Source: Protonemura montana
Lineage: Eukaryota > Arthropoda > Insecta > Plecoptera > Nemouridae
DNA length: 64,000 nucleotides
Direction of reading: 5' to 3'
Assembly: GCA_947568835.1 (NCBI GenBank)
Contig: OX387605.1
Coordinates: 12,776,418-12,840,417, forward strand
This document shows, piece after piece, positions 1-64,000 of this stretch (position 1 is the stretch's first letter; each line of letters starts with the position of its first letter). The position numbers and the translations under genes were made by a program. The notes under the pieces are model-generated. The model searched no databases, was not told the origin of the DNA, and worked only from the letters and a program-made list of their open reading frames with translations.

Positions 1-1150
1 CCTGATCTATGAACTTAACGATGTATCGACTTAAAGACCTGGTTCAGGAACTTCGGGGAATAAATTAGAGGGTGGCGCCAAGTCCAGAGAATGCTTAGAA
101 TGTTCGAGGAATTTCCAAAACGATTGGTAATGAGGCCATTTTGCATTCTCATGCGTAAACGCCAGCCCTGTTGAACACAGGGATGTTCTAAAACACGCGT
201 GTGGGTAAAGTGAATCCTTACATTCTCATCTGAATAACCAACTACATTCAAATGCACTCAACCTCATTCCATGTGAAAGAGATCCCAAGTATTCGATTTG
301 GCTAAGAGATAGTTTTTAATGCTGCAATTCAAAGAGATTTCTGATCTGTTTCTTCTCTGCTATATAAATCAATAAGAAACGACTACCCCCTACAGCTGAC
401 TCGCTTTTCCATTTCTAGCCACTCCAGCTGTAGCCATAATCGGCTTTGAAGTGTTTTGGCTTTGAGCTGTAAAAATGGGGTGACTTCGAAGCCTTAAGCC
501 AGGTTTAGGGTGGTTATAAGAGAAATGCGTTTTCCTAAACAAAAGTCAGTTGAGCACAAAAAACTCTGTTCATAGATCAATGAACAGTAAAGTAATTGAG
601 TAACCCGAGTTTTTACAGAGTGTAAGCTAATGAAAGTAATTGAAACTTTAAAAAATACTTAACAACACATATCAAAATAAACGATGTAGAACGGTACGGC
701 TTAGCGTGTTGGGAGAGAGGTTGTAGGGATGATAGTTAGTACTGAAACGTTATTCACCTTGCATATCAACCTCTCGACAGCATGGAAGTTCGAAGGAATC
801 CTGTAGTTTGTGACCTACCGTCCTTCGGAAGGAACGTTAAGCTGGTAATACCCTTGGTGCTCTTCGACAGGAGCAGGCTACGTTCCGGCACCGAGTTTTC
901 CCTCCTCCCTTCTACGCTAGGCTCGGCTAGGTTCATCATCATCCTAAGCATAACCCACCCATCCATGGACACCATTAGACCAGTGCTGCAGAACCAGTTG
1001 TAAAATCAGCGCGTTGTTAAGCCCAACAAATCAATCAACTGACAATCGACCGTACTCTCAGATTCTGCCGCCCACCACCTCAGCTGCCTCTGCTTTGACG
1101 CATACGAAGATTCCACTTTGCCTAACCATCCTGCCCATGGGTGTCCTCAG
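1..1150. other. No supported gene; probably PDE8 intron
   Basis: No exon of PDE8 (REC, PAS or linker) could be recognised. A stretch at 782-1003 is open on both strands but resembles nothing I know. The pyrimidine-rich run leading to 1150 serves as the acceptor tract of the first visible exon. Confidence 0.5.
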
Positions 1151-1341
1151 CAAGGCTCGACGCCTCTGTCCATCACGCGCCGCAGCTCCAACGACTCTGC
1201 GGCATCACGCATCACTCAGACGCCCGGCGTCCGGTCCGCGATGAAGACGGCCAACGTCTCAGCACAGATGCGCGAACTTCTAGATTCGGCGCTGCTCTGG
1301 GAGTTCAACATCTTCAAGCTAGAGGAACTCTCGCAGAAAAG
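1151..1341 (+). CDS. Pde8: PDE8 exon A (linker into catalytic domain)
   Basis: The exon opens after the acceptor TGTCCTCAG and ends AAAAG before donor GTGTGG, leaving two bases (AG) that combine with G of the next exon to encode Arg. It encodes a Ser/Arg-rich stretch (ITRRSSNDS, a possible basophilic kinase site) followed by [20 protein letters not shown], the start of the PDE8 catalytic region. The 5' border is the least certain of this gene because the Ser-rich linker is poorly conserved. Confidence 0.8.
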
Positions 1342-4300
1342 GTGTGGGGCAATCGAGTGACGGCGCTTAAAATCTACTTCGATTGAAATACGATTGAAAT
1401 CCTAATAGCTAAATAAGACTTAAAAATAAAATTTGGTTCCTGTGGCATATAATTTGATACTGTATTCACTTAATTTTACGTTTTTCGTGTTTATTTAAAA
1501 ATAATTCGGTTAGCTGGGCGACGTAAGATTAGAGTCCCTTAACTTTTTCAAGCAGATCATCACGGCACCCCTAAATATTAACCTCTGGGAATAATTTACC
1601 TTTCAATATGGCTCCCGGCTTGCCTTCCACTCTGTAAGTGATTGCCGTTGTCTGCTTGCTCAAGATTACAATCCAAAGCCACTAAGCACTTTCTTACAGG
1701 TCTAAAACCCTCGCCATAAATCGCTTGCTTCGTTGAGTTTCCTCAACGGGAGACATTCCAACTTTCCCTTAACTCAGGTCTCATTTCACAGGCCGCTGGT
1801 CTACCTGGGCATGAACCTGATGTGCCACTTTGACGTGCCCAACACGTTGGGCTGCGACGAGGCCACGCTGCACAACTGGCTGGTAATCATCGAGAAGCAT
1901 TACCGCGCCACCAACACGTACCACAACTCAACGCACGCTGCCGACGTCCTGCAGGCATCCGCCGGCTTCTTGGAGCGTGAGCGTCTCAAGCAGATCATGG
2001 ACCCGCTGGACGAGGCGACCTGTTTGATCGCTGCCGCTGCACACGACGTCGACCACCCTGGCAAGTCCAGGTGAGTTGGGACATTGGAGGGGGTACTGGG
2101 TGGCATGGGGGTAGGGTGTGGTGACTGCTAGTCTTTACGACACAGATTTTACCCTTGGAAGATCTGAGAAATTTTGTTTACTGCTAAAACCCGTAGAGTT
2201 TCAATTGCTCTAGGTGTTTTTAAATGAGATAATCATAAACATTGCTTGCAAGGTATTTGGATTGGAACAAGCTAAGGTTAAAAAAATGCAAATCCACTCT
2301 CAGGCACACTCAATGTTTGCTACGTTCTAAGGTAGTAATTTAACTACATCCACTGTAAAATACCAGAAGACATTTTGATGTCTACTTTGCAAGATTTCAA
2401 TGCACGGTTCGGTTTGCATAGCTCTTCAATATCTCAATTATCGTATTCGAGAGCTCGCCAGTCCTGTGTCAACACTAATGTCTTGTCTTCGTTCCCAGTG
2501 CGTTCCTGTGTAACTCCGGAGATGAGTTAGCCATCATGTACAACGACATCTGTGTCCTCGAGTCGCACCACTCGGCGCTGGCCTTCAAGCTCACAATGTC
2601 TGACGAGAGGGTCAACATTTTCAAGGGTTCGTTTGACAGAAACCAAATATGAAAAGTGCAAAGCTGTACTGTAGTATGAGAGAGAACTGCTGCCAAGTAT
2701 GAATCTCTTGCTTGTCTATCCAGGGGCTATGGAATCCCCCAATGAATAAGCTAATTGTTATAAAGTACTCGCGTTCAGATACATTGTTAGCCTAGAAATT
2801 ATATAAATATCCAATTATTCTCAGAAAGTCATGTTGGCGACAACGTGAGCTCAGTGTTGTTGAAGAGGCAAGGTTTTGTCGTACCGTGAAATTTCGGCGA
2901 AGTCATATTTTTGTCAAGGCTACCCCCCCGAGCAGTTGTTTAAGTCGCTCGATATCTACCTCGTTAAATTTAATCATCCCTAGCGCAGAGGAAAATCTTG
3001 CCCGAAGGCGGTAGACAATTACACCTGCTCATTAAATCGTGTTCAATCAAGGCAAAACGCTTACGACTACATGCTCTGATTGGACCGTCCTAACAAAATT
3101 TTCTAGACTGGAATCCGCCAAAAACATGGAGGTGGGTTGAGTTCTGAGAAGATTCATGGAACTAAAGACCGACATGTGACAGACCGTTTAGCATCGGAGG
3201 AGAGATTGTGAATCTGTGATTAGGCGACCGTGACAAATTTGTTTTGACAATAATTATTGTAGCACACAACGCACTTTGCAAAGCGTGGGAAGTTTTTCTT
3301 GGTAAAATAACTTTTAATGCTGCCTCCGCTTTACATCGCAAAATATAATTATTTGTTTGGTACAGGTGTACACGAATGAAAATAAGAATGGAATTTCATG
3401 TAAATGGAGATAATTAATTATCCTGTTAGGTGGGCGGATAAAGGGGGGGGGGGGGGGGGGGGCAGTTAACTGATTGTGGTTACCTGCTAGCTTTGTCTCG
3501 ACAGCGCAACTGGGATTTGTTTCAGACCAAAGGCATAGTGAACAGTATATCGGTTGGCCTGGAATGCCGGCAGTTCGTAGAACCCAATCGGGCCTAAACA
3601 AGTAATAAAATAGTAATTATCTGTGTAGAGAATGCCGAGAGTTGCCGATCGGGTGACTGCAAAGCTTCCGATCTTCGAGTGAGGTCAAATGCTACTTCGA
3701 ACAGATTCCATTCTATTTGAGTGTTGAAATAATTACATCCATTTGATTGATGGAATTAATTTTGACGAGAATTTGGAGTGAAGTACCGCTAAGCCTCTTT
3801 CAAATTATTTGTCAGCGACGAATGTATATAATAGGTATTTTAGCCTGTCAAATTATGCATACCGTAAAAGCCATCCTTCAGTTCAAAAAAAAACAAATAC
3901 ATAGATATATATGTTTAAATTGATTGGCAAATTTATCTGTGCTAACCAAAAGCACTAAATGTAACGAATAATTCTCCAGTAATCTTACCTCTGCGTAAGG
4001 GAGATTCTGACGAAAACCCCTAAAAGTTGGCTTGCTTCATGTGCGCTTGCCGTTTCTTGAATCTCCAGTATCTGAATATTATAAATAACACCCGAAAAGT
4101 ACCCCACCACCATGGGTGTTCACAGGAGATATTAGGAAGATATGTGAACCACTGAATTTACTTCCAAACGAGGTAATGACCGTCCTGGACGGAGGCCAAG
4201 TTCCAACTGACCGCATTTGCCCAGCGTAATGTAAAGTTTTGATAAGAGTGATGGGACCAGGTGGGAGATACAGATAACAGACCTTTTAGAGCGTTAAATG

Positions 4301-5879
4301 AAAATACTGATGCAGTGCGGAGGTTGTTGTCCGGTAGGTGCAATACAAACTTAAATGCTTTTACTTGGCATCGCCGATGGGTCGTTCTGTACACCAACTT
4401 TTTCAGTTTTGCTGGAAACAGTGCGCTGTTAATTTACAAATTCAAAGTGTTTATAATATTGAGACAGGAGTAAGCTTTTGCCATGATTACTTGATTTTTA
4501 AAGAAAGCATTTTGAGTCGGATCCAAACATGAATGATATCCCTATAGGCAATACAAATTCCGTTGATTTTTATGCAATGCACTAAACCAACACTAGTAAA
4601 ACAGTGTTCAAACGTACATTTGCAACAACAGATGGTGGCTTACTTGTTCACAGGATTGGAGCGAGACGTTTACAAGCAGGCTCGTCACAGCGTTATCGAC
4701 ATGATCCTGGCAACTGAGATGACACGCCACTACGAACACCTTGCCAAGTTCGTCAATGTCTTCACGAAATCCGCGAGCCGAGACGACGACCTCGCGACCT
4801 CGGAGGTGGGCTCTAACTCGGCAGATCTCAGTCTCATGTCGACGCCAGAGAACATCAAGCTGGTCAAGAGGATGCTGATCAAGTGTGCCGATGTGTCAAA
4901 TCCCGTGCGCCCCTTGAGGATGGCTGTCGAGTGGGCGAGGCGAATTGCGGACGAATATTTTAACCAGGTACGTGCATCGCAAAACTTTCGAGAAGCTCTT
5001 GGGATATAGGGAGGATTCTGAATCATTTTAAAATATTGTTCGTTAGTTGGAAGAGTCTACGAGTATAAGGTTTTGCAATGTGGTAGTCCCACGGAGAATG
5101 AAGGGGCTGAGATGCAATTTTCTGCCTCCCTGAAACTAGGAGCAAAATCATTTGTTTCATCCCATGAGAAAAACCCATCTGAACGTGGTTAGGTGTAGCG
5201 GTTCAGGATTTAGTGGTAATGTGTAAATCGGTTGTTTCTAGTGTCTTTTACACCAAAAAAGAACCATTGTACACTGTACCAATATTTGAAAGTCTTTTAT
5301 TTTCGGAACCTCTTGTTCTTAATTCACAGTTATCGTAAAACAGATTGTGTACATATTATAGTTTAATATAGTTCTCTGTGATTTAAATAGTTTTCAAGTT
5401 TTACTAGGTTCACCGACTTGTTGTCTTACTGTTTTTCCATGTTTGGCAGACTGATGAGGAAAAAGCTAACAACCTGCCAGTTGTGATGCCCATGTTCGAC
5501 CGGGCTACGTGCTCCATTCCCAAGTCGCAGATTGGCTTCATGGACTTTATTATCAACGACATGATGGAAGCGTGGGAGGGTAAGAGAGATCTTGTGTTCT
5601 ATGCTTTTTTTCTCTCGAGTCTTGCATATTCCGTACTTTAATTTGAAACCCCTTATTATGTGTTGTTTTTCCGAGTTGTATAATTTTACCCTCGCTCTGT
5701 TTTTAGCCATAATCGAAATGCCTGAGATCCTGGCATACATGCAAGGCAACTACAAGTTCTGGAAGGAGCGTGAGGAAGAAGGAGTAACCAGCATCGACGA
5801 GCTGGTCATGACACAGAATTCGTGGAACATCAAGGAGGAGACTCACATCAACTCGAGCTCGATCCATTCGAGCCTCTAG
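1151..5879 (+). CDS. Pde8: PDE8-type 3',5'-cyclic nucleotide phosphodiesterase, 3' part (six coding exons, N-terminus outside window)
   Basis: Coding exons are 1151-1341, 1792-2070, 2499-2626, 4654-4967, 5450-5579 and 5707-5879 (stop TAG 5877-5879). Joined, they give 1215 bases, i.e. 404 residues and a stop, in frame across all junctions. The product should hydrolyse cAMP; PDE8 enzymes are high-affinity, cAMP-selective and IBMX-insensitive. Visible landmarks are the lead-in WEFNIFKLE, the metal-binding HNSTH and HDVDHPG motifs, [22 protein letters not shown], and TDEEK...[10 protein letters not shown]...SIPKSQ, which contains the invariant nucleotide-binding glutamine. These match PDE8 more closely than other PDE families from memory. 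PDE8 proteins are about 700-900 residues, so the REC and PAS half is encoded to the left of this window. Oddities: the PDE signature asparagine (HDx2Hx4N) reads as serine at the exon 2/3 junction, and the third donor is atypical. Family assignment is secure; exact borders are by eye. Confidence 0.93.
1792..2070 (+). CDS. Pde8: PDE8 exon B (metal-binding HD motifs)
   Basis: Bounded by acceptor CATTTCACAG and the consensus donor GTGAGT. It begins [14 protein letters not shown] and carries the two metal-ligand motifs HNSTHAADV and HDVDHPG, which hold the catalytic Zn/Mg site. It ends with two bases (AG) of a split codon that reads AGT (Ser) with exon C. Confidence 0.93.
2499..2626 (+). CDS. Pde8: PDE8 exon C
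   Basis: Follows acceptor TCGTTCCCAG. It encodes [16 protein letters not shown], then [12 protein letters not shown] and NIFK, all typical of PDE8. It ends with one base (G) that forms Gly with exon D. The donor reads GTTCGT, a poor match to the consensus, but shifting it breaks the frame into exon D. Confidence 0.9.
3443..3462. repeat. Poly-G homopolymer (20 bp)
   Basis: Uninterrupted run of 20 G on the plus strand within the 2-kb PDE8 intron between exons C and D. Confidence 0.95.
4654..4967 (+). CDS. Pde8: PDE8 exon D (central catalytic helices)
   Basis: Follows acceptor TTGTTCACAG and ends at donor GTACGT. It encodes [28 protein letters not shown], an acidic Ser-rich insert (about 25 residues, less conserved), then [20 protein letters not shown] and the EYFNQ end. 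The CADVSNP segment lines the active site. Intron C-D is about 2.0 kb and holds a 20-bp poly-G tract. Confidence 0.93.
5450..5579 (+). CDS. Pde8: PDE8 exon E (nucleotide-binding glutamine)
   Basis: Begins [18 protein letters not shown] after acceptor TTTGGCAG and continues [20 protein letters not shown]. The Gln of KSQ is the invariant purine-binding glutamine of the PDE superfamily. It ends in phase 1 at donor GTAAGA. Confidence 0.93.
5707..5879 (+). CDS. Pde8: PDE8 terminal coding exon
   Basis: Follows acceptor CTGTTTTTAG and completes the catalytic domain ([19 protein letters not shown]). It then has a C-terminal tail of about 37 residues that is Glu/Ser rich and ends SSSIHSSL before TAG. 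The tail looks longer than that of mammalian PDE8s as I recall them. Confidence 0.92.
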
Positions 5880-6460
5880 CGGGCTACGAACCCGGTTTCC
5901 CCGCGTGGAAAGACTATTCGGTGTTGTGTGACAATTGTGTTGTACCTTTCTCTTCGTCCAGTTGTTACTTACCCAGTGTCACATCCTGCCAGCTCCTGGA
6001 AAATCTGGTTGTCTTTCCGTCGAGTTCTTTCTTCTTGTTCGAGCGTCTTCCTAAAAACACTCTTTGCCATTCATGCCGGCTCCATCTGGTATGGAGTATG
6101 GTGATAATTACTTGTTTCACATGCGAAATGTTAATGTAATGTATGTTTCGACTAATTTAATGTCAATTGGTTCAATGCGAGGCACTGGCCAATCCAATGT
6201 TTCGTTCATGTACTATGTATATACCTATAGATATGTGTACTATAGAAAACTTAATTTATTTTATACTTTTTATATGTTAAGTTATTATCTTCTCTTGAAC
6301 AATTTCTTTCCGTCATACGGCCAGCCAACCCAAGTAAGTGTTTTGTGTCCTCGCCTCTGAGAGAATATGGCCCTGTGTTATTTTTTATTTTAGCTTTAGT
6401 GCACAAAAATACTCACGTTAATATCGTATATATTTCAAATAAATGAGTGTGTTGTTGAAA
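5880..6460 (+). other. PDE8 3'UTR with poly(A) signal
   Basis: Sequence downstream of the PDE8 stop becomes increasingly AT-rich. A canonical AATAAA lies at 6438-6443, followed by a GT-rich stretch (GAGTGTGTTGTTG) that would suit a downstream cleavage element. The 3' end is therefore inferred at about 6455-6465. Confidence 0.55.
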
Positions 6461-8236
6461 CGATTTCGGTTATCTCCACGTCTCACCCAGTGCTAGGTTT
6501 CTCCATAAGTGTTTCCTGATTCCTGATAAGATGGACAATACCTGCGGAAAATAATAGGAAACGAGGTGCAACAGTATTCGTGTATCTATTTGAATCAATA
6601 TCGAGTATACAATCAATCATAGTACAACTGGTTGTCTGGATAACTGAATAGAGTACAGAATTGAGTCTCTAGTTACTTGACGAACGCCGTAGTATGAAAA
6701 AATTCGCACCCTAAGCTACCAAATTCTTTCCATGGGGCGGGAACAGGGTTTTAAATGAACCTCTTTCGAACCTTTCTGAGTGAGTAATTATTGTGCGTTG
6801 TAAGCTAATATCCTTTTCTTTCCATTAAAATTCTTTCTCCGTAACGTCATTCACATAACATACATAACAGTAATAGTTTTTTTTGCCTCAATTGTGATTT
6901 ATACAATAATAATAATCATAATATTTTGTCAACTAGCTAGCGCGCAACGGTTTTTCTCTGGGTGATTAGGTTCGGCGATTTACAATTTACAGACACCTCT
7001 TCGGTGGGGAGGATAGGTGGTGGGGGGCAACTAGAGTTTAAATACTTAAACGAAGACATTATAAAACAAGGGCTCGGCCGAGGACCCGTCCAAAATGGCG
7101 CTTAGCAAGCGTCTCGAGCAGCGCGATCTTGAGCGAAACGGCGAACCATGCATTCTAGCCTAGATACGAGATATTATTATATTATTTTCTTACATAAATA
7201 TCAAAAAACGTGTCACAAACAAAACAGATGTTGCTTTCGTGTATGTAATGTTTGTTTCGGTAACCGTTGAGTGACTCCCCTATGCTTAAATGACGAGAAA
7301 GAATAATGTTTTACCGAAACCAGCGGATCGCCCTCTGCACGCGTGTCAGGCAGAGAGCGAACGACGCCGCCTGCAGCCACGAGACCCGCTGCCGCACGTT
7401 GAGTATTCAGAGAGATGATAACGATATTAATTGAGCCATTGTTTTATAATAATGATGGAAGCATTGTTTGGAAACTTGACACAATTACAATCTTCCAAGT
7501 GTTACAAAGTACCTGTTTTGCCATGAATAAGTCCGCCCAGCTAGGAATTATCTAACAGTGCTCGGTCGTGTACAAATCTACGCCGCGTCGGGCGCGGGTA
7601 ACTTGCTATAGGTACACAAACATCGTGAAGTTTGGTTCAATTCCTTTGGTACGAATGACGTCCGCATCGCTTCCTTAATCGTAGAACCGTCGGGGTAGGT
7701 AAATATTACATAACAACTTCCTCTCCTCACGTTCCAATGTCCAGGCTTGACTTGTCCTTGCACGTCGACTGTGTCGCTGTTGTTGAGGATATCACAGAAA
7801 ACGGTCGCAAACAATTAACGTCCTTCTTGCGCTCTCCGCCGCGTCCACGATCGACGCGCGAGTCTTACGAATAAACGGCTATTATTAATAATCATATTTA
7901 TAATCGTTGTCTACTTTTCATGTGGATCGTCTTTGTTTAAAAAATCTCTTCACCCGTGATTGGCCGGGAGATAAAAGAATGTCATTCCACGACGCGCGAT
8001 AATTTGACTCGGGTTGATATGACGTATTAACTGTCTCTCGAATGCAAGGTACGTCACGCTAGGGAACGCTCCCTGCAGAGGAGACACCGCGGGCCAGCCG
8101 AGTTGGTACCAGCTTTGCAGGGGGCGTGGGTACCGCAACAGCAGCCGCCGCCGCGTCGGCAGCGAAAACAAAACGTCAGCGGCCAAGTCCGGCCGCCGCC
8201 GCCGCCGCGGGCGTCGACGTCGGCGTAGGCAGCGCC
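6461..8236. other. Convergent intergenic region, includes nAChR 3'UTR
   Basis: Lies between the tail of PDE8 (+) and the stop codon of the nAChR gene (-). The right part should be nAChR 3'UTR. On the minus strand I find no AATAAA or ATTAAA here, only TATAAA variants (for example near 6900 and 7443), so the nAChR 3' end is undetermined. No coding exon is supported. Confidence 0.5.
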
Positions 8237-8710
8237 CTACTGTACGATGATGTGTGGTGCCGACAGCAGAACGGCGACAGTGGCGATCACGGTGAACAAC
8301 GTAAACACGATCAAGCAGAAACGATCGACGACCATCGCAGCAAACTTCCAGTCGCTTATGAGTTCAGCCTCTTCGTCTGCTTTGCGCATCCTGCCCGTGA
8401 TGAACATGAGCTCTCGCAGAATGCACTGCAGCTCGCGCTGAGCCGGCGAGCACGCGGTATCGTCGAGCGTAGACGCCGTCGTGCGCATGTAGGTAGATGT
8501 GGGAGTAGCTGTGCTGTTCACACTGGTCATGCAGTGACGGAAGTCGTCGTCGATGTCGAGCACGTTGGCGAGCAGGCTCTTCGACGAGCGCTCCTTCAGC
8601 TCCAGCTCCTTCATGCGGTTGCTCATCATTATTGTCTTCCGGGTTATTTTCTTACCGGGGCGGCTCATGCCGAGGAACCAGGGCAGCCATTGCAGGAACA
8701 CAGTCTTGAT
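8237..8710 (-). CDS. nAChRalpha6: nAChR exon 10 (cytoplasmic loop, TM4, stop)
   Basis: Acceptor CTTCTCTCAG after a 94-bp intron. It encodes [20 protein letters not shown], then [20 protein letters not shown], a variable Thr/Ser-rich loop, and the amphipathic MA helix [22 protein letters not shown]4 ([18 protein letters not shown]) and the conserved end SAPHIIVQ follow, with TAG at 8239-8237. Confidence 0.97.
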   Translation of the reverse strand: MKTVFLQWLPWFLGMSRPGKKITRKTIMMSNRMKELELKERSSKSLLANVLDIDDDFRHCMTSVNSTATPTSTYMRTTASTLDDTACSPAQRELQCILRELMFITGRMRKADEEAELISDWKFAAMVVDRFCLIVFTLFTVIATVAVLLSAPHIIVQ

Positions 8711-11700
8711 CTGAGAGAAGAGACATGGGTGTGTTTATCTTGGTAGAGGACGTACCAGGCTGATATATGGTGACAAAAAGGAGCTTGCGAAGAGGGATGC
8801 TCACCCACTGCGGCATCTCGTGGATGTCTGCGGTACGGTGGTGGTAGTTGAGCACGACCACGGTGAGAACCACGGAAGACGCAACCATGAACATTATGCA
8901 GTTGAAGTAGGTCCCTGCAAGGCAGCAGCAATGGGCATTCAGAGAGAGACCAACAAGGGTTGCCAACATGCGAGCTTGTCTGTTGCTTGTGCTTTTGGGA
9001 AGTTACTGCTAGTATTTTTTGAGAAATTTTTTCAACAATATGTTATACCAAAAGCAAACGGGAGTGACTTTAAGTTGCAAAGCTTGTTCGTGAAAGTTAA
9101 ATAATAATCATAATCATAGAAATAATTTTTTTTTCTGTTGGAGTTACGTTCACTTTCCAGGTTTGAGTAGATTGAGAGAGTGGACACATCGATCAAAACA
9201 AAGTAAAACACATTAACAATAATGATATTATGGCAATACATGTCGAAATAAACTCGAAAATTCCAACTAGTAATAAAACGTTCAAACAAATACAAAGTAC
9301 TTTGAAAATAATTGTTCGAGTCACGTTAAAATAACCATGTCGAATGTATGGAGCGTCTTCAAAATTGAAGACATGAAAACTTTTCGAAATTACTTGAGAC
9401 TGGATACTCGAAAAGTTGAATTCAGAAGTCGGCGAAAGAATCGTAAACAAAGAGAAAACGATCGATTAACAACTGCTCCCGAGTGGACATGTTCTTAATT
9501 GGAATTTCATTAAATTGGAGGGCTGCTAAATAGTCGGGCCAATTGTTTATGACGTTGACTTCATATTTTGTCTTTTACTGCACAAGATTTTAGCATAGCT
9601 CAACAGTTTCTTTGCTCTGCAATATTTACGAGAGTGAATAATTGTGAAAGCAAGTTATTGGAAAAAAATATATGGTTGTTTAATTAGTTGTTAATTGCCA
9701 CGTGTTTATTATTTAGTTAGATTAGAATGGCCATCGCTACTCGAATGAGTTAGAGAAGTGCATGCGATGAGCGATGCGATGGGCAAACGAAAGCTGAGAC
9801 CAGGCAATGAGATTTGGCTGCGATGCTGAAGATGACGACTCTACGCTACTGAGTTTACGAAGCCGAAAGAAAAATCTGATTCTAATGACAAGAAAATTAA
9901 TGCATTGAAAGGATGCAATATACGCATTCCAAATCGAGAAAATCTTAATAATATGTAAGAAAATATGTAAACATATTGATAGGGAGGAGATAAGAATATA
10001 TAATATGGTTGTGAGTTTTATTTTCTTGTTACAGTAATGGTCCAAGAACTTTACAACAAAGCATAATAAGTTTGCGAAACTGACTGGGTGGTTGTGGTGG
10101 TGGTGGTGGTTGTGGTGGTAGTGGTGGTTGGGTTAGTTTTTTAAACGTTGTCATTTAGTTTACCTTCAGGTTCTTACCAACGGCTCCGTCAGGATTTATT
10201 GAGGTGGTTGTTTATAACTTGGCAGGCTGCCGTTATGTGGGGAGTCTCGCCTGAACACCAACCGAAACACACATTTTAGGAATCAATTGCTTTCATACGA
10301 TCTCTTTAAGCAAACTGTGCGTTTATCAGTTTAATGGTCATTTTTCAAATACTTTGTATTAGTGGAGTTTAGTTATCCGCGGTAAGGGGATGATAATCCT
10401 TTAAAGCTCAGGTTAGAACGAGGAGGAAACGAGTTTAAACAGCAACGATAATAATTAAAAAAATAATCCAAAAACTTAAGATAAAAACTCCACAAAAATC
10501 AACAAAATTCACAATACCAGAAAACGAACAAACAAAAGGAACGCAAGAACAACGAAAAGACGCATCATAATCATAAGAATGGGACAGAGTCAGTTGATAC
10601 TTGGAAGATGAAGGGGGTTCTAGCTCGCGACATCCGTCCTCAAGCAACGCGAGGCAGACTTTTCGGCCCTGGCCTGGAACATGTGTTTCTGTAAAATGCG
10701 TCAATACACGGAGATGAGTAGACCCCATGATTGCGGTCGCAAGGCGCGAAACGTAACAGGGGTGCGAGGGGAAAACATAAATCTCGATGCAGGGGCAGAA
10801 TGGCAGGGGGTGGACGTTTAGCGGACGTAATGCTTAAATTTTGGAGGTTAGTTTTGGTACGAAACTCCATCTGTTACTCAAAGCGCGGAAGACTGACATT
10901 ATCGGCAACGCTAATCATGAACGGCATTTGTAACTCTGGTTGTCAGTAACCACACAGTGAGGTGTTGGTTTGCGAGAGATAAAGACATTGTCAACGCGAC
11001 AAACTCGATTGTCTCACTTGAAGAGATACGCGGATGTTTTGGGCAGCGAGTCTTTGCGTCGCTGTGCGGCTGCGCGGCGTACGCCCGACGGTGCGCAGGC
11101 AACGCGCACGCGTCCTACCACAACGCTGAAATGACATTTGCTTTGCGAAAACACGCAAGGAACAGAAATATTTTTGTCTTTCTTTTTAACGGAAAATGCA
11201 AGAGATTGTTAAAGCGAAAGTATAATGCCAAAAAATTGCATGTAAATTTAATTCTCAAAGCAATTTTCTCGGAGAGAATGTGTATAATATTAGTGCATGG
11301 TTATAAGCAGTCGTGAAGTTTACAGCCGAAACAAGAGGAACAAGATGAGAGTAACAATATGAATGTGGTGGATGCACCATGCTACGTCCTTTACCAGAGA
11401 ACACGAGATATGTTTGATTATTTAGGGTTTTCTTCAGATATTGCTAAATTGCGCCAAAATCCAGCCTTGCGTCCATAAAGCCACATGGTTGCGCCCATTT
11501 TTATAAGACTTGTGTGTTGATCCGTATGCACGCAAAGATCGATGTTGGCACGTGGCTTCGTTTAGTCAGACGTTGATTTATCGGTTCTCGACATGCATTT
11601 TATTTAGTCGCTTGATTTAGTTATAGCATTGTGAGTGGAGCTGATAACGGAACGCGGGCTAACCTATCAGGGGCACCGCATCTGAAACCTGAGGCAATAC

Positions 11701-14700
11701 TTGCGCCACCAATAATGAGAATACTACCAGAGACAGCAGGATTGTTATACCTGGAACACAAATCAAGTTGTCACACCTAAACGTCAGTGCCGGAAAACAC
11801 AACACACTGAAGGACCAACCGAAACGAGCGGAACGAAAAAAAACTTCTAAGAACCAGTAAAAAACATAACAAAGTAAAAACAGATGTCGAAGAGGAGGTA
11901 ATGATGGAAACAGAGAAACGATAAACTTAATGGAAAACGGAAAATTAAATCAAATTAAAAAACTCTTTGGTGATGGACCGATCGAAATTAGCGATAAGCT
12001 ATTGATTGTGTTATCATCCCCCCCTCCAGCTATCCAAGTATCAGAAATGAAACCACTGTCAAGAATGCCACAGCAAACTGCGTTCACTACCTAACAAGGG
12101 AATGGCGTCTGATACTTGGGGCAGAGTCTCTGCCACCAAGTTTAGGAAGACTGTCAGCGACAGCAGAATGGTCACGCCTGCAACAGAAGTAACTGCTTGA
12201 GAAAAACAAGACATCTTGAGAGCATCATAGGGTCGAGATTGCTTCTTTTGCGGAAGAATACAGCTGAAAAGATAGATAATGTTACACAACTTTCAAATCG
12301 ATAAGTTATAAAAAAAAAAAAAACGGAACTCTTAGTGAAAGCGTTAGGTTGATGGAATTGATGTTTTTTTTTCTCATAGACACGTCCACATTTGGGTAAC
12401 GACATAATGAAAAAGTCAGTACTCATCAAGAATCTACGTGTTACTGATGGTTTGGTCGGAAATGTTACTATATGCTGTAAATAATGTTACCGAGGGAAGG
12501 ACGCACATTCATTCGCTCACGGCGCTAACGACGCATTCCGTGTCATGCCTAGAGCCACACGTATCTAATTCGTCTTGACAGAAATACTTCGCCGTCTTCT
12601 TAAATGTCAGTGTCGCATTGACCCAGGGAGCAACACAAAATGTTGTGTGACTTTTTTTTTCATATTTTTATATGAACTGTGCGAATTTTACTGAAAAATA
12701 AAAAAATTGGTGGATGAGCCAGTTTGCTCTGCGGGCTGCGTTCAGGGGTACATTCAAATCATGGATTTTTTTCTACAAAATATTTCCATTTCCATTGAAA
12801 ATGATATCGGATTGAAACAAAAACAAATCGTATCCATTTCCCCAACGATTCAGTTGGATTGCTTGAACTTTGGGTGGAGGAGGAGCCGGTCAGATTTGCT
12901 TTGCGGGCTGCATTCTCATCCAAATGCAAAATTATGCCATAACCGATTTATATTTCCAGTAATTCGATATCGGGTTAAAAAACATATGGCACCCATTGTG
13001 AAATAAAAACATCAATTCCATAATTCCATTTGCCAATACCAATCAATAACTATAAGCTCCGTTTTTTGCAACACACTATTGGAAAAAGGCCTGCTCGAAT
13101 GACGAGATTCAATTGAAAATTACACCGAGTGGCCGACTAGTCCTGCATGGGGCACGTTATCACCTAAACCAATCCATTAATCAATTCCTGTCAGAGTATT
13201 GGGCAGCGAGCTGTGGATAAACACATATCACCGGCAACACCCCGGTGGCGCGCCGGGTCATTGGTAAGTGCACTCATCCAGTATGTGTAATGGAGGTGGA
13301 AGCGAGCAGGATGGAGCTGGCGAAGAAGTTTGGGAGAGACAACGTCGCGATATTGGTACCGTGCAACACCACCTTTCCGCTAATCACTACCTAATGGCGC
13401 TATCTTCATTAGCAGCTGGCCCTGGAAAAATGTCCCACCCGGGCATAGAGTAGCGTGGGACTTGCTAATTGACGAAGCGATACGATAGCTCTGGTTAATT
13501 AATCGCTTGATAAAGAAGGGCCGCGTCATTACGGAGGCTGCGTGCGTGCTGTGTTCGTATCCTGCTTATCGACTAACTTCCCGACCTTTATGCTGTTGAA
13601 GTGGCGAGTTAATTAAAAAGTCCCAAACTAGCCGTTGTTTTATATTGCATGCAGTGTAAGTTTTAGGGTTGTTTGCGAACCAAATTTTACTAGAACGCAA
13701 TATAATCTTCATTTGACTGGAGACCTATTTTTTTTTTACTAAATGAATATAAAAGTTTCAAGATAGTTAGATCCTTGAAGCGCAAATGGAGGTATACTAT
13801 AGTCTTACTCAATGAACCATGCTACGCATTTCTATATAGATACACATATTTCATGAAACGATCTCAGGATCATACAGGTGAAGTATATATATATAGGGCA
13901 ACATGAACACGACTGGCTTTTTAACAGGCGTTCGCGCACAAATTTGCATCTCATCTTCATACGCAAGGAGGCGAGCGTTTGTTCAGTTCTCGAAACTCGC
14001 GACTGCAAACATAATATTCCGGTCTTTGCACAACAATTCGCAGTCGCTAGTTGACTGGGTGTGTACGACCTAAATATTGGCTGGAACGGTTTTTATACCA
14101 TGTTTCACCGAAAAGCGAGCGCACAATGTTTTCAGCCACAATTTGCATGACGTGAGCTGGTGCAACGGTGCCGGAGTTTTATTCGACACCGGTGCCGCTG
14201 GCACCATATCGAATCTCGAATCTGAACTGTATGCACATGGAGGAGGCAATATGGAAATGTCAAAACGCCACGCTTACCACGGCGAGAGCAAGAAGGGAAT
14301 CAAGCTGTAATTAAAATTTATGTCACACAATAGCTTACAAAGATTTGATGCTAATTCCTTGCAAATAAAACAAGAAGTTCTAGAGACGAAGCGAGGTTGG
14401 GTTTAATGAATGCCATTCGAGAAAATCTCTGGTCCCGTCTTCCTCCAGGTCCATAAAAGGTTAAAGGGTAGTCGTTAGGTTTTGCTGCACAGAGAGACAA
14501 GGAGCTTTGCTTGAAATAAATGGCTGCTTTTCCATAAAAAAATTGGGCTCAATTTCTTACAACTAAGAACTCTTTCGTGTGGGACTTAGCGTAGCCACAA
14601 ATCACTCTGTGAAGTCGGTCTGTTCATCCCAAACTCGTGACCATGCAGGCGAAATTAACTGGACTGAATCGACCGATCAAATGGATTAGTAATTGAACCG

Positions 14701-17700
14701 AAGCTCAGTTGAGTACGGTTCGCTAGATGCTTTGGTGTCTTGACATGCGTTACCTAGTGTGAGCTTCTCTCCCGAGTCCGGTGGCAAGGTGAACCCCAGA
14801 AGCGCCATTGACGAGATGAGCACACAAGGAACGATGAGGTTGAAGAAATAGTAGAGCGTGCGTCTGCGGATCTGTATCGTGAAGGTCACGTCGACGTACG
14901 GTTCAGGGCAACATTGGTACACGATGGTGTTCTTCTTGCCGGGCATTCCTGGGGGAGGCGGAACACATCAACGACACCGCCCGTCGAGAGTCGGCCGCAG
15001 CGCACACATGGCCGTTTCGCCCCAGGCACAGAGTGCCGTTACAGATGGCGTGTCATCAGATTATGGGCTAAACTTTCCGAGAGTTTCATAAATATTACAA
15101 TTTTCTTTTTAGTTCTGACAAAGAGGCAAAGCAAAGAATGAAATTTTTTGCCAGCAAAACTCAAACGGAAGTTTTCAAACAAAGATGTTGTTTTAAAAGA
15201 AGCCGCAAAGTTATGGGAAAGCTCTACGCTGCTGACGGAATACCTATTCCCAATCAATGCGATTCGCATGCTATAGTATAAATCTGAAGTCCTTGTTATG
15301 ACAAAGCGGATTAGCTGTGATCCAGAGCCGCCGGTGCCAGAACACAGTGCTGCTGTGATTCCTTGTAAAACAATGGCTTGCTCGGCGGGAAATCAATATG
15401 GAATCACTGAAGGAAATGCTAACTAGGGGTTTGACGCCACTCACCTATTAGATACCATTCACCGTTAGTTATGAAGTCAGAAAGGTCTCCGCCCTCTAGC
15501 GAGTTGAGGACAAGGTCCAACTAGAAGCAATAACTCTTGATTAACGCAAACGTCTCCTGTAAAGGTCCACGCTAAGTACATGCATCTCAGGCAAAACCAA
15601 CACGCCCCACATTAGGTAGCGAGTCTCATGCATATTTGAATCGTCCTTGCGACTATCGACGAGCCTTCGTGCCGAGCACGTCTATCACAAAGGTGATTTC
15701 AGAAGCATAATTACTTAATCATAACGAGAGAGGCAGAAAGGTAGAGGGAGAACCGAGGAAAATCAATTCCTACTTCTCTACCGCATGCAAAGTGAAATTC
15801 TTTCTTTCTAGTTCGTTACTCCGCCCTATCTCCAGAGTCCTGATTTTCTCGATACCAGCGCGCTCGCAGGTCGACCTTGAAGACCCAGCCGTCGTGGCTT
15901 GATCGTGAGTGGATAGGTTTCCCACAGGCATCCGAAGATACGAGCGGGTTCCAAGCAACGTGCCGAAGAACCAGTTCACGGACAAATGACGGTCCTCAAC
16001 GTCGACCTGTTCGAGAGGGTTGGTTTCGTTCGATGTTGCTCCATGCAAAATGGTTTAGCCAATAACGTCGTCCCCGCTGATAGATCAAGTGCACAGAAGC
16101 AGTTAAGAGTCGATATTATTAGAATGTAAATTGTTTCGTGAGTTTTTAGTTATGGAATAATTATTAGAAGTTTGCATGATGAAGCATGGCATCAAAGTGC
16201 AGTATGATGGAGGAGAGAAGCTTTTTCCAGGAAGCACCCTATTTGCATGACTGTACAAGACTGAATAATATGTGTATATACAAGCGTTAACTGAGATAAC
16301 ATTGACGAAATGTAAAAATAAAGTATGTGTGTACATTATCGATCAGAATATAAATGTAGGAACAACGAAGATACTGTTTAATAATCATGGAAAGCAATTT
16401 TTGTCGTCGGTTCAGTTGTATATTCGAGGTGTGAGTGTTTTATGTGTATGAATATACTTGCAAAGATATTTAATAATGATCCAAAAAACGTTTGTAATGT
16501 TTTGTTTTTGTAATGTTTGTGTTCGTAGAATAGATTAAAACACACTTGGACACAAAGAATGGTCATCAGTTGATCATTTTGTACTACCTGGTTGCCGTCA
16601 TAGGTCCAGCTACCAAACTTCATGTCACAGTGTTGGTCATCAAATGGGAACCACGTAATGTCTATCTTGCATGTGCTCTTGAATATGCCCGGTGGAACGT
16701 ACAAGCAGCTACCGTTATGTCGTACCACAACGTTCGTGTGGTATGTGCCGTCGAAACCCTCATCGGCGCTAACGCACAGAACAAGGGGGTGGGACAACGT
16801 TTAATGTAAGTGTGGAAAAAACACATAGCAGAGCTATACCATTCGAAGAAGACTTTTTAGGCGCGGCTCAGGGAAAGCAAAATTCTGGCCGCGATATCGA
16901 GAGTTTGATTTAGGCGTCGCATCTGGTCGATGCTGAAAATTATGGCCAATACAATTAAGAGAGTAAACAAGTTCAATTTTTGTTAGATGTGCAAGTCAAA
17001 AATCAAAGATGGAAAACCTTTTATAAATGATCTGTTGTAAGCCACGATGTTGACGGAGGTGACCGAATTTAGAGGCATGGCAATAACTCATTTTTACCTA
17101 CTGTTTGTTTAAAGCAACTGTATATTTCTGTAGGGAAGTTGCAAACGTTACAAAAAGCAAATTAAACGTGAGACTGTAATCCCGAAGTTAAAGGAGTTCG
17201 CTCTACATGAGTATCAGGGGATTAATAAACTGTGTTTTCGCTACAAGGAGCAAGCTTAAAGGCCCATCATAAATATTGGCCAGTTGATTTGATAGGCCTT
17301 TTACTGCTATTTTTAGTTGTCCAATTGGAAACTTGTAATGGGCACTGACAATTTGACTTATAGCATAGAACATGAAAATGGCTTGGCAAACGAGTTGGGA
17401 ATGGAACGAAGCGATTGGATTGATGCTCATATTTGAAAATATCAGCATCAGCAGTTGTTATTTAGTGGAAAAAACACATACAACAATTGGAAAATATGTT
17501 ATAAGGCAGAGGAAAACAACACTGAGAAAATGTTGGCGACGGGGCAAGTAAGGAGACCCAATTGCCTTAAGAAGAAAGAAATTACTTTCTAGTCCACCTT
17601 GCTTCATTGGCTGCAAGAAAGAACTTTAGGGAAGGGGATTTTCTCAGCGAGATGTTATGAGATGCAACCATACAATGCAGTTTTATTTTAGAAAATATGT

Positions 17701-20700
17701 GCAATGCTACTGAAATTTAATTTGCATTTTAATAAGGATTTAAAATGTTATCTCTGTAGTACTACCACTGGCTGGGATTTAAGATGCCAATAAGAGGGAT
17801 ATAGTACAATGACATTCATATATGAAATTATACGTATCTTTATTATATTTATAATAATTATTTATTTTTTGTTTACAATTTTAGTATAAAAATAACCTCT
17901 ACTGACTAATTAATAGAAAAGAACAGTATTATTATTATTTCGTCAAATGCGACGATTATGGCATGTGATTTATTGGTGTCGTTTAACTTTGAATTGTTTT
18001 TGTTAAAGATTTATTCGAGACAGAGTCTTTAAGAGTCCAGTCTTCCACCCCGCAGAGCATTTTGCTAGCCGTGTCCACATCACACCCTGCAGCACCCCCC
18101 TTGCCACCCCCGGCCCACCTACCGTCATGGGAACCGGCCAGAAGTTCCCAACAACCCTTTACCCCCATTCAGACACACTTCCTTGATTTCGCACGCTACC
18201 GACAGCGCCAGCGCTAAACTACCTCAAGACAATAAACACCAAGACCAACTAGTTCACACTCTTTAGCTTTCGGAACCAGCATTTGGGCTTTGAATTTTAG
18301 AATGCGATTAATATCTATAACGACCTCATGAGAATGTTCTATAGACTTGATCAGACGAACAACCTGTGTAGGGCCGTAACTAAAATAATCCCCTCGAGTA
18401 CCAGCGCTTGGAAATGATCGCAATGCTAGTATGGCATGTTCAGGGGTGCTTCATCTTCTCGTGATCCCCGTGGACAAGGCTAAAGTGATCCTCTGCAAGG
18501 CCGAAGCCGCTTGGTGATGTGGTCTACAGAAACGGCTAGCTGGTGATTGTACTTCCCACCAAACGTTGCTACTTTTCGGTTTAGTTAGAGCATGCGTTCA
18601 GGCTGCTTGAGTCACTCGCAGTTTCCTTTATATCGGCACGTCTTTAAAACCAGGCCGCAATTAGCTGGTTTTGTTTAAAATATAAGTTCATGCAGACAAA
18701 TGTTCACAACGGTTCAGCTATTTAAGGTAACACACTTGCAGACCCCGCTGAGGCGGTGTTTAAATGCAGCTGGCTCAATCGGGATTCGATTTCAATACAA
18801 TCAATTTATTCTCATGCATTTTTGTTGTTGTTGACGTTTTTTTTTAATACTTAGCGGAGTTGATTCAGGAACATGTTGCAATGGAGATCTTTACCAGTGA
18901 GTGATTTATTTGGGCGTCAATTCGCACAAATATTGGTTGCATACCAACGTCCTTCTCGCACTTCACTGGCTGTCACACACGTGGAAGTTGAGACAGAGAA
19001 CGATAGCGAGACACACAAATGCACACATACACACACACACATTTGCCATTGGCATCACTTTTTTGCCAGCTAAGTTTGGTCTGGGGGCGGGGCACAGCAA
19101 ACGGTCCATGCTCTGCTTTACCTGTTGTACATCAGTATGTCGGGTCGCCAGATCTTGTTTGGCGTTATTCGTAAGTCTTTTACGCCGCCATATTCGCTTT
19201 CGTTCCAACGTAGGTTGTAGTCATTCCACTCCTGCAAACAGCGAAACAAATGCCAGTCAGACTCATGGCCAGCAATCGGCATCGCGTGGTCCAGAAAAAC
19301 ATGACACGATTCAGAGAGCAAATGGACCAAAAATGTCTCTAGTCCAGATTGTTTTCGAGGTTGTTTAACCCCAATTTTCTTTCAAATGGCTCTTCGTATT
19401 TGATTATAACTCACTGAGAAGACTTTTCTCTCTGAGAATTAATATGTCAAGAAGTGAGTCAACGAATAATGGTGACTCGAAGTTATCTTGAAATTAAACA
19501 ATGTTAATTAAGCCGACAACAAAAACAAAGTTTTGCGGCGACATGGAAAAAGCAGCACCGGGCTAGCCATGGCAATGCAACCCGCGACCAGATGACGTTT
19601 CCTCTTTCCTCTCCGCGAACAAGACTCGACATTCGTCGCGTGCAGACGTCCATTTGCTCTCTGTTTTATAACCAATTAATGAACCGGAAATTCAATTAAA
19701 ATTTCATTTTGCTCGCATTTTTTTAAAACAAGCAGCCAAGCAATTGAATTTCTACTTCCTGCTGTTTTAATTGTAAATCATATTCTACCATAGTACTTAA
19801 TTTCGTTGGAAGTTAATTTTACAGTTAAATGACAAAATCTATCTAAATGAAATGCACATTAAAGGTAGGTATCATTAATTATTTTCAATTCTGGTAAAAT
19901 GCAATTCCCCATTATTTATAAGTTATGCATGGGTTTGTTTTATAGCCTTAAAAGTACAGCGATCAACCAACAGGTATTTATCAATACACCTTCTACATAC
20001 ACATCCACAATTAGATCCAATTCTACTAATTGCTATATCAATAAGGCATTACAATCAACCTAAAAGCAGGCTAACATACTTATGTACTTAACTATTCTCG
20101 AATACTTACGCAGCCATTTACATTTCAACTGTCGTTCAAGCTCCATAAAGATTCAATTTGATTAATCAGCAAATTGTGAAGCAAACTTAACTGACAGAAT
20201 TGAGGAGTACGTAGGTGTATAGAAAATAAATGACTGCGTATGCTGAATAGGTATACAATGTCAATGCTCTTCTATACAGATAGATACACATCGCATGTCA
20301 CACAAATTGACGCTTCGGTAGGCACACTGATACATCGACACTGCAGTTGGCAGCCATGCAAAGAGAAAGTTGGAAAGTCACTGCTACTAGCGCACTATGG
20401 TGGTACAACGATGAAACATCACAACAATGGCATGCGCTTGGCTTGTAACGGTCTTCTCTGGGAGGATATCAAGGGGTTATTGTTTACAGGCTTATTGTCA
20501 TTTTATTTGTTCATGTTTAAGTTTATTTTTAGCTGCTTCGTGTTAATTATGTGAGCCAATTAATTTCACCCACCCCCTTCTTGTCACAGAAGAAAACGAT
20601 GCTGTCTATACAATTTAAATAGTTATAGGTGCCTGATGTTCACCCCCTTTATTTTACACCCAGAAATATTTATCCAATCAGTGGGAAAATAAAATCGGAA

Positions 20701-23700
20701 TTTATTAAATAATTTCCGATAAAAATACAAATCATCTAATTAATTATTACAATTATCTCATTAACTTTACATTATGTGGTGGGAAAGAGCAATGAACGTA
20801 TACAACTCATGTTGGCCCGGAGCAATGGAACATTTTAAGCCCCCTCCCCCCACCCTAATAGTTGTTTTAGTTCTACAGCACTGTTGCAAGAGAAACAACA
20901 ACGGGCCTGGATGACAGCGGACTAGAACAAGTAATTGATGGTTCTGAAGCATGTTTCTCTCCCAAATAACTGTTTTTTTTTTTTTCGTTTAAAGAGACAA
21001 GTTTATTACTTAGTAAGTCGCCGACGGTTAGGTAGCTGTTTTAGGTAGTGCACACACACGGCAGTGGAGGTAGAGGCTGCTCTACGAAACAGAATTTGTC
21101 GCGCGGCCTGATTCTCTTGAGGCAAGAGGCAGTCACCGCGACCTGCACATAGGCTCAAGCCTAAAGGACATTTTCAGCAGAAAAAAAAATACCATGGCAA
21201 TGCATGTCACATGCTACGGGTTTGGTACCACGCTGTGAGAAATGGTGGGAGAGCTCATAACCGCGCAGATTCAAAGAAAAATTATGAGGTTGTTCCCGAC
21301 GGATAAATATACACTTTTTACCGAGTTACACAATGACACGACAGCTAAGAGCAACATGTGAATTTTCGATTTTATAAAGAAACACATGCTTAATTACCTA
21401 CGTTAGCAAATTTACTTTATGCAAAATCTAAGCTACCCATTATATGGACGACCTGATAGGTACTGCTAACTCTGTCCATGACTTCAGCGAATCAAACCTA
21501 AAAATTACTCTCAAAGGTTAGGAAATTAATTATACATCTACCAAACGACGTTAGAGTCTTGATGTAAGTGTGAACGTGCAGAATGGTAATATATTACCTA
21601 CGTCTCAACAGCTATTACAAGGTAAATAAGCTTGAGGGGCAATAAAGCTACTTACTCTCAAATTACGATAAAATGCAAAGCGGTATGATACACGTGAAAT
21701 GTGTCTGCATGAAAGATTAACTCGCTGTGATATATTAAATGTATTGTTCTCAATTGTGCATACTTCCAAAAATTAGGTCGGTTTGAATGCAAATTCTTGT
21801 TTGATAACGAGAATACGAAATGTGTTTTCGGCGTCAGACGTGTATATGTGTGTATAAGAAGGGGTACTGCATTTGTAAAGGTAATCTGTTTGAAAGCCCT
21901 GCGAGCTTGCTCCTTTAGAGAGATGGCATGGCCCACCGAGAGCAGCCAGCGTGCCGCTCGAAAATCAATAGCATGACAATTCTCTCTCGCGCGTCCGCCT
22001 GAAACAGTGCCGACGCCGCCGCCGCCGCCGCGACGCTGTTAGCGCCGTCGGTCGCGTGTTTCTCACCGGAGTAACCGGGTTAGCATCCATCAATGATATG
22101 CTCCTCTGTTCTCTCTGTGTTTCTCAGATATATACGTGCTATTAGCTTTGTGTTTCTTTAATGAGTCAACGCCCTCAGGGCTGTCGACCGTCATTAGCTG
22201 GCTGTACGGACCACGTGTGAATAGGCCGGTAATGAGAGACTCCGTTTAGCGGCGGAGTTTTTCGCTGCATCCGATTCATCGCCGTTGCGAAGCGTCGGTG
22301 CCGCGTTTATACTTAAAAAAGATGCGACAGGGGATATAATATAGACACGTGTAGGTAATTGTAGCATTGAAACAGCATTGCCATAGGAAGGAGTAATTGT
22401 ATGTATTATTGTAGTACTTAGTAGTAATAGTTGCAGTGGAAGTAGTAATAATAATATTAGCAATAATAAATTATGATAATTTCAAATCACATTAAAGAAA
22501 TATTACGATTACGAAAAGTTACGAATTACTTTCAACAAGTTCTACTTTGAAAGAAGTATAACTGAAGAAGTAAAATAATATTAGAGTAAGTATAATAGTA
22601 TTAATATGATGGATGAGAAAGAGAGAGATAGTAGTACATTCTGCCGTGTGTGTTTTTAATACGAATTGACTGGTTAACACTTACCAAGGAAAGCCAAATA
22701 TTTGTTATTAGGAGTTGATTCTTCTCGTCCTATTGCAAGACACAACAAAAAGGGAAACAATCGTTTGTTAGTCACTGGACAGGACTCATGCACACGACGT
22801 TGACGACGACGACGAAGACCATCATCACGCACACAGACACGCATTGCCGCAGTCACGCAGCCGGGACGAGAACAGCCCTAAGCACGCCTACGCATTTCAT
22901 TTGAGTGTCACGCTAAATTGGCGCGACTCGGACGCAATATGCGGCGCAAATTTCCAAGATCCCCGCGGCAATTCTCGTCCCGCCTCGTGTTCGCTTTGAA
23001 CAGCTGAGCCCCGGCATCGACGGCCCACAGCCAATGAGCGCACAGCAATGGCGGCCGAAATGCCACGTACCACAATAACCAAGAAACGAGGTCAACGCGA
23101 GGCTGCCGCCACGGAGACCAAATCTCAGCGCTACCGCAGACAATTTGTTTACTGGGCCGTTTGGCCACGACACCATCTCGTGGGAAGGTACGCGCAGAAC
23201 GTAGCGACTGAGATTGAGTTCCTGTTTGCAAGCCTCCTCATTGACCTGGCGTTTTAGCACACGCATCACGTCGAATAGGGGTGGGGTGGGAAGATCTCCC
23301 CGTGTCGCCCTCGGACACTACTTACCAAATTCAACCAAGCGTTTGTCGTGAGAATTTGATTCTTTTCGTCCTAGAAGAAGGGAAGAGAAATAATACATTT
23401 GGTCATAAAAGTTGACGGTAGAATCGGGGTACCTACAGTGCTGGGTGATCGCGATTGGTCACGACGTGCTCGGATTTAATGTCAACTTGATTCTAATTTG
23501 CAAAGCCGCGTCGATCAATCGGGGCTTGGAGCACTTAGCCCGGCGTCTTACCCGGTTAGTGCTCGCTATTCAAGAAGAATAATGGCGTACCACGGAGCAG
23601 CCGATACAGACTAGCGAGACACCAACGAGCAACCGCGCCACAGATTTTGCGACATTCTCCATTTACCACAGCGCAAAGTGGTACTTTATATGAATAGTAT

Positions 23701-26700
23701 GTTTCTCGCAAATTCGCCCCTTCTGTTAAAAATGTCGATATGAACTTCTTGACATATTACCAATTAGGTTCCTTTAAGCTCACAGCGGAGAAGTCTTCGT
23801 CTGGAAAGCGCTTGCTATATAGGTACCTCAGTATGCGCGTTGAGCAAAAAGCTTTTGTGCCAAAGACAAAACGGGGGGGGGGGGGGGGGGGGGGGGGGAA
23901 GAACGCAGCCGCCGATAATGCGCCCCGGCCAATATCGGCAGGCAAAAACCGCCCTGCTACGAGAAATGAGCTAAAGTCAACGCCTTGGTACAAAGAACAC
24001 GAACACGAGGATAGGGTTTTGGCCAGACTGGCTAAAACGATGATGACCCAAGCAATTACAAGGACGTGTGTGGGATTCAGAAAAGTGCGTAATGATGGAC
24101 AGATTTCAAAATTCAGTCTGTAGCAGCGAGTAGAATGCATGGTCGGTGTAATCGAGTTAGTTCTCTCATTAGAGTAAGATGCAAAGCCACGGCAGTAATC
24201 AGATTACAGCTGGAAATCAGGGCAAACATTAGTGAGTGTCATGATATGGTTAATATGGTATGGGATTCGATCAAATGTGAAGGATCCAAGTTGGCTCCAA
24301 GCCTCTAACCCTAACCCTTAGTCAGCCACGTTGCTCTGCTTGTAATAACCGAGAACAACCTATCAGATTTCTGCTCTAGAGGCAACGTGTTGCAAAGTGT
24401 TGTATGCAAGCATGAAATGAAACGAGGCAAACTATTCATTTAATTGCAGTTGGCAAACGTCAAATGAGCGCATTTTATGTAAATACATCATCCCATTAGT
24501 TGTCACACGATGCATTCAGCCACACACTCGAGCGTCCAACGATTCTGGCCGAATGCAGCTTGCACATATTTGCATCACTGCAGCGCGCGTTTACTGCCCA
24601 CTCGATTGTATAAAGATTGAAACCGACATGTCGTGCCGTCCGAGCTTCGATAAATCGTTCCAGAATTGCTGAATGGCCACTTTCAAAGCAAACTTGCTCA
24701 AACTTTCCACGGGGGGAGAAACAAAATCAACGTCTTGTGTTGTGGTGTCGTGTTTTCGTGCGTCCCAAACAACCCCGTTCCCTCTCTGGTCTCTCTGCAC
24801 ACAGGAGACATGGGACAGGAGACATGTCAAGACAGTCTCGTCAATAATATATCGGCGTTGCTTCTACAATGGCCAGCACCGGGATCCGCTACGGTAAGAT
24901 TGACTGACTTAATCGCCGATGCTCCGTGCTACGCTCGGTTAACTTCGTCTGACTGCTTCCAGAATCATTTTTTCCACCAATGTGATTTCGAAGAAAGATA
25001 TGATCGCTGAGTCAGCTCGTTCGACAACTTCATCGAAAGAAATTCTCGACGCAATCTATGTTCGCGATTATCTTATTTTAAACGTTTTTTCGCGGCGAGC
25101 AGAGAGTTTCCTTTATGAATAATGATCGAAATCGGCTGCTGATTTCCTCTGAAAGGGCGGCTGGGATGGTAAGAGCCTTGCAAGTGCCAACGAGCGATCA
25201 AGCGCTCGAAGCTACGCAAGTCAAGTGTGTTTGTGTGAAAAGCCATGTCCCCTCTAAAAGTTGAAACATATTATTATTAGTCAAGATCAACGTGCCGAAA
25301 CCCTGGAAAAGTGTGTGTATTAAACAACCTCCTCTCTCAACATCATACGGGAAAGTGTCAAATAATCGTTACTTCATTTCCATCGCACTTTAAAAGCGAG
25401 TGTTAACGTTTTGATATATTACACATATGCAAAAGTGAGTCACTCTAATAATTCTTTCAAACAATGACACTCATCGTGACAAATGAACTTGGCTTTTGAA
25501 ATGATGACTGTAATCCAATGTTCTCTTTCGACACCAATTCAGAGGGTACGTGTGTGTGGCAGTTAATCGTCAGGAGGGGCAGGTTAGGGAAGTAACTCAC
25601 CACGTCGATGATCTGCTGCAATGTGAGACCAAACTTCACCTCGAGGGGCTCCGACTCGTTCGCCACGGGCCGTTCTAACGTGTTGTAGATGCCGAGGAGG
25701 TAGTTGAGGAGACGTCGCTCGTGAGGGCCCTGCATGCTGCCTAGAACATACAAACAGGATGAACGCTTAGTGGTTATTCCATACTGGGCTAACTGCTGGC
25801 TCCTAAACAGATTGCCATGTCAATTTGGCTAGAGTAAAGCCTGGAAACAATTTACAAATGAACTACACGGCTTTGAGAGCCATAACCTGGCCAAATCAAC
25901 GACGTTGCAATAAATAGTAAATAATCAGTATGTTTGCAAATTGTCGAGCGATTCCTATACCTGCCAATCCATTAACAGAAATATATCATATTATTAAAAT
26001 GATAAAAGTAGTTCTATTAAGATAATAACAGAACAATTTACTTGATTGTTGTTCCGCTTAGTACAAAATGCGGCGGCAACGGATAAGCTTTTGTACCATG
26101 AAGCAACTATCCTGCGGCTCGGTTATGATAAAACTGCACAGATCTGTACTCCTGAACGTTGTTCTCATTAATCCAAACCAGGTTTAAAGCCCAGTTTCCG
26201 GGAGTCTCAAATGTGGCGTTGGTGGAGGTGCCGGGATGCAATTGCGCCACGAGCTTTCGTGGAACCGTTGAAAGCGCCGACAGTGTTTTTCATCCAAGAA
26301 TGCATTGATTTCACGTCATCTCGCAGATGGAAGTCATAAAATGGTTCTATCTTCATACTTCTGGCTGTCAGCGCACAAAGCAGTGTTTCGCTCCCTTTTC
26401 TTTCTGTCGCAGTTTTCTTTTTATTGCGTTTCCTCTCAAAAGAACTCGGGCGGAACTCAGATCAGAAGAAAACACAATATCTTAATAAATGAGAAAGCAG
26501 TTTGCCTCGATTTAATTCAATCGCGTTTTCTTCTAATGAATGAAACGCTGATAAATGAAAACCTTCCAATTTCTCTCGACCCCGCAAGTTTTCAAGTCTC
26601 TCGCTTGCTCGCACGCATATGTGACTAGATTACCTAATCACTCTTTGATGAGCAAGTAATTTCACTCGTCGTCGCCGCCGTCACCGACGTCGACGACGAC

Positions 26701-28486
26701 GACGACGACGACGACGCGCTCTACCTAGTGAGGGTCGGGGAAAGCCAGCATGCGACCTGTTATGAATTTCCCAACCGCAAGCTATTATTATTTATAGGCT
26801 GGCGGCCGATAAGAGATGATGCTGCCCTGCAGCAACGGCGGTGGCGGCAGCGATGCCGAAATACCATGTGCATTATGCACAGGTGAGTTGTCACCGTAGA
26901 CCGCGCGCGGCTCGCTTTGATTGAGATGCCGCGTGCGTGTGCGTTTGCGTGTAGTACCGCGAGTGTTGGTGTGGAGAGCACTTAATGTGCTTCAAGAGCC
27001 ACTACATACATATAGGCATGGATCGATATGGCACATCAACATGGGCCCACTTCCAGTGGTCGAGAGAGGTTGCTGGCTACACGGAGACTGTCGCTGGGAA
27101 CTTGGCCCTTTAAGGAGAATTCAGAAAATGGTCGAGCGGAGTGAAAACTATGCAGTGGAAATGAAAACTAAGCGACGCTTGCCATAGTGGGATAAGAGAG
27201 AGAGAGATGAAATTATAGTCTGTGATATTAGGAGATTCTAGAGTATTGATTTTGAATGGAGCCCAAAAAAATGTCGAGGTCTGGGAGTCGAAAGGCTTGG
27301 CGATTTCAATTCGTTGCAGTGAGGGAGTTGGCACGACTCAGGACAAATACTACGCAGAATTACTGGCCGAAAGTTGGTAATATTGTGCGGAGCTGGCAAG
27401 CGCTTGCTGAGTGGAATGTTGGAACGCTAAAGTTACTCTCACGCTACGGCACTGGGGAATAAATCACAAACGAAATGATATAGAGTAGTACACACAGGGC
27501 TTGTTTTTTTCGCCGTGAGCAACTGAATAGTAGTGCATATTTTGCTCGGTTGCACGCAAAGACGGCCATTGTTTGGAGGCACAATGAAGTTTTTTTCTGT
27601 GAGTTGCTTGCCGCGATCACAATTACAAGCGAAAAGCCGGCTTCGATCTGCGCCTAAAAATAGACGAATAAATGAAAACGCGAAATCGAGTTGTTTTTTA
27701 AACTCGATTGTATCGAATCGTTTGGTATGCCGTCGCCGAGAGCCATGGGTTCTGAGCAAAGTTTCGGATACGAGAAATGCACTCATCGTTTTTTTTTCAG
27801 TTCACTCTCAACTTGTCTGGGAACTTGATAAAGATACTTTTTCTTTGGAGTAAATTCTTCCTTTCGACATTTCCCTCAGAGTGTGTGCATCATATCTACA
27901 ATTTCTACCCCCATTCAGCCGCAAATCGTTTGCACTTTTTTTCTCGCATCGTCCTGCATCCATTCCGCATTATCATCTTTTTATCTGTTTCCCATTGTGT
28001 TACTCACGACGCGCGTCCATTTATCACACGACGGCGTCCCCGCCGGCGGCTCCGCTGCCTACAGAGCCACCACCACCGCCTTGCCCATTCATGCCCCTCC
28101 ATCCCGAGCGGGCGGCACCCACGCGATACCCGCGGCGGGTTTCATTCACACTCGGCGGCGGAAACTCGCGAGCATGCCGAGGAATCCGTTATCGGGGAAA
28201 TGTAGCATATCTTGCGTACAAAAACAATGCTAGCTCGTTGTCGTCTTGCTCGACTTTGGAGGCTGCGGCGGCTGACGAGTCGAGCCAACTTTGACGGAGA
28301 GGAATCGGGCTCGTCGTGGGACTGGGGGAGAGGGGTTGTGCCGCTCCGTGCCGCACCGCGTCGGGGAGTAGAGTTCCTTTTGCATTGATCCTCAGGACGC
28401 TGGTGCCCATAGAATCAACACCCGGCGGCGCGTTTCACATGAAACGTCTTGCCAAAGTTTTCACCAACGCTATCGCTCCTCTCTGG

Positions 28487-28536
<50 letters not shown>

Positions 28537-31500
28537 ACCCGCTCCCACTCTCTCTATCTCCCTCTATCTCTCTCTCTCTCTTCCTTTAAATATAGATTTC
28601 TAATCGTATACAGGACACCCGGGTTATTTCTCGTAAAAGATTAGTTTCGAGGAAAAATTAGTTTCTTATACCATGTGCTGTAGCAAAACTCGAAGATTGG
28701 AAAATTATATTTAGTCTCAAAAGCCGAGAAACTTTTGTGTGTTCACAATGAACGTAGTGAGATCACGATGATTTTTTTCGAGGAACAAAGACCAACGCTC
28801 TTTATAAATTGAATAACCTCGCAGGAAAACATACCTTTCGCCGATGTTCACACTCAATGGGAGTCACGGCAAAAAGATAGTTTTCTCGCGTCGGCAACAC
28901 CGGTAAAAAGTATAGGCACTAGTCCCATTGAAGTGGTCTTTCATTTGCGAATAAAAAGAATCTTAACGAGGCACTCCCGCGCTTGGATAATGCCACATGG
29001 AGTACATCTCTAGTAGCATGGAGGGCTCTTTGCATGCATAATTAGAGTCAGCCTCTTTGTCACTCACACTGCATGCGATCCAGGCAATTAATAAAGATCT
29101 CTAAAATGCGTCCTAGTAGTGACTAAAAAGAGAGTTTCTACTTCCAATAAAACGGTCCTGTTCATTTAAATAAGCTGCAAAGTGTCGAACATGGCCCAAC
29201 GCCTTTTCTGGTAAAATTATTGAAGATGGTTTCCATTTTCCACCGTTCACATGGGGCAGTAAAAAATGTCTTTTATGAGAAAAATACTTGATAAACTCGC
29301 TATAATTTAGTATTTAACGCATTTCGAAAACGGACAAAGAATTTAATTAATTTCCTGCGGAGGCAGCACCTTGCTATGCACCGCTCATGCGGTCGACATC
29401 GTCACCGCCGTCGACGAGCTCATCAGAGCCACGCGACGCTCGCCACGCCATCCATCACGACGGCGTTGGCGTCGGCACCGCGAGGCGCCGCGACGCCAGT
29501 GATTGATCGCCCTCCGCGAACACGCCGTTGACACCGGTCAATTTCCGGCCCGCGCCCGAAATTGTCAATCTTATCGCTCCAGTTGCGCGCTCCTTCGGGG
29601 CGGTCTACGCCACCGTCTGCTGCCGCGCGACGACTCGGAATTGAACGCTGGGTTGTATAGTCGGGTCGGGCGTCTGAGAATTCAATCAGCTACATTTTGA
29701 CTGCCAGATCTAGACATCCAAGTGTGTAAAGCGGATTCAGTTTCGAGATTAGGCCGGCAGTATTCCGCGCAGCGTCGCGGCGCTTCAGAGTCGGCGGCGC
29801 CCATTAGATTGTCTCGTAATTGAAAACAATGAGCGGAAGTCAACACGAGAGAGCGCACGGGTAGAGTTATGGAGAGGGTGGCGGGTGTGAATTCGCTACG
29901 GCGGCCGTGGCGCTAGGACTCGGTTTTGGGGCAAGCTGGCGCGATCGAATATACGTGGGGCGCAACCCACCCTGCAGCTGGCGAACGACAACATGATTTA
30001 GCTGAATGGCACTACCGGCTAAATAAGAATTCGTCCGTTCGGCTCACAAGCAATTCATCTCTTTGCAATTCAATAAAATTGCAACATTCCTTTACGAATG
30101 TGTTCAATATCAACTGTGTATTATACATCACCTTCAATAGGGAATATATACCCATGGCTTGTCGCGAAGTTAAACATGATAAATCATAACGGCTTCTCTC
30201 CACGACTGCAGCTTTCGCTGGTAATATTATTTAAGACTCCGAGGCAAATCTACCTATACGTGTTCGATCACACATGTACACATCCATCCGTACGCACACT
30301 CACGCACGAGCCACGCCCCCCGTATGCTGCAGAGGCACGACGCCGCGGATCGATCGGGAGGCTTCGCTTCAACACGACGCCGCCGCCGCCGCGACGCCGA
30401 ACAAGCGACGTCGTCGCTAAGCAGGCGTTGGCGCCCCTGTAACCACGGCAAGCGACGCGGCGAACGGTGGGCTAGCGAAATGTCGAGACGCTTCTAGAAG
30501 CTCCTATTTCCTCTTCACCTCACCTCACCGTCGATCTCTCTTTCAACCTCGTTCTTAATATTCAAGGGATGAATAGGAACTGTCCCGAAAACGCGCGAAG
30601 CGATTCGTCCTGAGTGTGTGGAACTAATCCACAACCATAGAGACATTCTCTATGAAACTTCATGAGAAGTTATTTTTATGAACGAGCCAGCTTCGTTGAC
30701 AGTTGGAAAACTTGTAGAGCGTTCACCGTCAATCTTTCCCCTCGTTCGAAGCTGTGACATTCGTCAATGCCAGAGAGTGAATCTGGCCTGCACGTCGCAG
30801 CGTCGAGTCTGGGCCAGTAAGGCACTGGGGTGCGTATTTGACGTGGAAACGATAAATTAGGGTGTTGCTTCTGGTGCACTACTCGATGAATGGACGCTCG
30901 AGGGGCTGAATGGACGCCGTCCACGACGCCCGCGACGCCTGCGACGCCCGCATAGGGTGCCTGCATGGCCTACATATTTCATGGGAGCAGACCAGCTAGC
31001 GCGAGGGCCCGTCGACGGTATCCCGGTGCAGCCACCAACGCGGCGGCCATATTTCAGCGTGCCCCGCGCTCTTTCCTCCATTGTGATAACAGCCAATAGT
31101 AGAGCGCGCGCGAGTAACGACGGCATAAACAAAAGCAAAGCGCTACCGAGGCTCTTTTTTTCCGCTCCTCTGCAGTGGAAAAAGCGAAATGTTTAATAAA
31201 ATCTCCGGTTTTAGATTTTCGTATGTTTGGCAGTATAAACAATGGCGGTGCCACTACCGCGCGTACACATAAATTATGTACGCGTGTGAGTGTGTGTATG
31301 TGTTTTTTTTAATTGTGTCTCGCTTTTTGGTAACAATCGCATGATCTAGCCCGCCTATGCAATTTAGTGGCTCCGAATGTCGCTTCCACGAGCTTCTCAT
31401 CTGGCCCGTGCGGAAGACTGGTTTCAACTCGGTGCCGCGATGCTCTCTATCGACGATGGGCGTTACTCAGAGATGGAACTCGCTAATCATAATAAATATG

Positions 31501-33438
31501 AATTACGGCCACCTCCGTGAAAATAAAACCACAAGCGTCGGTGAGCTCGGCCACAGTGAGCTTTTTTTGTAATCAAGAATGGGATCTTACCGGGGGCAAT
31601 GAAAAGGGTGCAGTTACAACTATTACACGAAATAACTAGTTGATTAAATCTGAAGTTAGTAGTGGAAGATAATAAACAAAAACTTAATTAATTTAGACAC
31701 TAAAATTCAGCAATTTCGTTTAATAATAAATACACCCTCGTGTAGAAACGTGTGTAGGAGCAGCCGGATTTTATTAGCCATAATTGCATTTTTATTCGTC
31801 AATAAAAGTAATTTTATCTCTGGTGTACACTATTTAAAATCAATTAGGTTATTTTGTGCTCATCTTTATTGTGCACTTAATTTAAAATTGATCCGTGTCT
31901 TCTCGATTGCCAGACTCGAGCACACAAATGGCAAACAAAACAGAGCGTGACGATAAATTGAGTATGGCGTGTCAACTGCAATTCCCGAAGTCGCTTGTCT
32001 GCGTTAACGCCTTCTGATCCATTCCAACAGCCATTAGGTCCCTGGTTCAAGACCCTGGGGAGTCGGGATTTCGCCCTAGGATCTCTTGCATTGCATAGGT
32101 TGACACGCGGCTCCGATCCCGGCGCCTCCACCAATCGCGTGTCAACAGCGCGGGAAACGTGTTTGACCACTTCGTTAGCATGCAGTTTGTTTACCGTTCG
32201 AGGGGATAAAATCAAATGTTTGTTCGACTGGATCGAAAGAAACGTCTCAAAGACACCTGTCGATGAGTTGTATCATTTTATAACTGCTTAAATATTGGTT
32301 TAATTTCTCTGGCTTAACGCGATGAAACTGGAAACTTGAGGCAAAGTAAACAATACAATTACAACGCATGATGCTAATACAAAGCATTACACAAGACGAG
32401 TATAAAAAAAACAACAATAAACATAATTTTCATTTACGTTGTGCATCAGTTTTGACACTGAAAAATGTTTAAATCCTCCCAAGACAATCCAATGTGTAGC
32501 TAAAGCACATCAATCGGAGAAAAAATAAATACACTCGACATTTATCTCGCCGAGCTAAGTAATGGACAGCGCATTACGGGCCGGATAACGAGTGCTAGCA
32601 AGCACGGATATTAGCGCATGCTGAATAAGTGGGCTTTGCATAAAACATGTTTTAAAAGTAATCGCACCTGAGGCAAGTATCAATAATTAATGTGACTCGT
32701 ACATAATGCTCGAGCCGCCTGTATATGGGAACAAAACGCTCAGCGGTGTCGGCGGTGGCAAGGAAGTGCATGCCACTAAACGGGAATGAAGATTAAAGAT
32801 CGAACAAGAAATGAGCGGGTTCCATTCAGTCGACCGGGGCTGCAGTCAAAACTAATGAATGGAGAGGAAGTGGTGCCTCATTCATCCAATAACGCTCATT
32901 AAAAATTAGCTTTACGTTCTTGTTATGTTTAGCTTAAGCATGCCATTCTTGTTGCGGTACTTTATCAATGAAAATCTTTTTAATCGGTGCGTTAATATTT
33001 TGAAAATATTTCTGCATGCATTGTTACCACGGTAGTTTAAGTATGGGCATTTTAAAATGTATAAGTTTATTAACAGCCCAGTGCGTCATTGAAGAAAATT
33101 GCGAGCTATAAAGACTATTGGCAGCAAACACCACAAATAACAGCGTTAAAACCTTCACACAAAGGCATTGTTTTAGTCTCGCCCCAAACCTGCCACGGAG
33201 GCGTTCACTGACTTCTCCGCCGTCAACGTTTTCACGACGGCAAACAGCAGCTTGGCCTCGTTTTTAATTGACCTAGTTTTTACTATTGTCCCCTACCCCA
33301 TCCAAGCCTGCCCATGGACCACTTTACACAGCAACCTGTCGAAACCGTGCATCCAAACAATAGTCACTCACTTTTCGGCAGAATGGTGAGCAGCAACGCA
33401 AGCGTAAGCACGATCCACGTCAGCGGCGGCACTGACAT
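8237..33438 (-). CDS. nAChRalpha6: Nicotinic acetylcholine receptor alpha subunit, alpha6/alpha7-like (10 coding exons plus 2 alternative exons)
   Basis: Minus-strand exons in transcript order: 33438-33372, 25740-25601, 23370-23326 (or 22729-22685), 19231-19122, 16768-16588, 15520-15445, 14948-14754, 12177-12091 (or 11750-11664), 8914-8805 and 8710-8237. Using one version at each duplicated position gives 1485 bases in frame, i.e. 494 residues plus stop, the usual size for the family. The product is a ligand-gated cation channel subunit of the neuronal plasma membrane. Features: signal peptide (about 1-22), Cys-loop C154 and C168 with 13 residues between, loop C with YQCC (Cys219-Cys220), which marks an alpha subunit, TM1 about 238-261, TM2 about 269-291, TM3 about 303-323, cytoplasmic loop with [20 protein letters not shown], and TM4 near the C-terminus (ends SAPHIIVQ). 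The closest relatives I recall are insect Dalpha5/6/7-type subunits. The exon 3 and exon 8 duplications favour the alpha6 label; orthology needs a tree. Confidence 0.94.
8805..8914 (-). CDS. nAChRalpha6: nAChR exon 9 (TM3)
   Basis: Acceptor TGCCTTGCAG, donor GTGAGC. It completes Gly301 and encodes [20 protein letters not shown] then [16 protein letters not shown]. The split Gly appears to be the position called G275 in thrips alpha6, which is linked to spinosyn resistance when replaced by Glu; here the wild-type Gly is encoded with either TM2 exon. Confidence 0.96.
10085..10131. repeat. GGT/TGG-rich simple repeat
   Basis: Imperfect TGG triplets in the nAChR intron between the TM2 and TM3 exons; on the transcribed strand this is a CCA/ACC pyrimidine-rich repeat. 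Confidence 0.85.
11664..11750 (-). CDS. nAChRalpha6: nAChR exon 8, version 2 (alternative, divergent TM2)
   Basis: An 87-bp exon with the same length and phase as version 1, between acceptor TGTGTTCCAG and the weak donor GTTAGC. It encodes [20 protein letters not shown] then VSDAVPLI. Compared with version 1 it has V5'I, T12'V, L15'S, N16'L, E20'Q and T21'V, while Leu9' is kept. It starts 340 bp downstream of version 1. The reading frame is intact and substitutions are conservative, so it looks functional and alternatively used rather than decayed. Confidence 0.9.
12091..12177 (-). CDS. nAChRalpha6: nAChR exon 8, version 1 (pore-lining TM2)
   Basis: An 87-bp exon between acceptor TCTGTTGCAG and donor GTAGTG, phase 1 at both ends. 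It encodes [20 protein letters not shown] then VSDAIPLL. Leu9' (gate) and Glu20' (outer ring) are present. This is the conventional insect-like alpha6 TM2 form. Confidence 0.95.
12709..12830 (+). repeat. Dispersed repeat, copy 1
   Basis: Begins GGTGGATGAGCC and contains the core TTGCTCTGCGGGCTGCGTT, followed by an ATTTCCAT...GATATCGGATTGAAA tail. Copy 2 lies about 165 bp downstream in the same orientation with the same order of blocks. It sits inside the nAChR intron before the TM2 exon. Confidence 0.6.
12872..12990 (+). repeat. Dispersed repeat, copy 2
   Basis: GGTGGAGGAGGAGCCGGT, a core TTGCTTTGCGGGCTGCATT, then ATATTTCCA...GATATCGGGTTAAAAAA, paralleling copy 1 over roughly 110 bp with indels. 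Confidence 0.6.
14754..14948 (-). CDS. nAChRalpha6: nAChR exon 7 (loop C and TM1)
   Basis: Acceptor CCTCCCCCAG, donor GTAACG. It encodes [20 protein letters not shown] with the vicinal cysteines of the agonist site, the pre-TM1 RRR basic cluster, TM1 ([20 protein letters not shown]) and the TM1-TM2 turn [10 protein letters not shown]. It ends in one base of Gly272, the residue shared by both TM2 versions. Confidence 0.96.
15445..15520 (-). CDS. nAChRalpha6: nAChR exon 6 (short)
   Basis: A 76-bp exon between acceptor TTGCTTCTAG and donor GTGAGT. It encodes [20 protein letters not shown] and EWYLI, ending in one base of Gly207. The [15 protein letters not shown] core is a hallmark of this subunit group. 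Confidence 0.94.
16588..16768 (-). CDS. nAChRalpha6: nAChR exon 5 (Cys-loop)
   Basis: Acceptor TGTGCGTTAG, donor GTAGTA. It encodes [30 protein letters not shown], then the signature Cys-loop [15 protein letters not shown], and GSWTYDGNQ. The 13-residue spacing between the loop cysteines is exactly that of the pentameric receptor superfamily. Confidence 0.96.
19122..19231 (-). CDS. nAChRalpha6: nAChR exon 4
   Basis: Acceptor GTTTGCAG, donor GTAAAG. It encodes [20 protein letters not shown], then [16 protein letters not shown] (loop A region, [10 protein letters not shown]), leaving AG of Ser121 to be completed by exon 5. NES at the centre is a second potential glycosylation site. Confidence 0.95.
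19232..22684. other. nAChR intron between exons 3 and 4, no other feature
   Basis: About 3.45 kb of mostly AT-rich sequence with a short CA repeat just outside at 19024-19041 and a GCC-rich patch near 22010-22035. I see no further exon-3-like or exon-4-like duplicate. Confidence 0.5.
22685..22729 (-). CDS. nAChRalpha6: nAChR exon 3, version 2 ([15 protein letters not shown]), alternative
   Basis: A second 45-bp exon with the same phase, acceptor TCTTGCAATAG and donor GTAAGTG. It encodes [15 protein letters not shown], differing from version 1 at 4 of 15 positions (I6L, T8I, A11I, N14S). The two lie 596 bp apart and are expected to be used one at a time, as in insect alpha6. Confidence 0.92.
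23326..23370 (-). CDS. nAChRalpha6: nAChR exon 3, version 1 ([15 protein letters not shown])
   Basis: A 45-bp exon between acceptor CCTTCTTCTAG and donor GTAAGT. It encodes 15 residues, [15 protein letters not shown] (beta2 strand/loop D region), in phase 0 at both ends. It resembles one of the two alternative exon-3 forms known in insect alpha6 genes. Confidence 0.92.
23873..23898. repeat. Poly-G homopolymer (26 bp)
   Basis: Uninterrupted run of 26 G in the nAChR intron between exon 2 and exon 3; transcribed as poly-C in the nAChR pre-mRNA. Confidence 0.95.
25601..25740 (-). CDS. nAChRalpha6: nAChR exon 2 (N-terminal helix and loop)
   Basis: Acceptor ATGTTCTAG and donor GTGAGT. It encodes [20 protein letters not shown] followed by [13 protein letters not shown] and [11 protein letters not shown], near-identical to insect alpha6/7 N-termini. 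NES is a potential N-glycosylation site. Confidence 0.95.
26688..26716. repeat. CGA triplet microsatellite
   Basis: About nine consecutive CGA/GAC triplets within nAChR intron 1. Confidence 0.9.
28491..28534. repeat. AT dinucleotide microsatellite
   Basis: Twenty-two consecutive AT units, followed at 28550-28582 by a CT-rich tract; both in nAChR intron 1. Confidence 0.95.
33372..33438 (-). CDS. nAChRalpha6: nAChR exon 1 (start codon and signal peptide)
   Basis: On the minus strand ATG is at 33438-33436, followed by [17 protein letters not shown], a clear signal-peptide core, and ILPK. The exon ends AAAA before the consensus donor GTGAGTGAC, leaving one base that joins GC of exon 2 to make Ser23. 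That phase match and the GC-rich surroundings support it as the true first coding exon, despite the 7.6-kb intron 1 between it and exon 2. Confidence 0.85.
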
Positions 33439-33634
33439 CCTCCCTTTCTCTAGCTTGGGAGTGTCCACGGTCCACGATCTCCTTCACAGAAGGCCACTAC
33501 CATAAAGTTGCTCGTGCACAAAAACGTCGCCGTCGTCGCGGGTTACTCTCGACATCGCGGTCGCTATGAGCTGCCCCCCGACTTGGCCGTCATAACAACA
33601 ACTCGATGGCAAGCGAACGTGGTGGCGGTTGTCT

Positions 33635-33666
<32 letters not shown>

Positions 33667-35150
33667 CTAGTCGTCGTCGTAGTCGTTGTCGTCGTCGTCG
33701 TGGTGGTGGTGGTGGTGGTCGTGGTGGTGGTCGAGAGGCGTCGTCCTGAGCGATGCTCGCGCCCGTCTCCACTGGCGAAACGACTCGAGCCGCTCGCTGC
33801 TTTTGGACGCTCCCGGACGGGGTGAGCTGGATGCCCCTGTCGGCAAGCTCGGTCAACTAACGCTCGGCAGCCTCCGCCGTCGCCGCTGCCGCCACCGCTG
33901 CTGCTGCTGCTGTTCCTCCCCCGCGACGAGCAGCATTTGAGACGGGTCCAAAACGCGCCCACCTAGCCTTGCCTGGACGATTCCGGGTAGCACGGAAAAT
34001 GTACCTCTCTTAGAATCAGCAAATTCGCACAGCGTTTTCAAATTGCTAACATCATTTTTTTGGGATCATTCAATGACATCCAGCGATGTGTGAGCGAGAT
34101 GAGTTTATCGTGAGAGTAAGAGAAACGAGAGAGCGAGAGAGAGAGAGAAAGGGGGTGAGAGAGAGGTCGTAGGAGAGCCCGCTGCCGAGATGAAGCAAAG
34201 GGAGATGATCAATATTTATATAGTTGTCGACGGTGCGCAGGCGCTGGCGGAGGCAGCTGCTGCGGAGCAGAACGTTTGCCCGGATTTCGGCCCTCTCTTT
34301 CCACCCCAGGTCCAGCCGAGCTCGCAGCTTCCTCCAGCTCGGCAGCGCTCAGCCAATGGCAGAGCCACGGTGCCCATGCAGTCTCGGGTCGCCTAATCTG
34401 CCGCGCTGTCTCTGACAGCCCATTCTATCCTGGTGATGCATTTCACCGCTGACGGTCCTCTTTGATGACTGTCCCTGACGCGCCGCTATTATTTCACAAA
34501 TTCAACGTCCATTCCAGAGCAGAGATGGACTTTGTAATGAAATCGCTGGGCAGTACTAGCGGCTGAAATGTGTGCAATCAGTAGCGGCAATCCAACGGAA
34601 GTTCGGACAGCACTTCATGCGGCGAAATGGTGCAGAATTGTTTGGAACCTCGTGGCGCCGTAATGAAGCAGCTTAGCGCCACTCTATTAGCGCTGAAAGG
34701 AGATAAAAATGAATCCAGACAGCCGCTCGGAGAATCAACCCAGCATTTCATAATTGTACTGCTTGATTAATGGCGGAAGTGAGTTCTACGGCAGGGGATA
34801 ATTAGTAGCAATCACCGTTGCATGGATGCAAAACAAGTGCTCGCTCACGCCGTCGAACGCCGCGCGCGCGATCACCAATTTGAACGCCCCTAGCGTCGAC
34901 GTCGGCGTGCGTGAATCAATCATGCTGAAAGGTGGACCGTGGGCGGCCGTCGTGGTCACATGGTCTGTCCACCTAGCGGCCGGTCGGTCGTACGTGTTTT
35001 ATGTACGTCGGTAGATCGTCGCTCTCTCTGGGTCAGTCGTTCACGGTGCCGTACGAAGAGACCGACGGCGCTATCTGTGAGCGACGAGACCGTACCTAAC
35101 GTGTGCGTCGACGACGTCAATGATGAGGGCGTCGCGACGCCGGCGAGCGT
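33439..35150 (-). promoter_or_regulatory. GC-rich putative promoter and 5'UTR zone of the nAChR gene
   Basis: Upstream of the nAChR start codon (minus-strand sense) the sequence is GC- and CpG-rich compared with flanking introns. It carries GAC/CCA-type triplet repeats (33631-33731), a CAG-like run near 33896-33912 and a GA-rich tract (34118-34180). No TATA box or start site can be assigned; the right limit is arbitrary and a separate CpG-rich patch at 34850-35150 may belong to something else. Confidence 0.4.
33631..33731. repeat. GTC/GTG triplet microsatellite
   Basis: Long interrupted GTC runs followed by GTG runs on the plus strand. It lies about 200 bp upstream of the nAChR start codon, so it would be read as GAC and CAC repeats if transcribed in the 5'UTR. 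Confidence 0.9.
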
Positions 35151-38100
35151 GCCATCTAGTAGTGAAAGAGGGAATGGAGATGGCGCTGATGCATGTGTAT
35201 GCGATAACGCGGGGTGGTTTTTTGGTTCTTTGCGTTAACGAACTGAGTGAATGCAAAACTAGCAAAAAAACTGGCGAGAGCGAAAAAATTTGATGAATCC
35301 ACGTGAGGATTACGAGAAAGTCAAACAAGGAAATCTGGATTTCAAATGTTTGACTTTTTGCTGGCACAAATTACGAACCTTTTGTTTGCACAGACCATAA
35401 TTATGAAGCAAGAAAAAGTGCATCTGTCTATTTCAAGATCGCAATACCAATTTGTGGGCACGGACGCTAAATATAGCATGGTAAACCCAGCGATGTTCAT
35501 ATCGATATTTCCCGTCTCGGTATTTCCAATTAAAAGGCAATCAAGCATCAGGTTCATTTCGCCCAAACTCCGACTCCAACCGAATGAAGAAATTCCAATT
35601 TCCTCTGCACCTTCCGCCTCTTCAAGTCGACGACAAACTTGGCGACCGCTCACCCACTAATTGGCTGCTGCGATAATTAAACTTAGCGCGGCGACCGTCG
35701 CCGTCGTCAAGTCGATCGGCCATTGGTCATCCCTCTCACGCTTCCGGTTTCCGGTTCCGCGTCGCGCGCGCCGGTCGATCGCGCGCGCCGTGCCTCGCCC
35801 AATGGGGTCGCGCCAGCACGGCGACGGTGGCGACGAAACAACTGCAGCAGCAGTCTCCTTGGCGGCCGCGATCAAGGTTTCTACCGCCACCTTCGCCACC
35901 GTCGCCTCAGCCGAGCAAACTTTCAAGTGGTCCATGCATATTTGATGCGATCTTCACACTGAACATCTAATAAGGGAATGACCCCCGCACCCAGCAAGAC
36001 TCTTTTCGCCCGAGATTGGAAGCGTGTAATGAATTGCCCACCACGCGCACTCTTGCAGTGAAGGAAAGTTCCACGTGATGCATGCAAGGCGGAATATTTC
36101 ACAAGATTATACTGAAAGTGTGTGTCACGGATGCCGAATGGGAGACGCTCGCGAGGAGGCAAAGCTCCAAACTGGCGTGCACATTATGACAAAACCCAGC
36201 CGGTATGACTGGTTACATAATGTGAGGTATTTCATTGTTTGACATTCATTTCACTGCCGTATGAAGCCGAACCCATTCCGAGCAAAAGCCCCCATTATCC
36301 CTTTGAATTTATTCCCTTGTCGGCCGAAATAATAATCGACATTAAAAGCAAACTTATTGTGTATTCATCCGACGTTGACTTTCAGTTTAGTCTTCTTGAG
36401 GAGCTGCCTTCCAGTAGTCGGAAACGTAGGGCCGCACGAAACGCCACGGGGGGCTTTGGATCTGGCATGTGGATTTGCTGCGGGTCGGCGGTGGTGGCGG
36501 TCAGTGTTTAAAGTTTCGGCATTAAACTCGCATCTCGTATGTGGCCGGGGTAGGTAATTCACTCTACTCTTACTTTTGCCTCGTCGGCCCCGCAGCGAAC
36601 AGCCAGCTAGCTCACGGCATCCCACTGGGATTCATTCTCCAGTTGGCCGAGATTAAAGCTGCGCGCATTTGTTTCGAAAATATTTCAAAAAGTAAATTGC
36701 TCCGGAGAGGTGGCTTTTCAATGGGTTCAATGTAATTGTGTGCCGCCAAATGAAGTAGCTTCGATACACATGACGTTGTTTGGTGGGAAAAGGACGACGA
36801 GAAGATATTGTGCCGGCTGAAAGGTTTACTTTCAACACAGTGTGCCATCTCGACTTTTCCCGTCTCCTTTATGTGTGGAATCTTGCTTGCTACAGGGTGG
36901 TAGCTACGGGGTATAGTTCTGACCTGGCAAGAATATTGCACATAAATAATCGCCTTCCCAGTCGAAGAAAGCCAGCCAACGCTGGTAGACACTGACCGCA
37001 TACGAAATTAAGATCCATGGAGATATATTGGGAAATAAGATGATGGCAAAATCCCCGTTATTACTTTCAGCACAAACACACTCAGCGGCTGCTAGTCTGT
37101 TTGTGGTCCACGAAGGATCAATAATATATTCCTGGTAAGTATCTACTCGGAAAGCCTCTCCCATTTGTATCAATGGGTGATGAGTTTTCTTTTATGCATT
37201 GGCTCGCCTCGTGGGCAGGCTTGTGGTGCCTCAGCCCCAGTAAGCCAGCTAAAATGTGCAGAAAAGCACACAGAGCATACGAGATGGCTAGCGATATTTC
37301 ACGAGGCCGGCGATACAAAACACCACCAAAGAATCGTCAGCGGTTCCAGACAAACATTTTGCAAACAATGCGCTAGCACTGTCTGCCCCAGCAGCCCACA
37401 ATTTAATCCTGCAGAATCTGATGCATGCCATTTCGGGCCAAGAGGCAAAACAAATAAAAAACACCAGTGTGTTCCGGCGAAAATCTGATCGTCCATTTTC
37501 AGTTATATTTTATGTTTGTTGGCCAGTGACCAAGAAAGTTAATAGAAACGAGGAGAGTTCATCTCGACCGGCCATCCGTTAGATCTACGATGTTGTATCT
37601 CTGACAATCGCAACTTTAGCGTCGCTTCTTTTCGCTTGACGGATGTTGTATTTTATCATCCTGGACCAGAATCGCATGTGTATAGCGAACAAGCAGTACA
37701 CAGACGGGGCATTTTTGTTGATTGGCAAATCTCGCGCACGACTGCAGTTTTTGACTTGGATGTCGATAGACATCGCAACCGGCGATCAGAGTAGTCGTTC
37801 TTTCGAGTGATTCATCGAGTGGTGAAATGCGATGCATCTCACTCTGCTGCGCTCTATTTTCATTTCTGACTCTCAAAATCAGAGGACCTCATGAACTGCC
37901 TTGGAAGTATTTGTATTTGGCTTCTACAACAAGCCACTCGTATTCACAGGAGAGAAAGGTCCTTTGGTGTGCCAAAATGCACTCGCCCTTGGCCCCAAAA
38001 TGCAGTAAACCGCGTGAGTTATGGATCCCACGAGGCGGGACGAGAAATTATATGCACACAGGGAGGAGGTGTAGTGCCATCTTTAATATCAGGTAGGTGT

Positions 38101-41100
38101 AGGTGGGTTGCTGGAAGCCATGGCACATTCCCGGAACCGTGCAGCGAAGATAAATTAGAGTATAACAAAAGCGACGACCCCGAGTTCGCACACTGCGACC
38201 CCCCCTCTCTCGCTCTGTCTCCGTACGCCCACATCTATCTCTTTCTCTGTCATGCAAAATCGCTGAACGGCGACAAAAGAATTCTGTCAAAATGCAGCAT
38301 GTCGAGCGAGGCGATGATTTGATAGATGAAATGGGTAATTGGGTAAAAAACAATGCTACCTGTTGAAAGATGGACCGAGGTAGGAATGACACCGGAGTAG
38401 AACCGGTGCCGGGCGAACGGCCCAATGTGTTTGTTACTGAAGCGTGCTGTTATGCCGGCCAGAGCGACACAGGTGAGGTGACAGGTCGATAGCAATGACC
38501 CAAAGTCTCTATCTGCCGACCCGTGCAAAAGTGTGGATGTTTTTCCTCTTTAGTTTAGCAACATACAAGAATCTTTGTATTGGTCGGCTATTAACATTGC
38601 ATTCTCGAAACCATACTCGTTGTCGTGTTTGTGCTCGTAAGATGTCTCGCTTTATCGAAAACAATGTGTTTGCGTGTTTTGTTTCGGAGGGAACAAAATT
38701 TAAAAAACACGACGAATTAAGCTAGCATTAAGAGCTCACAAGTGGAAATTATGAGAGTCGACGTTGAGCTCAATAAAGCGTGTTGCTCGGCGTGCGGTGC
38801 TCGCGGAGAGTAATAATTTAAGCATATTTTTATGTTGGCTTGCGGTTGCTAAGTTCACAAAACCGGTGAGTTCTTCGCGTGCGTTACATCAGTGTAGGGC
38901 AAAGCAAAGAGAAAAGCGAGAAAAGTCTCCGTGGCAATGCTGTTTGAGCATGCCGGTCTCCAAGGAAAAGCGATGGTGGAAAAGTGGCGCGAAGTGACGC
39001 ATCAATAATCAAGTTTTCTTTCCACGGAGCTCGCCGAGTCGCAGCTTGATAAAATAATTACGCTCTAGTGCTGACGTTTTTGCGCGCTTGGCTGCAGACA
39101 TTTGCGCTGGGTAATTATTTATTTTCACAAACTTCTGGAGACGAAGACGGTGACTATGTTCAAGATGACTGACTCGTAAACTGTTTATCCATCCAGATTA
39201 AAAAATCAGGGGTGGTTGCGAAACGCAATCTAAGTCAGTGAACTCTTGGCTCAAACATTTTCAGCACTATTGCCCGGAGGGCGATCTTCCTTCCACGGTT
39301 GCTGAGTTAGAATCAGTTGAGATGCCCAACTTGCTAATGTTCCAGTTCACTAGGCGCCAAACAGAGAGCAAGTTGTTGAGAACAACACACAACCACCACA
39401 TCAGACTGCACGCGTATTGTTTGCAGGAGTACGGAACGGTGGCCTACCTCAGGGTTACAGTATACTTGCAAAACTACTTCATCCGAATCGATGGTTACCT
39501 CCGACAGAAGACAGTGCGTGCATTTACATTTGTAGGTGCAGAGTCGAGGCCTCGACGAGCGTCCTAAGGTTCGGGCTCACGTGGCAGACGCTGATGACAG
39601 AAGGTGGCGCAACGGAGTAAATTCGTGTGTCGCCGGTCGCACAGAGGTGAAATAAACAACCTGGACCGGAGCACACAATTGACACGGTCGCGAGCAATTG
39701 AGGAAGAATTCGTGCATGTACGCATGATGTAATGTGCAGACGACCTGGCAACAAATATTATATTTGGAGTCGAGGGACAAAAGAAATAATTTAGAATGGG
39801 AAATTCAATTTATGTATTTTTATATGAATATCATATATTTATAGTTTCATGCAGACGGTTAGAAAATGGAAAAGCTAAAAAGGAAAATAGAAATGTTTTT
39901 ATCGGCTGCCATTTTGCCTCTTTTCGTTGCATCGATTTTCTGTAAGGAAAATTACACCACTCTGATGAAGATTCTGGCAGGATCAGAGACGTACAAAGAT
40001 TTCGCTAACCCGAATTTTGCCTGACACCATGTTATCCTATCCAGCACTCCCGAGTCTCGACTGTCCTGCTATGCTATGAATTTTATTCCCAGGGTTAATC
40101 TCCAGAAACGTCGAGTGTGGCAGCTTTCCGGGGAAGGCCTTTGGAGAGACGAGGCTGAAAGATGTTGGCACCTGAGCGCCCAAAATGGGGCCGTCAATCG
40201 AATGATCGCGCTGCTAAATATTGCAGGTCGGAAGCAATCGTTCAACACCTCCGAGGGATTCTACGGGCAAGTTCCTTGGTCGAGAGCCGGGATTGGTGGA
40301 TGTTATTCATGTTCATCCACGCACCAGTAGCGTTGTTTGAGAAACGAGGCGAGCTGTTTATTCAATTCCAGTAATTGATCAACTTCGCACGAGTTTCGTT
40401 GAAAAGCGTGCTGCTCTCTAGACGTGATCACATTTAGATCGATTATTTATTTAGAACCAATACTAAGACGGGCCGAGAGCACAATATTTTCAACAATTTT
40501 CAGTTCGTTTCGCAGTGAAGTGGGCTGGCAAGAGAGCATATATTTCTCTGAGCGGAAGCAGTAATGCGTTGATGGTATCTTTCTCCCAATGAGAGAAGCC
40601 AGCTTCCTGACGCCAGCTTTCTAAAGGCGGTGATAAATCGGCACCTGTCAAAGTTTGCCAAGCGGATAGGTTATCTATGGACCAACTATTATCGTACCCT
40701 GCCTACTTCATTTTCTCGCCATTTCAGACGGATAGCCGATTAGGTCTTTCACAATTGGTCTATTGGTATAGGTTAGCACCTGATTTTAAGCCAAGAACAT
40801 GTTAAAGAAATTAATACTTTTTTATTTCAGACAAACACAAATGCAGATTATTTCAATTACCCAGGAATCATTTACACATATTCCAATAGTTAATAAATGA
40901 ATTAAAACCAGAAGCCAGACTTTTAGCGACTATTTCAATGTGTCACAACACAAGGGAGTACCTTTTGAGAGCAGGCAACGAAGTCCCATCTGACGGAAAA
41001 TATAACTTGATCTCAAAAACGAAAAGCAAGATTTATGTGACATATTTCAATGACGGCAGCACTGGGAATTGAAAAGTAAGGCTGATAAGAGGGTGTGTGT

Positions 41101-42594
41101 GTATACCTATATTCCTGCGCTGCAAGATGAAAGTGAACAGAACGAATCTTCCCTCGAAACGGGCGTAAAGATATCCAGGGGATATTTACATTCCGCCTTT
41201 GTAGAGGCTTGAGAAAACACGCAACACCAACTCGCCACTCTCTCAACTTTCGGGGTGGGTAGGTAATGTATATCGACTCTCCAATCTGTCTTAATTGTTC
41301 GACACTTTTGCTGGAAGGGATTTATTATCGGTGAACACAGCACGTCCGCTTGATAGAGATCGTATAATCGCTTTATTCGTGAAAGGCTTTGTTTGAAATT
41401 CGGCACCTGAGTTTGGTTCGTCGGGACTAGCAGAGACATTAGGAGTTCACGCTTTCCCAGCTTCGACAGACTCGGCAAGTGCAAAAGTTTGCGATTTTTT
41501 ATTGAAAAGTTTGAGTCGAGCCAGAGACGGCGCAAGGCTAACTTTCTGCGCACGTGATTGATTTGCGATACCCAAGAGGCAATTGTTGGACATTTATATC
41601 AATGTCATGCCAGGAGATTGCGTTGTTTTCCACCTAACCTGTTTCTCTGATTCGCTGCCGCCGCTCGATTCGGCGACCGGATTAGAATAGTGCCTGTGGA
41701 GACTCGCGGCTGAAAGCTTTTTAATCTCGGATGAAAACGTCCAATCTGCCCTGTCGCTGGCACATTTAGTCTCTCAGCTGCACAACACATAGGCCCTTTT
41801 CAAATCTCACCTTTCATTGCATAAACGTAACATTTCCAGGCAAACGTCATCATGGCCTTTTTTCAAAAAGTCGTTATCTCCATTTACCTCGTTTCTTCAT
41901 TCCTAACAATAAAGACATTTGAATAATTAATTGTCTCTCACGATTAGAGTAGGAATAAGTAACACGATTAAACGCCATCTTCTTCTCTGACTTTATATAC
42001 CTGAGAGTTGCCACCAAGCCGCGTCTCATTTGGTTTAAAAGCATTCTCCATTTTCTTTCACTGGCGGTCGCTCCCTGAATTAGCCCCGAATTAGTCCCAA
42101 GAATAAGCACGATTCGCTTGATTCTTTCCGTCAACGGTGGCTGGAAGGTAGCTGGAGCACCTGGGCCAGAGTTCCCCACAGAACCACTGCTTATAAGAAC
42201 TAGGATGGAATTAAAAGACTTCCGTAACAGGAAATGCCATAAACGGGTTACTGTTGTACGAGTTATATATTACTAAAGGTCTCGGAAACTTTTCGCTTCA
42301 AGTATTGTATAAAAAACAAAATATCTACAGAACGTACCAAAACCCCCCCTCAGTTTATAATATATATGCACACAAAATGTATATATTAAATGCTTACATG
42401 CCCCATTTTGGCTTTTGTGAGAATTTAAAGGTGAAACCTAGAAATACAAATGTCAATTTATTTTTTTATTATTATTTTTTAACATTGGAAAAGTAAGATT
42501 TCCCTTAACACCAACGAAACACACTTTACAAGTTTCAACTTCAAAGAAAGACTGTCGAAATTAGTTTCCAAATGAGATTTCCCCGCAAACGTAT

Positions 42595-42640
42595 TGTATT
42601 TGCTCTGCGGGTTGCATTCAGGGGCACACGGAGCAAAGGT
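42595..42640 (+). repeat. Dispersed repeat, copy 3 (core only)
   Basis: Core TTGCTCTGCGGGTTGCATT followed by CAGGGGCACA. It matches copy 1 at 24 of 26 bases over the core plus CAGGGG. The upstream GGTGGAGGAGCC block is not evident here. Confidence 0.55.
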
Positions 42641-45600
42641 TCCAAATGTAACACAGGTCGGTACTTAAAGTAGAATACAGCTCTTCCCTAGATCATTAAA
42701 CGTAAATAAATACAATCAACAATCTAGGGGTCCTAAACCAAGTGTCGATCGCGCCCGTCACTTCCAAATCACGCTCTGTAGAGCATGCAGCACGCAACGT
42801 TTGCTTGCAGAGTGCTTAGGGCAGGCATTGCCCATTCACAGTCGTAAAGCTTGTGTCGCATAAAAACAATGGTTCGTCTCGTCACGGCCCGGTCGTGGTG
42901 CACTTAAACCGTTTTCCCGTGACCTCAGCGAAGAAAAACGCCGGAAAATCTCTACTAGCTTTTCATGCATGCCACATTCTCTGTGCAGGCGTATCTGATG
43001 TGAGAAATAACATTTTTGCAATGCCACTACTAATTATCTCGACTGATATCTTTCATGATTCCAACGTTTTCGTTTTGAGAACAAATTTTCAGAAAATCCG
43101 CGAGAGAATTAAAAATTTAAATTTAATTTTTCGGTGCTATTGTTACACCTATATACCTACTGACTTGGATTAATAAGATTATTTGCACAATTACCTAAAT
43201 GAAGTGGATTTTATGAAAATAATTAAATATGTATTTCGTCTAGGACAGAAATGTGCATGTGTGAGAGCACAATTGTTTTATCAAGTGTTCCCCTTTGTTT
43301 GGACGGTGCCACAAGAGAATGAGCTCATCTGAGAGTCCCTCTTTTGCCAGCTCCGTGCTAGCTGGAGCTCATCAATTATGAGTGATGAGCCCAGGTGGTG
43401 TGCTCTTCACAATAATTTACACGTTGCAGACAAACCGAAGACGCGATAAAAAATATATGGCCCGCAGGCCGGCTCTTGGTTGGGTGGGGTCGCGCGACAC
43501 CCGCGGGGCGACATCGAACCCGAAACGAATCCATTTTTACGCATTTAAGGTCGTAAAAAAATGCAAATAAAAGTCTGGAAGAATATACCTACTCTTGCCG
43601 TTTGGAAATAAGGTATACAACTTAGATTTTCTGCGATTTGCACAGGGAAAGAGAATTTTTTTTTTTTTCTTTTGTTACCTTTATATGGACGTTATTCAAT
43701 TGACAAAACACAATTTCATTTGCCAATTGAAAATATGTTAGTAGATTTTTAATTTTAATTTTTCCTGGACATGTAACACCAATAATTTAACAAGAGTTTA
43801 GCACGTATTTACTTACGGACTTGAATATTATTGGTTTAATTATTTTCATACAAACTGTAAGGTGATTTTATGTTCCCTATGTAGGGCATAGGTATGCCAG
43901 AGCTCACCAAGCAATTACAACTTATTAAACTTTGTAGCACTTCACATCTACGGGGGTTGCCACAAAAAATGAAGCGTAAAATATTCGTTAATCATGAGCA
44001 AATAAGCCTCATTATTTAACTTTTCCCGACACTACTCAAATTGAACGAGTAATATTTTTCATGCAACCAGTACTAACTCTTAACGCATTCCGCGGACGGA
44101 AGGCACACAATTCCTCGACAATGAGCAAACACTATAAGCCTGCCATTCAATGGCCATTGTCATTGCTGTGGAGCCTCACACGCCCTGCCCGATCCTACCA
44201 ATGTGTATTTAGCCTCGGTATATACGAGTAAAGAGGGTTGCCATCCAATTAATAGCAAAGTTATTATTGATGCCAGTGTTAGCATTAAGTGGGTTAAGCG
44301 TTCCCGGTAATTGTCCCCAAATCTACATTTAAAGCTTTGGCAAATTTTAGCAGAGCTGTGCGCCGATATGGCATTGTGCAAATCTTGTCATGGACAAAGT
44401 TTCGGATTACCGCGTGCGCTCATGGCGCGCTCCACATGGCAAACTGTATCTGACATCGTATTCCTCGGTGTATCGTGCGCGCATTAAGTGCTTTATGTTT
44501 TACTCTCTTAGTCCCAAGACGCGTGATTCGAGCTAAGGCCCAGAGTCGGCTGACTTGCGCCCTTGCGAAATATAACTTCAAGCTCATAACGTTGTAAGGA
44601 ATGAAACTATGGCTAACTTTTCAATTTGGCTCTATGGCACAGTATAAAACCACGTATCAAATATGCACCGGCAAGTTGGTAATGTAATTTTAGTTTTAAC
44701 TATATAGGAAAGTAGATCGCATAGTGCAAGATTTTGAAAGCCAGTGTTATTGCATAGAAATTTTGTTAATGTGACACGTAGGGTATAAAAAATATTGTCA
44801 TAGATAGAGAAAGAGAGAAAAGGGGCAAATAAAACTCAACTCCTTTGATACAAAAATTGTATTTCTAAAAATAGCAGTAGCTGTTTCAGTTGTGTCAACT
44901 ATTGCACATCGAACAAACGATCATCTTACTCCATTCATAAATGAAACACAAATATAGAGAAAGAAAAAAACGCAGAAAACAGGTCGATACAGTTTTTCCA
45001 ATTAAATTAGTGAATGCAGTCCCAGTCGCAACCGATCTCTCCCAACGGTGGCTTCTAACAGCCAACGCAGCTGACGTCGAGACCAGACTGGCGAGACAGA
45101 TAGCGAAATCGCAGGAGCCACGAGTGATTCTTCCAGGTTACCGGAAATTACCTGTCATCGCATGTATTCTATAACTCGGTTGAGTCGGGACCGGCCGCCC
45201 TTCCCTGAAGGGAGGACAAACACACTCAAACTTGTACGAATACGGCATACACGCCTGGGTAGACCATCCTTTAATAACACATGTCGACAATACACACACC
45301 ATACCTATTGGTCTGGCATCAGTGATAAATAAAAAGGAAACGAACTGAAATGTTTTGGCTAATAAAGTGCTACAAATGTTTTATTTTCATTCCTAACAAA
45401 TATGATTGTGCATGGTAAGCCAATATAAATGAACATCGGAAGCTGACATGGTCATCGTGATAAAAACGCCACACGCGACAGTGTTTTTCGTCGCTTTTAC
45501 ACTGGAAGGGCCGCCTTGCAGGGTGTGACTTTACCCAATTTACTGAGCCTCTTCGTCCATGGGTACCCAGGGGACCAGTACACGGCATAAGCCGTAAACA

Positions 45601-47070
45601 AAATGAACGTGCGCCCGCGCGTCAGAGCATGCGGTCGGTCGTTCTCAAGGACTCAAACAAACCTCGAGGCTCGGAAGTGGTTCTTGCGGTTCCTTCATTT
45701 CACGGCGGACAAAGCAAATATTTACCGTCGGCTGCTGGAAACTATTACTCGTAACAAAACTTCTAGAATCAATCATCGAGGAAAGAGAACATACGTTAAT
45801 AATCGGTTAACATTAGTTCATCTTATAATATCTTCGGACGTGCTTCACGCCCAAGAAATGGTTTTCTTCAGGCAGTTTAAGTCAGCATGTGTAGAAAATA
45901 CAAACGACTTTATAGGAATATACCGCGGGCATGGGCGGTAAATAATTCAGCCGTCGTCTTGCCCCTGAGGTCAAGACGCCAAACAGGCTGCGAGAGAGAT
46001 AGACGACCTAACCTTTTGGCGACACAACGCAATTGAAGCAAGAAAGATATAGACGTGGACTAAAATCGCACGAACACAACCAAAAGCATGTTTCGACAAA
46101 GATATTGCGAAAAAACGTGTGCAAAGTAAGAATTGGAAAACGGTTGCGTGTGAACCGAGTGATCAATTGACTTGGAGGCATGTGCATGCGTCTCCAGACG
46201 ATGCTGTGACCGCGACGATAGCGGATACGGCGCATTGCAGTCGCCGACGCCTGAATCGCATCAGCGACGCGTGTATCGCTTCGCCGGTGTACAAGACGAA
46301 TGACGGCGTCCAATCAGGCCGACGCTCGGTGCTTCGCGTCCGGCTAACTCGGTTTGGCCTCGCGGGATAGTTTCGTAATCAGTTTCCTCGGCCAAGCGGC
46401 TAGTGTCCGACGGAAAAGAGAAAGCACGCCCACTTGAAAGCCGCGTGCTTTCACCGTAGGGGAGTCGCGTGATCGGCGTTTGCCACGTCGGCGCGCGCGT
46501 CGCTCGCTTTCACTTGTCATGCCCATCGCACGTCACGCCGACTCTCAAGTGTCAAAGGTGAGCGTGCAGTTACCGAACTTGCGATGACAACTTCGTTTTC
46601 GAAGACAATTGAATTCGCATCGATCTGCCGTCGAAGTCAACTCCATCCACGTCCATGCAATTGCTTCGAGAACAACGTCAGCTAAGCTTCTTATAATTAG
46701 ACAAGATTGAACGTCCTGCTAATCGCTTTTCCAGCATGTGACTGAGCGTCTTATAAGATGGCTCTCCTTAAAAAAGCACATCCAATTATCTTCACAAGCA
46801 GCTAGCAAAAAAAAAGAGGAAGAGCTTTCAAAAAATCGTAAAAGTCCGTCACAAACAGCAAACGATACGCGCGAATCAGTTTGTGCGTCCTAATGCAGCT
46901 GACAGCTCAATCTTGGCCGGCTCTCGGCCAAATCAAGCCTGCACTACTGATATGATTATTAATTATTCCTCGCCTGCAAGTTAACTGTGGAACGCGGGCG
47001 CACCGGTTAACAGTCGCCAGAGCCGTCACAGTGCATCAACTATTTACCGGCGCAGAGCGAAGCGCTGGGC

Positions 47071-47100
47071 AGACGCAGGCAGACGCAGGGAGACGCAGGC
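47071..47100. repeat. Three-copy 10-bp minisatellite
   Basis: Three tandem copies of AGACGCAGGC, the middle one ending G instead of C. Confidence 0.85.
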
Positions 47101-47701
47101 AAAAGCCATCTATAGGTGCTGACCGCGATGCCACACGAGACGCAAAATCTGCACCTTTCTACGCTGACCTTAACGCTGGTGTTCTGTCACACAGGCACGG
47201 GTTTCTCGCAATTGATTTTGTGGTGATTAAAAGACAATGTTAAATATTTCTCAACGTTATAACGTTATGGTACTAACATGCTCTAGCTAAGATTTTCATC
47301 TAGCGCTAGCTTGCTCATTCCACACCGTAACCCTAAATAGCATTAGCGATTCCCTAAAAAATTACAGTGGGTGGATGGTTTGGTAGACATGGAGGTTGAC
47401 AGAGTTACACGAAATAATTTTAAGTAAAGAAGTTTAAGTGTCTTTGAGTGATGTTTCGATTAAAACTTTGCCTAAACGCTTAGAGAAACTGGTGTTGTTT
47501 CCAAAACATTTCCCAAAACTTATTTAATCACTTATCGTGCTAGGTGCCAAAATTGTTCTAAAAGGCTAGGAATTAAAGGAGATTATCTCACGATAAGATT
47601 GTTGTAAAACTAAGATTTTTAACAGTTCTGTGAAGAAGTTGTTTTATAAGTGCATTGTGTCATAAATCGTAATTGTCACCATCAGGGCGATTATGAAAAT
47701 T

Positions 47702-47788
47702 TTAAAGACATATTTAAATTGTTAAATAATCTTGATCCATAATCATTAGCTGCATAAATATTCTTAAACTATTTAAATATGTCTTTAA
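47702..47788. repeat. AT-rich inverted repeat (18-bp perfect arms)
   Basis: Arms TTAAAGACATATTTAAAT (47702-47719) and its exact reverse complement (47771-47788), separated by 51 bases. The interior partly extends the pairing (GTTAAAT... against ...CTTAAAC). It could be a small foldback transposon remnant or a hairpin RNA. Confidence 0.7.
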
Positions 47789-50375
47789 CAAGTTACATAA
47801 TTTAGCTGCACGTGGTAAAATTAAAAAAGCAGGAACTGGCATGGTTAAAAAAAGCTTCAATCAACGTATTGGAATGTAATCAAACCTCGAGAGAACTCGA
47901 GGAAAAATATCTGAAGCAAATCAGAACAATAAAAGAGCACTTGTTATTCGCCGCATGGTCAAGTATGGCCCTCGTCGCCCAAAGTAAATGCACGTACCAC
48001 CGAATCTTGGAACCACTCTGTCCTCGGTCATAACACTAACCTGGCCGGTTCTCCTCGGGCCATAGCCTCTGGCCGCCACACGTGCAGCATTACCTCAATT
48101 TATCTACCTCGAAACGGCCCAGCAAACTGCCACGATTCGGCCTCTCTGCTCGAAGCCCAGCGACCGCGTTAGGTAAATGGGTCTAGCGCACTTTAGAGCA
48201 CCAGTATTTACCCACTTACAATAACCCTTGTTGTTAGCCAATTCTCTTACGTACGCTCCCTAGCCCCGTATCGGGGCGAACATCTCTAAGCCGTGGCAGA
48301 CGCCCTCGAAGCCGGCAGCGTGTTGGCACTCTGACAACTCCGGCGACGACGCGACCCGGCGAGGTATTCGTGACGATGTGCAGCCATGAAGAACGTCTCT
48401 CCCCCAGAGGCGTCGGTCGTCGTCGGTCGCCACTTCATTCGCGCGCCGCGGAGGAACACGCACGTCGTTTAGCGCCTGATAACGAGGTGGCGCCTGGACG
48501 GGAAACTTCTTTGCTTATACGCGCGGGATGTTTTCGGTCTGAGTCGGAAAAACGAATGAAAAATAGAGAAACTCTTCGCGAGCGAATAAAATGAATCAGA
48601 ATATCTCGAGAGAGATTGCGAATAGGAAAAGTGTTTTTCTTTCGTGGGGAGAGAAATATAGTTTCAAGTCATTTCCATTCGAGACGCAATCCGTCAGAGA
48701 CAATCACAACTCGATTTCACGGCCTCAGACTTGCGTTCTATACTTTGTCTCCAAGACCAGTGGTGGTGTCTTGGAAAAAGTCGCGCACCACGCCACTGGG
48801 TAAAATAGCAAATCAGCTATTTTACTTACAGAAAGTGATCATGCATTCTAAAAAAAAGAGAAAGGTTCTCGTCTCACCACACTTACAGCACGTCTTTAGG
48901 CCACATTGATTTACGTATATTTGCTTATTTATTTTTAATACAGCTTAAACAAAGATTGCTTTAACAAAGCACTCATTCTAGTCTACAATATATTTAATTA
49001 GCCTAGCGATGCGTCGTTATTTGGTTGACTTGCTATTGATTCGTCGGCCGATTGGATTACCACCATGCCATACCGACCGTTTGATTCAGCCAGGACTGAC
49101 GCGACTCTAAAGAGAGGATATACGCGCTCGTTTCACATATCACAAACCGTATTGGCCGCATTCGATAATCATTGCAAATTGATTCAGTTTATGGCCTTCA
49201 CGGAATGCGCCATGAAGTAGTATGTACACGGAATCGAATCGCGTTTTCACGCGACATACATCAACACTAGCTGTTGTGAATACGAACATTTTTGCCGGAC
49301 ATTTCATGGCAGCGATAAATCGGATAGGATGAGTTATTCACAAGCAGCGTCCAATAATTGCATGCCGCGGTAGAATTTGACGTTGACCTGCGCATATGAT
49401 TGTTTCGCTAGCGGCGTCAACTGCATTTTGCATGGCCGGACTAATTTGTCGCCGCGTCAGGGGTACCACGCGTGTCTCGCGCCGAAGCACTTGCGGTCGC
49501 GAATTCAGGTATTGTCATCGAAAGCGATGAAGCGATCGCGCTAAGTTGGCCAAAGACCGGTGGCTCATTTCTGCGAAGTATCACTTATTCAAATGTCACT
49601 CGGCGGCTTTTGATGTGGCCATCTTTTATTCATGCGCGTCACGTAAGTGAAATATAAATACAATTTTGGGCGTCGTGCGCTCGCGAAAAAGAGTGCTTGT
49701 CGTTCACACATTTCACGAGCCGCGCTGACACCTCTCCGTGCCACGTGCACATATCGCATGCATGGAAAAAAGAAAAGTGCGGACTTGCTCCCGCTCTCGT
49801 TTCGTTTTACTACCTGTGTCCGTGTGTATACCTACCTAATAAATCGGCGTGGCAACCGCGATGTTAAAATAAAAAGTAAGAACCCTTTAAAAAGTAAACA
49901 TTTGCTGCCGGAGGTGAAAATCATTTCCAATGCGTTCGTCGAAAGCTATATAGCGCGTGTTCCTTGAGGGGCCCATTCATGGATCCATGTACCCCCAGAA
50001 AGATCGGAAATCACGCGCGTTTTCATTCACGACTCCGTTGACGCGACGAGAAGAGAGTCGTCGCGCTTCATAGTTTGACTCCGGCCGATAGCAAGCATCC
50101 TTCACGCAGAATGCTGATTTTATCTCGGCAAGTGATAACGCTAATCGTTTGCCACCCCTGCAATGTAGATCGGGCCAGGCCGGGCCGGGCCGTTTCGGGA
50201 GGTGGCGAGCGGGGCCATAAGGGCAGAGGGGTGGCTGGCAGGAGAGCGAGCGCGGCGCGGTGCGAGAGAGGCTGGTGGCGAAATGGTGTCGGAGGTTTGG
50301 TATAATGATGTGACCCCACGAGACGAACGACGGCGTACACAGCATCCCGATGCCAGAGCATGGTGCGCGAGCGGC

Positions 50376-50443
50376 TGCCTCCGCCGCCTCCGCCACCGCC
50401 GACGCCGCCGTCGCCGCTACCGCCGCCGCCGCTGCCGCCGCTA
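50376..50443. repeat. CCG/CCGCCT triplet-rich tract in a GC-rich island
   Basis: Interrupted GCC/CCG triplets within a CpG-rich island spanning about 50160-50600. Such islands often mark promoters, but no start codon with signal peptide or exon border could be tied to this one. Confidence 0.75.
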
Positions 50444-50635
50444 TGCGATCAATAAGTGTACGGACAACAAGTGCTCTCCGCCAGCGAGCAGCCAGGCTCT
50501 TGTAGCCAACGCCAGCCTCCCAGCAAACTCGCGGACCACCGCGGCTCACGCATTCGCACGCAATGTTCGTACAGCAGCACGCACAATGCAACGCGACACC
50601 TGAGCGCTCAGCTCGAGGTGGGTGGGTAGGTGGGT

Positions 50636-50658
50636 GGGGGGGGGGGGGGGGGGGGGGG
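50636..50658. repeat. Poly-G homopolymer (23 bp)
   Basis: Uninterrupted run of 23 G following GGTGGGTAGG-type repeats, immediately right of the 50.2-50.6 kb GC-rich island. Confidence 0.95.
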
Positions 50659-53059
50659 CCTTGTGGATGTTGATTACAATATGCGCACCGAGTATATACG
50701 TTAAGACGGTCTAATTGGATTCGGTGTCTTTTACGTCCTGAGTAGAGAAAGAAACGTAAACTTCTTATCACCGCGTTTGCCGTGGATCTGTTTCACAATT
50801 TCGAGTATCCGATGATCGAGACACGTTCGAATGAATCGGTGCTGAAAATTTGAGTGTGAAAATATGTTTTTGCTGCATTATCAGCAACTTAGTTGACCAA
50901 CATTTATTAATTGAAAGTTCCAACTTTGGAAGTAGGATGGCATAAGCCTGACGTGACGCCTTGGATATCTGGAAAAGTCACTCGTGAACGGGGTATCAGA
51001 AACTCACCGAGTCGTCTTTTATTTCAACGTCCAGAATAGAGACGAAATTGCAGATCTGTATCTTTTTGGCGACCGTAAAAATTGCGTGGTGAAATAAAAT
51101 TTCGTTGGCAGCTCCTAAAAAAAAAGAGCGGAAAAAACGAATGCGGATAAGAAAAGTTATTACAAATGAAATTAAAAAGGAGTTATTTTTTATGTCCTCA
51201 CACACAGCTCTAATTAAATATAGGTAGCTAACTGCGTGAGGGAGCGATATTCCTCTGAACAGCGGAGACCTTCTAATAGGTAACCCTATTGCCGAGCATG
51301 GCTCTACGGCAGCTGTGCACCGTCAGGCCTTTCGACTCCATCACAATATAGTGGATCCCAATTTTATCCGGTTTAAAATGTGGTTTTTATACTTTATAGA
51401 TTGGAAAACAAGTGGGTCGTTCTGCTTAAAGAGCAACATTCACTCGACGCTAACGAAATTTTGTTGTCAACTGGCGGAAATTGGGTTTAAAACATTATCC
51501 GGAACAGGTTGCATTTACCCTTTCGCAGTTACGTTTGTTAATAGAGCCGGCGAATTGAAACGCATTGAAAACAAGTCCACTTCAGACCCGGCACTTCCAC
51601 CGTCGGATCGGTCATCGCCATGCACCAAGTCGTTGGAAGCAGTCGGAACAGCATTTAAATCACATGCCCTAGTTGCGTTACCCAGCATAGCGTAATTGTC
51701 GAGTCAATTTAATAACAGTCTTTTGTGTTTAATGTCCAGCAAACATAGCGAGCTGGCATTTATTATTTGCGCAATTCTAACTATTTAATCATTATAAGTT
51801 CGGGCATAAATCTCTCTGGTCGGTGCTATGTGTTTAAGTGACAAAACAAAATGCCATTTCATCGTACTTTTTTTTCCCTCCCGTCGGTCGGTGCATTTCG
51901 CTATGTAACTGGAGTGCGGGGGCTCGCCATACGCGATCCCGGTCATCCATATCAATGTGAGTGCTATCTCGGTCAGAGCCAACAGACACTGCCTGGTTCT
52001 TTTCACCACCACGCGGCGGTGCAGACAAATGAACGAAGCTTTATCTGGCTTACGGGATATGAAACAGCGCCGATAATTTTCCATGCTTTCCCGGCTTCTT
52101 GAAATGCCGCGCGGGCTTGTCAGACTCAGGCTGACCAAAGAGTTACAGCTGGGAAACAGACGTGAATTTCTAGCCGAAACTTAGAGCACGTTGCTCGGGA
52201 AAATCCACTTCAAAAGCTACCCCGAGCTTCGTTACGTCATGTCTTCATAAGTCATGATTTATAACTGGCTGATATTTTGTGATGCCACTGGTGTCTTAAC
52301 AAGATTTAGGTAATGATTACTTTTTAACGAATAGTGCCATGAAGACGCTCAATGTGGAAATTTTTCATGTTACCACACTACAAAGGCAACAACAAAAAAC
52401 TTTCTCAAAATCCAGCTCAGCAATGCCATGTTTGTATAGCTAGCGGAAAAAACTACAAAACGCAGAGAGACCGTACATGACGCTGCTGCCACGGCGCTGG
52501 GATATCAATATGAGCACTGGGATATCAAAGGGACGCGACATCACGAGCCGATCTCATGGCTTTCTCAACGGAATCGGATAGGAAATGTATTGAATTTCAG
52601 TCTCAAAGGCGATATTCTTTATATTAGGGCTTCAACGTCCCCTCTGGGCAGCTCGGACGGCATAGCCACACGTAACGGTGAATCGCCCCCACACACCGAC
52701 AGAGTGTTTTCCACGGCCATCGATCTCCCGCGACTCCGTGGTCGCCGACATAGGTACACATGTACGCGAATCATCCGCCACCGCGCGTACACGCACACAC
52801 GCAAATTCACGCAACACTTGCACAATGTGCGGCACAAGCCGTCGAGTCGAGATTATCACAAGTTAATATTATCTACCGCCAATCCACTACATTATTAACT
52901 TTGGCAAACACGCACGTTTTCGCACTTGCATGCAGAGCGTAATTTTTTATTAAAAACCCGCTCCCGCTGATGCGGTGAATAATACAACAAATAGCTGGGC
53001 TGTTTTCACGTTGCATTTTAATTCTGCTGCTCATATTCGACGTCCCGCATTTTTGCCTA

Positions 53060-53097
53060 TGTGTGTGTGTGTGTGTGTGTAAAGGAGTGTGTGTGTG
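53060..53097. repeat. GT dinucleotide repeat
   Basis: Two GT runs separated by AAAGGA. Confidence 0.9.
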
Positions 53098-53269
53098 CTA
53101 CTAACGCGAGCACAGCGCGGAGCGTTGAGATAGAGGCACACGTACCACAGGTTGTATCGGGAATACTAACGAGGCCATTTATTTCCAGAGTTTGAGAAGA
53201 TCTGCAGTAGGCTTGATCGAGTCTGCTGCTTCCAGAGAGTCGGACAATTTAATTAGCTAGATGAAATAC

Positions 53270-54400
53270 AGGGCGCGGCGGCTGCGGCGGCGTCATCTTC
53301 CAGCGTGATCCTGGTCCGCGCGATCGGAGTCGGACCGCGCAGCAGGGGAAGAGGGGCTCCGGATATAAATGGGTTTTATTTAGCGCTCTAATTGTAATGC
53401 CTATGCAGCAGTAGCAGCAGCGATGAGCGGGGGTAGGCGAGAGCCAGCGAGCGCCATAATTTTAGCCGGTTGTCATCCACACAATCCCTCGCTGCCCGAA
53501 GACACGTCGTCCGCCGATCCATACTCGGGTGGTGCGAACAAGTCACGTATGATTTCACCAAGAATACAGGACGTCTTTATTTTTGCTGCAGCAGCGAGAA
53601 GAAGAAAAAACTCTTTTCGATAAACTTCTCGTCGGTAGGCTTGTACCAGCAGCGAGCAGAGGCTTTAGAAAGCGGCGGCCGAATCGATAGCCGCCATTGA
53701 CTCGGGTTCATTCATCGGCCGCGACTCTTCGGCGGCCTCGGGGCGACGACGACGGCTCAACGCGTGTCGTCCATTCACGAGCGCACTGGTCGCGGCCGGT
53801 CCATCGAAGATTGGCCTCGGGGGACGCCGAACGACCCGAGATTGCACGTAAAAAGGATAACGTACACGACTCCGCAGCGCCGCGACGCTGGCCGATGCCG
53901 AGCAGGGACCGCCGCTGAGCCAGCGTCGCGCGGATATTGAACGCGGATGATTTATCCCTGCATCGAGCGGGCAGGCGAAGGACGGGTGTGCGGCCGGGAT
54001 CGTAATGCAGACCTGTAACGTCGAAGAGGTACCGCGACTGCCGAGGAGGCGGCCCTCGGTGCTACCCTCCGACGCCGACTTCCTAATTGCCTTCTTAGCG
54101 TATAACAGCGAAATTAATAGCTGGTTGTTAGGGGGTGGGGGGACGACTCATTCGAAGTGGGTCAAAGAGGTCGTTGGTGCAACGCATGCCGAGGGCCGTG
54201 CAGGGGAGACAAAAGAAGGCTGCAGCCCGCAGCGTGCGCCAGACGAACGGGCGCTCAGAGAAGCCGTTTCGCGAGCAAGATTGAAAACACAAGAACGTGT
54301 AAACGCGTGCTTGGGCAAAAAAACGGTCGACCAGCGCTCCGGGTGGGATGTGCTGCCCACCGCCGCCGCTCGCCGCGCTGGCATCGCCTCGAATTCACCG

Positions 54401-54434
<34 letters not shown>

Positions 54435-54960
54435 GTATAGCAGGCTGCAGGCCGATTGGATGAGCGCGGTCCGTCGACGGCGACGCATGCGTGCTGCATT
54501 CTATTGATCTCGGCGCTCGGTATGATCCAGGGGCCTGAAGGCCTAGCCGGGCGCGGGGAATTGGGTAGGGCGAGGGCAGGGCGCGCAGGGGGAGGGCAGG
54601 CGACACACTCCTGTGCTGGATGCTGGCTCGGGACCGCGACGGGAGGCTGCGCGCTAGCACCGATCGGCACTCTGTCGCCGAGCAAGCCGCGCCGAGGACG
54701 CCGTCGTCGACGCCGTCGAGGGCAGCACACAGGCGAGCGAGCAGGGCAGCAGGGCGCCTAGAGTGTGGAGTGCGACGCTCGACGACCGCCACTACAGACG
54801 ACCGTCGCCGCACCAGCGCACGCTGTGACTTCCGTGACCACGGACCTCGGATGACGACCTCGACGGCGGCAGGTGTCAGGTGAAGAGTATCGCCGTCGTG
54901 TCGCCGCCGCCGCCGACGCCGCCGCCGCCGACGACGACGCCGCCGACGCAACGCCGCGCC
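53270..54960 (+). promoter_or_regulatory. GC-rich island, putative promoter and 5'UTR of the downstream plus-strand gene
   Basis: Strongly CpG-rich sequence with GCC repeats (54402-54434) and CCG/GAC repeats (54903-54955), ending at a start codon with a signal peptide at 54961. The open frames here (up to 300 codons on the minus strand) are stop-poor because of the composition and encode low-complexity Arg/Ala/Pro runs, so I treat the region as non-coding. Confidence 0.4.
54402..54434. repeat. GCC triplet microsatellite
   Basis: Eleven consecutive CGC/GCC units within the 53.3-55.05 kb GC-rich island. Confidence 0.9.
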
Positions 54961-55051
54961 ATGTCTCGCTCGAGGACCGCGGCTGGTGACGCGGACCGAG
55001 CGCTGCCGCGATGGGTCGTTCTCGTCGCTGTATGCATTTGTCTTCCACATG
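54961..55051 (+). CDS. First coding exon of an unidentified secreted or membrane protein (signal peptide)
   Basis: ATG in a reasonable context (CGCGCC before it) opens a 30-codon reading frame beginning MSRSRTAAGDADRALPRW. A hydrophobic core VVLVAVCICL and then PHG follow, and the exon ends with one base at the consensus donor GTGAGTGCA. A basic N-region, hydrophobic core and small-residue end describe a signal peptide or signal anchor, and a phase-1 donor right after it is common in receptors and secreted proteins. It lies at the edge of a CpG-rich island, as first exons often do. I could not find exon 2 in the remaining 9 kb, so the gene probably continues beyond the right edge. Identity is unknown; it could be another cell-surface receptor, but nothing shows which. 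Confidence 0.5.
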
Positions 55052-57934
55052 GTGAGTGCAGGACGAATTCATGTCCCAACTGCCCGTATATCGGTGCAAG
55101 GGAATGTCACGCACCAAGTCTGAGTCTGGGACGGCGTGACAGTCGGACAAAGCTGGCTGTCAGATTTTGTCAGCGGCAGACCGGCGTGCGGCTTGCGCTA
55201 GCAGTCGTCGCGCGCCAAGCACACGAGTGTAGATTAAAGATCTGTTAGAACTGTGGAGCTAAACGCCAGAATCGGCTTATGCCGACTTGATAATGCCTTC
55301 TAAGAGGATTATGCTATCTTTGTTTCGATATGAAATTACTGGTCCCAATATGGTTTATGCCTTCTTAACCACGACGCTGTGTGCGTTAAGGGTGGTTTTA
55401 TTAGAGACTGTGACTCATTTATATGTTGTCTGTAATTTGCGAGTTCAATTACATTAGCTGGTAGAAGATCTGGTTAATATCTTGTGCAAATGGTCACGCC
55501 TGAAATGTCTGAAATCTATATATAATTAACTGCAAAACTAATTCTCAAAACCACAACCTCGCCGTAGTATTCCCTTAAGACTCCCAGCAAACGTTGTTGT
55601 CATTATTTTAATGCAGACTTTTAACCGTTCCCAATTAAAAGTACGAAATTGCAGGACATTTGCGCGCGGTGAATTGCGCCGATGGTGGAGGTGCCGGGCT
55701 CTCCCGCCATGTTGCAGGGAGATTTAAATGCGGTGTAGTTGGCGAAAACTTGGCTAGCTTTATGCGTCGGCTTGTCTTTTTGCGCTAGCTGCCCACACGA
55801 GCTGGCGGCGGCGGGTGGTGGGCCGCTGGTAGCAAAAAGCGGGTGGCGACGGGAAACGTGATACGGCCGCTCGGGTAGCCGCTGGCCCGGTGCCATCCAT
55901 GGCATTAAGACCGGGAAACCATATCGCGGGGAGGCGGCGTGTCTGCGAGGAACGCGCGCTGCAAGGGCTTCTTAAAGTTGACCGTTGGGCTGGGGTAGGA
56001 GTGTAATAGGTCGCGACGGTGGAGGTATGGTGTTTTCGGGAAGAAATTTCGGTTGTCGGAACACGGAAATGTCGGCAGAAGTCAGGAGATGAGATTTTGT
56101 ATTAAATAAGTATGAAAACAAGATTATTAATGGCGTCGTCGAATTTTTCTTGCGATGATTTTCATCTGCCAAAAAGCGTAATAAACATGGACCGTCTGTG
56201 AATTGAACGAAACAAAATGGAAAGAGATAACTTGCCAAATTTGAAAATTAAAAAGCACACATTTTTACTCATCGACATCAATTCAACGTTTAGTTTTTTT
56301 TTCTGCAACAAAAACAGTGCCCCTGCCAGCGCCCACGCTTGTTAAAAAAACGGGGAATTTATCTGTTTTCATCAGCTGAAATCACAGAACACAAAAACAT
56401 ACACATAGATTTTATCCAGTTTTGAGGCTAAAAAAAAATAGAAATTCTACTTAGCCCTGATTGAATTTCTCTTAAACTTTTTGAGCTTCACCATAAATTC
56501 ACGGTGGCATATCAGAACACACGCTAATTTCCACCCTTTGAAACTTTCTCGCATTATCAAGTTAGCTCCAGGAATAATGTCGTTGTTCAGACTTGTGCAT
56601 GGGGGAGTGAACGTTGCAACAGGCTCTATATAGCATGCTTCTCGCGAATGAAGCACGGAGATAAGGTGAAGCCCTCTTCTACGTTCCGAGGCTGCCTTTA
56701 GAAAGCAAGCATCTTGCTCGTCTTTGTTACACGCCGATCGGCTATTCGAGGTTCAAGTGATAGATTGGACTGATAATCACCCGACGATCGTTCAAGATCG
56801 AAACACTGAGCGCTTTATCAATTTCATTGTGAGTTACCGCCTGAAGATGGCCGTTCGTCTTGGCCACTCGCTCTCTCATTTATTTGTCCAGCACGGAAAG
56901 TCGGACGGTGAGCAGTAGTGTTAAATAGATCGTTCCATTGGAGGAAATGCTTTATTTGTCTTCTGCTCTTAGGAAAAATTCACTGATATTTCGGAAAAAA
57001 CTTGGCTGAATCACTTATAATTCACAGTTTACTTAAAGTTATACGATTGAATTTTTTTTTCTGGCATCATTCAAATAAGTTGGAGCAGAGTTTTATTCTT
57101 GTGTGTAGATATTATGCCACCTCACGATGAGGAGGAATCCAATTCTAAAAAAATCACTACTTAATTCTTTCCATGAATAATACATTCAAATTTTGGAATT
57201 TATTAAAAAAATATTTGCAGGTACAAAAGAAAATGTATCCAGCTAACAGTCTTTCCGTTTTAAGAATTTAACATCGTGGAATAACAGAATTCTTACACAA
57301 CAGCTTTGAAAAGTATGCATATTTTTTCCTAGTTTTGGCTGACTACGCATTCACCGTTCGAGCAGATACTTTTGTTTGCATTCCTGCAGACTCACGTAAC
57401 TCCTTAACATTATTTCTCTGGCTGCTGTTGTTTTGATGACAAGCGCGTATTTTCATTCCAAGCTCGCCGTGGTTCACACACAGGCTGCTTCAAAGTGCAG
57501 ATTACAATCAGATATTATTTCATCCAGGAACGACTAAAGGGTGTCTTTGATGAAAAACAGCGAAACAAATGAAGACCCTGAAGGGGCTTAAGTTGGTAAG
57601 AAGCACCCTCTTGACATACATTTCAGTTGAGCAAATTTGCTTCCTTTTCTAGATAGCGGTTCAACTCCCACGTATTACTCAAGTTTCCCCGACCTTTAAA
57701 TTCCCTACTGAAAAACAAATACACCTATAGGTCCCCGTCATCGAAATTGCACTCGGAACATGTTTTGATTGAAATCACATGACAGGCGAACTTCCCCTGA
57801 TATTACAACCCCAACGTCTCTAGCTCCTTGTGTTGTATCCGCTGGCGCTTTTCCCGGCCGTGGTGGCGGAGCACGAGACCAGCAGCCAACCAACGCCACT
57901 TGAAATACGCCGAACAAACGTTTTCCAAACTCAC
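55052..57934. other. No supported feature; probably intron of the plus-strand gene
   Basis: Mostly AT-rich sequence after the donor at 55052, with a CpG-rich patch near 55650-55960. No convincing second exon in phase 1 was found on the plus strand. Confidence 0.4.
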
Positions 57935-58126
57935 TCTCTCGTCGTCGACATCGGCGGCGGCGTCAAAACCGAACTCCGGCTTGCGCCATCGATGAGAAAA
58001 TCTGTTGTTCTGATCGATTTCCGTTCGGGCGACTCTGCATGCTGTACCTTGGAGGCATACCGTGAGCGCAGTATGCTGGAAATATCCCGCCCACCAGTCA
58101 CCATGCGGCTGCTGAGCGGATACACA
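57935..58126 (-). other. Candidate internal exon, unidentified
   Basis: A GC-rich patch in AT-rich surroundings, open on the minus strand from an acceptor-like TTATTCCAG (before 58126) to a consensus donor GTGAGT (after 57935). The frame encodes VYPLSSRMVTGGRDISSILR and later SIRTTDFLIDGASRSS with a Pro/Thr end. No family is recognised. The plus strand is also open here, so coding status is uncertain. Confidence 0.2.
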
Positions 58127-58401
58127 CTGGAATAACTTTGTCTCAGGTTGGTTTTAAGTTTGTGAAGCTGGCTTAGAGAGTTTCGGCAGGCGTTTGGGTT
58201 TGGAATTTGTCGGTTGGTTCCAGTGACAGGTCACAGAGTTTGATTCGGTCTCGACTTGACGAAATTCTAGTTAATTTTAGTGGCGTTTGTCCTGAAAGAA
58301 ATTACTATTTGATTCAACTGAAATAAGTATCTTTATGATATTCATGAATGAATTATTATTTACTCAAATGGTATTGATCCGTATTTTTAAATATTTTCTT
58401 T

Positions 58402-58442
58402 GGTGGAGGAGCCGAGTTTGCTCTGCGGGTGGCGTTTAGGAG
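58402..58442 (+). repeat. Dispersed repeat, copy 4
   Basis: GGTGGAGGAGCCGAG followed by core TTGCTCTGCGGGTGGCGTT and TAGGAG. It matches copy 1 across both the GGTGGA-GAGCC block and the core. Confidence 0.6.
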
Positions 58443-61425
58443 TTGACCTAAACTGGACAGAAAATCCTATTTTTCAGCTTTTAAATTTAAACAGTATTCA
58501 TCCAACCAAACGAGCCTAAATTAATGAAATTGATCAAAATTTTTCGAACATGATTAGTAACGAAACAAAAAGTGTCTACTAGAGTCCTGTAAGTGCACAT
58601 CAAGTACGAATTTGTGTGCTAGTTTCATTAAACCTTATGCTGTGACTCAAAGGTATCCTTCTTTTTACTTGACGGAAAACAGTTTGCATGATTGACTGCT
58701 TTCATTCCGAACTTCCATTACGCATCCTGAACTAGGCTAACATTTAAAGGGAAGCAAAGCAGTAAGGCGAACCTTCAGAAGTGCACACTTCTTGCACAAA
58801 GGCCAAGGTCATAGTAAGCAAAGCTCTGTCGGAAATCTTCGGTGTCGCTCATTGACCCTGCAGCCACAGGCAAGGTCCTTAGGAGGGTGCCAAGTCGTTC
58901 GGCAGCCTCGTCGGGGTCAAGCCAAGCCGCGCGCCAAGATTACGCCAGCTACCTGTTAGCTTCATTTAGCACTCAGAAAGCCGTCGGCGCGCCATCAATT
59001 ATTGATATTCCCCTTCCCTCACCCCCTACCAAAGTACGGCGTGCGCAACGCGAAAATTCTGATTGGTGTTTGCATTAATAATCGGCGAGAGCTACTTGAA
59101 AATTTTGACTAATTTCCAGGTAAACATTTGCAAATTCATCTGGGCTCACGGATGTCCGCGCTTTCGGATTCGCGGATGACATGTGTGCGCGGCATTGTCG
59201 TCGAGCATGGCGTTTGGCAATGAAAGGATTTCCTATTACATAATCGTGCTGTGATGGTGTTATATTTCAGGGCAATAGTTTATGCCGTCATAGTTCAGGC
59301 TTCCTAGGATCATAAATATTCATGGTGGAATTACCTCCAAAATGCTTTGCCGCCACAAAGGATTTAACGAATGTAAATCGAGAGCACACGGCCAGCCAGC
59401 ACCTTATCCGTCACTGGTTGGGAAAAGGGATTGAATCTGACAGACCGTCATTGATCTCTCGTCAAACTGGACACGGATTACGCTATTAATCGACGAAACG
59501 CCAACGCCATCGAATGCTAATTAGTACTTTCACAGCGAATCACGGCCAGAGTTCCGCTGTACTGCTTCAGAAAGCGCTATCGTTGGCGTTCTATAATGGA
59601 CTCCATCGGTGCAATATTAATGTGGCTTCCAGAAAAAAATATCATGCTGGTAGGACAGGGAATAAAACACGTGCCCGAATTTTATCCCCTTTGACACGTC
59701 TAGGACGGGAGCTACAAGATTTCTATCTAGTCTGGATGCCACTGAGAGGTGCGCCACGTCTAGACGTGTTCGCGGAGCGATAATAAAAGCAGCTCTCTCG
59801 TCGGGCACCGCGCAAGCTGCTGGTATGCACGACTGGCGTCTGTAATTTATGCATCTTCATTGCCATTAAACAGCTATTCGTTCATAGAGAGCCGGATTCG
59901 ACGCAGCGGCGGTCATAAATTCGCAATTCGATCAAGTTTCTTCATGGCGGCGACGGTGCGGCGTGCAATGGAAAATAATAACGTAGTTGGCGAAGCCAGA
60001 ACGACCCCAGATCACTTAACAATTTAAAGCAACATTTACTGCAGAGAATTTAAATTTGCTTTTGTTTCGTTCCTATAGTTTTATTTATATTTTACATTGC
60101 TCACGTCGTAGCGATCGAGATCGTGTTCGATCTCGAAGACGTCGATTGTGAATTTTGTGGAAGCGTTCGACGCGTAGGAGGCGACGGCTCGCGGCGTCCG
60201 ATGGAGGACTGGATAGCGGTGAACACGGCCCAATATGTGCGGGCTTAGTTGGCGGAAGGAAGCGCGACAAGAAGAGGACGGCTTCACTCGAGACTCCAGC
60301 GAGCATTACTCACAAACGTTTTCCAATGACGCGCCATTGCTTTGGTGGGTCTGGAAAAGCGGCAGCTCACGACGACGACGGCTACGACGACGACGACGGA
60401 CCAACACAGAAAGCAGATATCGCCGAGGCGACGGGGAAACAAATGCTGTCAGTCGCTTCGATGCTGCGCACGATGAAGATTTACGCCCGCGTCGTTTTCA
60501 CCTCGTCGTATAGTAGAACCTGAAAGTGACGCCATTTTTTTGACAACCGCGCGCACTGCGTTATTTATTTATCTGCTTACGCTCGTCAAGCGCGACGCGG
60601 AGTGCAGCTGTTTTATGGATGGAGCCAATTTCAATTCGCCGAGCGTTCGCGCAATCGGAGTGGAAAACGTATAAATTCGAAAAAAAAGGTGAAAAGTCAG
60701 TCAGGTAAAAGCGGGAGACGCGGAGGTACGAAGCAACGAGTTTTGACGTACGTCTGGCCTACTCGTGGGCAAGAACTCGCAGGTCTTGGACAGCGAGAAT
60801 CACGCCATTCTATGTGGAAGTAGTAGCGCAAGTGGAATGAGGCGGCAAAAGAAAATAATACTGCGCGATCGTCTTGCATCGGCAATATTGGCGGTGGGAC
60901 TCCTTTGAAGCGTCCAACAATAGCGTACCATCCGATGAATAAAATGAAATAAGACCGTCGTGATTTTACAATCCGAATCTGTTGTGCATTCGTTCTTGTC
61001 GGATGCAACTATTCAACTCCAAGTGATAGATATAATAAAGTCTCCCGTCGAGTCGTTTCTCTACAAAATCCATTCGAAATTGTCAAGCACCGCAATATCT
61101 CAGTGTCGTTTGAATTGCATCGAAAAAGCAACTCGGGTCGCATTTCCTCACAGCGCTCCGCTCAAACAAGAACAAATAAAGCCCGCGAGTCGGTCGGGTC
61201 GCATGGCAACGGCTGTGACGGCTGCACCGAGCATTGCAGACTTGTGGTTCGCGCAGAGACAGCCAAGTATGTGGCCCAATCAATTTCGCCGCAAGAATCT
61301 AACTAGCACAAGCAACGCTTCGGCAGCCATTGTTCCAGCTAGCAGCGACTGTGAGCTGGTTTGTGGCGACGCGGCCTCTGAGTTGTTGGCCATCGGAATG
61401 CAGCGCGTTTGCCGCAGTGTGCGAG

Positions 61426-61446
61426 CCCCCCCCCCCCCCCCCCCCC
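61426..61446. repeat. Poly-C homopolymer (21 bp)
   Basis: Uninterrupted run of 21 C in the GC-rich island. Confidence 0.95.
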
Positions 61447-62039
61447 ACCCTTTGGCCCGGCGTCGCGACGCATGTTCTTCTTCGGCAGTGTCCAAATATA
61501 AGAGGTCGAGTTCGAATCAACCAGTGGCGGCCGGACGCACTCCAACAGATGTGCAAGCCCATGGTCGCCGACAAGCGTCCTGTGTGACGTGCGGTGATCC
61601 ATTTCACTTCTCGGCGTTGTCCCACGGGGAGAGTGAGCGAGATGGGGAAAGGGGTTAGGGGAAATCAATCCGCCGTGTGATTTAGGACGAAACATAAAGT
61701 TTTGTGATACGGAGAGACAACAAGTAAGAAACTCGACGGGAATCTGCTCCAGATCTGCTCACTCGCGCCTCGCCGGCATGATTGAGAAGCGATTCAAATT
61801 CAAATTTAAATGTTTCATTATCATTCACATATGAAAACGTGGTTCCATTAATATAGTTTCTAAATAAAATAAACATGTGATTGAATCCCACATAAGCTTT
61901 TTGCTTGTGCGTGGGCAAAATTAAGAAAAAAAAAATACAAATATGTGAACTTAAAAGAAATTAACAGAAATGAAAAATTCTTATTTGTGCTAACATTGAG
62001 AAAAATAAAACATCAGTATTATCCAAGTATTGCTTCGAA

Positions 62040-63960
62040 AAAGTCTCTGCATATTTTCGGCAATCTATTTACCTACATAGTGCGTTCTAAAATGTACTTT
62101 TACTAGTTAATAAAATAATGTGTTGGGGAAGTAAATTATAAAATGTAGGGGCCAAAAAATCTGCGTGTCGTTTCCCGAATAACGTATTTTTCCTTGGTAT
62201 AGGCAATGGACATTTGGCAATATTTCCTTAGTGATCTGATTGTTTCAAAGTCTGTCCGTTTTATTTTAAATATATTTATCTGGATGTTTAAAGAGGTGCA
62301 AAAGTAAAGTTTTTATATAAATTTGTCTACCAACCAAAACAAAGGTTTTTATGAATAATAAGTCTGATGGATATGCTTGCTTGTCCTTTATAATCATTCA
62401 AAACTTGTTTTTGAGTGACTAAAGTTCTTTTCATGTTGGTTTCACTACAGTCACCCCAACCAATATTGCCATATTGAAAGATGGCTGAGCAAGGGCCTTG
62501 AAGATTTTTATTATTAGAGAAAGACTTATGGTATATCTCAGCTTAAAAAAATTGTGCATTTTGCATCGTACTTCATTTAGTAAATTATCTAGATATTTTT
62601 TCCATCTTAAATGTTTATCAATAGTTATTCCAAGATTCTTAACCTCCCTTGCTTGACTTATAGTGGAACAGTTACAGTCATAGTGAATGCAGTTGATAGC
62701 ATAAAGTTTTAGCTAATTTTGACATATCGGTTGAGTCCTACCATCTATTGTGAAAGCAAGATATACAGTTTTTAATTTATTTGAGGTAAGATCGTTGTCT
62801 TTTAGGCATTTATACACTATTTTTAGACCTGCATTGGCATTGTAGAATGTTTCAATCCAAGTAGAGCTACTGAAAACTAGCACAGTATCGTCGGCAAGTT
62901 CTTTTTTGACGTGCGCTCTATTATTTCATTGATAGTTTTCCATAGTTTCGCAGGGGATTACCCGTTTTAAATTATTCTTTTTTCATAAAAAAAATCGCTT
63001 GGTGTTTTTGATAATATTATTTGGCAAATGTTTGTACATTTTATATTTCAGTTGTATTAGTCTATGATCGCCTGAATCGTTACACTTTTTATGCGTTGCG
63101 TTGATGAAGTTGGTAACGTTTTCTAATTGCGCATATTATACCCGAAGTTATGCTGGGCTTTAATTTTCTCAGTCTAGAAGTTCCATTCCAATGATATATT
63201 TTGTACTTTTCAATGTGTTGCGCATATTTATCAATGAAGAGTGTGTGGGCCCCTTTAGAACCTTGGCTTTGTAAGTTTCCTTCCAATTTTCCTCTAAAAA
63301 CTGGGTACCCATTAAGCACTTTTGCGTATATTTTATTCGACCTTACTTTGTTATTGGGCTTGCTGTTATTATTCTGTCATTGCTTTGTTACTAATCCCTA
63401 TAAAAACTGGGTAATTATCCATAATGGATGTTTCAATTATTCCTATGACTACCTGACGATTAGTAGTAGATTTAAAGAATCCGTGGTCAATACACGTGCT
63501 GGTCTTTTCAGTTTCTCTTGTTGGTTCGTTTACATACGACTTATATCGGTTTGAGTACTTGATGTTTAAATTTGTGTCTCCAATTTTCGATGCTTTTAAT
63601 AGATCAAGGTTTATGTCTGCAAGAACCAATCGACACCATATTTTTTTAAACGTTGCTAACATAATGAACAAATGAATGCATGAATATAAGTCGAAGGTTA
63701 TCGATAGAGCACCAGAATCTGATACTGGAATATTCCTTTTTTAAATTAACAATAGCTCCGTTTACACTGGCCAAGTTGTCTAAATTATGTACTTCAATTT
63801 CTTTGACTTTGTCAACTTTAATCAGGATTCCATCGCGCGTCAAGTTTTTAGGATGTAAACTATAAGTAGAATCGAATTGCGGGTTTACCTGCTTAAGTAA
63901 AATACATAACTCATCAAAATGGTTCCGTACACTTCTAATATTAATGTTACTAATTATGTT
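62040..63960 (-). mobile_element. Decayed non-LTR retrotransposon (LINE) fragment: endonuclease and reverse transcriptase remnants
   Basis: Minus-strand frames read in order as a LINE ORF2. The endonuclease start is NIRSVRNHFDEL (near 63940), followed by ADINLDLL and PTRETEKTSTCIDH (about 63480-63620). A post-endonuclease linker includes KPSITSGIICAIRK (about 63130) and KLWKTINEI. The reverse transcriptase catalytic block ADDTVLVFSSS is at 62895 downward, then VKNLGITIDKHLRW, and a C-terminal APTFYNLLPQHI-like block near 62110-62150. The copy is dead: several frameshifts, an in-frame stop after the RT catalytic block, and the RT finger region missing between the linker and ADDT. The domain order suggests the Jockey/CR1 side of the LINEs, but the clade is not certain. 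The 5' end may extend past the right edge; the 3' limit is approximate and no tail or target-site duplication was identified. Confidence 0.85.
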
Positions 63961-64000
63961 ATGTTATGTTATTAATATTACTTGGAAATTTACCAATACT

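Follow-up and report, generated by a model that had tools for sequence, protein, structure and literature searches.

The window analysed here, a stretch of 64,000 nucleotides, carries on its minus strand a nicotinic acetylcholine receptor (nAChR) gene in which two tandem exons each encode an entire TM2 helix. We propose, with a probability of roughly 0.7, that these exons are alternative exon 8 versions of a cation-conducting, alpha7-like subunit of the insect alpha5/alpha7 type, one being chosen per transcript such that the choice tunes the outer charge ring of the pore. Exon A (12091..12177) and exon B (11664..11750) are both 87 nt long, lie in the same phase on either side of a 340-nt spacer (11751..12090) and are bounded by AG acceptors upstream and GT donors downstream (GTAGTG for A and GTTAGC for B). 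Each is open for 29 amino acids when read in phase with exon 7 (14754..14948), a frame that starts one base before the exon, at the last base of exon 7. The two copies are identical at 57 of 87 nt and 21 of 29 aa. When TM2 is numbered with the lysine of the GEK motif as 0', their eight differences are V5'I, T12'V, L15'S, N16'L, E20'Q, T21'V, I29'V and L32'I, with Leu9' common to both, and the residues found in B are V12', S15', L16' and Q20'. The original prediction had described the pair, its spacing and phase, the retained Leu9' and four of these eight changes (those at 12', 15', 16' and 20'), all of which the splice limits and translation confirm. Among 13 TM2 exons read in the genome, position 20' is occupied by E in 10 and by D, K and Q in one each, such that B is the sole exon with a neutral residue there.

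The remainder of the gene can be followed along the same strand, although exon 1 was not located. Exon 2, which starts the ligand-binding domain and whose 5' limit is not certain (25601..25729), is followed by two 45-nt copies of exon 3 encoding 15 aa each, x (23326..23370) and y (22685..22729), both recognised from AG/GT limits, tblastn and class comparison. Exon 4 (19122..19231), exon 5 with the Cys-loop (16588..16768) and exon 6 (15445..15520) come next; exon 7 encodes loop C (YQCC), TM1 and the GEK motif of the intermediate ring, exon 9 (8805..8914) the TM2-TM3 loop and TM3, and exon 10 (8237..8710) the TM3-TM4 loop, TM4 and the stop codon. Exons 2 to 10 are open in 16/16 exon 3/exon 8 combinations tested, and the first matches of the predicted protein, whether it contains A or B, are vertebrate alpha7 structures at E about 1e-75 over the whole length. 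This whole-length similarity, the vicinal cysteines of loop C and the GEK ahead of TM2 identify an alpha7-like nAChR alpha subunit; the adjacent same-phase TM2 exons, the form without Glu at 20' and the exon 3 pair are the features of an alpha6-like tandem TM2 cluster. A search of the window against Rfam at gathering score returned 0 matches. In the mitochondrial contig of the genome, C34 (15,885 bp), tRNA-Leu(UAA) sits between cox1 and cox2, and the tRNA orders I-Q-M, W-C-Y and K-D agree with the pancrustacean ground pattern.

What would such a choice do to the channel? Because each exon supplies a full TM2, a transcript with A or B alone would yield a normal subunit, and because GEK comes from the shared exon 7, neither cation selectivity nor the intermediate ring would differ between the two forms. 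The choice would instead alter the outer ring (E20' or Q20') together with positions 12', 15', 16' and 21', such that the outer-ring charge of a pentamer would range stepwise from -5 with five A subunits to 0 with five B subunits, thereby tuning conductance and calcium entry. Negative outer-ring charge is thought to favour calcium flow. For vertebrate receptors, one report attributes the calcium permeability of nAChRs chiefly to the charge at 20' (PMC5447003). All ring charges of the window subunit other than that at 20' equal those of alpha7, and on this basis the five-ring charge model published there, which was fitted to vertebrate receptors and in which three constants besides the scale constant have p > 0.05 (PMC5447003), predicts a fractional calcium current of 10.35% for five A subunits and 0.68% for five B subunits. 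The one-ring form of the same model predicts 14.1% and 3.3%, respectively. Tuning of outer-ring charge is the likely role of the A/B choice under this modelling. Mutations near 16'-17' of alpha7 M2 also affect calcium permeability, and N16'L could shift calcium in the opposite direction to E20'Q. The lone E-to-Q step, set against otherwise alpha7-like rings, would offer a natural test of the outer-ring share in calcium entry.

The neighbourhood of the gene bears on how the two exons arose. An alpha6-like paralogue runs from C3:12863201 onward on the plus strand, head-to-head with the window gene and about 61 kb from it, and the exon lengths 45, 45, 110, 181, 76, 195, 87 and 110 are common to both genes. 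Both have two copies of exon 3 and several TM2 exons with a non-Glu form last; the paralogue differs in having two copies of exon 7 (7a and 7b) and four TM2 exons (E1-E4), of which the last is still negative (D20') and E2 looks degenerate, being one codon short in the TM2-TM3 loop. Exon A is identical to E3 at 26/29 aa, and E4 resembles B in S15', L16' and the lack of Glu at 20'. One reading, which we hold tentatively and at less than even odds, is that the exon 3, 7 and 8 arrays predate the split of alpha6-type and alpha5/alpha7-type genes: the ancestor would have had a 7a-7b-E1..E4-like array, of which the alpha6-like gene would have retained both kinds and the window gene only the 7b/E3/E4 kind (7, A and B).

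A tree of 11 TM2 exons contains no well-supported branch; it joins B with E4 at 50/81, and forcing A and B together is not rejected (p-AU 0.30). This, and the fact that B shares 19/29 residues with E4 versus 21/29 with A, would suit the somewhat doubtful alternative that TM2 copies arose independently in the two genes, the likeness of B to E4 being convergence. However, the same tree joins A with E3 at 62/94, and of the eight sites at which A and B differ, six vary between E3 and E4 as well (hypergeometric p 0.018). The exon 3 copies likewise pair by class across the two genes, at 14/15 and 12/15, whereas the four other pairs are all at 11/15. Moreover, in a tree of concatenated exons 7 and 8, window 7+A joins paralogue 7b+E3 (97/95), in an alignment of six rows and 93 columns with one long branch, for which the 7a-E1 and 7b-E3 pairings were picked after the identities were known and which omits E2, E4 and B. 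Exon 7 on its own places the window copy with 7b at 88/89, with neither alternative rejected (p-AU 0.12 and 0.13), and plain identity leans to 7a (52/64 versus 47/64 for 7b). If the arrays are older than the split, both kinds of TM1-TM2 module could be made by the alpha6-like gene, and in the window gene a neutral outer ring, unusual for an alpha subunit, would turn a calcium-rich pore into a calcium-poor one. A splice-controlled pore switch would then be an ancient receptor property that was later lost from one gene.

The likeness of A and B is not due to chance, since A finds B at E 4.5e-11 in a tblastn search of 94 kb (the window together with 30 kb from the region of the paralogue). Comparison of the pair gives dN 0.257 and dS 1.506 (NG86), a dN/dS of about 0.17. 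These values speak against a recent assembly duplicate, and, judged from their sequences, A and B are old copies maintained by selection. Is B nevertheless still in use? Exon 8c of insect alpha6 is reported as the rarest, least used and least conserved form, with none among silkworm clones (PMC1919356), so B may hardly be used. This precedent, together with the degenerate-looking E2 and its missing codon in the paralogue, would accord with an unlikely situation in which A is the sole version in use and B, a relic of an old duplication, has dropped out of splicing. A dead exon as old as B would be expected to decay, whereas B has intact AG/GT limits, no stop and this low dN/dS against A at near-saturated dS.

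The genome sequence does not enforce exclusivity of the two exons. At 340 nt, the spacer is not clearly too short, the introns are both GT-AG, and exclusivity would need a regulator because joint inclusion of A and B and skipping of both remain in frame. Six intron-pair duplex comparisons with 15 shuffles each gave no clear signal of an intron-pairing selector: one fell just under the whole set of shuffles (-34.4 versus -34.1), one tied with the lowest shuffle and four were ordinary. The donors of A and B, scored with an approximate matrix, reach 0.29 and 1.31 bits and are weak, as originally noted; this weakness, which according to the accompanying suggestion could help regulated choice, is not telling, since 8/9 exon 7/exon 8 donors scored in both genes lie below 2.7, a count that takes in the lone exon 7 of the window gene.

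The window gene is probably an alpha5/alpha7-type paralogue rather than alpha6, on the basis of approximate comparator sequences. Relative to an approximate Drosophila alpha6, the alpha6-like paralogue is nearer than the window gene in all five exons compared, with identities of 91% versus 72% in exon 2, 89 versus 78, 94 versus 90 and 90 versus 68% in exons 4, 5 and 6, and 95% (copy 7a) versus 83% in exon 7. In TM3 and at the C-terminus, the window gene appears to resemble Drosophila alpha5/alpha7. The likening to alpha6 in the original prediction stands for the exon 8 pattern, but the gene itself looks like an alpha5/alpha7-type paralogue, a better alpha6 candidate lying about 61 kb away. That the window gene is a second alpha6, a duplicate specific to the lineage in which A and B are nothing but the usual exon 8 cluster of alpha6, would agree with the identical exon lengths and clusters of the two genes and with the approximate nature of the comparators, but is improbable given the five exons, the apparent TM3 and C-terminal likeness and the far divergence of the two genes' exon copies at synonymous sites.

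For an alpha5/alpha7-type gene, swappable TM2 exons appear to be undescribed, though they are known in alpha6: a Drosophila review enters alpha7 splicing as 'Not Reported' in the part consulted (PMC8505678), and the consulted text of another paper names alternative splicing for alpha4 and alpha6 only (PMC2064938). TM2 peptide strings were not found in paper texts, and the portions of the crustacean and tick literature consulted make no mention of such nAChR exons, which is weak as absence.

Among known systems, the nearest is the exon 8 cluster of alternative exons in insect nAChR alpha6 (PMC1919356, PMC2064938), a gene in which exons 3 and 8 are the known positions of alternative clusters (PMC1919356, PMC8505678). 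Like the 8a/8b/8c and 3a/3b exons of that gene, the window gene has tandem same-phase TM2 exons, an exon 3 pair and one form without Glu at 20'; the expectation that some insect exon 8 forms lack this residue is borne out by Tribolium alpha6 exon 8c, which has no conserved Glu (PMC2064938), and the pattern in the window matches it. The differences, with alpha6 forms compared by description, are the probable alpha5/alpha7 type of the window gene, its two exon 8 forms rather than three, and Q at 20'. As to the original proposal that B departs from other insect forms, B is identical at 18/29 to one approximate fly exon 8 form, the sole insect form compared by sequence. Silkworm nAChR alpha8 also exchanges a pore helix through alternative exons, but this is another subunit with a larger exon, exon 7, that covers TM2 and TM3, and its copies are 86% identical and thought to be recent (PMC2045683). 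Vertebrate alpha7 shares loop C, GEK and the charges of the TM2 rings, which A matches ring by ring, whereas its own TM2 exon is constitutive, with E20' (PMC1919356), and vertebrate alpha subunits are described as always negative at 20' (PMC5447003). If the assignment of the window gene is true, alternative TM2 exons, known from insect alpha6, would extend to an alpha5/alpha7-type gene.

The minus-strand alpha7-like nicotinic acetylcholine receptor (nAChR) subunit gene of the window carries two putatively alternative TM2 exons at the positions anticipated by the original prediction, exon A at 12177-12091 and exon B at 11750-11664, both minus-strand, 87 nt long, preceded by AG, followed by GT, identical in phase and spaced 340 nt apart. 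Reading both in the frame set by exon 7 (TM2 positions are primed, with the GEK lysine as 0') bore out the predicted change from E in A to Q in B at 20', with Leu9' common to both; the changes predicted at 12', 15' and 16' are likewise present among the eight of 29 residues that differ, together with those at 5', 20', 21', 29' and 32'. A tblastn search of 94 kb with A as query matched B at E 4.5e-11. The two exons share 57 of 87 nucleotides, and the values of dN (0.257) and dS (1.506; NG86) indicate that they are old and constrained. We conclude that the exon pair is real and conserved.

Exons 2 to 10 of the gene run from 25729 to 8237 on the minus strand, where the upstream boundary given for exon 2 is approximate and exon 1 was not located, and exon 3 is also present as two 45-nt minus-strand copies, x (23370-23326) and y (22729-22685). 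When exon 3 was taken as x, y, both or none and exon 8 as A, B, both or none, the reading frame stayed open to the stop codon in 16 of 16 combinations. The frame would therefore tolerate exon skipping or inclusion of A and B together, and nothing in it forces mutual exclusion of the pair. On the opposite (+) strand, window 4548-5009 holds an open frame resembling, by eye, part of a cyclic-nucleotide phosphodiesterase.

The window corresponds to C3:12776418-12840417 of the 258-Mb assembly, and an alpha6-like paralogue with equal exon lengths lies on the other strand, from C3:12863201 onward, about 61 kb separating the first located exons of the two genes. This paralogue has exon 3 copies at C3:12866226 and C3:12866837, two 195-nt copies of exon 7 (loop C and TM1), 7a at C3:12872602-12872796 and 7b at C3:12873047-12873241, which are identical at 42 of 64 amino acids, and four TM2 exons, E1 (C3:12874737), E2 (C3:12876248-12876331), E3 (C3:12878223) and, last, E4 (C3:12878895-12878981). 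When either exon 7 copy was combined with each of E1-E4, using a single exon 3 copy, all eight resulting frames were open over exons 2 to 8. E2, at 84 nt, is one codon short in the TM2-TM3 loop and has D for G at 4', with AG/GT sites and frame intact. About 30 kb past the paralogue, on its strand, C3:12912000-12920000 holds a presumably beta1-like nAChR gene with K20' and V12', which brings three nAChR genes within about 135 kb. The smallest contig (C34:1-15885) is the mitochondrial genome, with tRNA-Lys anticodon CTT and a gene order that is presumably the ancestral pancrustacean one.

The first matches of the A-form and B-form proteins are vertebrate alpha7 nAChR structures (about 1e-75). 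Across the five exons compared, an approximate Drosophila alpha6 sequence is closer to the paralogue than to the window gene, and the TM3 and C-terminus of the latter appear to resemble those of alpha5/alpha7. For these reasons the window gene is provisionally called alpha5/alpha7-type.

The exon 3 classes match across the two genes (y-y 14/15, x-x 12/15, the four remaining pairs 11/15 each), and exon 7 of the window gene clusters with 7b in a tree of few sequences. A tree of TM2 exons only lacks resolution (A+E3 62/94, B+E4 50/81), and in it a grouping of A with B is not rejected (p-AU 0.30). E3 and E4 also differ at six of the eight sites that distinguish A from B (p 0.018). In a concatenate of exons 7 and 8, whose pairing of copies was picked after the fact, window 7+A joins 7b+E3 (97/95) and two alternatives are rejected (p-AU 0.029 and 0.037). 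These comparisons favour the reading that the exon copies would predate the split of the two genes.

The donors of A and B had been predicted to be weak, and with an approximate donor matrix they do score low (0.29 and 1.31). However, exon 7 of the same gene scores 1.99, and over both genes eight of nine exon-7/exon-8 donors fall below 2.7, so weakness is not a mark of A and B. Exon 9 scored 2.6 and the seven scored donors of exons 2, 3 and 4 ranged from 4.1 to 6.6, the scoring covering exons 2, 3, 4, 7, 8 and 9 of the window gene and exons 2, 3, 7 and 8 of the paralogue. No clear signal came from intron pairing, for which one comparison out of six fell slightly below its 15 shuffles.

How might the choice of exon alter the pore? 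The GEK of both forms comes from exon 7, the ring charges of A at -4', -1', 20' and 27' are those of alpha7, and the sole charge difference in B lies at 20'. Among 13 TM2 exons read in the genome, a lower bound, 20' is E in ten, D in E4, K in the beta1-like gene and Q in B. E4 carries S15', L16' and D20', so that the residue at 20' is altered and its charge retained. In a published model, 20' charge is the main determinant of vertebrate nAChR calcium permeability, and 20' is negative without exception in vertebrate alpha subunits (PMC5447003). The formula, which as applied here returned three of that paper's table values, gives 10.35, 6.16, 3.59, 2.07, 1.19 and 0.68% for zero to five B subunits, and its one-ring form 14.1 to 3.3%. 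These values are a prediction carried across phyla from a vertebrate model, and the difference at 16' may count against predicting calcium permeability from 20' charge.

The expectation that insect alpha6 has exon 8 alternatives, some without the 20' Glu, agrees with the portions available of two reports, which describe alternative exons 3a/3b and 8a/8b/8c, 8c having the lowest use and conservation (PMC1919356), and a Tribolium 8c in which the conserved Glu is replaced (PMC2064938). The latter, in those portions, names only alpha4 and alpha6 as having alternative exons, and silkworm adds alpha8 (PMC2045683, in part). The table excerpted from a Drosophila review lists alpha7 alternative splicing as 'Not Reported' and cassette exons only for alpha5, while its loosely worded text extends 'these changes' to alpha4, alpha5 and alpha7 (PMC8505678). 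Within the accessible parts of the open-access literature, where sequences lie inside figures, no alpha5/alpha7-type gene was found described with clusters at exons 3 and 8. The alpha6 clusters described in those parts are at exons 3 and 8 only, whereas the alpha6-like paralogue has an exon 7 pair besides. Alternative TM2 exons are known in insect alpha6; what appears to be new is the presence of such exons in a putative alpha5/alpha7-type gene.
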